Assembly (NCBI GenBank): GCA_016788785.1
Contig: JAEUSM010000006.1
Location: 186,001 to 250,000, forward strand
DNA from: Candidatus Kapaibacterium sp.
GTDB lineage: Bacteria; Bacteroidota; Ignavibacteria; Kapaibacteriales; JAEUSM01
Length of the DNA: 64,000 bases
Direction: 5' to 3'
Under the pieces are notes generated by a model. The model searched no databases. It worked only from the letters and a program-made list of their open reading frames with translations, and was not told the origin of the DNA. Positions 1 through 64,000 of the stretch are shown piece after piece (positions within the stretch are counted from its first letter, which is position 1; each line of letters begins with the position of its first letter). The translations under genes were made by a program, and so were the position numbers.

Positions 1-2
1 GT

Positions 3-2657
3 GGTAAAAATTACGAAACATTAGGGGAATCACTTGCAGTTTATGGAAGTGCATTTGTTGGAGCATTAGCTTTCAATTTTAGCGATACGTTTTGGTTCAA
101 TGGGGTAGAATCTGAGGTATACGCAGCATCATCGCTTATAGTAGCGTTATGTTTGTATTTATTGATTCGTTGGAATGAAGTTGCAGATAAACCAGGAAAT
201 GAACGATATATTTTAGTAATTGCATATCTAATCGGGCTTTCCATTGGTATCCACTTATTGAGTATTTTGACTATTTTCTCGTTAATTTACTTGATATACT
301 TCCGTAAATATGAAACAAGTAATCTGAAATTCATAATTACAGGTATTATTTCCATTGTTGTATTTGGATTACTCTACAAAGGAATCATCGGATATTTACC
401 AAAACTGTTGGATTCTGTACCTTTCTTAGTTGTTATTGGAATTTTGGGAGTTATCGGAGCTGTTTATTACGGTGTTTCCAAATCAAAACCTATTATTGGA
501 TTAGCTGCTTCTACGATACTATTGTTAGTGTTAGGGTATAGTACCTACACTCACATTATCATTCGTTCGAATGCAAATCCACCAATGAATGAAAATACTC
601 CTAAAACTCTCCATAAATTGATTTCCTATATCGGTCGTGAGCAATATGGCGACGCACCAAGTTGGCCTCGACGTTGGCAAACAGAATCGTATTTCATTCG
701 CCAACACGAAAAATGGGGAGGTAAATGGTATCCTCCACGTCCTGGTACTCGTGAATTTAACCAAATAAATACTGCTGGTGAGTTATCATATCTTTGGAAT
801 TTCCAAATTTCTCACATGTATTTACGCTATTTCTATTGGAATTTTGTTGGTCGAAGTTCAGATATTCAAGACTCTCCAACGGCATGGTTTGGAAAAGGTG
901 ATTCGGACGTAATCAACTACAATAGTGGTTATTCCGATATGTATCCGATTCGATTTTTTGCCTTGCCATTAATTTTTGGTTTATTAGGATTGTTTTTCCA
1001 CTTCTATAAAGATCCAAAAATTGCTTTTACGTACCTGATTGCATTTTTACTCTTAGGTGTTTTGGCAGCAGTGGCACAAAATCAGCAAGATCCACAACCT
1101 CGAGAGCGTGATTATTTCTACGTTTCGTCGTTCTTTGTGTTTTCAATGTGGATTGGTATTGGTGTTTTCTCTCTCATTGACCAATTTACGAAAAATAAAG
1201 GTACTCTTCCTACTGGAATAGTTAGTGGAGTTTTAGCACTTTCAATTCTTCTGGTGCCTGTCAATATGGCATTTGGTGGTTGGAAATTACACTCTCGTGC
1301 TGGAAACTACATTCCATTCGATTATTCCTATAACATACTACAGTCTTTGGAAAAAGATGCTATTGTCTTTACCAATGGTGATAATGATACTTTCCCATTG
1401 TGGTATTTGCAAGATGTTGCGGGTGTTCGTCGTGATGTGAGAGTAGTTAATCTTTCGTTAGGTAATACACTTTGGTACGTAGATCAGTTGAAAAATCAAG
1501 AACCTCATGGTGCAAAGAAAATTCCTCTTTCTTTCTCTAATGAATCTTTGAATGTAGATGAATCAGATCCTAAAGCATTACGTTACGAGTTATCTCCAGC
1601 ACAAAATGTTGCGATTCCTGTGTCAGCAGATATTATGAAAAAATATCTACCTGCCAATGCAACAGTTGTACCAACAGAAATGCGTTTTAACTTTGTAGGA
1701 CAAAATTTCCGTCAAGGTGAAAATGGTCAACCTGAGTATATTATGCGTGTTCAAGATAAATTGGTTTTAGATATTTTACGCCAAACAAAATTTGAACGTC
1801 CTGTCTATTATTCCATTACTGTAGGTCCAGATGCATATTGCGGTCTTGAAGAATTTTTCCGTATGGAGGGAATGGCTTACCGTATTTGTCCAGTTTCGCA
1901 GAAAAATTCTGCAACGGAAAGTCTTGACCCTGAAATAATGAAGGCATGTTTGACAAATATCGATAATACAGACAATTATTCTCAAACTCCAAAATTTGGG
2001 TTCAAATTTAGAGGATTGAATAATTCAGGCATCTTCTATGATGAAGTTCACCGTAGATTGATGGGTAACTATCGCCAATTATATTTGCGATACGCTTCAT
2101 ATTTGTTGAATGAAAACAAAAACAAAGAAGCATCAGAGGCTTTGGATATTTTGAATTCAAATATCTCAGCTGACCAATTCCCAATGCCATTTGTCTTAGA
2201 ATATCAAATTGCTGATTTCTATTTCAGAGCTGGAAATACTGCTCAAGCAAATAGCTTTGCAAAACGTGCGATTGAATCATCGAAAGTACTAATTGCTAAT
2301 CCACAGTATCTATCCCAAGAGCCGTATGCACGTCAATTCAGTCCGTATGACATTTCTGCGGAATGCTATGCGATTATGGGTGATATGACGAATGCGAAAT
2401 TGATGTTAGACCAAATGCGTTCGCAAACAGGTTCTAATCCAAATTCCATTCAAGCGAAATTAGACCAAATGGAAATATCCAATTTTGAAAAACAAGGTAA
2501 ATTCAAAGAAGCCTTAGATGCAACTGAACGCTTGAAAACCAAGTATGCAACGTCATCTGATGAGTTTTTCAAAACAATGATACCTTCCATCGAACAACGA
2601 GCAGGATTATATCGTGCAAAATTAGGTCTTTCTCCAAAAGACACCGCAATGAAATAA
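3..2657 (+). CDS. DUF2723 / GT117 (TMEM260-like) membrane protein, 5'-truncated by the window
   Basis: The reading frame is already open at base 3, so the gene begins upstream of the window; 884 residues are visible. Bases 84-122 encode the motif SDTFWFNGVESEVY, a hallmark of DUF2723 proteins (PF11028, CAZy GT117, related to the eukaryotic protein O-mannosyltransferase TMEM260). Several hydrophobic membrane segments follow, then RERDYFYV and a soluble C-terminal part with helical, TPR-like stretches (about the last 230 residues). Family knowledge suggests a lipid-linked sugar transferase acting on exported proteins; the substrate in this organism is not known. An in-frame TTG at 153 is not the real start, because conserved sequence lies before it. 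A shared bidirectional terminator follows. Confidence 0.85.
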   Translation, partial: GKNYETLGESLAVYGSAFVGALAFNFSDTFWFNGVESEVYAASSLIVALCLYLLIRWNEVADKPGNERYILVIAYLIGLSIGIHLLSILTIFSLIYLIYFRKYETSNLKFIITGIISIVVFGLLYKGIIGYLPKLLDSVPFLVVIGILGVIGAVYYGVSKSKPIIGLAASTILLLVLGYSTYTHIIIRSNANPPMNENTPKTLHKLISYIGREQYGDAPSWPRRWQTESYFIRQHEKWGGKWYPPRPGTREFNQINTAGELSYLWNFQISHMYLRYFYWNFVGRSSDIQDSPTAWFGKGDSDVINYNSGYSDMYPIRFFALPLIFGLLGLFFHFYKDPKIAFTYLIAFLLLGVLAAVAQNQQDPQPRERDYFYVSSFFVFSMWIGIGVFSLIDQFTKNKGTLPTGIVSGVLALSILLVPVNMAFGGWKLHSRAGNYIPFDYSYNILQSLEKDAIVFTNGDNDTFPLWYLQDVAGVRRDVRVVNLSLGNTLWYVDQLKNQEPHGAKKIPLSFSNESLNVDESDPKALRYELSPAQNVAIPVSADIMKKYLPANATVVPTEMRFNFVGQNFRQGENGQPEYIMRVQDKLVLDILRQTKFERPVYYSITVGPDAYCGLEEFFRMEGMAYRICPVSQKNSATESLDPEIMKACLTNIDNTDNYSQTPKFGFKFRGLNNSGIFYDEVHRRLMGNYRQLYLRYASYLLNENKNKEASEALDILNSNISADQFPMPFVLEYQIADFYFRAGNTAQANSFAKRAIESSKVLIANPQYLSQEPYARQFSPYDISAECYAIMGDMTNAKLMLDQMRSQTGSNPNSIQAKLDQMEISNFEKQGKFKEALDATERLKTKYATSSDEFFKTMIPSIEQRAGLYRAKLGLSPKDTAMK

Positions 2658-2680
2658 ATTTCAATGCAAACCAAACAAAA

Positions 2681-2708
2681 AAAAAGCCCTTCAATCGAAG
2701 GGCTTTTT
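2681..2708. terminator. Bidirectional intrinsic terminator
   Basis: A perfect 12-bp inverted repeat (aaaaagcccttc / gaagggcttttt) with the 4-base loop aatc lies between two convergent genes. The stem has A-tracts and T-tracts at both outer ends, so it can end transcripts from either strand. Confidence 0.9.
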
Positions 2709-2715
2709 GTTATGG

Positions 2716-3726
2716 TTATAACTCAAAATCTAATACAAAACGTTTATTTTTTTCAAACTCTTCTTTCCATTCTTCATACGGCAGATACAGTTCATTTGAC
2801 CATATTTTGTTTATATCCTTCACTTTTCCATTGATAATAGGTAATGCTCCATTTGAGGCAAAAGGATCAATTCGAATATATAAGTAATCGTGAGTTTTTG
2901 AACGAACATCATTACCTTCAAATAAAAAGACTACTGCAGTATCTCCTGGTTTCATTCTCATCATAAATTTTGATGCATCATAAAAATGTGGTTCATAATA
3001 TTTGTACAAATGTTTTCCGTGTGACAATTCAGTGTTCTGTTGAACTGTTGAAGACAAATAGGAAAATTGAAACAATGGGAATGAACTTTTGATAGTTTCA
3101 CCACTTTTTAAGGTATTATTTTCAGGCAACATTGGTATCTTTTTCCCTTTAAGTGTATCCAAGACTTTACAAATGACATTAAATTCTCGTGTAGAATCAA
3201 TGGAATCTAAAGCGAAAACAACAATTTTTAAAACATAGATAGGTTCAATTAAAGAATAGACCTTCAATCGAAGAGAATCAGGTAAAGTTTTTGTCTTTTG
3301 AACTAAATTAAATTTAGTATGAAAATATTTACTTTTGTACTTAACTCCTCCATTAATAAAGGTTTCTAATTTATATTGTGCACTTTTAATAGGGTCATAA
3401 TCTTCCAATTTGTATAAAAATTTCCATGCATATCTTATCGTATCTGAATTCCAATGTAAATCCTTTATTAGTTTATCAAAATGTTTACCAAATAACTGAT
3501 TAATAGGCCTTCGAAACAAAGAATCTACATAAAAATACGTCAATTGGATATCCAATGGCATGGTTGTATCAATGGGTGGAATTGTTCTGAGTATAGGAAA
3601 AGCTCTATGAAAGGAAATATAATTATAATAATAATCAGTATAACCTTTTGGGCGTTCCCCGTTCTCATTTTGAGCAAAAGCACTTATGGTGCAAATAAAG
3701 CTAAATATAACTACAATTGTTTTCAT
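2716..3726 (-). CDS. Secreted protein of unknown function
   Basis: This is a 336-residue protein starting at ATG 3726. A longer frame reaches 3762, but the shorter start gives a clean signal peptide (MKTIVVIFSFICTISAFAQ, likely cut after AQ). The mature part is charged, rich in K, D, Y and F, and has no membrane segment or cysteine pattern that I recognise. The C-terminal half contains strand-like stretches such as GDTAVVFLFEGNDV. I do not recognise the family. It is the last gene of the minus-strand set that includes PBP1C, 77 bases downstream of that gene, and it ends at the shared terminator. Periplasmic or exported location is inferred from the signal peptide only. Confidence 0.6.
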   Translation of the reverse strand: MKTIVVIFSFICTISAFAQNENGERPKGYTDYYYNYISFHRAFPILRTIPPIDTTMPLDIQLTYFYVDSLFRRPINQLFGKHFDKLIKDLHWNSDTIRYAWKFLYKLEDYDPIKSAQYKLETFINGGVKYKSKYFHTKFNLVQKTKTLPDSLRLKVYSLIEPIYVLKIVVFALDSIDSTREFNVICKVLDTLKGKKIPMLPENNTLKSGETIKSSFPLFQFSYLSSTVQQNTELSHGKHLYKYYEPHFYDASKFMMRMKPGDTAVVFLFEGNDVRSKTHDYLYIRIDPFASNGALPIINGKVKDINKIWSNELYLPYEEWKEEFEKNKRFVLDFEL

Positions 3727-3803
3727 GGTAGTGTCATAGAGAATAAACAGAATTTTAACCAAAATACAAAATTTACAGCAATTTTGAATCTGAAAGATTT
3801 ATT

Positions 3804-6170
3804 TTACTTCATATATTTCACTGTGATGGTGACGGTTGTGTTTCGTCCTTTGTCGTCGGAGCAGGAGATTTTTTGTATTCCTTCTTTTGGTTTGTAGAAA
3901 TACGGAGTGGTAGCTGGAGAAGATGAAATTAGTTTGTCATTAACATACCAATACACCACGGATACATCTGCTTGAACTGCTGCTGAAAGTTGGATTTTTT
4001 GGGTAGAATCATTTTCAATAATATAATCTTTTTCATTCACTAAGGAAGTAATAACTGGTGCACCTTCTTTGAAAAATCGATTACATTCTGGGTTATGTGG
4101 AGGCTCTGTATTCTTCTTGACTCCTTGCGATGAATAAAATGCTAATAATGACATTGGATAGTTCGCATACAATCGTTTTGTTGTGCCAATGACTGGTTGA
4201 CAACTGGTGCAGTAACTGACCGTTTCATCTGCAGAAACGATAACTGTTTTTAAGTGTGAACACACCATACTATTAGATCGTAATGGAATGAACACATCGG
4301 AAATAAGTGATGTACAAAATGAATTTGGAATATCGCCACTTACTGAACAAACAACTCTTTGTTGCAGATTTTTAGGTAATTCGTAAGGCGAAACATCTCC
4401 TCGATATTGCAAAGAAGAAAACAACTCAAATAACAGCGGTGTTGCTGATTGAGCACCTGAAATGGTTGGAACACCAGTTCCATTAAAATTCCCAACCCAA
4501 ACTCCAATGGTATACTGTTTGTTGTAGCCAATTGACCAAGCGTCTCGTTTACCATAAGAAGTACCGGTTTTCCATGATATTCGAGGTATACGAATATTCG
4601 ATTCTATAGAAGTTGGCATATCCGGACGCGTTAAAGAAGCGAGAATCGTTGAAAGAATATATGTTGATTCTTCTTGCAATACTCTTGTAGTGTCAATCGA
4701 TTCAGTGGTTTGAATAAATTGTATGGGAGAAAATAGACCCTGTTTTGCATAAATTGAAAACAACGTTGTTAATTCCTCTAACGATGTTCCACATCCCCCT
4801 AAAATAACCGATAAACCAAGTTTTTTTCGTTGTTTCAAGACTGTTTTCATCTGAGCTTTGTCAAGATCATCCAAAAATCGTGGTAAACCATATTCAGCAA
4901 GCAAATTCACTGCAGGTATATTCAAAGAGTTTATGAGTGCATCTTCCATAGTAACCGTTCCTCGATAGGACAAATCCAAATTCTCAGGAACATAACCGCT
5001 AAAATTTACAGGAATATCCAAGAGTTGCTTTTTGGGAGTTACTAATCCTGCTTCAAATGCTTTTGCATACAGCAATGGCTTGAGTGTGCTACCTGGAGAA
5101 CGCGTTGCAGTAATGCCATCGACTTGACCTGCATGAAGTGTGTCATAGAAGTTATTCGAACCAACGTAGCCAACTACAGAAGAAGTTTTATTATCTATAA
5201 CTATGACTGAGGCATTATAAATCCCTTGCGAGTGTAATCTTGCAGAATAATTTTTTGTCAATGTCGCTGCAAGTTGTTGGATTCTTGCATCAAGTGTTGA
5301 GTAAATTTCTGTTGTTCGTGGGTACCGTATGGAAAGACGAGTACTAAAATGAGGGGCAAAATTTGGTAATTTCGTCCGTTTTGGTTCGAACGGTTCGTAT
5401 TTTGCTTCTTGAAACTCTTTTTGCGTAATTACATCGTCGTTTTTGAGTTCTTCTAACCATTTGGTACGTTGAGCCACAATTTGCTCATTTCCCTCTTGTA
5501 ATCGCAAAGATGTGGGTTTATTTGGTATAATGGTTAATGACACTATTTGAGCCAACGATAATTTTTCCACAGGTTTTTGAAAATAGAAAAATGAAGCAGT
5601 TTTTATACCTTCGTAATTTCCTCCGTACGGCAGTAAATTGCAGTACAGTTCTAATATTTCGTCTTTTGAAAACAACAATTCTAATTGCAATGCTCGAAAA
5701 ATTTCAACGATTTTATTCCAATACGTTCTTTTTTTTGGTAGAAGAAGTCTTGCAACTTGCATTGTAATAGTGGAGGCACCTGATAATCTTTTTCCGCTGA
5801 CAGTATTAGAAAAAAAAGAAGTAATAATTGAGATTGGATTTACTCCAAGATGATAGTAAAAATATTTATCTTCTTTGTAAAGTAAAATTTCTTTAGTTCG
5901 TTCAGGAATTTCATTCAGATGTGCTTTTATTCTCCATTTGTGATCGTTGGAGAGCGTTACATGAAGTATCTCACCTTCTTTTGAGTAGACAATTCGTGAA
6001 TAATCGATGAGAACTCTTGGTGGAAAAATGAAATGCAACAACATAAACAACATCAAAACTCCGAAGGTTGTTTGCATAAAAACTTGTAACCAAAAAGGAA
6101 AAGACTTCCAAACAGTTCGTGAGAACGTCCAGAAGTCTTTTACAAAAAAAATGAAACGTTGTTGTGTCAC
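3804..6170 (-). CDS. pbpC: Penicillin-binding protein 1C (bifunctional glycosyltransferase/transpeptidase)
   Basis: The 788-residue protein has a short cytoplasmic N-terminus, one membrane segment (about 27-50), a GT51 glycosyltransferase domain (catalytic E100 in KEDKYFYYH; GASTITMQVARLL at 131-143), a transpeptidase domain (S361-T-L-K364, S415-L-N417, K534-T-G) and a C-terminal BiPBP_C-type domain. The family polymerises lipid II and can cross-link peptidoglycan in the periplasm. The start codon is GTG at 6170, one base after the stop of the upstream PorE-like gene, so the two are almost certainly co-transcribed. The alpha-2-macroglobulin gene that often accompanies pbpC elsewhere is not in this window. 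Confidence 0.93.
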   Translation of the reverse strand: MTQQRFIFFVKDFWTFSRTVWKSFPFWLQVFMQTTFGVLMLFMLLHFIFPPRVLIDYSRIVYSKEGEILHVTLSNDHKWRIKAHLNEIPERTKEILLYKEDKYFYYHLGVNPISIITSFFSNTVSGKRLSGASTITMQVARLLLPKKRTYWNKIVEIFRALQLELLFSKDEILELYCNLLPYGGNYEGIKTASFFYFQKPVEKLSLAQIVSLTIIPNKPTSLRLQEGNEQIVAQRTKWLEELKNDDVITQKEFQEAKYEPFEPKRTKLPNFAPHFSTRLSIRYPRTTEIYSTLDARIQQLAATLTKNYSARLHSQGIYNASVIVIDNKTSSVVGYVGSNNFYDTLHAGQVDGITATRSPGSTLKPLLYAKAFEAGLVTPKKQLLDIPVNFSGYVPENLDLSYRGTVTMEDALINSLNIPAVNLLAEYGLPRFLDDLDKAQMKTVLKQRKKLGLSVILGGCGTSLEELTTLFSIYAKQGLFSPIQFIQTTESIDTTRVLQEESTYILSTILASLTRPDMPTSIESNIRIPRISWKTGTSYGKRDAWSIGYNKQYTIGVWVGNFNGTGVPTISGAQSATPLLFELFSSLQYRGDVSPYELPKNLQQRVVCSVSGDIPNSFCTSLISDVFIPLRSNSMVCSHLKTVIVSADETVSYCTSCQPVIGTTKRLYANYPMSLLAFYSSQGVKKNTEPPHNPECNRFFKEGAPVITSLVNEKDYIIENDSTQKIQLSAAVQADVSVVYWYVNDKLISSSPATTPYFYKPKEGIQKISCSDDKGRNTTVTITVKYMK

Positions 6171-6171
6171 C

Positions 6172-8031
6172 TTAACGGAAAATAATTTCTACTCTTCGAT
6201 TCGATTGGCGACCTTCTTCGGTGGAATTAGGAGCAACTGGTTTAGTTTCACCATATCCAACAGCTGTAAAATTAGCCTTACTTATTCCTTTGGAAACCAA
6301 ATATTCTAATACAGAATTTGCACGATTTTGTGACAATGTTTTGTTCGCTGCGTCATTTCCAACGTCATCTGTATGACCAGCAATTTCAAATTTAGAACCA
6401 GTCATTGACGTTTTCAATACTTCTATCCAACGGTCTAATTCTGGGTACGATTCAGGACGCAAATCCCATTTACCTGTATCAAAGAATAGATTGTTGATAA
6501 GGAATGTTTTACCTTTAGAATTTTGGTTGTTCGTTGAAAAGAGTTTAAAATCTTTCGTATAGTTTTTACTTTCTTTTCCAGATTCTTTCCGTAAATCTAA
6601 ATTTTTTGCATCGTGAATATATCCCTCTTTGAAAGCGAAATATCCATAATTTTTACCCGGTTGTAAAATCATAAAGTACGAACCATCAGTTGGGTTTGTT
6701 TTGATTTCACCCAAAATCATACGTGTTGTCAAATCTTCATATCTCAAAGTCGCTGCTAAGGGTTTCCCATTTTCATCAACAACCTTACCTGACAAGGTTA
6801 TAACCGCACCAGCACGCATATTTTCCGGTAAAACGACTTCGTATAAATCTTCAGAGCCTCCAACACTACTTGCTTTTCTGCCTGAGAAAAATGCTTTATC
6901 TCCGGACGTTGTAAAATAGTATCCCCAATCGGCATCATAGCTATTAATTTGTTTACCAAGATTAACTGGTTCAGACCATTCAGTCCATGAATCTTCTCGT
7001 AATCTTGTAGATTTATAAACATCCAAAGATCCAACACCTGCATGACCTTCCGAAGCAAAATATAAGGTTTTTCCATCAGGATGTAAAAAGGGATTTCGTT
7101 CAGCAAAAGGAGTATTAATTGCAGTTCCTAAGTTAAATGGAGTAGTCCACTTACCATTTACAAATGTAGAAACATATATATCAGTATTACCCCAAGAAGA
7201 GCCGTGTTTTGACGTACCTTTTTTCCATGTTTCACCAGTTCCCCCTTCTCTATCTGAAACAAATAACAAATGTTTATTATCACTTGTAAAGAAAGCGTCA
7301 GATTCAAAAGAAGAAGAGTTTAAAGTTGCATCCATTGCTTTAGGATAAGACCATCCGGATGAAGAACGTTGTGATTCAAACAAATCTCCTCCACCCAACG
7401 AACCTGGGTAATTTCCAAAAACAGTCATTCTATTTCCATCCGAAGAAATTGACATTACAGATTCATGACCAGTTGTTGTAATTTCAGATAAATTCTTTGG
7501 TGTAGACCAATCACCATTTTCAAAATTCGAATACCAAACATCTTCCAATCCTTTACCACCACTTCTATCTAATGCAGTAAAAAACAATGTTTTTTCATCT
7601 GCACTGATTACAGGAATATATTCACTAAAGGTAGTATTGACTTTGGTATTTAAGGATTTAACTGTCACTTTAGAATCTAAAGGTGCTTCTAAAATAGAAA
7701 TAATTTTAGAAAATCGAGAATCCATTGTAGGAAATTTCGGCTGAAACTCTTTGTAGATTGCCGCTGCTCCGGCATAATTTCCATCTTTGAGACTTATCCC
7801 TGCAAGTCGTTGCACAATGCGAAAGGCATCTTCACTTGGTGCATTGTCGTTGATAAACTGACGAAATGTCTCAGCATTTTGCGGAGTCATAGGCGTCGAA
7901 AATATCTGATTTGATGTTGTGTTCGTTTGCTGGTCAATTTCTTTCATTATCTGTTTGAATTGAGTACAGCCAAAACTTGTAGCGATAATTATCGCAATAA
8001 TTGCGAGTTTAATACTGTGTCGGAAGAACAT
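6172..8031 (-). CDS. PorE-like lipoprotein (TPR, WD40-like propeller, CRD, OmpA domain), copy 2
   Basis: The protein is 619 residues from ATG 8031; an upstream TTG at 8058 would overlap the previous gene and lengthen the signal peptide. It has a signal peptide with lipobox TSFGC (Cys22), a helical TPR-like N-terminus, a PD40/WD40-like beta-propeller with repeated SxDGxxLYF-type blades, a carboxypeptidase-regulatory-like domain (about 400-490, AVITLSGKVVDENGKPLAA) and a C-terminal OmpA peptidoglycan-binding domain (FDTGKWDLRPESY; GHTDDVGN; SQNRANSVLEYL; NRRVEI). This domain order, including the lipid anchor, matches PorE of the type IX secretion system. The role as a T9SS periplasmic anchor is inferred. 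It is followed by pbpC after one base. Confidence 0.82.
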   Translation of the reverse strand: MFFRHSIKLAIIAIIIATSFGCTQFKQIMKEIDQQTNTTSNQIFSTPMTPQNAETFRQFINDNAPSEDAFRIVQRLAGISLKDGNYAGAAAIYKEFQPKFPTMDSRFSKIISILEAPLDSKVTVKSLNTKVNTTFSEYIPVISADEKTLFFTALDRSGGKGLEDVWYSNFENGDWSTPKNLSEITTTGHESVMSISSDGNRMTVFGNYPGSLGGGDLFESQRSSSGWSYPKAMDATLNSSSFESDAFFTSDNKHLLFVSDREGGTGETWKKGTSKHGSSWGNTDIYVSTFVNGKWTTPFNLGTAINTPFAERNPFLHPDGKTLYFASEGHAGVGSLDVYKSTRLREDSWTEWSEPVNLGKQINSYDADWGYYFTTSGDKAFFSGRKASSVGGSEDLYEVVLPENMRAGAVITLSGKVVDENGKPLAATLRYEDLTTRMILGEIKTNPTDGSYFMILQPGKNYGYFAFKEGYIHDAKNLDLRKESGKESKNYTKDFKLFSTNNQNSKGKTFLINNLFFDTGKWDLRPESYPELDRWIEVLKTSMTGSKFEIAGHTDDVGNDAANKTLSQNRANSVLEYLVSKGISKANFTAVGYGETKPVAPNSTEEGRQSNRRVEIIFR

Positions 8032-8044
8032 ATTGTTATACTTT

Positions 8045-9901
8045 CTATTTAAATTCAATTTCTACTCTACGATTTAATTGTTTACCTTGTTCAGTTTTGT
8101 TTGTTGCACGAGGTTTCGTATCTCCGTATCCTTTTACTGATAATCGTTGTTTATCAATTCCATTAACAATAAGATACTTCAATACTTCGTTCGCTCTATT
8201 TTTTGATAATTCCTCATTTGATATTTTCCCCTTCACATTATCCGTATGTCCAGTAATAACAAATTCTTGCGATGGAGGATAGTTTTTCAAAATTTTAATC
8301 CATCTATCTAAATCTGGATAGGATTCTGAACGAATTTCCCATTTTCCTGTATCAAAGAATAAATTAGAAATTTCTATGGATTGTTTTGATGCAACAACTG
8401 TTTTGGCTTGTTTTAACACAAAATTTTGTGTCAAATCAGTATTCTTATTGGTTTTTAATTTTCGCAAATCTAAGTTTTTTGAGTCATGAATATATCCATC
8501 TTTTGAAGCGAAATATCCATAATTTTTACCTGGTTGAAGAATCATAAAATATGTGCCATCATTGGGATTCGTTTTTAACTCACCTAATACCTTTTTGGTT
8601 GACAAATCTTCATACCGAATTGTTGCCTCCAATGGCATTCCTTTGTCATCTTTAACAGTACCACTAAGAGTAATAACGGCTGTAGGACGCATATTAACTG
8701 GTAGCGTTACCATGAAAATATCACTGCTTTCATTCATACTTTCAGATCTTGAAGCAGCAAAAAATGCTTTTTCACCATTTGTTGTAAACGCATAACCCCA
8801 GTCATTTTTTGAGGTATTGATTTGTTTTCCCAAATTAACAGGTTCTGACCACTCTGTCCAAGAATCATCCTTGAGTCTTGTTGCTTTGAATACATCCAAT
8901 CCTCCCATTCCCGGATGTCCCTCTGAAGTAAAATAGAGGGATTTACCATCAGGATGTAAGTATGGATTTCTTTCAGCAAATTTTGTATTGATAACCTTAC
9001 CCAAATTGATAGGTTTTGTCCATTGCCCATTCACTTTTTCGGAAACATAGATATCAGTATTTCCCCATGAAGAGCCGTATTTATACTGATTTTTAGGCCA
9101 ATATTCAGAATATGGGCTTGGTCTATCACTCACAAATAAAACGGTGTTATTGTCCGATGTAAAATTTGCATCACATTCGAAATAAGCAGTATTGATTGCA
9201 TTTCCCATATTTTTTGGAACGCTCCAAGAACCCTTTTGGCGTTCAGAGAAGAAAATATCACCACCGCCATAACTTCCGGAATAATTTCCGAAAATAGTCA
9301 ATGTATTTCCATCGGAAGAAATAGACATTGGTGCTTCAGAATTTTGTGTATTTAAATCTTGTAAATTTTTTGCAACTGACCACGTTTTTCCATCAAATTC
9401 TGAATACCAGATATCTTCTTCACCAAAACCACCTAAACGGTATTTTGAAGTAAAATACATTGTCTTTTCATCTGCAGAAATAATTGGAGAGTAATCATCA
9501 ACATCAGAATTTACAAGTCCACTCAACTTCGAAAGAATAACACTTTTATCAGTGGGTGCAGAAAGTATCCCAATAATCTTGTTAAATCTGTCCTCCATTT
9601 CCGGAAACATCGGCATAAATTCTTTGTATATTTTCACTGCATCACTATATTTCTCAGCGACTAAATAAAAACCTATGCCTTTTTGTAATGCTCGAAAAGC
9701 TTCTTCAGATGGAGCGTGTTTTTTAACAAGTTCTTTAGTGTATGCTAAAGTCGTTTCATCATGTTTCATGAAGAAAAAGTTTGGGTCAATTGTACTATTA
9801 ACAACGGAAATTTGTGAACGAACATTTTGTGAAATTACGAGAAACAACGTCAGGCAAACTATGAGGTATTTAATTGTGTTTTTGATTGATGTCTCGAACA
9901 T
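8045..9901 (-). CDS. PorE-like protein (TPR, WD40-like propeller, CRD, OmpA domain), copy 1
   Basis: This 618-residue paralogue of the next gene has the same domain order: TPR-like helices (about 35-120), a PD40 propeller (about 130-395), a CRD-type domain (about 400-490) and an OmpA domain (about 505-618, FDTGKWEIRSESY, GHTDNVKG, NRRVEIEF). Unlike copy 2, the N-terminus looks like an ordinary signal peptide without a clear lipobox. Strong similarity over the whole length with many substitutions means an old duplication, not an assembly repeat. ATG at 9901. It heads a minus-strand operon: copy 1, copy 2, pbpC and the secreted unknown. A role in T9SS or envelope anchoring is inferred. Confidence 0.82.
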   Translation of the reverse strand: MFETSIKNTIKYLIVCLTLFLVISQNVRSQISVVNSTIDPNFFFMKHDETTLAYTKELVKKHAPSEEAFRALQKGIGFYLVAEKYSDAVKIYKEFMPMFPEMEDRFNKIIGILSAPTDKSVILSKLSGLVNSDVDDYSPIISADEKTMYFTSKYRLGGFGEEDIWYSEFDGKTWSVAKNLQDLNTQNSEAPMSISSDGNTLTIFGNYSGSYGGGDIFFSERQKGSWSVPKNMGNAINTAYFECDANFTSDNNTVLFVSDRPSPYSEYWPKNQYKYGSSWGNTDIYVSEKVNGQWTKPINLGKVINTKFAERNPYLHPDGKSLYFTSEGHPGMGGLDVFKATRLKDDSWTEWSEPVNLGKQINTSKNDWGYAFTTNGEKAFFAASRSESMNESSDIFMVTLPVNMRPTAVITLSGTVKDDKGMPLEATIRYEDLSTKKVLGELKTNPNDGTYFMILQPGKNYGYFASKDGYIHDSKNLDLRKLKTNKNTDLTQNFVLKQAKTVVASKQSIEISNLFFDTGKWEIRSESYPDLDRWIKILKNYPPSQEFVITGHTDNVKGKISNEELSKNRANEVLKYLIVNGIDKQRLSVKGYGDTKPRATNKTEQGKQLNRRVEIEFK

Positions 9902-9941
9902 ATTTTGATACTTTTTTTAATAGGAGAAATAGGTATATCTT

Positions 9942-9969
9942 CAAAAATAAGAAAAAAACCGTATTTTTG
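9942..9969. promoter_or_regulatory. Divergent promoter region between the PorE-like operon and murA
   Basis: Two -7-type boxes face away from each other: CAAAAATA at 9942-9949 (TATTTTTG on the minus strand, 41 bases before the PorE-like ATG) and TATTTTTG at 9962-9969 (28 bases before the murA ATG). Both match TAnnTTTG, the Bacteroidota -7 element. No matching TTTG -33 element is seen at the usual distance for either, so this is a moderate call. Confidence 0.4.
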
Positions 9970-9997
9970 AGAATACTAAGGAATTTTTTAGGAGATT

Positions 9998-11263
9998 ATG
10001 GATAAATTTATTGTTGAAGGGGGCCACAAATTAAGTGGCAATGTTACTATTTCTGGGGCTAAAAATGCCGCTCTGGCTATCATTCCTTCTGTACTTTTGG
10101 CACAAGGAACTTTTCGATTTTCAAATATACCTAATATTAGAGATATCTGGACTTTATCTCGTTTATTGCATTCAATGGGTATACATTCTGAATTAAACAA
10201 TGACGAACTTTTTGTTGATTCCACTGGTATAAATTCTACTGAAGCACCCTATGAACATGTGAAAAAAATGCGTGCTTCAATCAATGTTTTGGGTCCATTG
10301 GTTGCACGTCATGGACATGCAAAGGTATCTCTTCCGGGAGGATGTTCATTTGGACCAAGACCTGTAGATTTACATTTAAAAGGATTGGAAAAATTAGGTG
10401 CCACTATTACTTTAGACTCTGGTTATATACTAGCAGAAAGTAAACGATTACAAGGTGCAAAATTTCATTTTGATATTTCTTCGGTTGGTGCTTCAGAAAA
10501 TGTAATTTCTGCTGCTGTTTTAGCAAAAGGATCATCACTGTTAACAAATGTTGCTGTCGAACCAGAAGTAACCGCTTTATGTAAACTTTTGGTGAAAATG
10601 GGTGCAAAGATCAATGGAATTGGAACAACAACCTTAGAAATTGAAGGAGTTGATACATTACATGCTGTTGATGAAGTGAATATTCCTGATAGAATTGAAG
10701 CTGCTACCTTTTTAATTATTGGAGCAATGACTAAAAGTACCATCACTGTTGAAAAAACAAATGCCTATCATCTAACGGCTGTTATACAAGCTTTAGAAGA
10801 GTCTGGTGCGGAAGTGGACGTAACTGGTGAGAATATTACCATTTCTATGGATAAAGCACCAGAACCAGTCAACGTAGCAACTGCAGTCTACCCAGGATTC
10901 CCTACAGATGTTCAAGCACAATGGGCAGCCTATATGATGATGACTCAACATGGAAATAGTAGGGTTACAGACAACATTTACAAAAGTCGTTTTCTCTATG
11001 TTCCTGAACTACATCGTTTGGGAGCTGATATTGAAGTAATTGACAATACAGCAATAATTAATTCTGGAGCAACACTCAAAGCTGCAACCGTTATGTCATC
11101 AGATTTGCGTGCAAGTGCTTCCTTGATTCTCGCTGCATTAGTAGCAGAAGGTAAAACGGAAATTCTTCGTGTGTATCACTTAGACCGTGGTTATGAAAAT
11201 TTAGAGAAAAAACTTTCGAATTTAGGTGCGAGTGTTAAAAGAATCAAAACAGAAGAATATTAA
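9998..11263 (+). CDS. murA: UDP-N-acetylglucosamine 1-carboxyvinyltransferase
   Basis: The 421-residue enzyme is of normal family length. It transfers enolpyruvate from PEP to UDP-GlcNAc, the first committed step of peptidoglycan synthesis, in the cytoplasm. The catalytic cysteine is C116 within PGGCSFGPRPVDLH, so a Cys-type (fosfomycin-sensitive class) active site is kept. The N-terminal GGHKLSGNVTISGAKNAAL motif is also typical. The start ATG 9998 has a good Shine-Dalgarno AGGAG at 9990-9994, one of the few clear ones in the window. Only eight bases separate it from the downstream TPR kinase-like gene, so the two are probably co-transcribed. Confidence 0.97.
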   Translation: MDKFIVEGGHKLSGNVTISGAKNAALAIIPSVLLAQGTFRFSNIPNIRDIWTLSRLLHSMGIHSELNNDELFVDSTGINSTEAPYEHVKKMRASINVLGPLVARHGHAKVSLPGGCSFGPRPVDLHLKGLEKLGATITLDSGYILAESKRLQGAKFHFDISSVGASENVISAAVLAKGSSLLTNVAVEPEVTALCKLLVKMGAKINGIGTTTLEIEGVDTLHAVDEVNIPDRIEAATFLIIGAMTKSTITVEKTNAYHLTAVIQALEESGAEVDVTGENITISMDKAPEPVNVATAVYPGFPTDVQAQWAAYMMMTQHGNSRVTDNIYKSRFLYVPELHRLGADIEVIDNTAIINSGATLKAATVMSSDLRASASLILAALVAEGKTEILRVYHLDRGYENLEKKLSNLGASVKRIKTEEY

Positions 11264-11271
11264 ATCCACCT

Positions 11272-13239
11272 ATGATTTCCTCTCTCCATTTTCAAACTAC
11301 ATTTACAGCGATAGAACAGTTTTCTTCTCATCAGGAAGAATTAGTAGAGTTATTGTCATTAGCCGATTCATTGCGTGAAAATGAGTTATTTGGTCAAGCT
11401 ATTGAAGTAACGCTCAAAGCTCAACAATTTATTGATGAAAATGGCATAGATTCTATTGAAATCAAATGTACCATTTGTGCAAGTTTGTGTTATTTGTATA
11501 CACAAATTAATCAATTTGAATCTGTATTAGAGATCTACAAATCTGTAAGTAATAGTAAAAATATAGAAACAATTTCAAATTTTGAAACTATATACTATTA
11601 CGTAGGGAATGCAAATGTACAATTGGGAAATCTTTCAAATGGTTTTAATTATTTTCAATTAGCCGTTTCTACTGCAGAAAAATCTTCAAATTATCATATC
11701 ATTTCTTCTTCACTTTTAGCTTGTTCGAGTATTTTAGCTGAAATTGGTGAAAAAGAATATGCTCTTGTCTATGGTCAGGAATGTTTGGAATTACTTGACA
11801 ACATTTCTGACCAAGAATTTATTCTCAATATCAAGGTTCAATACGGTCATATACTTCATACTTTGGAACTATACGAAGAAAGTATAGAAGTCTGTAATGT
11901 TATTATACGAGATATTACATTAATTGAATCGCAAAAGAAACAAGCGAGAATACTTACGACGGTCTTTTCGTTGATAGGTTCGATTTATTTGATTTTGGAA
12001 TTACCCTCAGAAGCACATAAATTCTACAAAAAATCCGTTGATTTGTATAAATATCTCGAAGATAACGAAGGTGCTGGAAAGGTTTTAGCGAATATTGCGA
12101 CTGTTCATGAGCGATTCAAAGAACTCAAAAAAGCAGAAAAATTTTATTTAGAATCCATCAAATTTTTGGAATCCAACAAAGAATCAACTGCTTATTTGAA
12201 TGTATCGTTGATGTATATTTCGTTTTTGCTATCGAATAATTTCAATATTGATCTTCAGTTTCTCCATTCATTAGAAATTCAATCCAACAGAACAAATTCC
12301 CTAAAAATCAAATCTGATTTGTATAATTTGTTATCAAGAGTATACGAAAAATTAGGCGAATTACGATTTGCACTTCGATATCAAAAACTCTACACAGAAA
12401 CAGCATTACAACGATCAAAGGAAAAAGAAAAGACCAAAATTGAAGAAATCAAAAACATCATTGAAATTCGGCAATTGCAAAAAATAAGTGAACTCGAAGC
12501 TCAAACTAATTCGCAATTAACAGAGCTGAACAACAAATTAGTCAATCTGAATAAAATTAAGGATGATTTTTTTGCAATTGCTTCACACGATTTGAAAAAT
12601 CCTCTTGGAGCGATAAAACAAGTTACTTCTTTATTGCTGTATGATTCTGAATTAGATGAACAAACCAAAAATGAGCTGTTAGTTAGTATGTTTATTTCAT
12701 CTCACTCAAGTTTGTTTTTGCTCAACAATCTTAATTTGATAAATGGGATTCAAGAAGGAAAGGTCAATCCATATTTTCAAAGTATCGATGTAAAATCATT
12801 TCTGAATGAAACCTTCATAACCTCCTATTCTTCGCTGTTGAAAGTAAATTCCCAAGAAATTGAATTAACACTCGATGACAGTATAAGGTCAACTTCCAAA
12901 TATACCGTTGATACATTTTCTCTCAGTTCTTTATTCGACAATATAGTGTTACAATTTTTGGTAAATTCTACTTCTCAATCAACCTTACATACCTTTGCAA
13001 GAATAGAAAAAAATACTGAAGGTACTTCATTAATAACAGTATTTTCAAGCACATCCAGATCATTAGAAATCTTCAAATACCTATACGCAATCCAAGACAG
13101 ACCAGATTATATCGGTAAACGCCAACTAACCAAAGAAGCAATGTCAATCCTATTAAGATTATCTGGTGGAACACTCCAATACACTCAAGAAAACGGCACT
13201 GAAAAACTGACAATTTCGATTCCAATTACCAAATCGTAG
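11272..13239 (+). CDS. TPR protein with HisKA domain and degenerate ATPase domain (pseudo-histidine kinase)
   Basis: This is a 655-residue cytoplasmic protein without signal peptide or membrane segment. Residues about 25-380 form TPR-like helical pairs; 380-430 is a charged coiled coil (RSKEKEKTKIEEIKNI); then comes a HisKA dimerisation segment with phospho-acceptor H439 in ASHDLKNPL. The following region (about 500-655) should be HATPase_c, but I find no N-box with the usual N-x-x-x-N, and no DxGxG or GxGxG loop; only a final SGGTLQYTQENG resembles the family's G3 strand. It is therefore probably unable to bind ATP in the standard way. No response regulator is adjacent. Its position directly behind murA suggests a link to envelope control, which is inference only. 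Confidence 0.7.
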   Translation: MISSLHFQTTFTAIEQFSSHQEELVELLSLADSLRENELFGQAIEVTLKAQQFIDENGIDSIEIKCTICASLCYLYTQINQFESVLEIYKSVSNSKNIETISNFETIYYYVGNANVQLGNLSNGFNYFQLAVSTAEKSSNYHIISSSLLACSSILAEIGEKEYALVYGQECLELLDNISDQEFILNIKVQYGHILHTLELYEESIEVCNVIIRDITLIESQKKQARILTTVFSLIGSIYLILELPSEAHKFYKKSVDLYKYLEDNEGAGKVLANIATVHERFKELKKAEKFYLESIKFLESNKESTAYLNVSLMYISFLLSNNFNIDLQFLHSLEIQSNRTNSLKIKSDLYNLLSRVYEKLGELRFALRYQKLYTETALQRSKEKEKTKIEEIKNIIEIRQLQKISELEAQTNSQLTELNNKLVNLNKIKDDFFAIASHDLKNPLGAIKQVTSLLLYDSELDEQTKNELLVSMFISSHSSLFLLNNLNLINGIQEGKVNPYFQSIDVKSFLNETFITSYSSLLKVNSQEIELTLDDSIRSTSKYTVDTFSLSSLFDNIVLQFLVNSTSQSTLHTFARIEKNTEGTSLITVFSSTSRSLEIFKYLYAIQDRPDYIGKRQLTKEAMSILLRLSGGTLQYTQENGTEKLTISIPITKS

Positions 13240-13552
13240 AAACTCTTACGATTGGTTCCCCTCTTGAGGGGTGTCATGAAATGACGGGGTGGAATCTTCT
13301 CGACTAAGACGCAAAGCGTTGCGTCTCTACAAAAACTACATCAAATTCACCTCCTTTGGAGGGGTGCCATGGTCACTGAGCGTAGCCGAAGTGTGGAGGG
13401 GTGGCTCTTTCAATCAATTAATGGGTGAAAAATTTTCCCCCCAACCATTGTATATTCTTTCTTAGCCCTGAATGGGCGTTCTATCTCAACGATGGGTCTA
13501 AGCCCATCGATGTAGTTTTTTCATAAAAAAAGCCCCAGTTAGGGGCTTAAAA
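13240..13552. repeat. Gene-free 313-bp region with a cluster of REP-like palindromic repeats
   Basis: No coding frame is supported here. The region contains: a perfect palindrome cccctcttgagggg (13258-13271) followed by gtcat-gaa-atgac (13273-13285); an 8-bp stem agacgcaa/ttgcgtct with loop agcg (13307-13326); a second ctcctttggagggg-type unit joined to ggtcactgagcgtagccgaa (about 13349-13404); gccc-tgaat-gggc (13465-13477); and cgatggg/cccatcg with a 6-base loop (13490-13509). It is noticeably richer in G and C than its surroundings. Units of this style are scattered between genes in many Bacteroidota genomes, sometimes linked to REP-associated transposases; none is encoded here. Confidence 0.65.
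13530..13548 (-). terminator. Intrinsic terminator of hmgA
   Basis: An aagcccc/ggggctt stem with a 5-base loop lies just downstream of the hmgA stop codon; on the minus strand the stem is followed by a run of T residues. It also closes the REP-like region. Confidence 0.85.
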
Positions 13553-14839
13553 CTATTGTTTAAAATTGTCTGAAAGTGGTTGCCAACATTCGAAGTAGTT
13601 TTGTTGAAGAGGAGCTTGATTCATTGCAAAATCTGTTGGTTGAATTACAAATCGAGTCTCAAACATAAATGCTAATGTTTTTGATAGGTATTCAGGTTTT
13701 AGTTCAACTGTTGAAGCTTTTTCAAAAGTAGTTGCATCTGGTCCGTGACCACTCATACAATTGTGCAAACTTGCCCCACCAGGATTGAAACCATCTGCTT
13801 TTGCATCATATTGACCGTACACTAATCCCATAAACTCGGTCATAAAGTTTTTGTGGAACCAAGGTGGACGGAAGGTGTTTTCTGCAACCATCCAACGAGC
13901 TGGGAATATCACAAAATCTGCGTTTGCAGTTCCGTGCAATTCTGATGGTGCAGTTAAAACTGTAAATATGGAAGGATCTGGATGGTCAAATGATACTGTG
14001 TTAATAGTCATAAAACGGTGTAAATCGTATTTATATGGATAGTAATTTCCATGCCATGCAACAACATTGAGTGGTGAGTGATCTGTTTCAGAAGTCCACA
14101 AATTTCCTTGAAATTTTGCAATGATGTTTGTTGATTCGTTCACTTGTTCATACCATGCAACTGGAGCAAGAAAATCACGAGGATTTGCTAAACCATTTGC
14201 TCCAATTGGTCCCAAATCTGGCAATCGAAATGACTGTCCAAAATTTTCTAAAACATATCCACCAAAATTTGAAGATTGTAAGGTCACTCGAAATTTAATT
14301 CCTCGTGGAATGACGATAATTTCTCCAACAGCTACTTCTAAACGTCCCATTTCTGTTTCAAAAACCGCACTTCCTTTGTGTGGAACAATGAGCATTTCAC
14401 CATCAGCGTTATAAAATACAGCGTTTGTCATCGAAGCATTTGCCTCAAACAAATGAACTGCAACACCACTTTGCGTACTAACATCACCATTACCTCCATA
14501 GGTAACCATACCATCAACAAAGGTTGTTGGTTTTGTAGGTTCAGGTAATGGAGACCAACGTAATTGGTTTGGAGATATAGGTACAGATGAATATGGATTG
14601 GAACGAACATTGGATTGTTGAATCAATGCAAATGGTTTATGAACAACAGATGGTTTGATTCTATAGGTCCAAGTACGTTTGTTTTGCGTTCTTGGAGCGG
14701 TAAATGCTGTTCCAGAAAGTTGTTCGGCATACAAGCCATGAGCAACAACTTGAGGAGAATTTTGACCAATTGGAAGAGTATTTGCAACAGCTTCAGTAGC
14801 AAATTCATTTCCAAATCCGGATTGATATTGTAATGACAT
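13553..14839 (-). CDS. hmgA: Homogentisate 1,2-dioxygenase
   Basis: The 428-residue protein is close to the usual family length. It opens the aromatic ring of homogentisate to maleylacetoacetate, in the cytoplasm, during phenylalanine/tyrosine breakdown. The Fe(II) ligands are present: H329 in [10 protein letters not shown]335 in TEFMG and H365 in SGHGPDA; the second-shell H286 in [13 protein letters not shown] is also kept. The conserved N-terminus [14 protein letters not shown] fixes the start at ATG 14839; the frame is open further upstream, but that part overlaps the preceding gene and is not conserved in style. The other genes of the pathway (hppD, maiA, fahA) are not in the window, so it is an isolated pathway gene. 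Confidence 0.96.
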
Positions 14840-14855
14840 AGGTATATAGTTACAA

Positions 14856-16865
14856 TTATTTAGAAACAGGAGATGTAATAAGAATAGAAACAGTTCGACA
14901 ATAGTATCTACCCTCTGGCAAAGCATTGTCATACGGTAAAACTGACGAACCGAGTCCTTTTATACTTTTAATTTTCAAATCAGGACTTGATTTTTTTATA
15001 TATTCTGAAACAACATTCGCACGTTGTTGAGAAAGTTCGCTATTGTATTTAACTTCACCTAATCTGTCAGTAGAACCTGTTATATCAGCAATTGAGCCTG
15101 GTTTTACAGCAGTTTGAATAAAGTTTTTCATCATGGATTTATTCGTTTCTGTAATATCAGATTTGTCAAAATCAAATACAATCAGACTTAATCTGCTTAA
15201 CTCGAAGGTATTATCCGTTTTGACAATAGGAAACACACATTTACCGGTGAATACCTCCCCATTTTCGCCTTGCACTTCCAAAACACCTTCTAAAGAATCA
15301 ATTTGTTCAATTTTTGGAGCTAATGAAAGCATTTCAGCTGAAGAAAGATTGACATTGAGTAATTCTGGAACATTTCCTTCTCCTTTGAGGGTATTTCCTA
15401 CACTTCCTTTGTGCAATACCTTTAGATTCCAATTTTTAACGGAAGTTGGTAATTGTAATTTTGTTCGAAATTGTTGAATAGATTTTTTTGGTTCGTACTC
15501 CATAAATCTGGAATGAACAACTGGTGCAAGAATAGATGGTTCATTGGAAGTTATTTCAACCCTTCTATTTTCTTCAGCACCTTCAATGTAGCGTTCACTG
15601 GTTTCTAATTCTGGCAATTCTCTTGCTTGTATGGTAATTCTTTTTTCATCAACACCAAAATTATCCGTAAAATATCGTTTGATTCTATTCGCACGTTGTG
15701 TTGCCAACAGTAATCGTTCTGACTGCGTCGGTAATTCATTCGATTCTGTAGTACCAGTAATGATTATCTCACTTTTTGGATACTTTTTCAATCTATTACC
15801 AAGTATTTGAAGTAATGAATAATAGATTGTTAATGTTTCCTTTGGGAGTGATTTTTCATCAAAATCAGAAACAACAGGAGTATTATATTTAGATTTTAAA
15901 TCACTTTTTCCTTTTTCAAAAAAGATATACGGAAGTAAAGGAAATGTTTGCGTAATTACTGTTTGTTGAATTTCCAAAGGTTCTGAAGCAACATTACTAA
16001 TAACAACAGGAATTGGGGCTGGTTTCTCTTCTACAACTATTGGTGGAGGATCTGGAATTTTTTCCTCGGTTTCATTGTAATCCATCCAACGAATTCCAAT
16101 TCCAAATGCTATGGAATTTGAATTCCATTGTGTATAATTGACAATTGAATTTAACCCTAATCTATACGATAACTCTGGATAAGCAAATATATCTTTTGCA
16201 AGTGGTAGTTCATATCCAATTGCAGAGGTAAAACCATAGATTGTACCTGTACCGACAACTGCACCTGAACCAGTCAAACGACTACGAGTAGAATCAGGAA
16301 AAAACACGCCTTCTGGATCTCTTATGCGTTCATATTGTTCATACGAAGTTCCAAACAATGGTAAACCAACATCACCAGAAAATCGCAGGTAGAACGGAAT
16401 TGAATTTTCGAAGGAATTATCAAGCAGATATCGTAAAGGATAGACCTTAAATCCCAAATCAACTATTAAATATGACAATGAACCTTCAAAGGTATGTTCA
16501 CGCTGAAAAGGAACATACGTGCCAGTAATCGGACTTAGAACTTGAAACGAATTAACATCAAATGTTTGTAAATCTACTCCTCGACGTGAAAATAGTAAAC
16601 GAGATGAAACTTCAAAAATATTTTTCCATTCTTTCTCTTCATTTAGCAAGGAATAATCAAAAGTAATTCCGCCAAAAAAGCCATTGGAAGATCCGTATGC
16701 AAAATTTGCACAATCTGTTGTACCTGGAATAACAGGCATTGTAGTGTAATTTTGAATAAACTGATATCCAGCAATTCCCCCAATAAAGAAATTAGGAGTT
16801 ATGATTGTTTGTTGTGAAAAAGAATACGAAAAGAATAGGAAAAAAAGTACTATATATTTGGTCAT
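14856..16865 (-). CDS. Outer-membrane barrel protein with two OmpA domains
   Basis: The protein is 669 residues. A signal peptide (1-18, SYSFSQ) is followed by a beta-barrel-like region (about 20-265), a proline-rich linker (271-290, [17 protein letters not shown]), a first OmpA-type domain (about 310-440, ending ENRRVEI), an intervening strand-rich segment, and a second OmpA domain (about 555-668, [30 protein letters not shown]). The barrel region resembles that of the large OmpA protein at 38272-40962, including the P-x-x-x-x-C segment near residue 50. It probably spans the outer membrane and grips peptidoglycan. It is followed by hmgA after 16 bases, an arrangement without obvious functional logic. 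Confidence 0.78.
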
Positions 16866-16962
16866 AAAATGCTAACTAAATTCACTACAACTGTATCGAA
16901 CATTTGTAAACTAACACGAATATACAATTTTTGTTACATTAAGTGTGAAAATAAACAAAAAA

Positions 16963-16984
16963 AAGGTAGCTTTTTGGCTACCTT
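16963..16984 (-). terminator. Intrinsic terminator behind the Ser-rich protein gene
   Basis: An 8-bp stem aaggtagc/gctacctt with a 6-base loop; on the minus strand the stem is followed by about nine T residues. It lies 7 bases past the stop codon of the gene that ends at 16991. Confidence 0.85.
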
Positions 16985-16990
16985 CTAACT

Positions 16991-17764
16991 TTAAGAGAAC
17001 GAAGAATTGGAAAGTTGTTTGTTCTTATTTCGAGTAAATATCTTATAAAGAATAAAGACTATGACTCCTAAAATTGCTAAAGCAATAAAAAGTTTGAAGA
17101 ACGAAAAAGTAGGAGGATAGACAGATTCTATTTGACCATTTGCACCATATACATAGGTTGGTCTACCATAATAAAATGAACCAGAAAATGGATGCCACGC
17201 TGGTGCCATTATAGAACCTGCCAGATAACCAGCCATAAGTCCAGAAGAAAATCCACCATAATCGTTGACTCTAATGTTGGAACCGCCATACGACTGGTTG
17301 TAGGTTCTTCGTGGAGTACCATACGAACGAGATGCTTGGTCAGACGACATTCTGTTTCCATTTAACGATGCACCACCAGATCTTGGAGTAGCATACGTTG
17401 GAGAGTTTGTAGATTTTGAACCACCAAAGCTATTGGAAGTACTTGTCGATGGACGAGACGAACTAGTTGATGGAGTAGAACGAGTTCCTCCAAAAGCAGA
17501 AGAAGGTTTCGAATTATATGAAGATGAGGAAGAACTGGTAGAAGGAGTAGAACGAGAGCCACCAAAACCCGATGAGCGTGTTTGAGAGCTGGAAGAACTA
17601 CTGCTGCTACTGGAACTAGAACGATAACTGCTGGAAGAACTGCTGGAGCGAGATCCACCAAATCCTGAAGAACGTGAGCGTTGTGCATCAAGTTCGTAAG
17701 GCATAGCCAAAAGCCACACAAACATAATTACTGTTACACAAATAGTACAGATACGAGATTTCAT
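16991..17764 (-). CDS. Ser/Gly-rich low-complexity exported protein with C-terminal membrane anchor
   Basis: A 257-residue protein with a signal peptide (MKSRICTICVTVIMFVWLLAM...DAQ), then about 120 residues dominated by serine with four imperfect copies of a block like SGFGGSRSTPSTSS separated by serine runs, a Gly/Tyr/Pro segment (about 165-215), a membrane segment (about 223-243, LFIALAILGVIVFILY) and a basic tail (FTRNKNKQ). The topology predicts a periplasmic or surface low-complexity domain held by a C-terminal helix. Codon usage in the serine runs is mixed, so the protein sequence itself seems selected. No known family is recognised. The 18269 gene lies 22 bases upstream and is likely co-transcribed. 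Confidence 0.7.
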   Translation of the reverse strand: MKSRICTICVTVIMFVWLLAMPYELDAQRSRSSGFGGSRSSSSSSSYRSSSSSSSSSSSSQTRSSGFGGSRSTPSTSSSSSSYNSKPSSAFGGTRSTPSTSSSRPSTSTSNSFGGSKSTNSPTYATPRSGGASLNGNRMSSDQASRSYGTPRRTYNQSYGGSNIRVNDYGGFSSGLMAGYLAGSIMAPAWHPFSGSFYYGRPTYVYGANGQIESVYPPTFSFFKLFIALAILGVIVFILYKIFTRNKNKQLSNSSFS

Positions 17765-17786
17765 TACGTTTTCCTAATATCTATTG

Positions 17787-18269
17787 TTAAAAAACATTTT
17801 CTGTTGTTAAACTGCCATTATCTTCACGGTATGTGATTTCCACTTTGAACTCAGGGGTTTCGGGAATTTCTTTTTTTGTACTAAATAAAGAACGAAGACT
17901 TGGTCTATTTGGTGAAGACGAACCTTTGATATGCATTAGTAAACTAACGATACCAAATTGTTCTTCATCATTTCGAAAAACAAAGGTTTGTTCAATATTC
18001 CCATTACTTTCTATAGTCAAAAGCTGTAAAAAATCACTGTCCTCTTCTGAATACGCAGGTGGTCGAGTTTTGATATTCGCTAAATATTCATTGAAAATAT
18101 TCTTTGAATATAAAACTCCATCGGTTCCTTCATATTGAATGATACTATCAAAAGTACCATCTTCATCCAAATTCAAAAAAATTTCTTTGACACCTTCTAT
18201 TTGTTTTCCATTGAAATAAATAGCTGTGTCTTCTAAACGACCATTGCTTTCGATTGAAAATTGAGCCAT
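17787..18269 (-). CDS. Cytoplasmic protein of unknown function with internal duplication
   Basis: A 160-residue acidic protein without signal peptide or membrane segment. Residues 3-30 (FSIESNGRLEDTAIYF...) and about 83-112 (LTIESNGNIEQTFVFR...) are related, so the protein is built from two similar beta-rich halves, each starting with IESNG-(N/R)-(L/I)-E. Between them is an acidic stretch (YSEEDSDFL), and the end is again strand-rich (FKVEITYREDNG). No family is recognised. A possible -7 box, TACATTTG on the minus strand, lies at 18301-18308, 32 bases before the ATG; no -33 element is visible. It precedes the Ser-rich membrane protein gene. Confidence 0.6.
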   Translation of the reverse strand: MAQFSIESNGRLEDTAIYFNGKQIEGVKEIFLNLDEDGTFDSIIQYEGTDGVLYSKNIFNEYLANIKTRPPAYSEEDSDFLQLLTIESNGNIEQTFVFRNDEEQFGIVSLLMHIKGSSSPNRPSLRSLFSTKKEIPETPEFKVEITYREDNGSLTTENVF

Positions 18270-18308
18270 AAATAAATCACATTTTATTAAGATAATTTTT
18301 CAAATGTA

Positions 18309-20324
18309 CTAAAATTCTTGCGTAATTATAACTTCGTAACCATTTTTATTATTACCAACGAGGATAATTGAATAATTCTTACCTAATGGTAATGAAAGAT
18401 TTGTAGCAGATTTCACTAATGTTCCTGATTTTTCACCTTCATTTCTTGCCCAAAAGAAAAACGATAATCGTTGATTGAGATTTGTCGTACTGACCGCAGA
18501 TTGCGTTTGAGTTTCTAAATGTTCCAATTCAGCATTCTCCAAATTATTTTGCAAATCAAACACTAATTGCGGAGCTGTGGTAATTGTTATTTTAGTAATA
18601 TCAGAGGCATTGATAAATCTTCTTTTTAGCACTCCATTTATTCTTCCACCGGGAATAAAATCAAAGGAATTCATTGTAATCATACTTGAAGATTCAGTAA
18701 ATAGTTGTAATTTTTTTGTTGAAGTTATATCTATATTGAAACTATTTTGGTTGAAACTAATTTGATTGTTTCCAATTGGTAAAACAGTTACAATACTATT
18801 CGTAAAATTAAAACTTGCATCTGTTAAAATTGACCCTGACGATAACTTTGCACTATCCAAACCAGTAATGCCGTGTATAAATTGTACCATAGATCCTCGT
18901 TCTAAAGGAAGCAAAGGTAATGACTCATCTTCTTCAGATACAAGTGAAAGTTTTGAATCTTGAGATAGTGGGTCTTTTGAAAATATCAAAATATACCCTT
19001 TTTGCGGATCAACTCGCATTAAACTTGTCGCTAAAAGATTTGCTGGAGTAGCGTTATCAAATACTGTAATTGGTAAATATCCAGATGTAATAGCATTTCC
19101 AACACTCACACCGCCGAATGCAATGTCTCTTGCTAAAATTTCACCAGTACTAAAGTTTGAATTAAATTCATCATTAAATCTTGCACCTACTGATACAGTA
19201 ATTGAAGAATAATTTGCATTTGCTTGAACAACCCTAATTCTTGATTTCTTTTCTAGTATAATGTCTGGAATAACAGGTTCAATTGGTATAGAAACATCAG
19301 ATTGACCTATTTTAGAATCCGTCACAACAACAGTATATTTTCTCGGTGGAATCATCTGAAGCAATGTTGTTGACGTTGTCAAAGAACCAATTTTTGTAAC
19401 AATTGAATCTTTATTTGTTGAAACACAAGCTTGAAGTTGTTTGAAAGAAGATGTAAATTGAGGTTGAAGTGTGTTTTCGAATTCATTATTGCTACCAGCA
19501 AACATAGAAATAACCGATGTGGAAACATTAATAGTTCGTAGAGAAACATTTTGTACTGATGTAGAAATCAATTCGGAAAATGCACTTTCAGAATTATCAA
19601 ATTCTTTCAACAAAAATGGTTTGATACCAACATTCGTGTAATCTGTTAGTATAATTGTATATGATTTTTGTGATGATAAATTAACGGTATACGTCCCAAT
19701 AGTTGAATCGCCACCATTTTGCAGTGTTTTTGTTAAAGATATGGTTTGTTCTCCTGGGAAAACTTGCTGGTAAGCAGAGGGAGTTTGATTTAAAAATGTA
19801 TTAGTCAAAATAGTTCCATTTGGACATCCAGCTCGCAATGCAAATTGCTGTACATTATCTGTAAAATATAAAACTCGTATCGAAGCAAAACCACCTGGTG
19901 GAGAAAAATTGGAAGTAGTTGTTACTAAAACTGTATCAAAATTCGGCTGATTAGTAAATAATCTTGGAAGTGCATAAATTGTTTGAACAGAATTTTTGAT
20001 AAATCTATATCTACGCGACGAATTATAAACAGTTGTTCCATTCTGTATTACCTTAAAAAAAACAGAATCTGCAGGAGAGGCAACTGCTTTTGAACCATTC
20101 ATACTTGAAATATTATCAAAAGAAACAGTTTCATCCAAAATTGCTGTAATAGGTGAAGAATTTGGTACTACATTCACAAAACGAACTAAAATACTATCGT
20201 TTGTAGATGGAGGATTCACTAAAAGAGGATTTTCTGATGGACAACTTGTTAAGGCAAATAAACAACAAATCATGATTCCACAGGAAAGATACATTGAATA
20301 TAAACTCTGTTGGTGTTTATTCAT
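18309..20324 (-). CDS. DUF4397-repeat lipoprotein
   Basis: A 671-residue protein starting at ATG 20324, which overlaps the scpB stop by 8 bases (ATGAATAA); longer frames run inside scpB and are rejected. The signal peptide ends with lipobox LTSC (Cys28), so it is a lipoprotein. Several segments begin with the DUF4397 pattern of a hydrophobic strand followed by small-residue turns: ILVRFVNVVPNSSPITAILD near 50, SIRVLYFTDNVQQFALRAG, SRIRVVQANANYSSITVSVG and SMVQFIHGITGLDSAKLSSG. DUF4397 domains are common in surface lipoproteins of this group and have no assigned function. The overlap with scpB implies transcription from the scpAB promoter. Confidence 0.72.
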   Translation of the reverse strand: MNKHQQSLYSMYLSCGIMICCLFALTSCPSENPLLVNPPSTNDSILVRFVNVVPNSSPITAILDETVSFDNISSMNGSKAVASPADSVFFKVIQNGTTVYNSSRRYRFIKNSVQTIYALPRLFTNQPNFDTVLVTTTSNFSPPGGFASIRVLYFTDNVQQFALRAGCPNGTILTNTFLNQTPSAYQQVFPGEQTISLTKTLQNGGDSTIGTYTVNLSSQKSYTIILTDYTNVGIKPFLLKEFDNSESAFSELISTSVQNVSLRTINVSTSVISMFAGSNNEFENTLQPQFTSSFKQLQACVSTNKDSIVTKIGSLTTSTTLLQMIPPRKYTVVVTDSKIGQSDVSIPIEPVIPDIILEKKSRIRVVQANANYSSITVSVGARFNDEFNSNFSTGEILARDIAFGGVSVGNAITSGYLPITVFDNATPANLLATSLMRVDPQKGYILIFSKDPLSQDSKLSLVSEEDESLPLLPLERGSMVQFIHGITGLDSAKLSSGSILTDASFNFTNSIVTVLPIGNNQISFNQNSFNIDITSTKKLQLFTESSSMITMNSFDFIPGGRINGVLKRRFINASDITKITITTAPQLVFDLQNNLENAELEHLETQTQSAVSTTNLNQRLSFFFWARNEGEKSGTLVKSATNLSLPLGKNYSIILVGNNKNGYEVIITQEF

Positions 20325-21063
20325 AAAGAGGTTGAGAAATTTCTTCATTTTGAAGAACTTCTCCATCGTTTTGTAGTTCATTAGATGTTTCTGTGACATT
20401 TTCTGGGGTAACATTTCGAGAAAACAGAGGTGTCTCATCAGTTCGAATATCTTCAATTTCTTGTATTTTCGGTAAATCGCTCAATTCGTTCAAACCAAAA
20501 GTTTTTAAAAATTCCAAGGAAGTTGTATACAGCAAGGCTTTACCAGGTGTATTTGTTCTACCAGCCAATGAAATTAATTCTCTTTCCAACAAATTATTAA
20601 CAACTTCATTGCTACTGACACCGCGAATTTGTTCGATTTCACTTTTGCTAATTGGTTGTCTATAAGCAATAATTGAAAGTGTTTCTAATGCTGCTTGAGA
20701 AAGTCTCTTTTTGACCTTTGATTTCACAAGTCTTTGAATTATCTCACCATATTTAGATAACGTAGCAAACACATATCCATTTGCTACTTTGACAATTTTA
20801 AATGGCCTACCCGATGATACTAACTCTTCATTTATCTCATTTATCAATTGATCGATGTAATACGGTGTAATTTCTGATGATTCTATAATTGACTCCAATA
20901 AAGCTTTTTTTTGTTCAGGATTATTGTTGCCAATTAGAAGCAATGCAAATATATCTTGGGTTGTTAGCGGTTCTTCTGAACTAAACAATAATGCTTCCAA
21001 GGTAGCTTTTCGTTCTTGATGCTCTAATTGTTCGAAAGTAATTTTTTGATCGGTCTGAATCAT
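20317..21063 (-). CDS. scpB: Segregation and condensation protein B
   Basis: The 248-residue protein includes the double winged-helix ScpB core: EALLFSSEEPLT near residue 25, SQAALETLSIIAYRQPISKSE and IRGVSSNEVVNNLLER in the middle, then GKALLYTTSLEFLKTFGL. The C-terminal tail after about 195 is acidic, rich in T and N, and variable. ScpB binds ScpA and the SMC ATPase to form the condensin that organises chromosomes. It starts two bases after the scpA stop, and its own end overlaps the DUF4397 gene. The smc gene is not in the window, as is usual. Confidence 0.96.
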   Translation of the reverse strand: MIQTDQKITFEQLEHQERKATLEALLFSSEEPLTTQDIFALLLIGNNNPEQKKALLESIIESSEITPYYIDQLINEINEELVSSGRPFKIVKVANGYVFATLSKYGEIIQRLVKSKVKKRLSQAALETLSIIAYRQPISKSEIEQIRGVSSNEVVNNLLERELISLAGRTNTPGKALLYTTSLEFLKTFGLNELSDLPKIQEIEDIRTDETPLFSRNVTPENVTETSNELQNDGEVLQNEEISQPLYE

Positions 21064-21065
21064 AG

Positions 21066-21839
21066 TTAAATAGTTTCTTCAGGGGCTGTTAATATTTCTA
21101 AAATTTCCATTTCTTCTTCTTCTAATTCCTCTTTTGTGATTTTATAAATGACTACATCATCAAAAAGATTATTTTGCATAATTCTAATCTTTTTGTCTTT
21201 GACCAACTCTAAAATTGCTAAAAATGTAGCAATTAGATGATCTAATTCAAGAGAGTCAATAGTTTCAAAAAATCGTATAGAAGTAGTATTATGTAAACGA
21301 AGAAGAATTTCTTGCATTTTTTCTTCTGGTGTAATATTTCTTCGTTGAATGGTTCGAGTTTGAATTGGGATGTTTTTCGTCATTACTTTTTTGAACGCTT
21401 TGATCAAATCAAATAACGTTGCGTTTTTGTAATCACTCAGTTCAAATGCAATATCTCGTTCAACTTCAAAATATTCTCTGTAATGAACATATCGTTGTTC
21501 TTGTACTTTTTCTGCCAAAACGATTGAAGCTTCTTTGAATGCTTGATATTCTACCAAACTAAGTACCAACGGCGTTCGTGGATCCTCGTATTGTTCTCCA
21601 TTTTCCAATTCTGGTCGAGGAAGTAACATTTTAACCTTGATTTCTAATAATGTCGCAGCCATTACTAAAAATTCACCAGCTAATTCCAAATCAAGTAATT
21701 TCATTATTCTCACATACTCCAGAAATTCATGGGTAATTCTGGAAATGGGAATATCGTAAATATCTAATTCGTCTCTTTTAATAAAAAAGAGTAATAAATC
21801 TAACGGTCCTTCGAAATTTTGGAGGCGGAATGTATACAT
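21066..21839 (-). CDS. scpA: Segregation and condensation protein A
   Basis: This 257-residue kleisin has the family signature at its N-terminus (FEGPLDLLLFFIKRDELDIYDIPI), the LVMAATLLEIKVKMLLP helix that binds the SMC neck, and an acidic C-terminal winged-helix part (about 180-257). It forms the SMC-ScpAB complex in the cytoplasm with the next gene. ATG at 21839. Transcription diverges from adk across a 209-base gap. Confidence 0.96.
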   Translation of the reverse strand: MYTFRLQNFEGPLDLLLFFIKRDELDIYDIPISRITHEFLEYVRIMKLLDLELAGEFLVMAATLLEIKVKMLLPRPELENGEQYEDPRTPLVLSLVEYQAFKEASIVLAEKVQEQRYVHYREYFEVERDIAFELSDYKNATLFDLIKAFKKVMTKNIPIQTRTIQRRNITPEEKMQEILLRLHNTTSIRFFETIDSLELDHLIATFLAILELVKDKKIRIMQNNLFDDVVIYKITKEELEEEEMEILEILTAPEETI

Positions 21840-21985
21840 TGAGAATTGATTAGTAATCTATAAACATTACATAGTTTTATACAAGAGTGTTTTTTGGGTA
21901 TTGTTGCAATGTACACAAAAATCGAATTCTAATTGTAACTTTTTGCAAAAAAACACCTAAGTTTCGCATACAAATTGTACTATTC

Positions 21986-22016
21986 TTTGAAACAAACGAT
22001 AACTTTAGTATTTTTG
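21986..22016 (+). promoter_or_regulatory. Bacteroidota-type promoter of adk
   Basis: TTTG at 21986-21989 and TATTTTTG at 22009-22016 are separated by exactly 19 bases, fitting the -33/-7 consensus TTTG/TAnnTTTG used by the primary sigma factor of Bacteroidota. The adk start codon lies 32 bases further on. The same element pair with the same spacing occurs at two other places in the window. Confidence 0.6.
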
Positions 22017-22048
22017 TTTTTTTCTACAAAGAATTGTTAAGGAATTGT

Positions 22049-22600
22049 ATGATTGTTTTGATGTTAGGTGCACCCGGTGTTGGTAAAGGAACTCAAGCGG
22101 ATTTATTGCAAAAAGAAAAAAATATCCCTCATCTTTCAACAGGTGCAATGCTACGGAATGCAATTGAAATACAATCCCCTACTGGCATAATAGCAGCCGA
22201 ATATGTTAATTCAGGTCGATTAGTACCTGATTCTGTTGTAACAGCATTAGTGAAAGAATCATTAGAATCAGAAGCTTTTGCAAATGGGTGTATTTTGGAT
22301 GGTTATCCCCGCAATAGTTCACAAGCTACGGAATTAGACGATATTTTACAAAAATTAGGCAGAAAAATACAAGTTGTCATCAATATTTTTGTTCCTGAAG
22401 AAACCATCGTTAAAAGAATGTTAGAACGTGGTAGAAAAGATGACACTGAAGATGTTATTCGTCACAGATTGGTTGTCTATAGAAATGAAACTGCACCGCT
22501 TTTGGATTATTATGGTCAACAGGGTAAGGTTGTAACAATAGATGGTGACAACACAGTCCACTCTGTTTTTGGGAAAATTCAAGATGTTCTGAGTGCATGA
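22049..22600 (+). CDS. adk: Adenylate kinase (short-LID type)
   Basis: The 183-residue enzyme catalyses ATP + AMP <-> 2 ADP in the cytoplasm. The P-loop GAPGVGKGTQ is at residues 7-16, the AMP-binding LSTGAMLR and DGYPRNSSQA segments follow, and LERGRKDDTEDVIRHRL covers the LID. The LID is short and lacks the four-cysteine zinc form, and the protein is near the lower end of the family's length range. The frame is open 54 codons upstream, but the P-loop should sit at the N-terminus, and AAGGA at 22039-22043 precedes ATG 22049, so this start is preferred. The stop overlaps the next start by 4 bases (ATGA). Confidence 0.95.
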   Translation: MIVLMLGAPGVGKGTQADLLQKEKNIPHLSTGAMLRNAIEIQSPTGIIAAEYVNSGRLVPDSVVTALVKESLESEAFANGCILDGYPRNSSQATELDDILQKLGRKIQVVINIFVPEETIVKRMLERGRKDDTEDVIRHRLVVYRNETAPLLDYYGQQGKVVTIDGDNTVHSVFGKIQDVLSA

Positions 22601-23382
22601 AATTAGTGTATAGTCTTCTATACGTTTTCATTACGTTCCCATTAATGGCACAAGTTAATACGGAAGTTTTTCGTAAATCGAACCAACCAAATGGGTTTGA
22701 TGGTACAATTGCACTTTCATCACAATTAAATTCTGGAAACTCGAAGTTTGTAAATCTTCGTTCTACCATTCGATTCGATTACACTTCAGATGGAAATAAC
22801 ACCTTTTTAATATCAAATTACGAACGAGTTTCAGGGAATAATGCGTTAGTTTCAAACAGAGGCTTTGCACATCTGCGTACAAGTTTTCCTCTTACATCAT
22901 ATTTTGATGCTGAGGCCTTTGTGCAAAAAGAATTCAATGACTTTATCCTTCTCAAAGATAGACAGTTGTATGGTGTTTCGGGTAGGTTTTGTGTATTTAA
23001 TCAACAGACTGATTCGATAACTTCTAAAACGGAAACAATTACACGAGGAAATCTCTTTATTGGTCAAGGAGCCTTTTATGAAAAAGAATTTATCGATATT
23101 GAGATTGACACAATAACCAAAATATTTCGTTCTACAACAAGTCTTACATCAGTCATTCAGTTACGTGAATACGTTCAATTTACCGTATCATCATATTTTC
23201 AATTTGATGTAATTCGATTGTCTGATTATCGTATTTTACTCAATAGTTCTTTACAATTTGAGTTGATTAAAAACCTCAACTTTATAGTTGGTATTCTATA
23301 CAGATATGATAACGAGCCACCATCAGTTTCACTACGTCCTTTTGATTTTTCACTCACAAATGGTGTATCGTACACATTCTAA
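22597..23382 (+). CDS. DUF481-type outer-membrane beta-barrel protein
   Basis: A 261-residue protein with a signal peptide ending at LMAQ (residue 19). The mature part is a series of alternating amphipathic strands with aromatic girdles, e.g. FDGTIALSSQLNSGNSKFVN near the start and IVGILYRYDNEPPSVSLR near the end. The layout and terminal phenylalanine (GVSYTF) are typical of a BamA-inserted barrel and resemble DUF481 (YdiY-like) proteins, whose function is unclear. It overlaps adk by 4 bases and is translationally coupled to it, an unusual partner. It converges on the AddA-like gene with only 16 bases between stops and no visible terminator. Confidence 0.7.
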   Translation: MKLVYSLLYVFITFPLMAQVNTEVFRKSNQPNGFDGTIALSSQLNSGNSKFVNLRSTIRFDYTSDGNNTFLISNYERVSGNNALVSNRGFAHLRTSFPLTSYFDAEAFVQKEFNDFILLKDRQLYGVSGRFCVFNQQTDSITSKTETITRGNLFIGQGAFYEKEFIDIEIDTITKIFRSTTSLTSVIQLREYVQFTVSSYFQFDVIRLSDYRILLNSSLQFELIKNLNFIVGILYRYDNEPPSVSLRPFDFSLTNGVSYTF

Positions 23383-23398
23383 TAAGCCCATTTACAAA

Positions 23399-26300
23399 TC
23401 ACTTATCTATTGAAGAGATTCCTTTGTGAAACAAAGTGTGAATTTCTGAAAATCTTTTTGAGAATGGTGCTCTTAACGATGATATATCTTGTCGTTGCAT
23501 TCTTTTAACTTCTACTTCTGGTTCTGCGATAGTTGTATTTAAAAATACCAAATGGGTTTCAACAAGTTCGATTTGTTGCATTTCAAAACAAACTAACGTA
23601 TATAAATCCATTTGAAGTGAATATAGTTCGACTAAATGTGTGGTTGAATTTTTGTATAACTTATTTGTCTTCCAATCAATTATGATTGCTTTATTTCCAG
23701 AAATATTCACACAATCAAAAATTCCACGAATCAAATCTTGTTCAAACATTGCTGTAAATGCAGATTCAAACTGAATATTTGAGCCATAAAACTGGTTTTT
23801 ATCCAAATAATCCCAGGCTTTCAATGTTAACGTTTTCACCAAATGAGACTCATCATTATGAAATCCATATTTTAATCGAATACTTTCCTGAAGAGTCTGA
23901 AATATTGTTTCATTGAGGGTATTATTGGAATCATAACATACATTTTTTAATGCAATAAATTCATGTACTGCACTGCCAAATTCAGTTCCCGAAACAGTTT
24001 CATCATCAAAATTTTTACTCTCTTCAACTTCTATTTCGTTGAAAGCATTTTTGTTGGATTTTATTCCCAATTTTGTTGAATAGTAGTATTCTACAGGGTC
24101 TTTTGCAATTGCCATCAGTTGGGATGCTGTATGAATAATCTGACTTTTACCAATAGATTCAAAAAACAATGTTGTTGGCTGTGTTAAGTGGACCAACTTA
24201 GAGTGTTGTTCAGGATGTTGTGTTTGTTGAATAACGGAAATATCATTGTTCGATTTAGATGGAATTATTTGAATTGGAACGATGATTTCTTTTGTTTGTA
24301 TGGGTTTGGTATCACTATCGTTTGAATAATAATCTAATCTAAATGTTTTTGAAATGGTTACAGGTTGTTGTTCCAAACTTTTAACAAATTGTGCATCAAT
24401 GTCTAAGGACCTCATCAACATATCCATTGTACTATTAGCTACAAATTTGGTATCTTTTGAAGTTTCTTTATAAAATCCTGCTATAACCAAATGATCTTTT
24501 GCACGTGTTAACGCCACGTAGATTTTTCGTTTCTTTTCTGCAAATTCCTTTTCTTTTTCCCGAAGTGTAGTTAAGGTAGAAAATGGATTTGGTAATTGTG
24601 ATTTCGAATTATTCTTTCGAATGTATAAATGTACGTTTATCAGACCAGAAATATCTATGACGGAATTAGTTTTCCGTCCAGATTTTGCTTCATTGTCTAA
24701 AAAAATAACAACTGGAAATTCCAAACCTTTTGAACCATGAATGGAAAGAATTGTTACTGCATCTGTTTGATTAGAAACTTCTTGCTGAGAAATAGTAGAT
24801 TTTGATATAATTCTTTCTCGAATATCATCAATAAAATCTTCAATACTTTTGAAGCCTTCTTGTTGTTTTTGTCGAATAATTTCTATCAAGGATTCTATAT
24901 TCTGTCTTAAAGAATTACCATTCGATTTTTTTCGTAAATATTGGTAATATTGTGTTTTGATTAGTATTGTTTTCACCAATAAGGTAATCTGCAATCGAGC
25001 AGCTAACGGCAATAAATCTGAAAGGATATTCCATGTTCGAAGATATAGTTTTTGTTGATTATTTGGGGATATCTCTTCAAATTTTTTTGCCAACTGAAGT
25101 TTACGCCACAATGAAACTCCTCCCTTAGTTCTCGATAATTCTATCAAATCTCCTGTAGAAAATCCAAAAAATGGTGAACGTAAAATAGATGCTAAAGCCA
25201 AATCATTCTCAGGATCGTATAAAAATTCTAAGAAAGAAAAAATGTCTTCAATTTCTGGTAATTCAAAAAAATTACTTTCTGAATCAAATGAACTAGGAAT
25301 ATTTTTTTCCGAAAATTCCTTTTTTAAATTTTTGTATTTACTTCTTTCAGCTGATATGATTGCAATATCTTTGTAAGTACAGAATCGTTTGGTAATTTGA
25401 TTTGATTGTGGATCTATTTCTTCAATTTCTAACGTATTGACAATAGAATGAATATGATTAGAAATCATTTTCACAATGTCAATTGGTATAGCTTCGTTCT
25501 CTGTTTCATCTTGGATTGAGCCTTCTTCCTCAGATTCAATTTCAGTTTCGGCAACTATTTCAGTATCGAGTGTCGATTGTTTAGAAGGAACTTTATATTC
25601 GGCAATGAGAAGAGTAATGGTGGATGTAGATGGAAATTCCCACTTCCTGCCACACACCAATGGAGTATAGTCAACATCAAAAACTGAAATATCTTTTTTT
25701 ATAAACTTTTTCCCAAATTCATTGACTATTGCACAAATAGTTGGTAACAATCTGAAAGTAGCTGTTAATTGGATACTACCATCTTGAAGTATGTTTCTCT
25801 CTGCATTAGAATTGATGATGTATTCTTTTGCTTTCCCAAAAACACGGACATCTGCACTTCTGAAACCGTAAATGCTTTGTTTCTCATCACCTACGATATA
25901 AAAGTTACCATTTTGTGATAGGTTTTTAGAAAACAAGGATGGAACTAAATAGGAAAAAATTGATAATTGTAATTGATTTGTATCTTGAAACTCATCTATC
26001 ATATAGTATTTGAATTTCTGGATTATGTCCTTTTGAAGCTCAGGTTTTCTTACAATTTCTAACGCATATTGCAAAATTCCATCTTGAGTGTACAAACTTT
26101 CACTTTGTAAATGCTCGTGAATATTTCGAATGACCACAAATACAAACTGCACTATTTGTATTTGTAATCGAGTATATTCCGTTACATAATTTATAGAAAA
26201 TTGAGATAGTATTTTTAATATTTCGATTTGTGAATTTATCGACTCTTTGAGGGAAATTATAGACAACGAAACTGGTTGTTTCAAATGATTCGTTCCAGTA

Positions 26301-27145
26301 ATAACATCCTTAACAGACTTTATATATTCATCAATCAGTTCTTTTGAAATTTCATTCGATGAGGATATATTTTTTTGAAGGAAATTGAAAAGTGGATAAA
26401 AAGCTTCTTTTTTTTCTGGAAATTTTTTACTTGAGGTAACTTCTGATTCCAAAGCAGGAATATATTCTAACGTTTTTGTACCAATAGTCAAAATACATTC
26501 GTGAAAAGCATTCTCGTATTTCGACTGCAAATAGTTCTTCATCGTCTCAAAATCAGAACTATTTATAGATTGAATTTCTTCGATTCTATCAAGTTTTTTG
26601 ACAACACTTTCTAAAATTGTGCGTAATTCTGGAATACTATATAATCGTAAAACCTCAGTGAACGAACCTGTATACGAAAATGAAGGCTGATTGATGAACT
26701 CTTTGAGAGTTCTGCTAAAGATAGATTTTTCTATCTTTTTATATTCATATTCTTCTATGACTACATTTGATTTGGGTAATCCCGCTTCAAAACCATACAA
26801 ATCAATTAACGTCCTACAAAACTTATGAATTGTGCCAATAGAAGATTTATACATCGTTTTTTGGGCGGAAAGAAGCAACCGCTTCTCCAACTCAGTACAT
26901 TCTGGCGATTGTAATTCTTTTTCTATGTTTTTGTAGATTCGTTCTAATATTTCCTTCGCTGCTTTTTTTGTGAAGGTAATAGCAACTATTTCTTCAGGTT
27001 TTACTCCGTTTTTTAGAAGGTTTATATATCGTTGAACTAAGACAAAGGTTTTACCCGAACCTGCATTGGCACTAACAGCCAAATGCGAGTCAATGCCCAT
27101 TGCAACATCTTGTTCTGGAGTAAACTTAGTCTTGTTCTTTTCCAT
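23399..27145 (-). CDS. AddA/RecB-like UvrD-family helicase-nuclease
   Basis: The 1248-residue protein has superfamily 1A helicase motifs in order: Walker A ANAGSGKT (26-33), IDEFQDTNQLQ (motif II), GDEKQSIYGFRSADVRVF (motif III), TILSIHGSKGLEFPVV (motif V) and YVALTRAKDHLV (motif VI). A C-terminal PD-(D/E)xK nuclease is marked by GIFDCVN...IIDWKTNK. This is the architecture of AddA in the AddAB recombination and double-strand-break repair complex. No AddB-like partner is in the window. ATG 27145 is chosen; the frame runs 13 codons further but would overlap the upstream small gene more deeply. It overlaps that gene by 20 bases and is probably translationally coupled. Confidence 0.88.
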   Translation of the reverse strand: MEKNKTKFTPEQDVAMGIDSHLAVSANAGSGKTFVLVQRYINLLKNGVKPEEIVAITFTKKAAKEILERIYKNIEKELQSPECTELEKRLLLSAQKTMYKSSIGTIHKFCRTLIDLYGFEAGLPKSNVVIEEYEYKKIEKSIFSRTLKEFINQPSFSYTGSFTEVLRLYSIPELRTILESVVKKLDRIEEIQSINSSDFETMKNYLQSKYENAFHECILTIGTKTLEYIPALESEVTSSKKFPEKKEAFYPLFNFLQKNISSSNEISKELIDEYIKSVKDVITGTNHLKQPVSLSIISLKESINSQIEILKILSQFSINYVTEYTRLQIQIVQFVFVVIRNIHEHLQSESLYTQDGILQYALEIVRKPELQKDIIQKFKYYMIDEFQDTNQLQLSIFSYLVPSLFSKNLSQNGNFYIVGDEKQSIYGFRSADVRVFGKAKEYIINSNAERNILQDGSIQLTATFRLLPTICAIVNEFGKKFIKKDISVFDVDYTPLVCGRKWEFPSTSTITLLIAEYKVPSKQSTLDTEIVAETEIESEEEGSIQDETENEAIPIDIVKMISNHIHSIVNTLEIEEIDPQSNQITKRFCTYKDIAIISAERSKYKNLKKEFSEKNIPSSFDSESNFFELPEIEDIFSFLEFLYDPENDLALASILRSPFFGFSTGDLIELSRTKGGVSLWRKLQLAKKFEEISPNNQQKLYLRTWNILSDLLPLAARLQITLLVKTILIKTQYYQYLRKKSNGNSLRQNIESLIEIIRQKQQEGFKSIEDFIDDIRERIISKSTISQQEVSNQTDAVTILSIHGSKGLEFPVVIFLDNEAKSGRKTNSVIDISGLINVHLYIRKNNSKSQLPNPFSTLTTLREKEKEFAEKKRKIYVALTRAKDHLVIAGFYKETSKDTKFVANSTMDMLMRSLDIDAQFVKSLEQQPVTISKTFRLDYYSNDSDTKPIQTKEIIVPIQIIPSKSNNDISVIQQTQHPEQHSKLVHLTQPTTLFFESIGKSQIIHTASQLMAIAKDPVEYYYSTKLGIKSNKNAFNEIEVEESKNFDDETVSGTEFGSAVHEFIALKNVCYDSNNTLNETIFQTLQESIRLKYGFHNDESHLVKTLTLKAWDYLDKNQFYGSNIQFESAFTAMFEQDLIRGIFDCVNISGNKAIIIDWKTNKLYKNSTTHLVELYSLQMDLYTLVCFEMQQIELVETHLVFLNTTIAEPEVEVKRMQRQDISSLRAPFSKRFSEIHTLFHKGISSIDK

Positions 27146-27392
27146 ACCCTTTGTACAAATCGAATTTTGCCGAATACAACACAATATTCATTCGATGATC
27201 TCTCAAAGTTCCTCCTGAAGGAGAATAATAGAACTCACCAACACGATTTGTTTTCACTTTTGATAGGATACCAGAATCATCAATATAAAAATGTAATTTG
27301 TGATAGCCCAATTGGATTGGTACTTCTGCTGCTTGAGCCAATAGATGCTCATTGGTGAAAAGCAACAATTCTTCGTTGATAGTATTATGCAT
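27126..27392 (-). CDS. Small conserved-looking protein of unknown function (88 residues)
   Basis: ATG 27392 lies 5 bases after the lytic-transglycosylase stop, and the frame ends 20 bases inside the helicase-nuclease start. Without this gene there would be an unexplained gap of about 250 bases in an otherwise compact operon. The sequence has ordinary amino-acid composition, with strand-like YHKLHFYIDDSGILSKVKTN followed by RVGEFYYSPSGGTLRDHRMN, and no signal peptide. No family is recognised. Its placement suggests co-expression with the helicase-nuclease. Confidence 0.6.
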   Translation of the reverse strand: MHNTINEELLLFTNEHLLAQAAEVPIQLGYHKLHFYIDDSGILSKVKTNRVGEFYYSPSGGTLRDHRMNIVLYSAKFDLYKGYGKEQD

Positions 27393-27396
27393 AGGT

Positions 27397-28305
27397 TTAT
27401 CGTTTAGGAATTTGAATAGAAAACTTTTTATTACTTTTAGGAATTGAAGTGTTGATAAGCCATGGATTTAAATATTTTACTTCGCGAAGTGATGTTCCAT
27501 TGTCAACAGCCCATTGAGCCAAATTCGCAACTTCTTCTACTTCTTTTGAAGTTACTTCATACGGTTGATAATAATCGCTTTCATCTAATATCAAACCATA
27601 TTTGTCTTTATTCTCGAATATCACTTTAATAGCTAAAATTCGGAAAATATACCGATATGTCTCTGAATTTAGAAACAAATCGTAATAATCTTTTCGAGAT
27701 TGGTTGTTAATTGAACCATTTAATCCGTTGTGACCCATGTTATAACCTGCACAAGTCAACGTCCAATTTTTGAATTTGGAATACCCTTGTTGTAAATATT
27801 GACATGCTGCAACTGTTGATTTGTCAATATCATTTCGTTCGTCAATATATTCATCAACTTGCAACCCCAACGAACGTCCTGTTTCTGGCATAATCTGCCA
27901 AATACCTTGTGCACCTTTTGATGAAGTATTGATTATCAATGCACTTTCTGCAACTGCCAAATACTTTACATCATTGGGGATAGAGTATTTTTTTAGGATT
28001 GGCTCAATTTGTGAAAACACTCTTCCTGAACGTTTCAAATACAAAACAATTTGTCCAGGTTGTTGTAGTAACAACAAAATTTCTTTTTCTAACCGTTCCC
28101 GAATTTCACTATCCTTCAAAGGTACTTCTTCGTTACAATAGGTCAATGAAGAAGGAATAAACACTTTTGAATACAAAGTAAAAACTGTTCCATTTATCTT
28201 GATGATTGTATCCTTTTGTGAACGAGATTCACAGGAAGTTGACACTAAAATAATTAGTATTAATAAGCAAGTGATAAGTCTATTATTGAAGAGGAATTTG
28301 AACAT
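27397..28305 (-). CDS. Lytic transglycosylase lipoprotein (SLT family, MltD-like)
   Basis: A 302-residue lipoprotein with lipobox VSTSC (Cys25). The SLT domain spans about 95-240: catalytic E120 in LAVAESALI, then GAQGIWQIMPETGR (131-144) and AGYNMG, the usual motif trio. The end (LREVKYLNPWLINTSIP) resembles a single degenerate LysM-like unit. The enzyme cleaves peptidoglycan non-hydrolytically, giving 1,6-anhydro ends, and would act in the periplasm at the outer membrane. The start ATG 28305 lies 23 bases inside the upstream ABC gene, so the two are coupled. Confidence 0.88.
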   Translation of the reverse strand: MFKFLFNNRLITCLLILIILVSTSCESRSQKDTIIKINGTVFTLYSKVFIPSSLTYCNEEVPLKDSEIRERLEKEILLLLQQPGQIVLYLKRSGRVFSQIEPILKKYSIPNDVKYLAVAESALIINTSSKGAQGIWQIMPETGRSLGLQVDEYIDERNDIDKSTVAACQYLQQGYSKFKNWTLTCAGYNMGHNGLNGSINNQSRKDYYDLFLNSETYRYIFRILAIKVIFENKDKYGLILDESDYYQPYEVTSKEVEEVANLAQWAVDNGTSLREVKYLNPWLINTSIPKSNKKFSIQIPKR

Positions 28306-28867
28306 TAGTAAGATCTATTTCATTTTGAACATTAGAGGCAATAATGATGATTTTTTGCGATTTTTTGTAGTCATCAACTATTTTTTCGATGATGGAAAAC
28401 CCACGATTGTCTAAATTTGTACTTGGTTCATCCAAAAGCAAAATATCAGGTTGATTGCTTGAAGCAACAAAAAGTTTTACACGTTGTTTTTGACCTGAAG
28501 ATAAAGAACGAATTGGTTTGTTCATCAATGTATCAAGTTCATATTTTTCTATCATTTCACGAGAAAAAGAAGCAACAGTTTGTGCGGAAAATTGGAATTC
28601 GCATAGTTCTTTTACCGTCAGATCTTCATACAAATTCATTGCAGGAGCTACATAGCCAAGAGTATTTTTTCCACATTCTTCGTAACGAATTGTTCCAGAA
28701 GTTGGTTGAGAAAGTCCAGCAAGTAATCGTAATAACGTTGATTTACCGGAACCGTTGTTGCCAGTTATGCAATAACAGTTAGAATGGTTAAAACTATAGG
28801 AAAAATTTTTTATAACAAATTCAAATCCATTGTAAGATTTAGATATGTTGTTTGCTATTATTTGCAT
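28283..28867 (-). CDS. Orphan ABC transporter ATP-binding protein
   Basis: A single 194-residue ABC domain: Walker A GNNGSGKST (36-44), signature LSSGQKQR (122-129), Walker B DILLLDEP (141-148) and D-loop STNLD. Its small size resembles CcmA (haem export for cytochrome c maturation) and similar compact ATPases, but the switch-histidine position reads IIIIASN, where an H is usual, so hydrolysis may differ. No permease gene is adjacent on either side. It starts 3 bases after the metalloprotease gene stop and overlaps the lytic transglycosylase gene by 23 bases. Confidence 0.75.
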   Translation of the reverse strand: MQIIANNISKSYNGFEFVIKNFSYSFNHSNCYCITGNNGSGKSTLLRLLAGLSQPTSGTIRYEECGKNTLGYVAPAMNLYEDLTVKELCEFQFSAQTVASFSREMIEKYELDTLMNKPIRSLSSGQKQRVKLFVASSNQPDILLLDEPSTNLDNRGFSIIEKIVDDYKKSQKIIIIASNVQNEIDLTNVQIPLQ

Positions 28868-28870
28868 ATT

Positions 28871-30430
28871 CTAACGTAAAACGACTTTAAATTGTTGTTG
28901 TTTATCATCTTGTTGTAATACTGCAATGTACAATCCTGGACTAAGTTGTTCAATTTCTTGTGTCAAAATCTGAATTTGAGAAATAGTATTTTGAAAGACA
29001 ATTAACTTTGTAAATCCTGCAACCTTTATTCCATCTACAGAAAGAAATGTTACTTCAACGCTATTTTGCTGGGAAAAATCATTCGAAAGAGGAAAACATA
29101 ACTGGGTATGTTGCTTACGAATAAACGGTAAGGGATAAACAAATTGTATATTTTTTACTTCAGAGCCGTAGCGTAAAAAGTACTCATAGGTAAGATTGGT
29201 CATTAACTTATAGGGTAAATTTTCAATCGTTGGTACGAAAAATTGACCCTTGAAAATATTGATAAAATACTCTTGTTGAGTATTTGTACCACTATACATA
29301 CTCTCAACATCGAAATTTGAACTGATAAAAGAAAATGTATCTGGTGGTTGGTTTTTTCCATCTTTTGGTAATTGAACAGTAAACATTCGTAATTCAAATG
29401 GTTTTAACCTACCACTATGGCTATAGGAAGGATCTGTATAGATTGAATCTGCACTGCTGAACGGTTGTAACAAAGGAAGTGCATTTGCATTGTTGAATTT
29501 AGTGTTTTGCGTCAAAGAAGCACGATAATTCGTATAAAAACAATAGGGAAACAGTGCTGTAAATTCTTGTGAAATACTGGAATTTCTTTTTATAAGTGCT
29601 GAATCTAAAGCTTGGTAGGGGAAACTTCCATTTTTTATAAATTCCCACATATCTTTGAATAAACTATCAGAATATTTTTCAGACAACATAATCGCAAATA
29701 TTGACCAATGATACCCTGAATTTGGATTTCCATCGCCGAATGGGAAAAGAGTCGTATTGGAAAACAAATCGGTAACATAACTAATATAATCTGGGATATC
29801 AGGATAGACGATTGACTCCAAATAGGTTGAATACATTTCGTAAATTTTTCGAGTATTATTGGGAGTTAATCCATAATGAGCATATTGAATGACGTGATGA
29901 AGTTCATGTGCAACAGTTACTTTTGCCCCATCAATACCCTTTGTATAATATCCACTATTTGCAAAATCATTATCAATTTCAAGATACGTCGGAGCTATCA
30001 AATGTGTGCTTGAAGTAATGACATCCGGGTAGGTAGCTCCATAAAGTGGAAATGTCTCAACCAAATACACATCTAAGGAAGCATCTGGTCCAAGATTGTC
30101 TGCAATTGGAGCTGGATAGCCTAATGAATCTACAATGATTTTGTACGAATAGTCAAGAGCCTCGCAAACTGCCTCTACATAGTCTGGTATTTGATTGTTG
30201 TTGGTATCTTCAATAGGAACTGCATTTAGTCCTGATAAAGTATAGTGAACAGTAGCAAAACCTGAGGATGTTTTTTGTGAAAACGGAAGATTTGGGCGAG
30301 GTTTTACAGAACTAATTGTTGTAGCATTTTTGTTTTTTTCGTGCGTTACAGCACACTTCGGTGGACGAATTTGTGCATTCACCACCAAAACAGAAATCAA
30401 AACTATAATACTACGAACTATAAGAATCAT
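28871..30430 (-). CDS. Secreted zinc metalloprotease (MXAN_6640-like) with T9SS-type C-terminus
   Basis: A 519-residue protein with a signal peptide (cut near VVNAQ, residue 20). The N-terminal domain HYTLSGLNAVPIEDTNNNQ-IPDYVEAV matches the start of MXAN_6640-type putative metalloproteases. The zinc motif is H175-E-L-H-H179 in VAHELHHVIQYAHYG. The last ~80 residues are strand-rich and end LSPGLYIAVLQQDDKQQQFKVV, which looks like a type A T9SS sorting domain, although the usual P-N-P opening is blurred. It would be exported across the outer membrane to act on external proteins; the substrate is unknown. Confidence 0.75.
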   Translation of the reverse strand: MILIVRSIIVLISVLVVNAQIRPPKCAVTHEKNKNATTISSVKPRPNLPFSQKTSSGFATVHYTLSGLNAVPIEDTNNNQIPDYVEAVCEALDYSYKIIVDSLGYPAPIADNLGPDASLDVYLVETFPLYGATYPDVITSSTHLIAPTYLEIDNDFANSGYYTKGIDGAKVTVAHELHHVIQYAHYGLTPNNTRKIYEMYSTYLESIVYPDIPDYISYVTDLFSNTTLFPFGDGNPNSGYHWSIFAIMLSEKYSDSLFKDMWEFIKNGSFPYQALDSALIKRNSSISQEFTALFPYCFYTNYRASLTQNTKFNNANALPLLQPFSSADSIYTDPSYSHSGRLKPFELRMFTVQLPKDGKNQPPDTFSFISSNFDVESMYSGTNTQQEYFINIFKGQFFVPTIENLPYKLMTNLTYEYFLRYGSEVKNIQFVYPLPFIRKQHTQLCFPLSNDFSQQNSVEVTFLSVDGIKVAGFTKLIVFQNTISQIQILTQEIEQLSPGLYIAVLQQDDKQQQFKVVLR

Positions 30431-30442
30431 TCTACAACAAAA

Positions 30443-30476
30443 AATGGGTAATAGCTTTTACAAACTATTACCCATT
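30443..30476 (-). terminator. Intrinsic terminator of the Omp28-family gene
   Basis: A 12-bp stem aatgggtaatag/ctattacccatt with a 10-base loop, followed on the minus strand by a T-rich run. It lies between the Omp28-family stop (30496) and the metalloprotease start (30430), and should separate the two transcripts. Confidence 0.8.
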
Positions 30477-30495
30477 AGACGAATTGAATTCGTTA

Positions 30496-32622
30496 TTAAT
30501 TCATAATAACTAATGGAGTTCTTGATACATTTTCACCTTGTTTTACAACAACAGTGTAAGAACCATTTGTCAATTTTGATGTCATCAACGAATAAGAATT
30601 TGAACCAACAGTTGGAGCAGAAATTTCATTCATCAATACTACCTTACCTTGAACATCAATAACAGAAATTGTTACTGTTTGATTTGATGTGGATTGGAAG
30701 TTAATAGTTGAAAAAATACTTGCAGGATTTGGCATTAATGACACACCAGTTTCAACTGTTGTTGCAACTGAAGTAGGACTATCATTTACTAACCAATCCA
30801 TAATATCTTTCATTGTTGCATCTCTTAATGTTTTAGAACCTAAACATTCAATGGAAAATGAAGTATATACTAATCTTGAATTATTTGAAGGATTTCTATA
30901 ACGAACACCAGCAAGATCGTTACTTACATTGTTGTAATAAAAACATGGAATAGATCTACTAGATGGAGAAAGCGAAAATACATCTGTAAAAGCTGCACCT
31001 TGGATGGTTCTTAAAGTTGGATCATTTTGTGGAAAAGAGTTACCCGCAATTGTCAATCCTTTTCCAATTGGGTCATTCATAACACCATTGATAGTAAATG
31101 TCGTATAACGTTGTCCATCATTTCTAGCAACATTGTCCTTATATTGTAAACCTAACATAGTTTGATAGAAATTAAGTGCAGAAGGTGGGTTACCTACCTG
31201 TGCAGAACCATTTGGGTTAAATGTAAAATACATACCATCTGTCGAACTGATATATACATGTTTTCCAGCATCTAAAAGCGTTTGAGCTAAAGCAGCTACA
31301 TTGTGAGGATTGTTATTAATTGCTAATGGATAACCACCTAGTGCAATAATACTTACATCAAAACTTTCAGGTAAAAACACTTTTTCAGTTGGGAAATATT
31401 CGTTACCATCGATCATAGGTAAGAAGGCAATTTCATTCATATAATCTGGATTCGAAGATACTCCAGTATAGGCATCTTTCACAAAACCAGAGAAACCAGT
31501 ATAGACAACATACTTTGTGCCTTTGGATAGAAACCCAAATTCTTTAGTTTCAGGTACACTAATACCAGCTCCTTCAGTAGAAATATTATATGCAACTGAA
31601 GAGTATCCACCTTTATCACCATTTGTGAAATTTACATTAATTTCTTTAGTTTCATTAGCTGCCAAATTCAAAGTCTCTGTTGAAAATTCAACTGAAGAAC
31701 CAGGATGCATTACTCCATTTACATCATCAACTTTTAAAGAAACAGTTAATGGTATACTTGCTGGATTAGTTACTGAAACTTTTTTGGTTAATGTTGAGTT
31801 TCTATCAACAATAGAATATTTTGAATCTGAACTTACGAGCATTTTAGGTGCTTCAACTAAATTTGATTCTGATTGCATAACTTCTTTTGTACTTATATCT
31901 TCTACAAAAGCAACAACATAGATTTGTTTTGGATTTGCTTGAGTTGGAACCTGCCAAGTTTCAGTATGAGTTATTGTTTCATTTATGTTAATCGTAAAAG
32001 GTCTACCAGCTGCACTTCTTGTACCATTAACAGTCATGTCACGAACTACATATTCAAATTCAGTTTGTCCATTTGTACCAGCATTTGGATGGAAAAAATA
32101 TCTTTCAATAAATGCAATATGTAATCTTTTGTTTGTCATTGTTTGAGAACTCGTAACATTGACTGTTGCTACTACCTGATTGCCATTATTTTGTTGATCA
32201 ATGGTAATAGTAATAGGTGACATTTGACCTCTAAATGTATTTACAGTATTAACAATACTATTAGTGTCACCAGGAGCACCAGCATACCATTGTGGACTAG
32301 CTGCATGAGTAATTCCATTAGCTCTACCAGCTGGTACTCCAGTAACAGAATGATAAGCTCTTCTAGTACTAGGAATATCATTATTAATAGAATTAATAAT
32401 ATCACTACCAGGAAAGTTAACATGGTATGATATAGGAATTACAATTGATTTATTTGCAGGATTTGCCAAAAAACCTTTGTACGCTGGGTCTTGTGCAGCA
32501 CATGGAGGGCAACTTGCGTTTGTAAACTTCTCGTAAAGAACTTTACGTGGGGAATCTGCTTTCAGATTCAAAAATGAACTACCTGCAACTATAATTGCAA
32601 GCAATAAGAAGATTTTTTTCAT
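30496..32622 (-). CDS. Omp28-related surface protein with T9SS type A sorting domain
   Basis: The protein has 708 residues from ATG 32622 (signal peptide MKKIFLLLAIIVAGSSFLNLKA); the frame extends 21 codons upstream, but that part is not signal-like. Residues about 25-250 match the Omp28 family: LYEKFTNASCPPCAAQDP carries a thioredoxin-like C38-P-P-C41, and ISYHVNFPG follows. The middle has Ig-like repeats and a large unnamed domain with YVVYTGFSGFVKDAYTG. The C-terminus opens SLMPNPASIFSTINF and ends in the GSYTVVV pattern of type A sorting signals. It is probably secreted by T9SS and attached to the surface. Its own hairpin terminator lies downstream. Confidence 0.85.
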   Translation of the reverse strand: MKKIFLLLAIIVAGSSFLNLKADSPRKVLYEKFTNASCPPCAAQDPAYKGFLANPANKSIVIPISYHVNFPGSDIINSINNDIPSTRRAYHSVTGVPAGRANGITHAASPQWYAGAPGDTNSIVNTVNTFRGQMSPITITIDQQNNGNQVVATVNVTSSQTMTNKRLHIAFIERYFFHPNAGTNGQTEFEYVVRDMTVNGTRSAAGRPFTININETITHTETWQVPTQANPKQIYVVAFVEDISTKEVMQSESNLVEAPKMLVSSDSKYSIVDRNSTLTKKVSVTNPASIPLTVSLKVDDVNGVMHPGSSVEFSTETLNLAANETKEINVNFTNGDKGGYSSVAYNISTEGAGISVPETKEFGFLSKGTKYVVYTGFSGFVKDAYTGVSSNPDYMNEIAFLPMIDGNEYFPTEKVFLPESFDVSIIALGGYPLAINNNPHNVAALAQTLLDAGKHVYISSTDGMYFTFNPNGSAQVGNPPSALNFYQTMLGLQYKDNVARNDGQRYTTFTINGVMNDPIGKGLTIAGNSFPQNDPTLRTIQGAAFTDVFSLSPSSRSIPCFYYNNVSNDLAGVRYRNPSNNSRLVYTSFSIECLGSKTLRDATMKDIMDWLVNDSPTSVATTVETGVSLMPNPASIFSTINFQSTSNQTVTISVIDVQGKVVLMNEISAPTVGSNSYSLMTSKLTNGSYTVVVKQGENVSRTPLVIMN

Positions 32623-32670
32623 AATATAGACTTTGTTAAAATTTAGTAATATTGTGAAAAATAACAAAAA

Positions 32671-32720
32671 AAACTGAAATACCAAAACAATGAGTTAAAA
32701 CATTGCAGATATTTCAGTTT
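32671..32720 (-). terminator. Probable long-stem terminator of the ASH-domain protein gene
   Basis: The outer stem aaactgaaat/atttcagttt encloses a 30-base loop that itself contains caatg/cattg. On the minus strand it is followed by a T-rich run. It lies 28 bases past the stop codon of the gene ending at 32748. Confidence 0.6.
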
Positions 32721-32747
32721 TTAGCAAGAAATCAGGAAATTTTTACA

Positions 32748-35723
32748 TCATTTTGATGTTTGGAAGCCAATCATGTCCATAGATGTTTTTGTTTCAACGA
32801 CAATATAATAACTACCCGTTGTAAGGTTATTCGTTGGAAACCGTAAAAATTGCGAAGGTGAGATGACTTCATTTCGTTTTACTCTATCAGATACTATTGC
32901 TCCAGCAGAATTTATAATATAAAATACTGCTTCAGTATTTTCTTCAACAGAATATTCAACTTCAACATAATTATCGTTGCTTGGATTTGGAGAAACTTGC
33001 ATCAATGCAATTTGTTGTTGTTTTGATACTATAAATCTTTTTCCGTCAACAGAACATAATTGAAGATTAATAGTAGTATTTTCTAAATTGGTAAATTGTG
33101 AGGTAATAGGATTGTTTGATTGATTTAACCATAAAAACCCACTACTATCACGACCAACTGCAGAGAAATATAGTGATGATGTTTCAATAGTATCCATCAT
33201 TGCTACAAAACGAAGCAACAACAATGTACTATCGGCAGAATTGGAAAACGTAATTGGAGGAGATGACATTTGTCTGTAGGTCGAGCCAACATCCTCAGTC
33301 GTAAATGAGTTATTTGATAGTGTTGTACCATTGAAATAAATACCACCATTTTGATTGAGGAAATACAACATCCGTTTATCATATTCCAACCAAATTCTAA
33401 ATTTCGGAACGGAACTAACATCAAAATTCGAACGTTCACGAATTTTCATAAAGACAGATAATGTATCTCCTTGAGCTATAGTATCACGATTTGTCGCAAG
33501 TATAATATTTGAAACACTTTCGTTTCCTGCTAAAGCTCTTCCACGACCAGAAATAGTACCACTTGCAACATTACCAGCAGTTGACAATACTGGCGTTAAG
33601 ATTGTAGAATACAAAGCTTGAGTAGATGGTTTGAATTTTACCTTTAAGGAATAAATTCCACCAGATGGTATTTGAATAGGAACAGCAAATTGCTGAGGAA
33701 TTACCGTAAATTCAGAGGTATTTGATGAGGAGACATTTTGTAATATTTGTGTTGCGTTGGTCAAGTTCTGTACTGTCACAGTAAATAGTTTCGAAGCATT
33801 TGCATCCACCGGAAAATCATCTAATGTAAGTGTATTGACTATCACCACATTTGTTTGAGCAGGTGGTTGTGTGGTAAATGACCAAACAGTTGACATTGCA
33901 GATTCTGACTGAGCAAATTGCGATTTTACTCCCCAATAGTATTGCTTTCCTTTAATCAGTCCATTGAATACGTTGAATGTATCTGCAACCACAACCGTTT
34001 GAGCAGTTGATAGGTTTTGAAGAGTATCTAATGAAACTTCATACGTAACCGCCGTAGGAACAACATTCCAACGGAGTGTAACAGGGTCAGTAACATTGTT
34101 ACTATTGTTTAAAGGAGAAACTAACACTGGAGGTACTTCATTTTGCGATGAAACTCCTGTACCTTGAAAAATAGCAATGGTATCACTAGCAATGGATTGA
34201 TTGTTGGAAATAAACACCAAGTTATCATTCGTTGCTCCAACAGTAGTTGGTTGGAACGAAACGGCTAATTTTTTCGTATCTCCAATTGCAATAGTAAATG
34301 CTCCAGTCCAATTGACGCCAAATCCAACATCAGAGCTTACCGTACCAGATGAAGTAAAACGATATGAAGTAACTGTGATATCCACATTTCCAGTATTAAC
34401 CAAGGCAATACTATCTGTTTTTGATTGAGTAATTACGACACTTCCAAAATTCACATCTGAAACTGAGAGGGAAGCAATCGGTGCTTGTGAATAAACAAAA
34501 GAACTAAATTCTGAATCAAAACTTGAATCTATGGAAGTAATTGCTCTAACATTCCAATAAAAAGGAGTTTGGTCATTGTTTGGAATTGAGAAATCAACAG
34601 AATTCGAAACAACAAGTCCTTCTGCTTCTATAGATGTAAAATTAGAATCTTTACTAATGGTATATCGATAATTTTCCGCACCTTCTACAATATCCCAACG
34701 TAATTGTACATTGGATTGAGTAACCGTTGACCCTTTTACAGGAAGAAGGTTTTTGGGTCTAGGAACAAAATAATAATCGTCAGAGAATGCTAAACATCCA
34801 CCAACTGTTTTGACAGAAACATGATAATATCCAACTTTAGTTGGTGCTATAGCATTAAAATTAGTATTTTGAATTGCTGTATCGTTTACAAACCAAGTGT
34901 AGGATGTTGAAGTTAATGAAGTTTGTAATGAATCTTCAGTAATATTTACTAATACTTCCGGAATAGGCTCTATAATTATATTAAAAAATGCAGTATCAGC
35001 GTTATTCTGTGAGTCGGTTACAATTAGTGCAAATGAATCTGTCACTGACGGTAAAAATACTGCGAATGTATCATTAGGGTTACTAAGTAATACAATAGAA
35101 GAAATAGGTTGTAATTGATAATTCAACCATTGATAGCGTAATGTGCCAATTCCACCAATTATACCTGGATAAAGTTCTAACGTATCACCTTCGCATAATA
35201 TTTGGGTACTACCTAAATCGATAATTGGACTATCAGTATTAGAAATAGCTCGAAATACCCTTCTTTGAGTATAAGAAGTACCATTTGGTCCTAATGTACC
35301 TAAACGGTAATACACGGTAACAGGTAAATCACTAATGGTACCAAGATCGACCATTACTTCCGTTTCATTAGCATTAATATCAAAAGAGTAATCAACATTT
35401 GTGAAAGTTGAATCTTCTGAAAATTCTAAAATGTATTCGTAAAGAGTAGTAGGGTTTTTCCAAACAAAGATAAGTTCATCACTTGAATTTACAACAGTAT
35501 CATTTGCTGGATATAGAAACGTAACAGTATCTCCAACAGTCATTGCAGGCGTTTGAAGATTTGTACCCAAAAACGTATATGATGTTATAGTAAAAGAACC
35601 GCTATTTCCTTTGAGAAATCCATTACTAATAACTGGATTAGTGATAGACGACTGTGCAAAAGCACAATCACATAACATTAACCCAAAAAAGAGAATAGAA
35701 CAATATGTCAGAAAATATCTCAT
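32748..35723 (-). CDS. Large surface protein with ASH (choice-of-anchor D) domain and T9SS type A sorting domain
   Basis: A 991-residue protein with a signal peptide (cut near CAFAQ). It carries several Ig/fibronectin-like units (LRYQWLNYQL; LRWDIVEGAENYRYTI; LRWNVVPTAVTYEVSL), an ASH-type choice-of-anchor D module (ASLSVSDVNFGSVVITQSKT...FQPTTVG), a second similar unit (LTLDDFPVDANASK), a cohesin-like segment near 740-870, and a C-terminal type A sorting domain (MQVSPNPSNDNYVEVEYSV ... NLTTGSYYIVVET). It is likely displayed on the cell surface. Its ATG overlaps the stop of the S74-fibre gene by one base, so the two are made together. Confidence 0.83.
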   Translation of the reverse strand: MRYFLTYCSILFFGLMLCDCAFAQSSITNPVISNGFLKGNSGSFTITSYTFLGTNLQTPAMTVGDTVTFLYPANDTVVNSSDELIFVWKNPTTLYEYILEFSEDSTFTNVDYSFDINANETEVMVDLGTISDLPVTVYYRLGTLGPNGTSYTQRRVFRAISNTDSPIIDLGSTQILCEGDTLELYPGIIGGIGTLRYQWLNYQLQPISSIVLLSNPNDTFAVFLPSVTDSFALIVTDSQNNADTAFFNIIIEPIPEVLVNITEDSLQTSLTSTSYTWFVNDTAIQNTNFNAIAPTKVGYYHVSVKTVGGCLAFSDDYYFVPRPKNLLPVKGSTVTQSNVQLRWDIVEGAENYRYTISKDSNFTSIEAEGLVVSNSVDFSIPNNDQTPFYWNVRAITSIDSSFDSEFSSFVYSQAPIASLSVSDVNFGSVVITQSKTDSIALVNTGNVDITVTSYRFTSSGTVSSDVGFGVNWTGAFTIAIGDTKKLAVSFQPTTVGATNDNLVFISNNQSIASDTIAIFQGTGVSSQNEVPPVLVSPLNNSNNVTDPVTLRWNVVPTAVTYEVSLDTLQNLSTAQTVVVADTFNVFNGLIKGKQYYWGVKSQFAQSESAMSTVWSFTTQPPAQTNVVIVNTLTLDDFPVDANASKLFTVTVQNLTNATQILQNVSSSNTSEFTVIPQQFAVPIQIPSGGIYSLKVKFKPSTQALYSTILTPVLSTAGNVASGTISGRGRALAGNESVSNIILATNRDTIAQGDTLSVFMKIRERSNFDVSSVPKFRIWLEYDKRMLYFLNQNGGIYFNGTTLSNNSFTTEDVGSTYRQMSSPPITFSNSADSTLLLLRFVAMMDTIETSSLYFSAVGRDSSGFLWLNQSNNPITSQFTNLENTTINLQLCSVDGKRFIVSKQQQIALMQVSPNPSNDNYVEVEYSVEENTEAVFYIINSAGAIVSDRVKRNEVISPSQFLRFPTNNLTTGSYYIVVETKTSMDMIGFQTSK

Positions 35724-37462
35724 TATTTCTTAGAAGTTACTGTACGAACAGTTGTTTTGGGGTTTTCAAGCACATTAAGTACATTTTTTACCGTTGATTC
35801 TAATTGTTGTAATCGAAGTTCATAGTTAGAATTTTCAGCTTTTAAAGTTGAATTTTCTGATTGAACTTTAGCCAATTTCGCCTCTAATGCTTCAATGGTA
35901 TGTTCTAAAGAGTGAATTTTTTCATTAGTTGTATTGGTACGTTCAATAAGTCCTTTCACACCAGCCATCAAAACTCCATCCATTTCTAACGTAGTGATTT
36001 TCAATGAATCAGCATGGGTTCCAAGTCCAAAATAATATTTAAAATCTTGAGCCATCGGACCCCAATGAATTACACTTGGTGCAGAAGTTTTATAATTCCA
36101 TTGTGTAACAGGAAGTTTTTCTAATTTTTGTAAAACATTTTGAAAATCGATTGTTGTGAAGTTTTCTTTAGAATTTCTGTCCGACATTGTTTGCCAAGCA
36201 TATCCATTTGCGGCTAATTCAACACCTGTAGGCTGTGTATTATTTGGATACGAATTTGTATAGAACTTGTAACCACCTTCAAAACGCATTACCATTTGAC
36301 CGTCAGCATCATTTGCAGTTGGAGTAAATGATTGAGGTGCTAAAAAAGGTCCACCAATTATAAAAGAACTACTATAAGTACTATTGGTAACACCTGAACC
36401 AAACCCATAGGAATTTGGTCCTGTAATGACCAAACCATCTCCAATTGCAAAGGAACCTTCGCCACTAACAGTATTATAAGCTCCAAGTGCAACAGAAATT
36501 CCAGAAAAGGTTGTTGAAGTACGAATAGTATTGGAAACTCCTAATGCAATTCCCATATCTTGGTCTGATAAATTATTGTTACCAATAGTTACAGATCCTT
36601 TTCTACTTTCATTACCAGAACCAATTGCGATACCAGCAATGATACCTTCTACATTTAAACTACCTGAGATATTTTCAGAACCAATAGCTATTGAACCTTC
36701 GTTTGTTGCAGAATTTAGAGAACCGAATGTCAAAGAACCTGCACCATAAGAACGATTACCATCACCAATAGTAATACTATTGTCATCAGAGGCTCTATTT
36801 CCAATTCCCAAAGCAACACTATATTTGCCTTCAGCAACTAATGAATCAATAGTAATATCATCAGTATATTGTAAATTGACTGCACCAATACCTACTTTAT
36901 TTAATATACCACTTGTTGATATACTTCCATTATTTGCTAAAACAAGTCGAGTAGTATTATTTACTTTTGCAATTAGAGGCTGGTTATTGGTTGTACCTAA
37001 AAAGTCGGTAGCAGCTACGATGTTACCACTTAATCCCCAACCACCTCCACCACCACCAATAACACGTTCAGCTTCATACGCTCTATGGGCGTAAAATGAG
37101 TATGGAGAAGGTGTAATTGTAACCCTTGGAGTGATTGGATTTGGGTCACCTGAAACTTGAATTTGCAAATAAACTTGACTATAAAACAATGAATCTTCTA
37201 ATGAATTTACAGAACCAATTTCATGAGTGAAAAACCCATTCAACGTAGTTACAGATGCAGATTCAGAAAACACTGCGGTACCTCCAGTTGCTTCTTTGAA
37301 CAAAGCAAAAGTAATTGAATAAGTATTATTGGATTTTATTGTACCATCATTATTCTTTAAAATTCCTTGAAAGGATATTTTGCGGATATGGTTTGAATTT
37401 TGACTAATGCTAACACCTACAGTTACAACAAATAGGGTTACAATGATGATAAAACGTTTCAT
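35723..37462 (-). CDS. Trimeric-fibre-like protein: YadA-type head repeats plus self-cleaving S74 chaperone domain
   Basis: A 579-residue protein with a signal peptide (1-20). Residues 25-130 are a beta domain (ISFQGILKNNDGT...) often found in front of S74 fibres; a Gly run marks 136-142. Residues about 210-370 carry YadA/Hia-head-like repeats (SVALGIGNRAS, GSIAIGSENIS, MGIALGVSNT, GSFAIGDG). From about 425 an endosialidase-type intramolecular chaperone (peptidase S74) follows, with the self-cleavage pair S427 and K432 in MSDRNSKENF, ending in a coiled coil (about 510-565). S74 domains help phage fibres trimerise and then cut themselves off. No T9SS tail or YadA membrane anchor is present, so the export and anchoring route is unclear. 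Confidence 0.85.
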   Translation of the reverse strand: MKRFIIIVTLFVVTVGVSISQNSNHIRKISFQGILKNNDGTIKSNNTYSITFALFKEATGGTAVFSESASVTTLNGFFTHEIGSVNSLEDSLFYSQVYLQIQVSGDPNPITPRVTITPSPYSFYAHRAYEAERVIGGGGGGWGLSGNIVAATDFLGTTNNQPLIAKVNNTTRLVLANNGSISTSGILNKVGIGAVNLQYTDDITIDSLVAEGKYSVALGIGNRASDDNSITIGDGNRSYGAGSLTFGSLNSATNEGSIAIGSENISGSLNVEGIIAGIAIGSGNESRKGSVTIGNNNLSDQDMGIALGVSNTIRTSTTFSGISVALGAYNTVSGEGSFAIGDGLVITGPNSYGFGSGVTNSTYSSSFIIGGPFLAPQSFTPTANDADGQMVMRFEGGYKFYTNSYPNNTQPTGVELAANGYAWQTMSDRNSKENFTTIDFQNVLQKLEKLPVTQWNYKTSAPSVIHWGPMAQDFKYYFGLGTHADSLKITTLEMDGVLMAGVKGLIERTNTTNEKIHSLEHTIEALEAKLAKVQSENSTLKAENSNYELRLQQLESTVKNVLNVLENPKTTVRTVTSKK

Positions 37463-37487
37463 TATCTATGCTTTCAATTTATAAATA

Positions 37488-38270
37488 CTATTTAAAGAAT
37501 ATAATTTCAACTCGACGATCTTTTTTACGAACCATTTCTCGTTCTTTTGCAGGCATTGCTCCAACTTCACCAACCCCAAAACTACGGAATCTATGTCGTT
37601 GAATACCTTCTTTAACTAAAAATTCCACAACTTCTTTCGATCGTTTTTTGGATAGTGAGAGATTTTTTTGCTCAGAACCCTCAGAACTGGCATAACCAAT
37701 AACCTCGCATTTTACTGCTTGATAATTATCCATCAAATCAATTATTTTATTCAAAATCTCCAACGATTCACTATCTACAGTAAATTTTCCAGAAGGGAAA
37801 TACATACTATATTGTACTGAATTTGCTTCTAAAAAGTCTGGAAATTGTGGAATATTTTTATCTTTAGCTTCTTTTCGTTTGGCTATGGTTTTAAGCCCAG
37901 TTTCAATCGAGGCAGGTAATTCTGCCAAAACAATTGAAATGGGATTTTGTGTAGTTAATTGATTTTTCGTGTAATAACTATACTTTGTATAATACCCATT
38001 TGCTTTTACAAAAACGCCATAATTTTCAACAGAACTTTGAAGTTTGAGTGAAAATTTTCCATTAGTATTTTGTTCAAACAATTGGGTAGACTCATCATTG
38101 TCTTCTACTACAATAATCGCAGAGACAATTTCACCCTTTTTATTTTTAATGGAAAAATCAATATCTTGGCTGAAACTAACAATAGGACTTACTAACAGCA
38201 ACAAGATTAATGGAAGTAATATATTCATTGGTATTTGCTTATGTTCTTGAGATAAATTCGTTGTGTTCAT
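37488..38270 (-). CDS. OmpA-domain protein
   Basis: A 260-residue protein from ATG 38270, one base after the stop of the larger OmpA gene; the alternative ATG 38228 gives a more compact signal peptide (MNILLPLILLLLVSPIVSFSQ). After the signal comes a carboxypeptidase-regulatory/CRD-like module (GEIVSAIIVVEDNDEST, YGVFVKANGYYTKYSYY) and then an OmpA peptidoglycan-binding domain (about 150-260: MYFPSGKFTVDSESLEIL, EVIGYASSEGSEQ, KRSKEVVEFLVKEGI, DRRVEIIF). The CRD-OmpA arrangement repeats the C-terminal part of the upstream gene. It sits between that gene and the S74 fibre gene, 25 bases from the latter, which suggests a shared envelope structure. Confidence 0.82.
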   Translation of the reverse strand: MNTTNLSQEHKQIPMNILLPLILLLLVSPIVSFSQDIDFSIKNKKGEIVSAIIVVEDNDESTQLFEQNTNGKFSLKLQSSVENYGVFVKANGYYTKYSYYTKNQLTTQNPISIVLAELPASIETGLKTIAKRKEAKDKNIPQFPDFLEANSVQYSMYFPSGKFTVDSESLEILNKIIDLMDNYQAVKCEVIGYASSEGSEQKNLSLSKKRSKEVVEFLVKEGIQRHRFRSFGVGEVGAMPAKEREMVRKKDRRVEIIFFK

Positions 38271-38271
38271 A

Positions 38272-40962
38272 TTATTTTCCAAAGAATAATACGTTAATAC
38301 ACATAGCTTGTTCAGCGGTTTCTTTTGAATCCATAGATAATGGATTCGGTTCAATAGATATAGTTGCATCATCTGCAACACGCATAGAAGAACGTTTGAC
38401 ACCTTTGGCTTTCAAATAATCCAAAACAGCTTTTGCTCTCCCAGATGACAATAACTTACGTTTATCTTTATTAAATTCTCTATCGTATTCAACTTTTGAA
38501 ACAAAACCATGAATTTCTACACGTACCTTTTCATTTGAAAGCAATAAATCAGCTAATCTATCTAATTCAGAATGTGCTTTTACAGATAATTCCGGTTTAT
38601 TAAATTTGAAAAATACGTTATTCAAAACTATTGGTTCTGTAAGTACATTTTCTTCCATATCGGTAACTTTAAACAATGTTACTGGAGGTGGAGGTAATTT
38701 TTGCTCCTGACTTGAAACAACTTCAATAGGAATATTCTGAGATGTAGAAAAGTAACCGTTTTTCTTTGCATAAAACCCATAATGTGTCGATGCATCTACA
38801 ACTGGTACTTTAAATTTACCTTTCTCTGTTGCAACTAAACATATAGTATTATTCGTAATGATATTTTCAAAAACAATTGCAGATTTAGCAGCAGTTGGTT
38901 TTTCAGTACTGTACTTTTTAGCAATTCCTTCTACTAACAAAATCGGTTTGGATGAATTGACAACACACTCTGGGGAAGTATTGATATCCTCTTGTTTTGC
39001 TTCTTTTTCAGCACGAACTTTTTCTTTCTCTTTAGCTTCTAAGTCTTTTTTCTTTTCTAGTTCTAATGCTGCTTTTTCTAATTTCAATCGCTCTTCTTCC
39101 GCAAGTGCTCTTTCTGCTTCTTTCTTTTTTTCTAAGGCAATTTTACGTTCTTGTTCTTCTTTTAATTCACGTTCTTTTTGTAAAGCATTTTTTTCTGATT
39201 CTGCTTTTGCAAGTGCTTCTTTTTCAGCTTTTTCTTTAGCAAGACGTTCACGTTCTTCGCGAGCTAATCTGTCCTTTTCTTCTCGTTCTGCTTTAGCAAG
39301 TGCTTCTTTGTCTGCTTTTTCTTTGGCAAGTCGCTCACGTTCTTCACGAGCTAATCTGTCCTTTTCTTCTCGTTCTGCTTTAGCAAGTGCTTCTTTGTCT
39401 GCTTTTTCTTTGGCAAGACGTTCACGTTCTTCACGAGCTAATCTGTCCTTTTCTTCTCGTTCAGCTTTAGCAAGTGCGTCTTTTTCTGCTTTTTCTTTTG
39501 CAAGACGTTCACGTTCTTCACGAGCTAATCTGTCCTTTTCTTCACGTTCTGCTTTAGCAAGTGCGTCTTTTTCTGCTTTTTCTTTTGCAATACGCTCGCG
39601 TTCTTCACGAGCTAATCTATCACGTTCTGCTTTTGAAAGATTTTCATTTGCTAACCTTTCTTTCTCTAAACGTTCTTTTTCATCTCGTTCAGCTTTTGCA
39701 AGTGCTTCTTTGTCTGCTTTTTCTTTTGCAACTCGTTCACGTTCTTCACGAGCTAAACGCTCCTTTTCATCACGTTCAGCTTTTGCAAGTGCCTCTTTGT
39801 CTGCTTTTTCTTTAGCGAAACGTTCGCGTTCTTCTTTTGCTAATCTATCTCGTTCAGCTTTAGAAAGATTTTCATTTGCTAACCGTTCCTTTTCTAAACG
39901 TTCTTTTTCTGCTTTGGCTAAAGCTTCTTTGTCAATTCGTTCCTTTTCTTCTTTAGCAATTCTGTCTTTTTCTAATTGATCAGTCTTAGCAAGATTTTCT
40001 TTTTCTATTTTTTCTTTTGTAATTCTTTCCTCTTCTATCCTTTTGCGTTCATTTTCTTGAGCTAAAAGAAGAGAATCTTGGTTCGGTTTAGGTATTTCGT
40101 CAATTTTAATTTCTTCGGTAATTGTCGGATTATACAAAAGAGCAATTCCTAATCTCAAAGAATTTACTTTAAAACTACCGTCTTGAGTAGTTTGAAAATT
40201 CTTGTTTTGGACTATTAATTCATTCGCAAAAGATGAAAGAGCAAAATTGAAAGTAGCCTCAGGAACTAATTGAAACTCTTGAGAAAGAGGAATTCCATAG
40301 CCAATTGAGCCCATTATAGATAATGGAAGTTTATTGACATTTGGAATTGTTCCTTCTTGTCTATTACGCACATTTGGTAAATTGGGTCCTAAAAAGCCGA
40401 AATTTGCCTCATCACGTATGCGTTCTTCCTGTACAAATGTAGAAGTCATCAAGGAATGAACAGAAACTCCTGCTCCGATTCGCAAATTTGAAGTTGGTTT
40501 GAAAATCAACGAAAAATCTGCACCTATTCCTAATAAATTATTGTCCATACTATGGTCAACAATTACTGGAACTGGTGTTCCATTGTTATTAACCAATACA
40601 GTTTCTTTAGCTATTAGTTTTGAACCAAATTGTAACACATTTGGTCTGATTTGAAAAGAAAGTATATCTATAAAATTGTATTCAATAGAAAGTCCTAATG
40701 CAGGGAATAATGACAATACAGAGGTTGACCCAAAGATAGTTGGACAACATGTAGGAATTGAATTGTAACCACTATATTGAGCATCAGTCATCAAAAATGG
40801 CACACCCGCATGGAACCCATAGGTCATTGAAGATTGAAAACTTGTATCTCGTTTAACTGTAGATTGTCCAAAGACATTCTGAACAGAAAATGAAACGAAA
40901 ATTATACAAAGTAAAGACAAAAATAAACGGGATATTTGTAACATTCGGTAATTTCTTAACAT
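38272..40962 (-). CDS. Giant OmpA-family protein with TolA-like coiled coil built from 29-residue repeats
   Basis: The 896-residue protein starts at ATG 40962 (a second ATG at 40944 is possible; both give a signal peptide ending VFGQ). The layout is: outer-membrane beta-barrel-like region (about 35-285); a highly charged A/E/K/R helix (about 295-660) with tandem units such as LAREERERLAKEKADKEAL; a CRD-like module (about 675-770); and an OmpA domain (about 780-896: VFFKFNKPELSVKAHSEL, EIHGFVSKVEYD, SGRAKAVLDYLKAKG). Such a helix could extend tens of nanometres, so the protein may bridge the outer membrane and peptidoglycan over a wide gap. The barrel resembles that of the 669-residue OmpA protein at 14856. 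A good promoter lies directly upstream. Confidence 0.82.
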   Translation of the reverse strand: MLRNYRMLQISRLFLSLLCIIFVSFSVQNVFGQSTVKRDTSFQSSMTYGFHAGVPFLMTDAQYSGYNSIPTCCPTIFGSTSVLSLFPALGLSIEYNFIDILSFQIRPNVLQFGSKLIAKETVLVNNNGTPVPVIVDHSMDNNLLGIGADFSLIFKPTSNLRIGAGVSVHSLMTSTFVQEERIRDEANFGFLGPNLPNVRNRQEGTIPNVNKLPLSIMGSIGYGIPLSQEFQLVPEATFNFALSSFANELIVQNKNFQTTQDGSFKVNSLRLGIALLYNPTITEEIKIDEIPKPNQDSLLLAQENERKRIEEERITKEKIEKENLAKTDQLEKDRIAKEEKERIDKEALAKAEKERLEKERLANENLSKAERDRLAKEERERFAKEKADKEALAKAERDEKERLAREERERVAKEKADKEALAKAERDEKERLEKERLANENLSKAERDRLAREERERIAKEKAEKDALAKAEREEKDRLAREERERLAKEKAEKDALAKAEREEKDRLAREERERLAKEKADKEALAKAEREEKDRLAREERERLAKEKADKEALAKAEREEKDRLAREERERLAKEKAEKEALAKAESEKNALQKERELKEEQERKIALEKKKEAERALAEEERLKLEKAALELEKKKDLEAKEKEKVRAEKEAKQEDINTSPECVVNSSKPILLVEGIAKKYSTEKPTAAKSAIVFENIITNNTICLVATEKGKFKVPVVDASTHYGFYAKKNGYFSTSQNIPIEVVSSQEQKLPPPPVTLFKVTDMEENVLTEPIVLNNVFFKFNKPELSVKAHSELDRLADLLLSNEKVRVEIHGFVSKVEYDREFNKDKRKLLSSGRAKAVLDYLKAKGVKRSSMRVADDATISIEPNPLSMDSKETAEQAMCINVLFFGK
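39195..39608. repeat. In-gene tandem repeat, 87-bp period
   Basis: The word gagctaatct recurs at 39261, 39348, 39435, 39522 and 39609, exactly 87 bases apart, and again at 39750 after a 54-base insertion (an 18-codon variant unit). Units differ only at a few, mostly silent, positions, so they are recently duplicated or homogenised. They encode the 29-residue coiled-coil units of the large OmpA protein, and copy number may vary between strains. Confidence 0.9.
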
Positions 40963-40983
40963 CGTTAAATTGATTCGATAGTT

Positions 40984-41014
40984 CAAAAATACAAATGATT
41001 GACTACAAATCAAA
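40984..41014 (-). promoter_or_regulatory. Bacteroidota-type promoter of the giant OmpA / S74-fibre operon
   Basis: On the minus strand TTTG (41014-41011) and TATTTTTG (40991-40984) are separated by exactly 19 bases, matching TTTG/TAnnTTTG. The ATG lies 21 bases beyond the -7 box. It probably drives the genes from 40962 down to the ASH-protein gene at 32748. Confidence 0.6.
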
Positions 41015-41061
41015 GTTTTTGTAGGTAAATTATAGTACAAATTAAGTTTCTTTTTGTTGGT

Positions 41062-41538
41062 TTACGGTTTTGATTTCCAGATTTTATCATAAAAAGGGAG
41101 ATATTCTGGTAATGCTGCTGAACCATACCACGTAAAAATCTCATAATCTAAAAGCTTGTTTTTAATTGCTGGGTCAGTTTCCAAAAGGGTAACAAGCGTA
41201 TCCTTCGAAGTTACATTGTTGAAAATGAACAAACCTCTGTAAGATTTATCATTTTTCATAAAAGGTCCAGCTATGATAAGTTTCTTTTGTTCAACCAATC
41301 TATTTATATTTTCCATATGACCACGAAAATATTCATCAACGTTAGATTTTTCTTCGGTAGTATTGGTACCTGTGGTAAGTATAACAAAAAAGTAAGTTTT
41401 CATACCATAGTCGTCTCCACCTAGTTTTTCTGCTAATTCTGTATCATAATTCGGATTCATAGCACTATCTTTTTGAGAAATGAGTGAGAGTGTAGAAAAA
41501 AGGAGAATGGTAATTCCACTTAATAGATACTTTATCAT
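41062..41538 (-). CDS. Exported YciI-domain protein
   Basis: A 158-residue protein with a signal peptide (MIKYLLSGITILLFSTLSLIS). The rest matches the YCII fold: TYFFVILTTGTN as first strand, FRGHMENINRLVEQKKLIIAGPF as helix and loop, and RGLFIFNNVTSKDTLVTLL. YciI proteins are usually small cytoplasmic dimers with unclear or hydrolase-like roles; an export signal is less common but known in Bacteroidota. It lies 20 bases behind the RCC1 protein gene, likely in the same transcript, and upstream of the giant OmpA gene. Confidence 0.75.
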   Translation of the reverse strand: MIKYLLSGITILLFSTLSLISQKDSAMNPNYDTELAEKLGGDDYGMKTYFFVILTTGTNTTEEKSNVDEYFRGHMENINRLVEQKKLIIAGPFMKNDKSYRGLFIFNNVTSKDTLVTLLETDPAIKNKLLDYEIFTWYGSAALPEYLPFYDKIWKSKP

Positions 41539-41558
41539 AGTAAATTTGTTTTTTCATA

Positions 41559-42971
41559 TTATTGAATAATGATTTTCTTCATTTGAGTTAATACATTTTG
41601 TCGTATTGAAAGAAAATAAATACCTTTCGGCAATGTACTCACGTCAATAGTTATTCTGTTTTCGTTAGTTTCTATTGAATACAATGTTTCACCAACAAGG
41701 GAAAGTATGGTTAATTCTGCTGTAAGATTGTTTTCTAATTCGATAGATAGTTCATTGCTAACGGGATTGGGATACACAGATGCAAATTCTTGCTCATCGA
41801 ATTTATTCACCGATGTTGCAACCCCGACATTACACACATCTGTTGAAAGTGTTGGTATAGTAAAATTTGATGTTGTATAGGTACCGATGCCTATTTGTCC
41901 ATAATTATTTCTACCAATACCCCAAATGGTACCCGAACTTGTAACCAATAAAGTATGTTCTCGGGCAGCTTCAACATGAATAATTTTATCGTTTATTTCA
42001 GGAAATTGTATTTCCGATGGAGTTCGTTTATCTACTGTAGTTCCATCGCCTAATTGTCCATAATTATTCTCACCACTATTTAGTCCACATGCATAGGCTT
42101 TTCCTTCCCTTGAAAGAAACATTGAATGAATCCCTCCTGCCTCAGCTACAATAATATTCGATACATTTGCAACTTGTTTTGGGGTACTGTTTATATTTCC
42201 TAAAGGTTCCTCTATTCCCAATTGTCCTAAAGTATTTCTTCCGCAAGCCCAGACTGTTCCGTCTGATTTTACAAAGAGTGAATGCCATTCTCCGGCTGAT
42301 ATATGTACAATGTTTTGTAAACTTGGAATTTGAACAGGAGAAAGTTTTGATTTATTCGTTCCATCACCCAATTGACCATAACTATTATGTCCAGATGCCC
42401 AAACAGTTCCATCTGATTTAAGATAGAGCGAAAATTCGGCACCGCATGCAACTTGTATAATTCTAGTGAGATTTGGTATTTTCACTGGTACTATTTTGTT
42501 TACATTTGTTCCATCACCCAATTGACCCGAATTATTCAATCCAGTACCATAAACTGTCGAATCTTCTGCAAGAAAAAGCGAATGTTCTCCACCACCTGCA
42601 GATTTGACAACTTTTGGAAGAAAACGAAGTCTTGTTGGAATGTATTTATCTGTTAATGTTGAATCACCCAATTGACCTCGTGTATTTCTTCCACAGCCAT
42701 AAGCAATTCCATCGTTTGTGATGAAAATTGAGTGAAACAACCCAGCAGAAATGTGTGAAACATTTGATACGCCAACAACTGTAGAAACAGTTTGCTGTTG
42801 TGTAGAAGTTCCGTCACCTAATTGACCATATCCATTATAACCCCAAGAGATTACACTTCCATTTTCACAGATGGCAATAGAATGTCTTCCTCCTGTTATA
42901 CACCTTTGAGAGTGGAGATGTGTAAAATTGAAAATCAGAATTCCGATAACGAATGCAATCGATAGTTTCAA
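41559..42971 (-). CDS. RCC1-repeat propeller protein with T9SS type A sorting domain
   Basis: I choose a TTG start at 42971, giving 470 residues and a regular signal peptide (KLSIAFVIGILIFNFTHLHSQ); the frame stays open to a GTG at 43028, but that codon lies only 12 bases past the -7 box of the promoter. The mature part has about seven RCC1 blades, each with W/YGxGxNxxGQLGDGT and HSLFV-type motifs, forming a seven-bladed propeller. The end (SVYPNPVSNELSIELEN ... LPKGIYFLSIRQ) is a clear type A T9SS sorting domain, so it should be secreted. RCC1 propellers bind proteins or lipids; the ligand is unknown. Confidence 0.85.
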   Translation of the reverse strand: MKLSIAFVIGILIFNFTHLHSQRCITGGRHSIAICENGSVISWGYNGYGQLGDGTSTQQQTVSTVVGVSNVSHISAGLFHSIFITNDGIAYGCGRNTRGQLGDSTLTDKYIPTRLRFLPKVVKSAGGGEHSLFLAEDSTVYGTGLNNSGQLGDGTNVNKIVPVKIPNLTRIIQVACGAEFSLYLKSDGTVWASGHNSYGQLGDGTNKSKLSPVQIPSLQNIVHISAGEWHSLFVKSDGTVWACGRNTLGQLGIEEPLGNINSTPKQVANVSNIIVAEAGGIHSMFLSREGKAYACGLNSGENNYGQLGDGTTVDKRTPSEIQFPEINDKIIHVEAAREHTLLVTSSGTIWGIGRNNYGQIGIGTYTTSNFTIPTLSTDVCNVGVATSVNKFDEQEFASVYPNPVSNELSIELENNLTAELTILSLVGETLYSIETNENRITIDVSTLPKGIYFLSIRQNVLTQMKKIIIQ

Positions 42972-43039
42972 TGAAATACCTAAAGGAAGTGTTAGAAATA
43001 TTTCTTTACAAGCATCAAGTAAGAACACAACTACTCACT

Positions 43040-43070
43040 CAAAGTTACAGAAACAAATCCAAATTTCAAA
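43040..43070 (-). promoter_or_regulatory. Bacteroidota-type promoter of the RCC1 gene
   Basis: On the minus strand TTTG (43070-43067), 19 bases, then TAACTTTG (43047-43040). It matches TTTG/TAnnTTTG and supports a start codon downstream of 43028 for the RCC1-protein gene. Confidence 0.6.
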
Positions 43071-43186
43071 AGAAATAAATGATTATGATGATATATTCAA
43101 AATTCTGCACTTAATCTACGTTATTTTTTGATAAACTACGTCAATGTTTTTTGTTTTACAAAGGAATAGTTACAAAAGGATACACT

Positions 43187-44032
43187 TTGGCTTGGTCAAC
43201 AATTCAATTAGAAGAAGATAAACAACATCAAAAAAGTCTTATTGAAGGGAATAAAATACCCAGACACATTGCCGTTATTATGGATGGTAATGGGCGGTGG
43301 GCTAAAAACCGTAGTTTACCAAGAGTTGTTGGACACAAAAATGGTTTAGATAGCGTCCGAGATATTGTCGAATCTTGTGATCAAATTGGAGTTAAATATC
43401 TCACTTTGTACGCATTTTCTATTGAGAATTGGAAACGACCAAATTTGGAAGTTACTTTTCTTATGAAATTACTTCGACAGTATCTTGAAAATGAAATTGA
43501 GGAATTACACCAAAACAATGTCCGACTTAATACAATTGGAAAAATTTCTTCCTTACCGAAAAATGTAAGATCAGTCTTAAATTCTTGTATGGAAAAAACA
43601 AAGGATAATACTGGTTTGGTTCTTACATTAGCATTATCATATAGTGGAAGATGGGATATTGTTCGTTCAGTACAAATGATAGTATCTGATGTACGACGTG
43701 GTAAAGTATCTCCAGAAGATATCAATGAGGAATTTTTTTCCAGTTACTTGCAAACAAACACCTTACCAAATCCAGACTTATTAATTAGAACAAGTGGAGA
43801 AATGCGGTTGAGTAATTTTCTTTTGTGGGAATTAGCCTATTCGGAATTGTATGTTACGGAAAGTTTATGGCCAGATTTCAGAAGAAATGATTTGTACAAA
43901 GCAATAGAATCGTTTTCAAAACGAGAAAGAAGATTCGGTATGACTTCAGAACAGATTACAGACAACACAGACCAAAACAAAGACACAAAAGGTTACATTC
44001 AAAGAGTACTCGATGCCTTCAATTCTCGTTAG
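43187..44032 (+). CDS. uppS: Isoprenyl transferase (undecaprenyl diphosphate synthase)
   Basis: The product makes the C55 lipid carrier for peptidoglycan and LPS synthesis by cis-addition of IPP, in the cytoplasm at the membrane. Family motifs are PRHIAVIMDGNGRWAK (catalytic Asp and diphosphate-binding GNGRW), YLTLYAFSIENWKRP and PDLLIRTSGEMRLSNF...WELAYSELY. No ATG is available in frame before the core; TTG 43187 is chosen because AAAGGA (43175-43180) sits 6 bases before it, giving 281 residues. A TTG at 43151 is an alternative. The end overlaps bamA by 20 bases. The order uppS-bamA-ompH-ompH is well conserved in Bacteroidota. Confidence 0.93.
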   Translation: MAWSTIQLEEDKQHQKSLIEGNKIPRHIAVIMDGNGRWAKNRSLPRVVGHKNGLDSVRDIVESCDQIGVKYLTLYAFSIENWKRPNLEVTFLMKLLRQYLENEIEELHQNNVRLNTIGKISSLPKNVRSVLNSCMEKTKDNTGLVLTLALSYSGRWDIVRSVQMIVSDVRRGKVSPEDINEEFFSSYLQTNTLPNPDLLIRTSGEMRLSNFLLWELAYSELYVTESLWPDFRRNDLYKAIESFSKRERRFGMTSEQITDNTDQNKDTKGYIQRVLDAFNSR

Positions 44033-46370
44033 AATTTTTTATATTTTTCTATTTATATATTCCTCCACATTCCTTTATTCTCAACAACGCGAAGAAACCA
44101 AAACTATCTTTTCGGTTGAAGTAGAAGGAAATCGTTTTACTTCCAAAGAAGAAGTAAAAGCTATTTCTAATTTACGCTCAGGAATAGTTCTCACTGCTGA
44201 TGTTTTGAATAAGTCTGTAAAAAACTTATGGTCAAAAAAATTATTTTCTGAAGTAGAAGTTTTACAAGTTGCTGAAAATTCACTGGGTACGACTGTAAAA
44301 ATAATCGTTAAAGAATTACCACGATTACGAACCATAATTATCAATGGAAATGAAAATATTTCTGAAGAAGAAATACGAAAAACAATTGATATTCCTATGG
44401 ATATTTCGGTATCTGAGAATGAAATTTATCAGATAAAAAAGAAAATCAAAAAGCTTTATGAAAAGGAAGGTTTAGCATTTGCAACGATAGAACACAAAGA
44501 ACTACTGAATGACTCCACCGGTTTTATGGTTGTAACCTTTATTATAAATGAAGGTCCAGATTTTAAAGTTACCGCAATAGAATTTGAAGGCAATTCCGAG
44601 TTTTCGGATGTAGATTTACGCGGAACATTTGATGATATTAAGGTCAAAAGTTGGTGGCAATTTTGGCGTTCTAACAAATTCGACAAAGCTAAATTTGAAT
44701 CAGACAAACAAAAACTACTTTCATTCTACAAAAAGAATGGTTTTGTTGATGCACAAATTGTAAAAGATACAATCTTGTTCGACAAAGCTAATGCTTCAAT
44801 TGTCATTAGATTAACGGTATTTGAAGGACAAAAACTCTATATTCGTTCAATAGCATTTGAGGGGAATTCTGTTTATCCTTCAGAAGCATTAATACGAAGA
44901 TTGAATATTACACCCGGTTCAGCTTACGATCAAGAATTATTCAATCAAAACTTAGAAATAAATGCTGAACAAACTGACGTAAAGTCGTTGTATATGGACA
45001 TTGGATATCTTAATACACGGTTTGTTCCAGAGATTAAAAAAGTAACAAAAGATTCTATAGATATTACCGTTAAAGTTTTCGAAAATGATCGAGCATCTAT
45101 TCGTAACGTTTTAATTTTTGGAAATACAAAAACGAAAGAAAAAGTCATTCGACGTGAGTTATTCACTCGCCCTGGTGATTCTTTTTCTCGATCTGCAATT
45201 ATTAGAAGTATCAAAGGACTTGGAGTTTCAAACTTTTTCAATCCCGAAAAATTGCGACCAAACGTAAAACCAGTTCCGGGAGATAACACAAAAGTTGACG
45301 TTGAATATTATGTTGAAGAACGATCAACTGATACATTCAACGCCTCAGTTGGATTTGCCGGTGTGTTTGGTCTAACTGGTGCAATTGGTTTTACATTCAA
45401 TAACTTTTCAATTACCGAACCATTCTCAGGTGGTGCTGGTCAAGTTTTAAATTTTAATTGGGAATTTGGTCAAGCAAACAGGTTACAGACTCTCAATTTT
45501 GGATTCACAGAACCATGGTTTTTAGATACTCCTACGATGTTAGGTTTCAATATTTTTGATACTCAACAAAATCTTAACTTTCAGTCTCGTCAAACTGGTA
45601 TCCAAGGATCGATTGGAAGAAGATTTCGGTGGCCAGATGATTATTTCAGAGGTGATTGGTCTGTACGAGCTCAACGAAACAACGTTGGACAAGGATTAGG
45701 TGTCAATAGATTTTTCCGAGTAGGAAACTTTTTTGAGACTACATTTACTCAAACGATTTCTCGTATTTCTTTGGATAACATTATGTTTCCGACAAGTGGT
45801 TCAAGAATGACCGCTGTAACTCAATTTGCTGCTGGTTCTATTGGAATTGGAAATACAGATTATTTACGAAACCAATTTACGATGGAATTTTTCAATCCTT
45901 TAATACAAATTGATGGATTCAATCGTCTAGTGTTATATCTCTCAGCTGATTTGGGATTTGTAACTGGTATAAAATCGGATACAACCATACCACCACAAAG
46001 TATGTACTTTATGGGTGGAAATGGTCTTGGTGGTTTCAACGTAACACCTTTACGTGGTTATCCTGATGGAAATTTATTAGGTTCTCCAAGCGGATCTCAT
46101 GTAATGTCAAGATATGTTGCAGAACTTCGTTTTGCCGTTACTCTCTCTCCGATGCCGATTTATTTCATTACATTTGCTGAAGCAGGAAATGTATGGGATA
46201 ATCTAACTAGAACAGACCCCTTTGATTTGAAACGGTCTGCTGGAGTAGGTATGAGAATTATGCTTCAACCAATTGGGTTGATAGGTTTTGATTATGGATA
46301 TGGATTTGATCCTGTTCGAGCAGTAGGTCAAAAATCAGGTTGGCAATTCCACGTTCAATTTGGTAGATAA
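44013..46370 (+). CDS. bamA: Outer-membrane protein assembly factor BamA
   Basis: The 785-residue protein has a signal peptide (to about FLYSQ, residue 24), five POTRA domains in the periplasm (VEVEGNRFTSKEEV, IIINGNENISEEEI, AIEFEGNSEFSDVD, SIAFEGNSVYPSEA, VLIFGNTKTKEKVI) and a C-terminal 16-stranded barrel of the Omp85 family (from about 430), with the RGYPDGNL loop near 690. It folds beta-barrel proteins into the outer membrane, including many of the barrels in this window. ATG 44013 lies inside the uppS 3' end, so the two are translationally coupled. Confidence 0.96.
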   Translation: MPSILVRIFYIFLFIYSSTFLYSQQREETKTIFSVEVEGNRFTSKEEVKAISNLRSGIVLTADVLNKSVKNLWSKKLFSEVEVLQVAENSLGTTVKIIVKELPRLRTIIINGNENISEEEIRKTIDIPMDISVSENEIYQIKKKIKKLYEKEGLAFATIEHKELLNDSTGFMVVTFIINEGPDFKVTAIEFEGNSEFSDVDLRGTFDDIKVKSWWQFWRSNKFDKAKFESDKQKLLSFYKKNGFVDAQIVKDTILFDKANASIVIRLTVFEGQKLYIRSIAFEGNSVYPSEALIRRLNITPGSAYDQELFNQNLEINAEQTDVKSLYMDIGYLNTRFVPEIKKVTKDSIDITVKVFENDRASIRNVLIFGNTKTKEKVIRRELFTRPGDSFSRSAIIRSIKGLGVSNFFNPEKLRPNVKPVPGDNTKVDVEYYVEERSTDTFNASVGFAGVFGLTGAIGFTFNNFSITEPFSGGAGQVLNFNWEFGQANRLQTLNFGFTEPWFLDTPTMLGFNIFDTQQNLNFQSRQTGIQGSIGRRFRWPDDYFRGDWSVRAQRNNVGQGLGVNRFFRVGNFFETTFTQTISRISLDNIMFPTSGSRMTAVTQFAAGSIGIGNTDYLRNQFTMEFFNPLIQIDGFNRLVLYLSADLGFVTGIKSDTTIPPQSMYFMGGNGLGGFNVTPLRGYPDGNLLGSPSGSHVMSRYVAELRFAVTLSPMPIYFITFAEAGNVWDNLTRTDPFDLKRSAGVGMRIMLQPIGLIGFDYGYGFDPVRAVGQKSGWQFHVQFGR

Positions 46371-46396
46371 TTAGTTTTTTTAACATATAAATTCTT

Positions 46397-46939
46397 ATGA
46401 AATCTTTAACCCTCATTATTGCGTTACTTTGTGTAACTACAATAACATCATTTGCTCAAAAAGGAGCAACTTCTACATCCTCCATAAAAATTGGTATGGT
46501 GGATATTCCAACAGTTGTAAAAGAAATGCCTGAAGCTGTTACTGCAGAAAAAGAACTTATGGATAGAGGTTCTAAATTCCGTGATACATTATCGTTGTTA
46601 CAGAAACAATTGACTGATAGATTAGAAGAATATAAAAAACAAGAGGCGATGTTAAATGTTCAAGCAAAACAAGAATTTCAAAAAGAACTTCAATCTATGC
46701 AAGAGCGTGGATTACGCTATCAAGAAGAAAAATTTGGTGTTGGTGGTGAAGTTGAAAAAATTCGAATGAAATTAATGGCACCAATTCAAGAGAAAGTACA
46801 AAAAGCAATTTCAATGGTTGCTTCAGAAGAAAAACTTACTTTTGTTTTTGACAAAGCTTCACAATTCGTTCTATATGCTGATGATCAATATGATCTTACT
46901 TATAAAGTGATTGATAAGATTAAACGTGGTTTGAAATAA
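46397..46939 (+). CDS. Skp/OmpH-family periplasmic chaperone, copy 1
   Basis: A 180-residue protein with a signal peptide (cut near SFAQ). IKIGMVDIPTVVKEMPEA is the first beta strand and start of the tentacle helices; a long charged helical hairpin follows (about 60-140, EKELMDRGSKFRD...), then the return strand KLTFVFDKASQFVLYADDQYDLT. The family binds unfolded outer-membrane proteins and delivers them to BamA as a trimer. It lies 26 bases behind bamA in the conserved order. Confidence 0.93.
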   Translation: MKSLTLIIALLCVTTITSFAQKGATSTSSIKIGMVDIPTVVKEMPEAVTAEKELMDRGSKFRDTLSLLQKQLTDRLEEYKKQEAMLNVQAKQEFQKELQSMQERGLRYQEEKFGVGGEVEKIRMKLMAPIQEKVQKAISMVASEEKLTFVFDKASQFVLYADDQYDLTYKVIDKIKRGLK

Positions 46940-46981
46940 TTCTGTCTAATTAGTTAAAGTAAATGATGAACTGTTTTTTCA

Positions 46982-47656
46982 ATGTGTATTTTTCATAATT
47001 TAAAAAAAATCATGCTTAACTTCATTGTAGGAACAGTTCTTTTTCTATTTGTTGCAACTACTTCTTTATTTTCTCAAAAAGTCGGTTATTTCTCTTCTAA
47101 AGGTGTTTTAGAACGGTTACCAGAATCTGCTCAAATCGAACAACAAATACGTTCAACTTGGGAAGAATGGGAGCGTGAATTGGATCTGAAAAAGAAGGAA
47201 ATTCAAGAACTCGAGATAGAGATACGCAATAACCGTCTAATTTGGAGCGATGCAGAACGAATAGAAAAAGATAAAGAACTTGTTCGAAAGAAAGAAGAAC
47301 GAGATGCATTTGCAAAAATAAAATTTAGCCCTTCTGGTGAAGTCGACAAGTTACCAACAACGCTTTATAAACCGTTGATAGAAAAAGTATACGCTGCAGT
47401 TCAAAAAGTATCAAATTCAAAAGGTTTTGATTTGATATTTGACAAAAGCACACATCAAATGGCGTATGTAAATCCAAAATTTGATATTACAATTTTTATT
47501 TTAGAAGAATTAGGGGTTGATGTTTCAGAAGATTTAGATAAGTTAAAAAAGGCAATTGAAGCAGATCCACGAAACCAAAGAATTGAACCAAAACAAGCTC
47601 CTCAAAAAAAATCTCGCTCTCGTTCGTCTAAATCAAAAGATACCGAAATAGAATAA
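46982..47656 (+). CDS. Skp/OmpH-family periplasmic chaperone, copy 2
   Basis: The protein is 224 residues from ATG 46982. A second ATG at 47012 would remove the only positive charges (KK) before the hydrophobic core, so the longer signal peptide is preferred. The layout is as in copy 1 (KVGYFSSKGVLERLPESAQI; helical hairpin about 50-125; FDLIFDKSTHQMAYVNPKFDIT), but with a 40-residue basic tail (PQKKSRSRSSKSK) not present in copy 1. Two skp copies behind bamA are usual in Bacteroidota; the basic tail is the unusual part and might bind acidic envelope polymers (inference). Confidence 0.9.
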   Translation: MCIFHNLKKIMLNFIVGTVLFLFVATTSLFSQKVGYFSSKGVLERLPESAQIEQQIRSTWEEWERELDLKKKEIQELEIEIRNNRLIWSDAERIEKDKELVRKKEERDAFAKIKFSPSGEVDKLPTTLYKPLIEKVYAAVQKVSNSKGFDLIFDKSTHQMAYVNPKFDITIFILEELGVDVSEDLDKLKKAIEADPRNQRIEPKQAPQKKSRSRSSKSKDTEIE

Positions 47657-47671
47657 TAAATATTTTTATCA

Positions 47672-48709
47672 ATGACACATACAATAGCAGAAATCGCCAC
47701 GATAGTTGGTGGTAAAATTACAGGCAACCCTTCTACCATTATAACTGGAGTTTCTTCGATTAGTGACTCAAAAGAAGGTGATATTACGTTTGTTGCTAAT
47801 CAACGATATGAGAAATTTATAACAACAACAAAAGCTTCGTGTGTCATTGTTCCAAGTAATTTTGACAAAGAAACTATTCAAAACTTGATTTTAGTTGATA
47901 ATCCCTACAATGCAATTGTTCTTTATATTGAATATCTACTTTCTTTACAATCAAAAAAACCTGCAACAATTCATCCTTCTGCTGTCATTGGAAATAATAC
48001 TTCACTTGCTGAAAATGTTTCTATTGGTCCTAATGTAGTTATTGGAGATAATTGTAGAATTGATGAGAATGTAAGTATTTTTGCAAATTGTGTTATAGAA
48101 TCAAATTGTTCTATTGGCAAAAATTCCATAATAAGGGCAAATGTAACTTGTTACGAACGAACTAGCATTGGTGAACACACTATAATCAATAGTGGTGCAG
48201 TCATTGGTTCTGATGGATTCGGATTTATTGAAAATACTGATGGTTCATTCAGAAGAATCCCACATATTGGTAATGTGGTTATAGGTAATTATTGTGATAT
48301 TGGTTCAAACACGACTATTGATAGAGGAACTATTGGTTCAACTGTAATCGAAGATGGTGTTAAAATAGATAATTTAGTACAAATTGCACACAATGTTCGC
48401 ATTTGTGAAAATACTGCCATTGCTTCTCAGGCTGGAATTGCCGGAAGTACTACCATTGGAAAAGGAAACAGAATTGGTGGTCAAGTTGGCGTTATTGGGC
48501 ATCTAACCCTTGCTGAGAATGTTATAATTCATCCTCAAACTGGTGTTTCAAAGAATATAACTAAACCTGGACACTATTTTGGTTCACCAGCTAAAGAGCA
48601 TCTTACAACATTAAAACAAGAAGCTGCGTTGAACCAACTTCCACAGTTATTAAAAGAATTTCGTGAGTTAAAAAACAAATTCGACAAAGTTCAACAAATT
48701 GACGAGTAG
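47672..48709 (+). CDS. lpxD: UDP-3-O-acylglucosamine N-acyltransferase
   Basis: The 345-residue enzyme adds the second acyl chain in lipid A synthesis, from acyl-ACP to UDP-3-O-acyl-glucosamine. The N-terminal uridine-binding domain (EIATIVGGKITGNPS, GDITFVANQRYE) is followed by a left-handed parallel beta helix of hexapeptide repeats (about 100-290), with the catalytic-His region IDNLVQIAHNVRIC and the C-terminal helices (LNQLPQLLKEFRELKNK). Length is normal. It closes the uppS-bamA-ompH-ompH-lpxD operon, 15 bases after the second ompH, and converges on miaE with 4 bases between stops. Confidence 0.96.
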   Translation: MTHTIAEIATIVGGKITGNPSTIITGVSSISDSKEGDITFVANQRYEKFITTTKASCVIVPSNFDKETIQNLILVDNPYNAIVLYIEYLLSLQSKKPATIHPSAVIGNNTSLAENVSIGPNVVIGDNCRIDENVSIFANCVIESNCSIGKNSIIRANVTCYERTSIGEHTIINSGAVIGSDGFGFIENTDGSFRRIPHIGNVVIGNYCDIGSNTTIDRGTIGSTVIEDGVKIDNLVQIAHNVRICENTAIASQAGIAGSTTIGKGNRIGGQVGVIGHLTLAENVIIHPQTGVSKNITKPGHYFGSPAKEHLTTLKQEAALNQLPQLLKEFRELKNKFDKVQQIDE

Positions 48710-48713
48710 CTCT

Positions 48714-49289
48714 TTAACCATGTATAGTTGCGGTATTTTCTAATAAATCAACTATTTCAGCTTCTTTTAGTGCCAATTCTTCCAAGCGTTGTTTTACAGT
48801 TTCTTTTGGAAAATACTCTCGAGCAATGTCAGTGTATATTGTATAATGACCTGCTTCAGAAGCTAAAAGATCTGAGTAAAATTTTTGCAATTCACTTGAT
48901 TGAACATGTTTAGCCAATTGAGAAAATCGTTCACACGATCTTGCTTCTATTAATGCACCTACCAATAAAGAATCCAAAAATCTCATAGGCACTTGTTTTG
49001 AAATCAAGGTATGCAGATTTTGAACAAAGAAGTTTCCGGAGTCTTTGGTAAATTCAATACCTTTTTCAACAATATAATTATGAACTAATTGAAAATGTTC
49101 CAATTCTTCTAGAGCAATTTCAATCATTTTTGAAACCATCGATACTTTTTCTGGGTAACGTGTTGTCATAGATAATGCAAAAGTAGCAGCCTTTCTTTCA
49201 CAATGTGCATGATCAACTAAAATTTGATCTAAGTTTTCTAAGGCATTTTCAACCCACTCAATTTTGGAATCTGATTTTAAGCACAACAT
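48714..49289 (-). CDS. miaE: tRNA-(ms2io6A)-hydroxylase (MiaE)
   Basis: The 191-residue protein is a ferritin-like di-iron enzyme that hydroxylates the isopentenyl group of ms2i6A at position 37 of tRNAs reading UNN codons. The iron-binding pattern is visible: E in DHAHCERKAA, E-x-x-H in LEELEHFQLVH, E in EARSCERF and E-x-x-H in SEAGHYTIY. MiaE is best known from Proteobacteria. The ATG directly follows the TAA of the ion-channel gene (TAAATG), so it is the last gene of that operon. No other tRNA-modification gene is nearby. Confidence 0.9.
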   Translation of the reverse strand: MLCLKSDSKIEWVENALENLDQILVDHAHCERKAATFALSMTTRYPEKVSMVSKMIEIALEELEHFQLVHNYIVEKGIEFTKDSGNFFVQNLHTLISKQVPMRFLDSLLVGALIEARSCERFSQLAKHVQSSELQKFYSDLLASEAGHYTIYTDIAREYFPKETVKQRLEELALKEAEIVDLLENTATIHG

Positions 49290-50390
49290 TTACCGAGCCA
49301 CACCATAATCTTCAAAAAACTTTGTAATTGAACCATCTTCTATTTTTTTCAACAAGGTTGTATTTAATAACGTTGTATGTTCATAATTGTGAGGTACGAC
49401 AAAACTCAGATTTTCAACCTCATCATCAATCGCAATAATCATTAACTTATCATTTGGATGTTTGTATAAATGATATTGAAGTTGAGGTGCTCCAAATACC
49501 ACTGCATCAACTTCTTTGTTTACCAATTGGTCTATACATCGTGCAACTGAGGTTTCTTTGAGTATTTTATCAGTATATTTTGAAGCAATTTCTGCAGAAG
49601 TAGTTTTTTCAACCGTTGCTACTTTCTTGTTGAGCAAATCAGACGCTTTTTCAATTGCTGAATTTTTCAACTGATTCAGTGTAAAAGCAGTTGCAATAGT
49701 TGCTGTCAATGAAGATGCAATAATCATTGAACAGACTATCCAAAATCCCGAAAGAACTCTCCCAAAATGAGACTTTACAACTAAATCTCCATAACCAACT
49801 GTGGAGAAAGTGACTATACTAAACCACATTCCATTCAAAACTCCACGGAAGTAATTTTTTGGAAAGCAATCAGTATTGATTTTTCGTTCTGCAAACCAGA
49901 TGAGATTTCCTACAAAAAACAGTAAGCCTAAGAGAATTCCTATACCAACAGCAAAAGTTTTTGAAAATAATGGTGATATAAAATCAAAAAAACTTGATTC
50001 TCCTACAAAGGTCATAATACCCATTTTACCACGAGTATACGGTTGCATAAAATTTACTTTTTCAGCTCGACCAGCATTCACTGTAATTGGACCAACAAGT
50101 ACATCATAAACTCCCATTTGTACAGAATCAATTGAGCCACCTACAGTTTTCCCTCTGGTTAAAGTGTATTGAATATTCAATTCTTTTGCCATACTTTTCC
50201 ATATTTCTAATGATATTCCTGTTATAGTTTTTTTACCATTTATGACTGTATCAATCACAAAAGGTGGAGAACCTGCTACAACAATATTTAATGTATCAGT
50301 AATAGAAAAGAGAGATAATGGAAAGAGAAAAAGTATTACCGCAACAACAAATTGTCGGAGTTTATTGGAAGAATTTGAAGAGAATTTCAT
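49290..50390 (-). CDS. GluR0-like ligand-gated potassium channel (prokaryotic ionotropic glutamate receptor)
   Basis: A 366-residue protein with a signal peptide (to about LFS, residue 29). A periplasmic-binding-protein type domain is split into S1 (about 32-140) and S2 (about 250-366) around a pore: TM1 (FAVGIGILLGLLFFVGNLIWF), pore loop with K+ filter TVGYGD, and TM2 (VLSGFWIVCSMIIASSLTATIATAF). S1 has ITVNAGRAEKVNFMQPY, whose Arg fits the ligand-carboxylate site of glutamate receptors; S2 has KEVDAVVFGAP. This is exactly the GluR0 topology: an amino-acid-like ligand in the periplasm opens a K+ pore. Its start lies 29 bases inside the upstream gene, and it is directly followed by miaE. Confidence 0.88.
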   Translation of the reverse strand: MKFSSNSSNKLRQFVVAVILFLFPLSLFSITDTLNIVVAGSPPFVIDTVINGKKTITGISLEIWKSMAKELNIQYTLTRGKTVGGSIDSVQMGVYDVLVGPITVNAGRAEKVNFMQPYTRGKMGIMTFVGESSFFDFISPLFSKTFAVGIGILLGLLFFVGNLIWFAERKINTDCFPKNYFRGVLNGMWFSIVTFSTVGYGDLVVKSHFGRVLSGFWIVCSMIIASSLTATIATAFTLNQLKNSAIEKASDLLNKKVATVEKTTSAEIASKYTDKILKETSVARCIDQLVNKEVDAVVFGAPQLQYHLYKHPNDKLMIIAIDDEVENLSFVVPHNYEHTTLLNTTLLKKIEDGSITKFFEDYGVAR

Positions 50391-53091
50391 TAGTTTCCTT
50401 TACTTTAATCGTTTGAAGTACAGATGCAAAATACGATTTATTTCTCTTATTTACTAATTCATTTAAAAGTATTGAACGTTCAGGAATTGAAAGTGAAGCA
50501 TACAACTGTAAAAGAAACGAAGTAACTAAAGGAGTATGTTCGATTTTTTGCAACAACCGTAAAGTAGAGATTTTACTGTAAGAAGTAAGACTTTTTTTAA
50601 ATAATTGTTGTAATGTTACTAATGGAATAGAATCTGTTTGAAGTAATCCTGCTACAAAATTATTTCTAACAACTTGTTCATTGTCTTGAATAAATAATGA
50701 TGAAGTTTCTTGAAGTGAACCTTTGGATAAAATACCCAATGAAAGTGCAACTTTTGAGCGTACATAAGGATGATTTGAAATACTTTGATTTTGTAACCAA
50801 GAAATACAAGTACTATCTCCGATTTCTCCAATTCTTTCAGCAATTAACGAAGCAACTTTCCAATTTTGACTCTCTAATAACATTCTATAAAATGGTAAAG
50901 CTTCTCTGATTTTCTTCTTTGTTACAACATATGAACAAATAGACAATACTCGTAAATTTACAGAAGTAGAAAGAGAATCTAAAATTACGTTTTTCCAAAG
51001 TGTACTTTTATCGTACACTTCTGGTAAAATCATTTCCAATGCTAATCTATCACGTGGAAAAACAGATGAAAATTTCGAAACTAAAAATGGAATAACTTCC
51101 ATTTGTGGTATGCTAGAAAACTTTTTCCTTGCAGGAGTAACAATATATTGAAAACTATTTAAAGGAGTAGACGCTTCCATAAACAATGAATCCAAATTAT
51201 CAGAGTGTGGATAGCTTTTAGTAACAGCACCTTGGTCATTTTTTGGAGAAACAATATCCGAATTAACATTAAAATTAAAATCCAAAAAAGTACCATAAGT
51301 TGATTTATGAGTAACGGAATTGTTGTTCAGAATTGAATTATAAACATCTTTACCAAAAGCATCACAAAAGATGCCCATCATACCATAATTTCTTCGAAAA
51401 TCTGAATAACCAAATGTGTTAGTTTCATTTAAACCAACATAAGAATCATTTCCATGAAGATCATAAAACAGTGAAGATGCATTCGCATTTCCAGATCCTA
51501 ATGATAAACTTTCAGCAAAATAATGATCATCTCCACTAAAATCAACTAAAGCTCCCATAGCAATATCATGTCCGCAACCTTGGGAAACGCCGTGAGAAGT
51601 GTAGACATCATTTCCAGCACTATCTAAAAGTATTCCAAAAGCTAAATGAACACCTGATCCTTGAGCATATTGATACGATGTGTATACATCCTCACCTTTT
51701 GAATCAACTAATGCTCCCAAACCAAACCAATATGCAGTTCCTTGACCATAAATATCAGATGAATATTTATCATTACCTTCTGTATCAGAAAGTATTCCAA
51801 TTCCCCCAGAAGCTATGGGTCTGAAACCTAAAGAAGCTCCTTGGGTAAATGTAACAAAATGATTGTCATACCGCAAAACATCCAAAAAAGGTGAACTAGT
51901 AAGGTAATAATCATTTCCACCTTCTTCACGTAGAACCCCAATTCCTAATGTATAACCAAAACCTTGACCTTGAGATTGAACTGTATATATATCATTTCCA
52001 CCTTTATCCCAAAGAATTCCAAATCCAAATGCCCCACTACCTTGCGAAGTGACTGCTGATGAATATGTATCATTACCTCCTTGGTCATACAGAACACCAA
52101 AACCAAAAACACCCGTACCTAAAGATAGTGAACCTGCTATGTAATGATCATTACCAACTACATCAAATAAGATTCCAGAACCAAAATACCCTGCACCAAA
52201 AGAATAATCTTTTCCTTTATAAATATCATCACCTTGTAAATCAATAATTAATCTATTAGGAACTTTTGAGAGTGTTTCTTTCGATTCGTTAAACATATAA
52301 CTATCGTCACCTAAACAATCAATAATTAGAAATTCTGCTGAGGTATAAGTATCATTTTTAGAACTACCTATTACAATTCTGTAATGCTTATCAACCGTAA
52401 AGACAAATTGCTTTTGTATTTTTATTGGGTTTTTTAATAGAAAATTTTGAAGTTGAAGTAGCTCATGAGAAAGTAAATTCCCTGTTAATACAACTTTAGA
52501 GATTATCTGTCTATTGGCATGAATTGAATCAAACAATTTTAATGATTGATTATAAGAGGATATTTCATTTAATTTAAAGGAATATACCGTAGATTGCTCA
52601 TTTGCTTCATTATTTCTCAATAAATCATCTACGTTTCGATAAAGATATTCAGAAGAATTTTTTGATGAGATTCCTAATGAAACAATGTTTTGTAAATATT
52701 GGATTAATTGAGGATACTCAGGATAACTTCCTAATACCTTTTTAAAATTGGTTATATCTTTAGAATTTAACGTATATTCACTTTTGGATTTTTGAGAAGA
52801 AGGAAGTTCTAAAGTTTTTGTAAGTAATTGGTAAAATTCTTGTGAAAAAGGGGAAAATTGTTGGTTAGATAAAAATGAGTTTGTGAATTGTAAAGTAGAA
52901 AGTGGATTTTCAAAGAAATCGCAAATAGTAGAGAAACGAAATGAGTCCTTATCCACTGCATCACAAGGCATTCTCAAATCATTTTTTGACATTCCTATAA
53001 AGGAAAAACTTGAATCAATAACTGCATCCAATTCTTGTGAAAATGTTAATTGAAATACACAAAAAAAGAATACAACTATTGCAGTTTTCAT
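50362..53091 (-). CDS. Exported G-N-D-x-Y repeat (predicted beta-solenoid) protein with HEAT-like C-terminus
   Basis: A 909-residue protein with a signal peptide (cut near TFSQ, residue 19). The region about 20-240 is mostly helical and unnamed. Residues about 245-585 hold twelve or thirteen copies of G-(N/D/E/K)-D-x-Y, at 261, 287, 313, 339, 365, 392, 439, 466, 493, 520, 547 and 580, nearly always 26 or 27 residues apart; units read like GNDTYSSAVTSQGSGAFGFG. The spacing suggests one solenoid coil per repeat. Residues about 650-909 are HEAT-like helical pairs (VASLIAERIGEIGDSTCISW, VRSKVALSLGILSKGS). No membrane anchor or T9SS tail is seen. I do not know its function; neighbours are a TPR protein and a K+ channel. 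Confidence 0.75.
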   Translation of the reverse strand: MKTAIVVFFFCVFQLTFSQELDAVIDSSFSFIGMSKNDLRMPCDAVDKDSFRFSTICDFFENPLSTLQFTNSFLSNQQFSPFSQEFYQLLTKTLELPSSQKSKSEYTLNSKDITNFKKVLGSYPEYPQLIQYLQNIVSLGISSKNSSEYLYRNVDDLLRNNEANEQSTVYSFKLNEISSYNQSLKLFDSIHANRQIISKVVLTGNLLSHELLQLQNFLLKNPIKIQKQFVFTVDKHYRIVIGSSKNDTYTSAEFLIIDCLGDDSYMFNESKETLSKVPNRLIIDLQGDDIYKGKDYSFGAGYFGSGILFDVVGNDHYIAGSLSLGTGVFGFGVLYDQGGNDTYSSAVTSQGSGAFGFGILWDKGGNDIYTVQSQGQGFGYTLGIGVLREEGGNDYYLTSSPFLDVLRYDNHFVTFTQGASLGFRPIASGGIGILSDTEGNDKYSSDIYGQGTAYWFGLGALVDSKGEDVYTSYQYAQGSGVHLAFGILLDSAGNDVYTSHGVSQGCGHDIAMGALVDFSGDDHYFAESLSLGSGNANASSLFYDLHGNDSYVGLNETNTFGYSDFRRNYGMMGIFCDAFGKDVYNSILNNNSVTHKSTYGTFLDFNFNVNSDIVSPKNDQGAVTKSYPHSDNLDSLFMEASTPLNSFQYIVTPARKKFSSIPQMEVIPFLVSKFSSVFPRDRLALEMILPEVYDKSTLWKNVILDSLSTSVNLRVLSICSYVVTKKKIREALPFYRMLLESQNWKVASLIAERIGEIGDSTCISWLQNQSISNHPYVRSKVALSLGILSKGSLQETSSLFIQDNEQVVRNNFVAGLLQTDSIPLVTLQQLFKKSLTSYSKISTLRLLQKIEHTPLVTSFLLQLYASLSIPERSILLNELVNKRNKSYFASVLQTIKVKETNEILFKFFQ

Positions 53092-53093
53092 AG

Positions 53094-54632
53094 TTATTTC
53101 ATCATCTCTTTAATTGCCATTATATAATCATCTGCACCAAAAGGATCTTCATCTCTTAGAAGTTCACATTGTTTCAATGCTTCTTCAAATTTATTCATAC
53201 CTGCTAAAAATCGAATATAAACTTTTCTACATTCTCCAAATTTTGGGTCAATTTCTAAAGCTTTAATGAGATTTTTACTAGCATTTTCTTGATCATTCTT
53301 GTTAATATAAATGATACCTAAATTATACCATCCATGAGCATCATTTGGATCAATTTCAACAACTTTTTCAAAGATTTTTTTTGCAGATATATAGTCACCT
53401 TTACTTAACATTATTTCAGCTTTTAACCTGTAGTAAAAAGCAGAACTATCATAAGGAACCTTAGCAATAATTCTATTTGCATAGGTTAGGGCTTCTTCTG
53501 TAAATCCACTTTTTAAATATGCAACAGATAATTTAAATAAACAGTTTATATTGTTAGAATCTAATTTTTCTACTTTTTTAAACAAACTTATCGCCTCAGG
53601 GTATTTTTTGTTTGTTCCATAATGCTGTGCTAATTCCATCAAAAGTTCTTTGCTGTTGGGTATTACTTCTAATCCTTTTTTCAGTATCATTACACTACTA
53701 TCGGCAATACCAAGTTGAGCATACATATCATACATATTTATATAGGACTGTGCGTTTTTATCATCTAATTTTAAAACATCATAATATAGTGATTTCGCAT
53801 ACATGATATTTTGCATTGACATTTCAAAGTCAGCTACAGTTCTTACCAACTTTACTTCATTTGGATATTCTTTAAGTAATTTATAAAAAAATAATCTTGC
53901 CTCTTTTTTCATATTCAATTTAGAATAGACAATACCAATTTGAATTTTAGCCTCTAAATCATTTGGCTCAAATTCTAAAATTCGTTCAAAGCGGTTCATG
54001 GCCTCAGTAAAGTTTCGTAGATTCTCTTCCATTTTTCCAAAATGTAAAAGAGCCTCTCTATTTTTTGGATCAAATGATAAGAGTTCCTTATACTGTTGTC
54101 TGGCTTCTTGCGACTTCCCTAAAATTGCTAAAGTAGAGGCTTTAGCTAATTTTGCTTTTGAATCTTTTGGATTTAGTTGAAGTGCTAGGTTGCTTAAGGA
54201 ATCTACTGATTGATATTTTCCATTTTTAAACAATACATAAGCATATGGTGAATATACTTCTGGATAATTTGACTTGTATTCAAGTGCTTTAGCATATTGT
54301 AACTCTTCTTCTGCTCTTTTGGCAAATTTACCAAAATGTTTACCAAAAAGGTAGAATAGTTCAGCATCTTTCGGAGCTAGTTTAATTGCTTTTTGAAATA
54401 ATTCCGTTCCTTCTTTTTCTAAAAAAGCTTCAGTTGCAGAACTTGCTGTCAGTTTAAGTATTTTGACATCTTTTGGAGACTTTTTCAATTGTTTCATTCC
54501 TTCTTCATACGCCTCAGAGAATTTTTTTGAAGCAAACAATTCTTCGAGTGAACTTTGAGCGTAAGAATCAACTGTAAAAAGTAATACTGTTATTATTATT
54601 AGCGGCGAAATTAAAAGTTTTACTCTAAACAT
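53094..54632 (-). CDS. Exported TPR-repeat protein
   Basis: The 512-residue protein has a signal peptide (cut near SYAQ, residue 26), followed by about twelve tetratricopeptide repeats over nearly the whole length, e.g. AKASTLAILGKSQEARQQYK, ALLHFGKMEENLRNFTEAMN and HGWYNLGIIYINKNDQENAS. TPR superhelices hold protein complexes together; a periplasmic location is inferred from the signal. It lies 6 bases behind the PorV-like gene and 2 bases ahead of the repeat/HEAT protein gene, so the three products are made together. Confidence 0.85.
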   Translation of the reverse strand: MFRVKLLISPLIIITVLLFTVDSYAQSSLEELFASKKFSEAYEEGMKQLKKSPKDVKILKLTASSATEAFLEKEGTELFQKAIKLAPKDAELFYLFGKHFGKFAKRAEEELQYAKALEYKSNYPEVYSPYAYVLFKNGKYQSVDSLSNLALQLNPKDSKAKLAKASTLAILGKSQEARQQYKELLSFDPKNREALLHFGKMEENLRNFTEAMNRFERILEFEPNDLEAKIQIGIVYSKLNMKKEARLFFYKLLKEYPNEVKLVRTVADFEMSMQNIMYAKSLYYDVLKLDDKNAQSYINMYDMYAQLGIADSSVMILKKGLEVIPNSKELLMELAQHYGTNKKYPEAISLFKKVEKLDSNNINCLFKLSVAYLKSGFTEEALTYANRIIAKVPYDSSAFYYRLKAEIMLSKGDYISAKKIFEKVVEIDPNDAHGWYNLGIIYINKNDQENASKNLIKALEIDPKFGECRKVYIRFLAGMNKFEEALKQCELLRDEDPFGADDYIMAIKEMMK

Positions 54633-54638
54633 ATCAGA

Positions 54639-55646
54639 TTAAAAAAGTAGATTAACACTAAAGAAATGACCCATTCTTCCACGAGAAATGTGGTCTTTAG
54701 CAATTGAATATTCTAATTCAAGGTTAACTGGAAATTCATTTGAAATTGGAGGTCGAATTGATATACCTCCACCTAAGGTTGTTAATGGAAGTATTCCAAA
54801 AGAACCGTTATCATTACCCAAAATAGTAAATCCACATCGAATAGTAACCAACGACAAAGGTACAATTTCTGCTCCGATTACTACTCTAGGAATTGTGTCG
54901 AATTGGGTCAGTGAAAAATCAACAGTGGTTAACACATATCGTTCTGGAAGCGTAAATTTTGGATGCACTTCTGAGTAGACATCCTCTTCTCCCAATGAAA
55001 ATTTCTTAGCTACACCCGCTCGAATTGTGTAAGGAATTAACTCAATATCATTAAATTCATTCCAAGACATTTTCCCACCAATATTTTGAAGTGCAAACCC
55101 AATTGTATAGTCATCAATTAAGTGAATTTTAGTTCCAAAATCAAGTGCGAAACCATTTCCATTTAATGCAGTTCCGCTGAGATTTCTATTGAGGTATTTT
55201 GTTGTAGCTCCTAAACTAACATCTCCAACCTTATATCCAACTGAAGCACCAATTGCAATCTGATTTTCAGATAACATACCTATAGGATCACCCAAAGGAT
55301 TTCGGGAAGTAAATTCTGTCCCAGCTAGATTATTGATAGTTAGACCAATTGAAAAGTCATTAGAAAGTTTTTTTGTAGCAGCTAAGGTTGAATGTACTCT
55401 TCCAAATTCTAATACAGCAAACGTAGTAGATATGTGATAAAAATCATCAATGACACTTAAACCACCTGGATTATAGAATAAACCATTTGGGTCATCAGCA
55501 ATTGCAGTAAAAGCTCCACCTAATCCAGCTACTCTTGAACTAACTTCACGTTGTAAAAATGAAGTGGAATATCCACCATTAGTTGCTTGTGAGTAAACAT
55601 TGATTACAGAAAAAAAAAAGAGAAGAACTGGTAATGAATACTTCAT
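54639..55646 (-). CDS. PorV/PorQ-family outer-membrane barrel
   Basis: A 335-residue protein with a signal peptide (to about VYSQ, residue 20). The N-terminal signature VSSRVAGLGGAFTAIADDPNGLFYNPGGLS is typical of the PorV/PorQ (UPF0164) barrels, with the FadL-like inward N-terminal hatch. The rest is alternating amphipathic strands ending in an aromatic strand (GHFFSVNLLF). In T9SS, PorV carries cargo from the translocon to the attachment complex; other family members serve single cargo proteins. It lies 4 bases behind a small predicted T9SS cargo gene, which suggests it handles that protein (inference). It could be PorQ-like rather than PorV. Confidence 0.85.
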   Translation of the reverse strand: MKYSLPVLLFFFSVINVYSQATNGGYSTSFLQREVSSRVAGLGGAFTAIADDPNGLFYNPGGLSVIDDFYHISTTFAVLEFGRVHSTLAATKKLSNDFSIGLTINNLAGTEFTSRNPLGDPIGMLSENQIAIGASVGYKVGDVSLGATTKYLNRNLSGTALNGNGFALDFGTKIHLIDDYTIGFALQNIGGKMSWNEFNDIELIPYTIRAGVAKKFSLGEEDVYSEVHPKFTLPERYVLTTVDFSLTQFDTIPRVVIGAEIVPLSLVTIRCGFTILGNDNGSFGILPLTTLGGGISIRPPISNEFPVNLELEYSIAKDHISRGRMGHFFSVNLLF

Positions 55647-55650
55647 TCTA

Positions 55651-56175
55651 TTAGCGTGAAATTTGAAACTTTTCAGCTATTCGGAAGTTATTGCCTTGTA
55701 CTACACACAAGTACATTCCATTTGGAATACCGGCAGTATTGAAAGTAAAAGTTTTTCTACCAGCTTTTTCATATGATTGAGTTACATATATATCCATTAC
55801 TCTTTTACCAAACAGATTGTAAGCACCACAATCCAAACGCGATTGATCTTGAGCTAATTCTACCGAAACTTCATAGTCATCATTTCTTCCTTTGATGGCA
55901 AGAATTTTAGAAGCTCGAGCTGAGTCAACTTTTGGTTTAAATCCGTACAAGGCTCCTAAATGAGAACGTAAAGAGTCATTGACTGAGAATAAGTCAAATG
56001 ATGGTTTGAACGTTGAAGGTTTTTGGAAAAAGGATATTTTTTCTAATGAAGCAATGTTCATACCAGTAGAAACCATTGGTTGTTTGTTCTGCACATGAGC
56101 ATATATCGTTGTTGAGGAAACAACGATAGAAAGAACCAATAACAACAAACATGTATATCTAACTATTGCCAGCAT
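55651..56175 (-). CDS. Small secreted protein with T9SS-type C-terminal domain
   Basis: A 174-residue protein from ATG 56175; the frame opens 38 codons earlier, but only this start gives a standard signal peptide (MLAIVRYTCLLLLVLSIVVSSTTIYA). Residues about 27-90 are low in predicted structure (SFFQKPSTFKPSFDLFSVND). The last ~80 residues look like a type A sorting domain: strand VSVELAQDQSRLDCG, AYNLFGKRVMDIYV and IPNGMYLCVVQGNNFRIAEK. If so, the protein is little more than a sorting domain plus a short head. It is the first gene of the operon ending in miaE. Confidence 0.68.
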   Translation of the reverse strand: MLAIVRYTCLLLLVLSIVVSSTTIYAHVQNKQPMVSTGMNIASLEKISFFQKPSTFKPSFDLFSVNDSLRSHLGALYGFKPKVDSARASKILAIKGRNDDYEVSVELAQDQSRLDCGAYNLFGKRVMDIYVTQSYEKAGRKTFTFNTAGIPNGMYLCVVQGNNFRIAEKFQISR

Positions 56176-56242
56176 TTTTACTAAGTTAACCGATAAAAGA
56201 TTTACTATTTCTAACGAAAATACGGAATTTTTATTGAAAAAA

Positions 56243-56271
56243 AAAGAGTACCTCGAAAAAAGGTACTCTTT
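56243..56271 (-). terminator. Intrinsic terminator of htrA
   Basis: An 11-bp stem aaagagtacct/aggtactcttt with a 7-base loop; on the minus strand it is followed by a long T-run. It lies 28 bases after the htrA stop codon and upstream of the small T9SS-cargo operon, so that operon must have its own promoter in the remaining ~65 bases. Confidence 0.88.
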
Positions 56272-56299
56272 AATTTTGATTAATCCCATTTTAACGTGA

Positions 56300-57844
56300 T
56301 TATGAATTATTTTCTGGAATGCCTAATGGTATCGCTCGCATTGAATCTTTGTACTTTATTTTCAGAAGTACAGCCTCTCCAGGTTTTTTGGAATCAATGA
56401 TTTTTTTGAGTTCAGCAACAGATTTGACTGCTTGACCACTTACAGAAACTATAACTCCATTCGTGGTAATTCCTTTTCTTGCAGCAGGACCTGCTTGTTG
56501 AACTGATGAGATGTATGCACCATCTGTTACATCGAGATTTTCTTTTACTTTGGCATCTAATGGCATTACTGTAAAACCTAATTTGTCAAAGTTTACTGGC
56601 TCATTTTTATCTTCATCTTTTTTCGATGGAGTTACTGATTCACCTGACGCTACGTCTGTACCATCGCGTGGTAGTAATTTGACAGATTTTTCGATGATTT
56701 TTCCGTCTCGGAAAAGCTTTATTTTTATGGTTTCACCTGCACGTCTAAGAACTATTTTACCTTGTAATTCATTCGAAGAATTAATATGAGTTCCGTCTAA
56801 TTCTAAAATAATATCACCTTGTTCAATTCCAGCTTTTTCTGCTGGTGAACCTTTGATGATTGATTCTACAAAAACACCTTGAACCTTATCTAAATTAACA
56901 GCTTTTGATGTTGTTTCATCAACAGTTCTAATGGAAACACCAATATATCCTCTGTCAATTTTTCCATCTTCAATTAGGTCCATGATTACTGACTGAACAA
57001 TGTCAATTGGAATAGCAAAGCCGTATCCCATATAACCGCCAGTTCTCGTCGCAATTGCAGTATTGATACCGACCAAACTTCCTTCTAAATTGAAAAGACC
57101 TCCACCAGAATTTCCTGGATTGATAGCGGCATCAGTTTGAATGAAATTTTCAACTGCATAGTTATTATTAGAAAGATTTAATTGACCTCTACCAATTGCA
57201 GAAACTATCCCTTGTGTAACAGTAGAACGCAAACCAAGGGGATTACCAACAGCAATAACCCATTCTCCAACTTGTACTTGTTCTGCTTTTGCAAAATGTG
57301 CTGTTGGAAAACCTATTCCTTCAACCTTTATAAGTGCTAAATCTGTCAATGGATCAGTTCCTATCAATTTTGCTTTGTATTCTTTAGCATTTGAGGTAGT
57401 AACTGTAATCTCTTTTGCATTTTCAACAACATGATTATTTGTTACAATGTATCCATCAGGTGTTACAAATACTCCTGAACCCGAGGACTCTGCTGGTGGT
57501 AATGCACCATTTTTGTCTTGGTTGGGAGATTTGAATTCGAAGAAAGGAAACATATCTTCAAATGGACCGAGATCCTGTTGCGATTGAATTCGTCCTTTTC
57601 TTTCAGATTTGACCGTAATTGAAACGACTGTAGGAGATACAGCTTTTGAGGCAGCTACAAATGCATTATTGAGCATTTTAACTGATTGGTCGGTTACAAT
57701 AGGTGCTTTGTCTGACCCTAATTTCACATCAGCTGCGAAAAGTTTTGAAACTGAAATTGATTGGAGATTTGTAACCAATACGACACCAAATAAAATTCCG
57801 ATGCTGATGAGCCCAACAGCAGCGAATAGATGTTTCTTTTGCAT
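56300..57844 (-). CDS. HtrA/DegP-family periplasmic serine protease
   Basis: A 514-residue protein with an N-terminal membrane-type signal (about 5-28). The trypsin-like domain carries the triad H138 (VTNNHVV), D168 (PLTDLALIK) and S246 (NPGNSGGGL). Two PDZ domains follow (about 280-385, GYIGVSIRTVDETTSKAV; and about 420-510, LGFTVMPLDAKVKENL), joined by an acidic linker with KKDEDKNEP. The family degrades or refolds misfolded envelope proteins under stress. Length is typical for Do-like proteases. It is transcribed alone, with its own terminator. Confidence 0.94.
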   Translation of the reverse strand: MQKKHLFAAVGLISIGILFGVVLVTNLQSISVSKLFAADVKLGSDKAPIVTDQSVKMLNNAFVAASKAVSPTVVSITVKSERKGRIQSQQDLGPFEDMFPFFEFKSPNQDKNGALPPAESSGSGVFVTPDGYIVTNNHVVENAKEITVTTSNAKEYKAKLIGTDPLTDLALIKVEGIGFPTAHFAKAEQVQVGEWVIAVGNPLGLRSTVTQGIVSAIGRGQLNLSNNNYAVENFIQTDAAINPGNSGGGLFNLEGSLVGINTAIATRTGGYMGYGFAIPIDIVQSVIMDLIEDGKIDRGYIGVSIRTVDETTSKAVNLDKVQGVFVESIIKGSPAEKAGIEQGDIILELDGTHINSSNELQGKIVLRRAGETIKIKLFRDGKIIEKSVKLLPRDGTDVASGESVTPSKKDEDKNEPVNFDKLGFTVMPLDAKVKENLDVTDGAYISSVQQAGPAARKGITTNGVIVSVSGQAVKSVAELKKIIDSKKPGEAVLLKIKYKDSMRAIPLGIPENNS

Positions 57845-57993
57845 AGAATATACCCTAATTATTAATGAAATACGTAAATGGTACTAATGTTCAATAATTC
57901 TTTCTGTTTATTTGATAATTTACCACAATAAATTAACGAAATTTTTAGAAAAATATTGTTCTTTAGATTTATGTTAAACGATTAGATTTTTCT

Positions 57994-58986
57994 TTGAAAA
58001 ACCCCCTAAAATATTCGTTGTTTTTTTTGTCGATACTTTGTTTAATTGGAGTATTGTCAATATTTGTTGTTACATTCACTTCACCTATAAACAAAAATAA
58101 ACATCTTTTCATTCCATCAAATACAAAAACTATTTCGTTGTTAGATTCACTACAAAACACTTCTGTTTTTGATAAAACAATGATTAAAATAGTTGACCCT
58201 ATTATTGAGTTGTTATTGCGAAGAAAACCCTATTCACAAGAAATATCGCTTATTAAAGGGACGAATTTTATTTCTTTCTGTGTTCAACTTAGAACAAAAC
58301 AACCTATCAATACTGTTTCTATTTCAATTCCAGAGGGATTAAATATAATGGAAATTGCTTCTATTTTCCGTCATAAAATGAAAATAGATTCAGTTGCATT
58401 TCTTTCATTGTGTACCAATCAACAGTTCATTGATTCATTGAATATAAATGCAAATTCTTTGGAGGGGTATTTATACCCTAATACGTACGAATTTTATCAA
58501 AATTCTACTCCACAAGTAGTTTTAAAACGACTTACAAAAGAGTTTAATAAAATGTGGACTAAGTATTGTTCTTCCGTTGAAGTAAAAGACCAACGCTCTA
58601 TTCTAACATTAGCATCCATAGTTGAAGCTGAAACTCCGATTATTTCTGAACGAAGAACTGTTGCAGGAGTCTATCAAAATAGAATTAACAAAGGAATGAA
58701 ATTAGAAGCTGATCCGACTGTGCAATATGCATTAAAAAGTAAGAAAAGATTGTATTACAAAGATTTGGAGATAGACAATCCCTATAACACCTATCGTTAC
58801 AAAGGATTGCCTCCCGGACCAATCAATTCTCCAAGTATCTCTTCTATTTTAGCTGCAATTTCACCAGAAAATCATTCGTATTTATTCTTTGTAGCTCGAG
58901 GAGATAATTCAAATCTGCATTACTTTTCTACAACGTACTCGCAACATTTAGAATCAGTAGCATTATACCGTGCGAGAAACAAATGA
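57994..58986 (+). CDS. mltG: Endolytic murein transglycosylase
   Basis: A 330-residue inner-membrane protein: N-terminal membrane segment (about 8-29), then a LysM-like subdomain (SISIPEGLNIMEIASIF) and the YceG catalytic domain with SLEGYLYPNTYEFY, E211 in LASIVEAETPI, and RINKGMKLEADPTVQYAL. It cuts nascent glycan strands and sets their length. No in-frame ATG precedes the membrane segment; TTG 57994 with KNPLKYS as the basic n-region is chosen. It overlaps lpxK by 4 bases (ATGA) and heads a five-gene operon. Confidence 0.93.
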   Translation: MKNPLKYSLFFLSILCLIGVLSIFVVTFTSPINKNKHLFIPSNTKTISLLDSLQNTSVFDKTMIKIVDPIIELLLRRKPYSQEISLIKGTNFISFCVQLRTKQPINTVSISIPEGLNIMEIASIFRHKMKIDSVAFLSLCTNQQFIDSLNINANSLEGYLYPNTYEFYQNSTPQVVLKRLTKEFNKMWTKYCSSVEVKDQRSILTLASIVEAETPIISERRTVAGVYQNRINKGMKLEADPTVQYALKSKKRLYYKDLEIDNPYNTYRYKGLPPGPINSPSISSILAAISPENHSYLFFVARGDNSNLHYFSTTYSQHLESVALYRARNK

Positions 58987-59945
58987 TTTTTTCAACGATA
59001 GTCGCTCTTCGAAATAAGTATTACGATTCTCAATCTCATGTAAAAACTTCAAAAATTCCTGTCATTTCTATTGGGAATATCTCTTCTGGTGGAACTGGTA
59101 AAACTCCCACCAGCATATTTCTTGCGACCAAATTACAGGAACTCGGTTTCCACCCTGTATGTATTGGTAGAAATATTCATCCTTCTTCAAAAAAAACGAT
59201 ACTATCTGAACCAAAAAACCCATTGAGTGCAGAAATAATTGGTGATGAATTATGTTTACTTCAAGAAAAATGTTCAATTCCAATTCTTTCAACCACATCA
59301 AAATCAAAAGCAGCAGTTGAATTTGAAGAGTACCTCCTTCAGCATCTTGCTAAACCAGTATACATCATAGACGATGGTTTTCAACATAGAGCAATTTCAC
59401 GATCAGTTGATATAGTATTAGTTGATGATGAGACGGTAAATGGACATTTGATACCGTTTGGAATAAATCGTGAACCACTTTCTTCCTTAAAACGTGCAGA
59501 TATTGTATTGAATTTTTGTAAAAATTCGCCTAATGAATTTTTTCACCAGTATAGCTCACAAGTATTTACAGCAAAAAAAACGTATTCAAAACCTTATTTT
59601 TTACGAAAAGAACCGAAAATTGACCAAAAGCAAATCTTAGTTATTTCCTCAATTGCAAAACCAAAAAAATTTCGAAAAGATTTACTTTCTCAAGGGTATT
59701 TCATCGTAGGTTACAAAGATTTTGCAGATCATCATTCTTACAATGAGAAAGATATTCGTAGAATTTCTCAAGAATTTCAAAATTCAAATGCCAGTTATTT
59801 CGTAACAACAGAAAAAGATGTAGTGAAATTGAAAAAATATTCGGATTTTTGTAATTCATTTCCAATACTTGTTTGTCCACAGATTGTTACAATTGAGGAT
59901 GAAACGATGTTTCTTCAAAAAATAGTTGATAAATTACCAATATGA
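58983..59945 (+). CDS. lpxK: Tetraacyldisaccharide 4'-kinase
   Basis: The 320-residue enzyme phosphorylates the 4' position of the lipid A disaccharide at the inner membrane. The P-loop ISIGNISSGGTGKTP is near residue 30, the family motif DDGFQHR near 130, and a C-terminal DHHSYNEKDIRRI segment near 240. The N-terminal membrane helix seen in many LpxK proteins is short here: the frame starts at ATG 58983 with IFSTIVALRNKYY directly before the kinase core, so the protein may attach peripherally. It overlaps mltG and the next gene by 4 bases each. Confidence 0.94.
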   Translation: MIFSTIVALRNKYYDSQSHVKTSKIPVISIGNISSGGTGKTPTSIFLATKLQELGFHPVCIGRNIHPSSKKTILSEPKNPLSAEIIGDELCLLQEKCSIPILSTTSKSKAAVEFEEYLLQHLAKPVYIIDDGFQHRAISRSVDIVLVDDETVNGHLIPFGINREPLSSLKRADIVLNFCKNSPNEFFHQYSSQVFTAKKTYSKPYFLRKEPKIDQKQILVISSIAKPKKFRKDLLSQGYFIVGYKDFADHHSYNEKDIRRISQEFQNSNASYFVTTEKDVVKLKKYSDFCNSFPILVCPQIVTIEDETMFLQKIVDKLPI

Positions 59946-60652
59946 AAATTGCATTCTCTAAAATTTCTGGAACACCACGATATTCATTGTACACAAAATG
60001 GTTGGAATCATATCAATCATTCGTTCCATTTGATTGTTCACAAGTTAGTATCGATGAGGCAATTGCAGAACTTTCCACATCAAATGGGTTGGTACTTACT
60101 GGAGGAGAGGATATTCACCCAAGTAGATTTGGTAAAGAATTTGAAATTTCTCGTTGTGAAATTGACGAAAACCGTGATTCTTTGGAATTCGCTCTAATTG
60201 AAAAAGCAATGGAGTTGAAATTGCCTATTTTGGCAATTTGTCGAGGTTTACAATTGGCAAATGTCTATTTTGGTGGTAGTTTGATTATAGATATTCCACA
60301 AGATGTTCCAAATTCATTTGAACACAGAAGAATAAAAGACACTGATAGTATTCATACGGTTTCTGTTGAACCTGGCTCTTTACTCAAAAAAATCAGTGGA
60401 ACCTTTGATGGCTTTATTAATTCTGCTCATCATCAAGCCATTGACGTAGTTGCAGAAACACTTATGGTTTCTTCAAAATCTGATGATGGCATCATTGAAT
60501 CAATTGAATTCAAAGATTATTCCAATGCACCATTCTTTTTAGGTGTTCAATGGCATCCAGAACGTATGGAATATTCCTCTCCATTTTCTGGTAAAATTGC
60601 TGAACATTTTTTGTTTGAAGTTGCCTCTCATTCATTGTTGTTTGCCAAATAA
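59942..60652 (+). CDS. Class I glutamine-amidotransferase-like peptidase (C26, gamma-glutamyl hydrolase/PuuD-like)
   Basis: The 236-residue protein has the glutamine-amidotransferase fold with nucleophile C100 in LAICRGLQLANVYFGG and the catalytic His in GVQWHPERM; the oxyanion-region motif LVLTGGEDIHPSRFG is near 50-64. Relatives hydrolyse gamma-glutamyl-GABA or other gamma-glutamyl bonds. In this operon, behind mltG and lpxK, it might act on gamma-glutamyl links such as those in peptidoglycan fragments, but that is only inference from position. It overlaps lpxK by 4 bases (ATGA). Confidence 0.88.
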   Translation: MKIAFSKISGTPRYSLYTKWLESYQSFVPFDCSQVSIDEAIAELSTSNGLVLTGGEDIHPSRFGKEFEISRCEIDENRDSLEFALIEKAMELKLPILAICRGLQLANVYFGGSLIIDIPQDVPNSFEHRRIKDTDSIHTVSVEPGSLLKKISGTFDGFINSAHHQAIDVVAETLMVSSKSDDGIIESIEFKDYSNAPFFLGVQWHPERMEYSSPFSGKIAEHFLFEVASHSLLFAK

Positions 60653-60655
60653 TCA

Positions 60656-61015
60656 ATGACAGCACCTACAATTCCTTCAAAATTATTACTGCGATTGAAA
60701 AAAGATTATGATGAGGCATTTCCTCCTATTGTCTCAGAAAATGCTCTTGAACTCTGTTTGCAATTGAAACGAATTGAACATAGGTACTCAGTTTTTGTAG
60801 AAAGTAAGTACTTATTAGAATTTGACATTCAGCAATTAAAGAATTTTTTTGAAACGTTTTCTATTGATTTTGATATTACGACCATAGAATATATACGTTC
60901 CTCAGACCGATGTGTTCTTAAGTCCTATATATCTCTACGTGAAGCACTCCTATTGCAAGAAAAGACCAAATCTTTTTCTATTCCATCAACCATTGATAGT
61001 TTAGAAAATGAATAA
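60656..61015 (+). CDS. Small cytoplasmic protein of unknown function
   Basis: A 119-residue protein without signal or membrane segment; mixed helix and strand, e.g. LELCLQLKRIEHRYSVFVES and EFDIQQLKNFFETFS. It has no cysteine-rich or catalytic motif that I recognise. It starts 3 bases after the C26 peptidase and its end overlaps the GYF-domain gene by 8 bases, so it is a coupled member of the mltG operon. Confidence 0.65.
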   Translation: MTAPTIPSKLLLRLKKDYDEAFPPIVSENALELCLQLKRIEHRYSVFVESKYLLEFDIQQLKNFFETFSIDFDITTIEYIRSSDRCVLKSYISLREALLLQEKTKSFSIPSTIDSLENE

Positions 61016-61382
61016 GGTGTTTTATAAGAATAACGATCAAGAAATTGATTCTGTAGATTCAATTGAAGAATTGATAGAACTTCAAACAATGGCTATTATT
61101 CGTTCCTATACCTTGGTTTGGCTATCTGAAAAAGAAGGGTGGAAAATGGCAGAGGAAACAGAACTTCGTTTCAAAGGGTTCGCAGAATGGTATTTGTATT
61201 TTGAAGATACTAAAGTGATGACTGGTCCATTTTATGTAAAAGAAATAGAATCTATGATTGCTGATTTGGAGTTAGAACCCTATATTTTATGTTGGTGCAA
61301 AGGTTTTTCTGATTGGAAACCATTAATACTCACGGATTTTGAACAATCATTCAAAAAAATCACCGATAACATTCCACAGTAA
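61008..61382 (+). CDS. GYF_2-domain protein
   Basis: A 124-residue cytoplasmic protein. Residues about 70-110 (TGPFYVKEIESMIADLELE and PYILCWCKGFSDWKPL) match the GYF_2 pattern G-P-F-x3-E-x-x-x-x-I...LxWxxGxxxWxP, a small domain common in Bacteroidota that probably binds peptides. The N-terminal half also has a W-x-x-x-x-W arrangement (LVWLSEKEGWKMAEE) that may be a diverged second copy. It is the last gene of the mltG operon and ends inside the 3' end of the convergent SNase-like gene (23-base overlap). Confidence 0.7.
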   Translation: MNKVFYKNNDQEIDSVDSIEELIELQTMAIIRSYTLVWLSEKEGWKMAEETELRFKGFAEWYLYFEDTKVMTGPFYVKEIESMIADLELEPYILCWCKGFSDWKPLILTDFEQSFKKITDNIPQ

Positions 61383-61848
61383 ACATTTGGACACACATTG
61401 TGTCTTTGAATAATTTCCCATCAACATATACCTTTCTCAAAAGTCTTGCGAATGAATCAAAATTATCTTGGGTTCTATCACGAACGATACTAACAGTTTT
61501 CCCAACTAAATAATTAGTAGCAAAAGTTTTTGCTGATTGACCAATGATTAAGGCAACTTCTGGGTCTAATCCAACCTGTGCAGCTTGTTCATTCAATCGA
61601 GAACCTCTTCGAGACTCAAAACAATCCAACTCCAATACTCTTACATCAATAGTATCACGTTCAATAATAAATTCAAATGTATCGCCATCAACAACTCGAT
61701 ACACCTTTACGGTCGTAGAGTCATCAATAAAAGGATTTGAGAATTTTGGTTCCGTTGGAGCATTTGTAACTTCTTTGCACGATTTTACCCCAAAAACAAT
61801 AGCAACCAAAAATATCAATGAAGAGAAGGCAATGATATAATTTTTCAT
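61360..61848 (-). CDS. SNase-like (thermonuclease family) exported protein, short C-terminus
   Basis: A 162-residue protein from ATG 61848; the frame reaches TTG 61866, which would enter the upstream gene. The N-terminal hydrophobic segment (4-22) ends GVKSC, a weak lipobox or membrane anchor. The SNase core is complete in its first part: VYRVVDGDTFEF, then R70 and D75/E78 in VRVLELDCFESR (spacing R to E of 8, as in staphylococcal nuclease R35-E43), and R135 in FARLLRKVYVDG (equivalent to R87). After this only about 27 residues remain, so the last helical part of the family is missing or replaced by KDTMCVQMFTVECYR. Activity may be reduced. Confidence 0.78.
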   Translation of the reverse strand: MKNYIIAFSSLIFLVAIVFGVKSCKEVTNAPTEPKFSNPFIDDSTTVKVYRVVDGDTFEFIIERDTIDVRVLELDCFESRRGSRLNEQAAQVGLDPEVALIIGQSAKTFATNYLVGKTVSIVRDRTQDNFDSFARLLRKVYVDGKLFKDTMCVQMFTVECYR

Positions 61849-61852
61849 AAGA

Positions 61853-62278
61853 TTACTCAACGACAATTTCTTTGGTATAGGTTTTATATCTGTCAGTTAT
61901 TTTGATAGTATTTACTCCTCTTTGTTTTGGTGTAAATTGCAATAAAGCTGTGCTGGGAACTACTGCTCTTGTACAAGGCAAATCTCCCTTAGGACGTACT
62001 TCAAACAAGGTACATTCTATCAATGAAGATGTTATATTATTGACTTTAAAATATCCTCTTTCAATACATCCATCACTAAACAAAATAGGAATTGTATCAG
62101 TAAAAGTACTTCCAAATTTCATAGTTGTTTGAAAAGGATACATTTCCAGATCAGCCAACCAACCTAAATTATGGATTTCATTATCAGAATTGTTGTCAGT
62201 TGGGTATTCTTTACAACTAAAAGTTACAAGAGTAAAAACTGAACAGAGAATGAGTAGTAGTGTTTTTATAATTATCAA
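61853..62278 (-). CDS. Small lipoprotein, paralogue A of a tandem trio
   Basis: A 141-residue protein starting at TTG 62278, the only start that includes the whole signal (IIIKTLLLILCSVFTLVTFSC, lipobox Cys22). The mature part opens with an acidic linker (KEYPTDNNSDNEIHNLGWL), then strands, and ends FTPKQRGVNTIKITDRYKTY-TKEIVVE. The end matches paralogues B and C in a pattern P-x-x-x-G-(V/I)-x-x-(I/L)-x-x-x-DR-x5-K-x-(I/L)-V-V. Family and function are unknown. It starts 2 bases after paralogue B stops. Confidence 0.65.
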   Translation of the reverse strand: MIIIKTLLLILCSVFTLVTFSCKEYPTDNNSDNEIHNLGWLADLEMYPFQTTMKFGSTFTDTIPILFSDGCIERGYFKVNNITSSLIECTLFEVRPKGDLPCTRAVVPSTALLQFTPKQRGVNTIKITDRYKTYTKEIVVE

Positions 62279-62280
62279 AA

Positions 62281-62685
62281 TTATCGTACAATTAACTTCT
62301 TGAAAAAAGATTTATGTCTGTCTTTAAATTCTAAGGTATACACACCGGTTTGGGTTGGTGAACATTGGTAAGCTATTTTTTCAACTATTGGTATTCCACT
62401 ACATTTGAAACTTTCACTGTAGTCATACAAAACAAAAAGGTAATGATACTCTTTAACCTGTGAAACTTTAAAATAGGTTCTTTTTACACAATCATCGAAT
62501 CTCCAACAAGAAATAGAATCATTATATACATCTCCTAAGCGAATAGTATTCGACGTATGAAAATTGTCATAATGATTCAACATACCAAGCTGTTCTTTGG
62601 GTATTTCAGATTCAGTAATTACTTCATGACAACCAAAAGACAATACTGCAAATACTGCAACCAAGATAAAATTCAGTGTTTTCAT
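62281..62685 (-). CDS. Small lipoprotein, paralogue B of a tandem trio
   Basis: The 134-residue protein has lipobox LSFGC (Cys19). The mature part contains LGMLNHYDNF, a strand-rich middle with two more cysteines (SCWRFDDCVKR, FKCSG), and the shared end SPTQTGVYTLEFKDRHKSFF-KKLIVR. The DDC-x-x-x-YFKV segment lines up with DGCIERGYFKV in A and IGSVYESYFKV in C. Function is unknown; it is probably a surface or periplasmic lipoprotein. Confidence 0.68.
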   Translation of the reverse strand: MKTLNFILVAVFAVLSFGCHEVITESEIPKEQLGMLNHYDNFHTSNTIRLGDVYNDSISCWRFDDCVKRTYFKVSQVKEYHYLFVLYDYSESFKCSGIPIVEKIAYQCSPTQTGVYTLEFKDRHKSFFKKLIVR

Positions 62686-62779
62686 AATTTTCTTTCAAAA
62701 TCAGTAATTGTTGTTTAGTTTTAACATTATCAACATCAAAACACACAAAAGAATATTTTGTTACAAAATAAATCTCTAT

Positions 62780-63187
62780 CTAATAAACTACCAATGATTT
62801 TGAAATTGTATCCTGTCGGTCAATGATGAAAATTTTATATATTCCAGTTTTGGTTGGTTTAAAATAAAAAGGAGCTAAACCATGTCGCATATCATCAGTT
62901 CCACCATTTCCATCATGTTTATCTATTAACAAGAATTGATAGGTAAAGTCATTTACTATTATAACTTTAAAGTATGATTCATATACACTTCCTATAGTCC
63001 AAAATACTGGTATTTGTGTTGTAATTTCCGCACCTAATTGTAATGAATCTGAAAAGTATTTTGGTGATTGATATGAATTCAATAACCCCATTTTTTCAAG
63101 TGAACTATCAATTAATGGTTCTTCGGATTCGCAAGCAGTTGAAACAAATGCTAAAATGGTTATTGCAAATAGCAAAACAGTTTTCAT
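62780..63187 (-). CDS. Small lipoprotein, paralogue C of a tandem trio
   Basis: The protein is 135 residues from ATG 63187 (a TTG at 63202 is less likely). Lipobox FVSTAC (Cys19 of MKTVLLFAITILAFVSTAC), then acidic ESEEPLIDSS, KMGLLNSYQSP, YESYFKVIIV and the shared ending FKPTKTGIYKIFIIDRQDTI-SKSLVVY. It is the first of the trio; a 94-base AT-rich gap separates it from paralogue B. It has no extra cysteines, unlike B. Function is unknown. Confidence 0.68.
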   Translation of the reverse strand: MKTVLLFAITILAFVSTACESEEPLIDSSLEKMGLLNSYQSPKYFSDSLQLGAEITTQIPVFWTIGSVYESYFKVIIVNDFTYQFLLIDKHDGNGGTDDMRHGLAPFYFKPTKTGIYKIFIIDRQDTISKSLVVY

Positions 63188-63303
63188 TACAATTCCAATC
63201 AATAGTTTAAGGATATGAATTAAACGAAAATAACGAAATTTTCGATAGTAACATCACTTTCTACTATTTTCTGAAAAAAAATTTAATAAATAGATAAACA
63301 CAA

Positions 63304-63870
63304 ATGGAATACTTTGAGGATTTAACGTTCAAAAAGAAAGACTATACAAAAAATGCTCTTACAAATGGATTATATGAGCAGTGCAATTTTGAACATTGTG
63401 ATTTTAGCAAATCTGATTTGAATGATTGTAATTTTACTGATTGTACATTTTCATTTTGCAATCTTTCTTTGGCGAATGTTACAAACACCAAATTCAATGG
63501 ATGTACTTTCAAAGATTGTAAAATGATTGGCATAAAATTTCAATTGGTGAGTCAATTTGGACTTTCGTTTTCATTCTTCAATTGTAATCTCAATGATTCT
63601 CTCTTCACGAACTTACACTTGGAAGGTTCAACTTTTTCGAATTGTTCGTTGCAATTTGTGGATTTTACAGCTGCAAATTTGGAAAATGCAGTTTTGAAAG
63701 ATTGTGACTTGCAAGATGCCGTTTTCTTCAATACTAATTTGGTGAAAGTGAATTTTACCGGCTCATTTGGTTTTATAATTGATCCAGATGCAAATTCGAT
63801 ATTGAAAGCTACTTTTTCATCTGAAACGTTATCAGGTTTGTTGACAAAATACAAACTAACGATTGTGTAA
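63304..63870 (+). CDS. Pentapeptide-repeat protein
   Basis: The 188-residue protein has about 25 pentapeptide units A/C-(D/N)-(L/F)-x-x over residues about 20-155 (CNFEHCDFSKSDLNDCNFTD and ANLENAVLKDCDLQDAVFFN), which fold as a right-handed quadrilateral beta helix. Length and the broken unit near 75-90 (KFQLVSQFGLSFSFF) resemble Qnr/McbG-type proteins that mimic DNA and can protect gyrase; that role is possible but not shown. Units are rich in cysteine. It is monocistronic and points toward the tRNA gene. Confidence 0.88.
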   Translation: MEYFEDLTFKKKDYTKNALTNGLYEQCNFEHCDFSKSDLNDCNFTDCTFSFCNLSLANVTNTKFNGCTFKDCKMIGIKFQLVSQFGLSFSFFNCNLNDSLFTNLHLEGSTFSNCSLQFVDFTAANLENAVLKDCDLQDAVFFNTNLVKVNFTGSFGFIIDPDANSILKATFSSETLSGLLTKYKLTIV

Positions 63871-63904
63871 AAAAAAAAGAGGCACATTCAATGAATGTAC
63901 CTCT
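63871..63904 (-). terminator. Terminator hairpin of the tRNA-Arg gene
   Basis: A stem aaagaggcacattc/gaatgtacctcttt with one C-A mismatch on the plus strand that becomes a G-U pair in the minus-strand RNA; a run of T follows on the minus strand. It lies 6 bases past the tRNA 3' end and may also serve the convergent pentapeptide gene. Confidence 0.8.
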
Positions 63905-63909
63905 TTACG

Positions 63910-63983
63910 TACGCCCGAAAGGATTCGAACCTTTGACCCACAGCTTAGAAGGCTGTTGCTCTATCCAGCTGAGCTACGGACGC
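63910..63983 (-). tRNA. tRNA-Arg (anticodon TCT)
   Basis: Reading the minus strand, a 74-base cloverleaf is visible: acceptor GCGTCCG paired with CGGGCGT (two G-U pairs), D arm with AGCTCAGCTGGATAGAGC, anticodon stem ACAGC/GCTGT around CTTCTAA (anticodon TCT, arginine AGA), short variable loop GGGTC, T arm AAAGG-TTCGAAT-CCTTT, and discriminator A. The CCA end is not encoded, which is usual in this group. Confidence 0.95.
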
Positions 63984-64000
63984 AACTTAGAATACAAATA

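Follow-up and report, generated by a model that had tools for sequence, protein, structure and literature searches.

A long-coil, RTX-like and probably calcium-binding beta-solenoid partnered with HEAT repeats in a putatively exported protein of Candidatus Kapaibacterium

The window analysed here, a stretch of 64,000 nucleotides from Candidatus Kapaibacterium sp. (contig JAEUSM010000006.1, positions 186,001 to 250,000), carries on its reverse strand an open reading frame that starts with ATG and encodes a protein of 909 residues. Its layout, in coordinates of the window, is as follows.

50362..53091, reverse strand: gene of the putatively exported solenoid-HEAT protein, 909 residues (open reading frame; 41 of the 61 genomes from its order hold orthologues)
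53035..53091, reverse strand: signal-peptide-like N-terminus, residues 1-19, MKTAIVVFFFCVFQLTFSQ (inspection of the sequence only; orthologues similar)
52408..53034, reverse strand: N-terminal helical domain, residues 20-228, poorly conserved (AlphaFold2 secondary structure; low conservation)
51274..52407, reverse strand: predicted beta-solenoid domain, residues 229-606, with 12 GxDxY turns (AlphaFold2; coil profile; fold match to 3p4g, Z 22.5)
51763..51903, reverse strand: long unit of 47 residues, 397-443, in which a loop separates two turns (coil comparison across the subfamily)
51565..51822, reverse strand: candidate functional site on four consecutive coils (invariance in 60 sequences of four subfamilies and in 20 further ones)
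51820-51822 (R424), 51730-51732 (Y454), 51727-51729 (W455), 51646-51648 (H482) and 51565-51567 (D509), reverse strand: residues of the candidate site
51199..51273, reverse strand: disordered linker, residues 607-631 (pLDDT < 50 for 607-624)
50365..51198, reverse strand: HEAT-repeat arm, residues 632-909 (HEAT_2, family profile, AlphaFold2, VIA-align; in 10 of 76 loci encoded by its own gene next to the solenoid gene)

No structured RNA was found in positions 47000-58000 of the window. The N-termini of orthologues are likewise hydrophobic and end in AQ or SQ; a twin-arginine motif occurs in none of 31 family proteins and a lipobox-like pattern in three. A Sec-exported protein, residing in the periplasm or on the cell surface, is the best explanation.

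The repeats that drew attention to this gene are genuine. GxDxY occurs 12 times, at residues 261, 287, 313, 339, 365, 392, 439, 466, 493, 520, 547 and 580, the last motif ending at residue 584, and 11 of these turns extend to DxxGxDxY; the form [DE]xxGxDxY is seen 12 times, where shuffled sequence would give 0.02. The earlier note had counted 12-13 copies of G-N-D-x-Y, but the literal GNDxY is present in only seven turns. Likewise, of the spacings now measured (26, 26, 26, 26, 27, 47, 27, 27, 27, 27 and 33 residues), the runs of 26-27 had been given correctly, but the supposed double-length unit is 47 residues, not twice 26-27, and the final step is 33. Since orthologues at about 35-45% identity keep the spacings of the window protein, they are not due to chance, and the repeat pattern, judged by this conservation, is under selection. 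A long unit of 47-58 residues recurs at the matching place in nearly all members of the subfamily.

A profile of 339 coils of 26-27 residues, cut from 40 solenoids, gives D at position -7 (98%), G at -4 (100%), N or D at -3 (83%), D at -2 (100%) and Y at 0 (98%); further features of the coil are a Q or G close to -20/-19 and the stretch GxGIL between about -13 and -9. The search pattern used for cutting the coils already demanded G(-4), D(-2) and, at 0, an aromatic residue or Ile; the D, G, D and Y are, however, also kept at alignment columns in four subfamilies, free of that bias. The stacking of Asp and Tyr positions suggested earlier is supported.

Structure prediction agrees with the long-coil beta-solenoid that had been proposed for this region, and the predicted fold is repetitive. 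With the window protein and 65 relatives as input, AlphaFold2 models the whole protein at pLDDT 89.9 and pTM 0.89 as N-terminal helices, solenoid, disordered linker and helical arm. Folded alone, the solenoid reaches pLDDT 93.6 and pTM 0.92, with 26-27 residues per coil. Among solved structures, VIA-align places 3p4g at the top for the solenoid model (Z 22.5, rmsd 2.9 Å, 18% identity over 260 aligned residues), clearly ahead of the second-best match (Z 18.1); lower matches include a PL6 lyase (Z 17.0), the S-layer protein RsaA (Z 12) and the RTX domains of CyaA (Z about 10). The whole protein again yields 3p4g first, over residues 236-612 (Z 19.4, rmsd 2.6 Å, 264 residues). Foldseek with the solenoid alone also puts 3p4g at the head of its list, though with a weak score (E 0.04, TM about 0.33), so the fold assignment rests mainly on VIA-align; with the whole protein it returns HEAT/armadillo proteins only, and the solenoid match required separate folding. 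The viral fold library gave no match at E<=0.001, and PDB sequence profiles matched the solenoid only by chance, to cytochrome c3 (E 0.14).

The structure 3p4g is region IV of MpAFP, a Ca2+-dependent RTX-like beta-helix. It shares with the solenoid one GND turn per coil and an uninterrupted stack of 12-13 coils, and the match spans most of the domain; its coils, such as KIDAGTGNDEIYIKGDVSAAVDAGTGNDEVYI, bring one GND turn per 19 residues, which can be aligned by eye to DxxGNDxY. The two differ in coil length (19 versus 26-27 residues) and in the turn (AGTGND versus DxxGND), and at 18% identity they are not matched by sequence profile. Unlike MpAFP region IV, the window protein has a non-repetitive Arg/Tyr/His/Asp site, a putative signal peptide and a HEAT arm. 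With the RTX beta-rolls of CyaA, lipase and protease domains the solenoid has in common a G-x-D-x-hydrophobic turn stacked along a beta-roll; those rolls consist of 18-residue coils with two GGxGxDxUx nonamers and are secreted through a C-terminal type I signal. The C-terminus of the window protein is a HEAT domain, and its N-terminus is signal-peptide-like. GGxGxD is absent from the 909-residue protein, occurs 19 times in 40 solenoids versus 477 occurrences of [DE]xxGxDx[YFW], and the Pfam RTX model PF00353 matches none of 40 members at E<=1. Because it lacks both GGxGxD nonapeptides and a PF00353 match, the solenoid is not called an RTX protein; it is RTX-like in fold. The earlier verdict "not RTX" holds at sequence level; by fold, however, the nearest solved structure is a Ca2+ beta-helix of the RTX-like kind.

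RTX rolls rely on the Asp of GGxGxD to bridge Ca2+ ions from one turn to the next; when Ca2+ is missing, the stacked Asp, spaced about 4.8 Å apart, destabilise the fold (PMC6891781). As the best solved match is Ca2+-dependent, the stacked Asp pairs of the solenoid probably bind Ca2+ as well, and, because almost every coil adds to both stacked Asp columns, a cation ladder along the solenoid is very likely; cation binding, suggested earlier, thus gains support by analogy. The turn itself argues against the Ca2+ model, being DxxGxD rather than GGxGxD, with Asp in place of RTX Gly4 and any residue in place of Gly5; at RTX position 4 even a methyl group is said to clash with a Ca2+ ligand (PMC6891781). 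In the proposed mechanism, each coil would turn at D-x-x-G-N/D-D-x-Y, the two Asp columns would run along one edge of the rod, with Ca2+ bound between successive coils, and the Tyr would sit where RTX proteins have a buried hydrophobic residue. The Ca2+-loaded RTX-like solenoid would form the core of the protein, and the chain, as in RTX proteins, may fold only after export, in a Ca2+-rich compartment.

A scan of one genome per species recovered 269 relatives, and the best 80 of the 269 are, going by record titles, almost all from the FCB group. Most genomes of the order that have an orthologue have just one, at about 35-45% overall identity; across the window's phylum as a whole, 22 of 296 genomes encode the solenoid, all of them from the same class. 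Elsewhere, with phyla again named after the record titles, the solenoid profile is matched in 93 of 98 sampled genomes of Zixibacteria (phylum of locus L092), 89 of 99 of Cloacimonadota (L086), 42 of 60 of WOR-3 (L094), 19 of 20 of Eisenbacteria (L096), 20 of 51 of Latescibacterota (L089) and 2 of 9 of Calditrichota (L071). No named family in Pfam, NCBIfam or PHROGs covers the solenoid; a plasmid search gave no match, and the open-licence literature contains no paper on the motif or on an RTX-like solenoid with HEAT.

Four subfamilies were set by architecture and motifs: A, with HEAT and a GCGHD motif, which includes the window protein; A2 (Cloacimonadota, WOR-3), with HEAT and without GCGHD; and B and C, both without HEAT. 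A quick tree places subfamily A on one side of a branch (SH-aLRT 92), while A2, B and C are clustered and not cleanly separated, partly due to the long-branched L131 and L137. The genome of the window holds one paralogue on another contig (L002:1426-3600, reverse strand, about 724 residues), of subfamily B, with the repeats and without the HEAT arm and the GCGHD motif. In a genome of the Latescibacterota phylum, three diverged solenoid genes lie close together (G647:C75:290-8910; L152-L154), one of which has only about seven GxDxY motifs and keeps the R/Y/H/D residues.

The HEAT-like character of the C-terminus, noticed from the sequence, is borne out. Pfam HEAT_2 matches it at 1.1e-5 (26 bits, just below the cut-off of 27.7), the family profile matches alphaRep HEAT structures at 2.8e-66, and VIA-align superposes the C-terminal arm on alphaRep with Z 16.5 and rmsd 6.5 Å over 266 residues. 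Unlike alphaRep and such HEAT proteins as the PP2A A subunit and the importins, this arm would be exported and is tied to a solenoid, either fused or in a neighbouring gene. Among 80 subfamily-A loci, four are cut by a contig end; in all 76 assessable ones HEAT is present, as a fused domain in 66 and as a separate gene immediately downstream in 10, so that within subfamily A the HEAT arm is an obligate partner. Most of the 10 split HEAT genes have a hydrophobic N-terminus of their own, and the gap to the solenoid gene ranges from -79 to 56 bases. The idea of tandem paralogues at this locus was rejected, as the extra matches were these split HEAT genes. Since HEAT undergoes both fission and fusion with the solenoid, the two are expected to work together, the arm probably docking the solenoid to another envelope component. 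Taken together, a beta-solenoid fold, Ca2+ loading and an obligate HEAT partnership form the main reading of this protein, to which we give a probability of roughly 0.66.

On this scaffold, residues outside the repeat stand out. In 60 solenoids from the four subfamilies, the only columns conserved at >=95% outside DxxGxDxY, Gly and Gln aside, are R424 (100%), Y454 (100%), W455 (97%), H482 (100%) and D509 (100%). R424, Y454, H482 and D509 come one from each of four successive coils, and W455, H482 and D509 share an equal offset within the coil. Another 20 solenoids, diverged ones that are 31-41% identical to the window protein and were unused in finding the site, served as validation: they retain R in 20, Y in 19, H in 20 and D in 19, with W mostly swapped for other aromatics. 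The catalytic-looking residues of subfamily A (D404, R407, C506, H508, R566) are not kept in other solenoids. Polar residues that stay fixed as a non-repetitive cluster, while the scaffold around them repeats, hint at a site for binding or catalysis, and R424/Y454/H482/D509 is accordingly named as the candidate. The rod would present a single non-repetitive polar site, R424, Y454 (with W455), H482 and D509, common to all paralogous subfamilies.

The same residues might instead be purely structural, a buried or capping ladder beside the 47-residue unit of a protein that serves as a scaffold or spacer. R424 lies inside the long unit 397-443, Y454, H482 and D509 follow directly after it, the unit recurs in nearly all subfamily members, and the common coil offset of W455, H482 and D509 is what a stacked ladder would give. 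Ladders, however, usually repeat one residue type, whereas here four different polar residues are fixed, one per coil, and they stay fixed while Q450, C506, H508 and R566 drift between subfamilies; we regard this explanation as rather unlikely. Somewhat less credible still is a new enzyme, in which R424/Y454/H482/D509 would act as an acid-base site, as in right-handed beta-helix lyases and epimerases; its substrate would be a polysaccharide of the envelope or the extracellular space, and HEAT would be the adaptor. The invariance of His, Tyr, Asp and Arg in diverged paralogues and the PL6 lyase among the fold matches speak for it, as does the AlgE-type epimerase beta-helix, where Tyr149, His154, Asp152 and Asp178 are accompanied by Arg195 in the surrounding network (PMC8824271). 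This likeness, however, is one of residue kind without superposition, many non-enzymatic beta-helices match equally well, and carriage by nearly all members of whole phyla is more in keeping with housekeeping than with polymer degradation. The wider group of right-handed beta-helix polysaccharide enzymes (PL6, AlgE/AlgG, GH28) resembles the solenoid in its beta-helix and in a polar His/Tyr/Asp/Arg set on neighbouring coils, a likeness that excludes site geometry, and has no sequence match to it.

Returning to the Ca2+-loaded solenoid with its HEAT partner, the leading guess for its task is that it binds or processes a glycan of the envelope, in a Ca2+-dependent way, at the R/Y/H/D site, a possible but doubtful assignment. 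Its parts, HEAT repeats and a beta-solenoid, are ordinary; unusual are the coil length, the DxxGxDxY turn, the obligate HEAT partner, the invariant R/Y/H/D cluster and the fact that several poorly known phyla carry the protein almost universally although no curated model describes its family. More speculatively, and with the odds clearly against so complete a picture, this could be an unnamed near-core family of enzymes or receptors spread over several phyla of the FCB group: a Ca2+-ladder solenoid with a new coil length would scaffold the invariant Arg/Tyr/His/Asp site, the site would act on a polymer conserved in the envelope, and HEAT would accompany the solenoid throughout the main subfamily. 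These data would offer a first handle on a protein present, often in several copies, in almost every sampled genome of some uncultured phyla; the RTX-type Ca2+ beta-roll would extend to a much longer coil, a different turn and export by an N-terminal signal, and the fixed polar site is directly testable by mutation.

The earlier note had placed the protein in a structural envelope complex with the adjoining TPR, PorV-family and channel genes, and had asked whether the family always travels with PorV-like and TPR genes. In the window these genes lie on the same strand as the solenoid gene and nearly abut it, and a TPR gene stands directly upstream in 12 other loci. The survey of 80 related loci answers in the negative: counterparts of the PorV, channel and MiaE genes occur at none, and TPR is near 16, with generic similarity of about 20-24% identity. 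The neighbours at other loci, named by reading their sequences, are variable and mostly housekeeping (RqcH, RibD, RecA, TatC and others), the commonest being an RqcH/NFACT-like gene directly downstream on the same strand in 22 of the 80 (L043-L073 and others). As the TPR, PorV and channel neighbours are not conserved, the dedicated complex is unsupported and very unlikely, and the variable gene context gives no pointer to substrate or function. An ice-binding or adhesin solenoid of the MpAFP region IV type is extremely improbable: that region is the nearest solved fold, and Asx occurs at coil position -3 in 83%, but ice binding by MpAFP-RIV depends on Thr at position 3 and Asx at position 5 of its repeat, both conserved (PMC3492233), and the matching coil position -5 holds S/A/K/E/G/D, with Thr not among the common residues.

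Several neighbouring genes are described here in their own right. At 49290-50390, reverse strand, an SBP_bac_3 domain is interrupted by an Ion_trans_2/Lig_chan pore, and the product looks like a prokaryotic glutamate-receptor-type ligand-gated channel; this gene shares its first 29 bases with the end of the solenoid gene. In Zixibacteria (L090, L092, L097 and L107) the solenoid gene directly follows a TatC-like gene, so named from its sequence. Finally, a short exported protein is encoded at 55651-56289, reverse strand, with a C-terminus resembling a type IX secretion sorting domain below the curated cut-off (22 versus 27 bits), beside a PorV/PorQ-family gene (54639-55646) that scores above the cut-off of NF033709.
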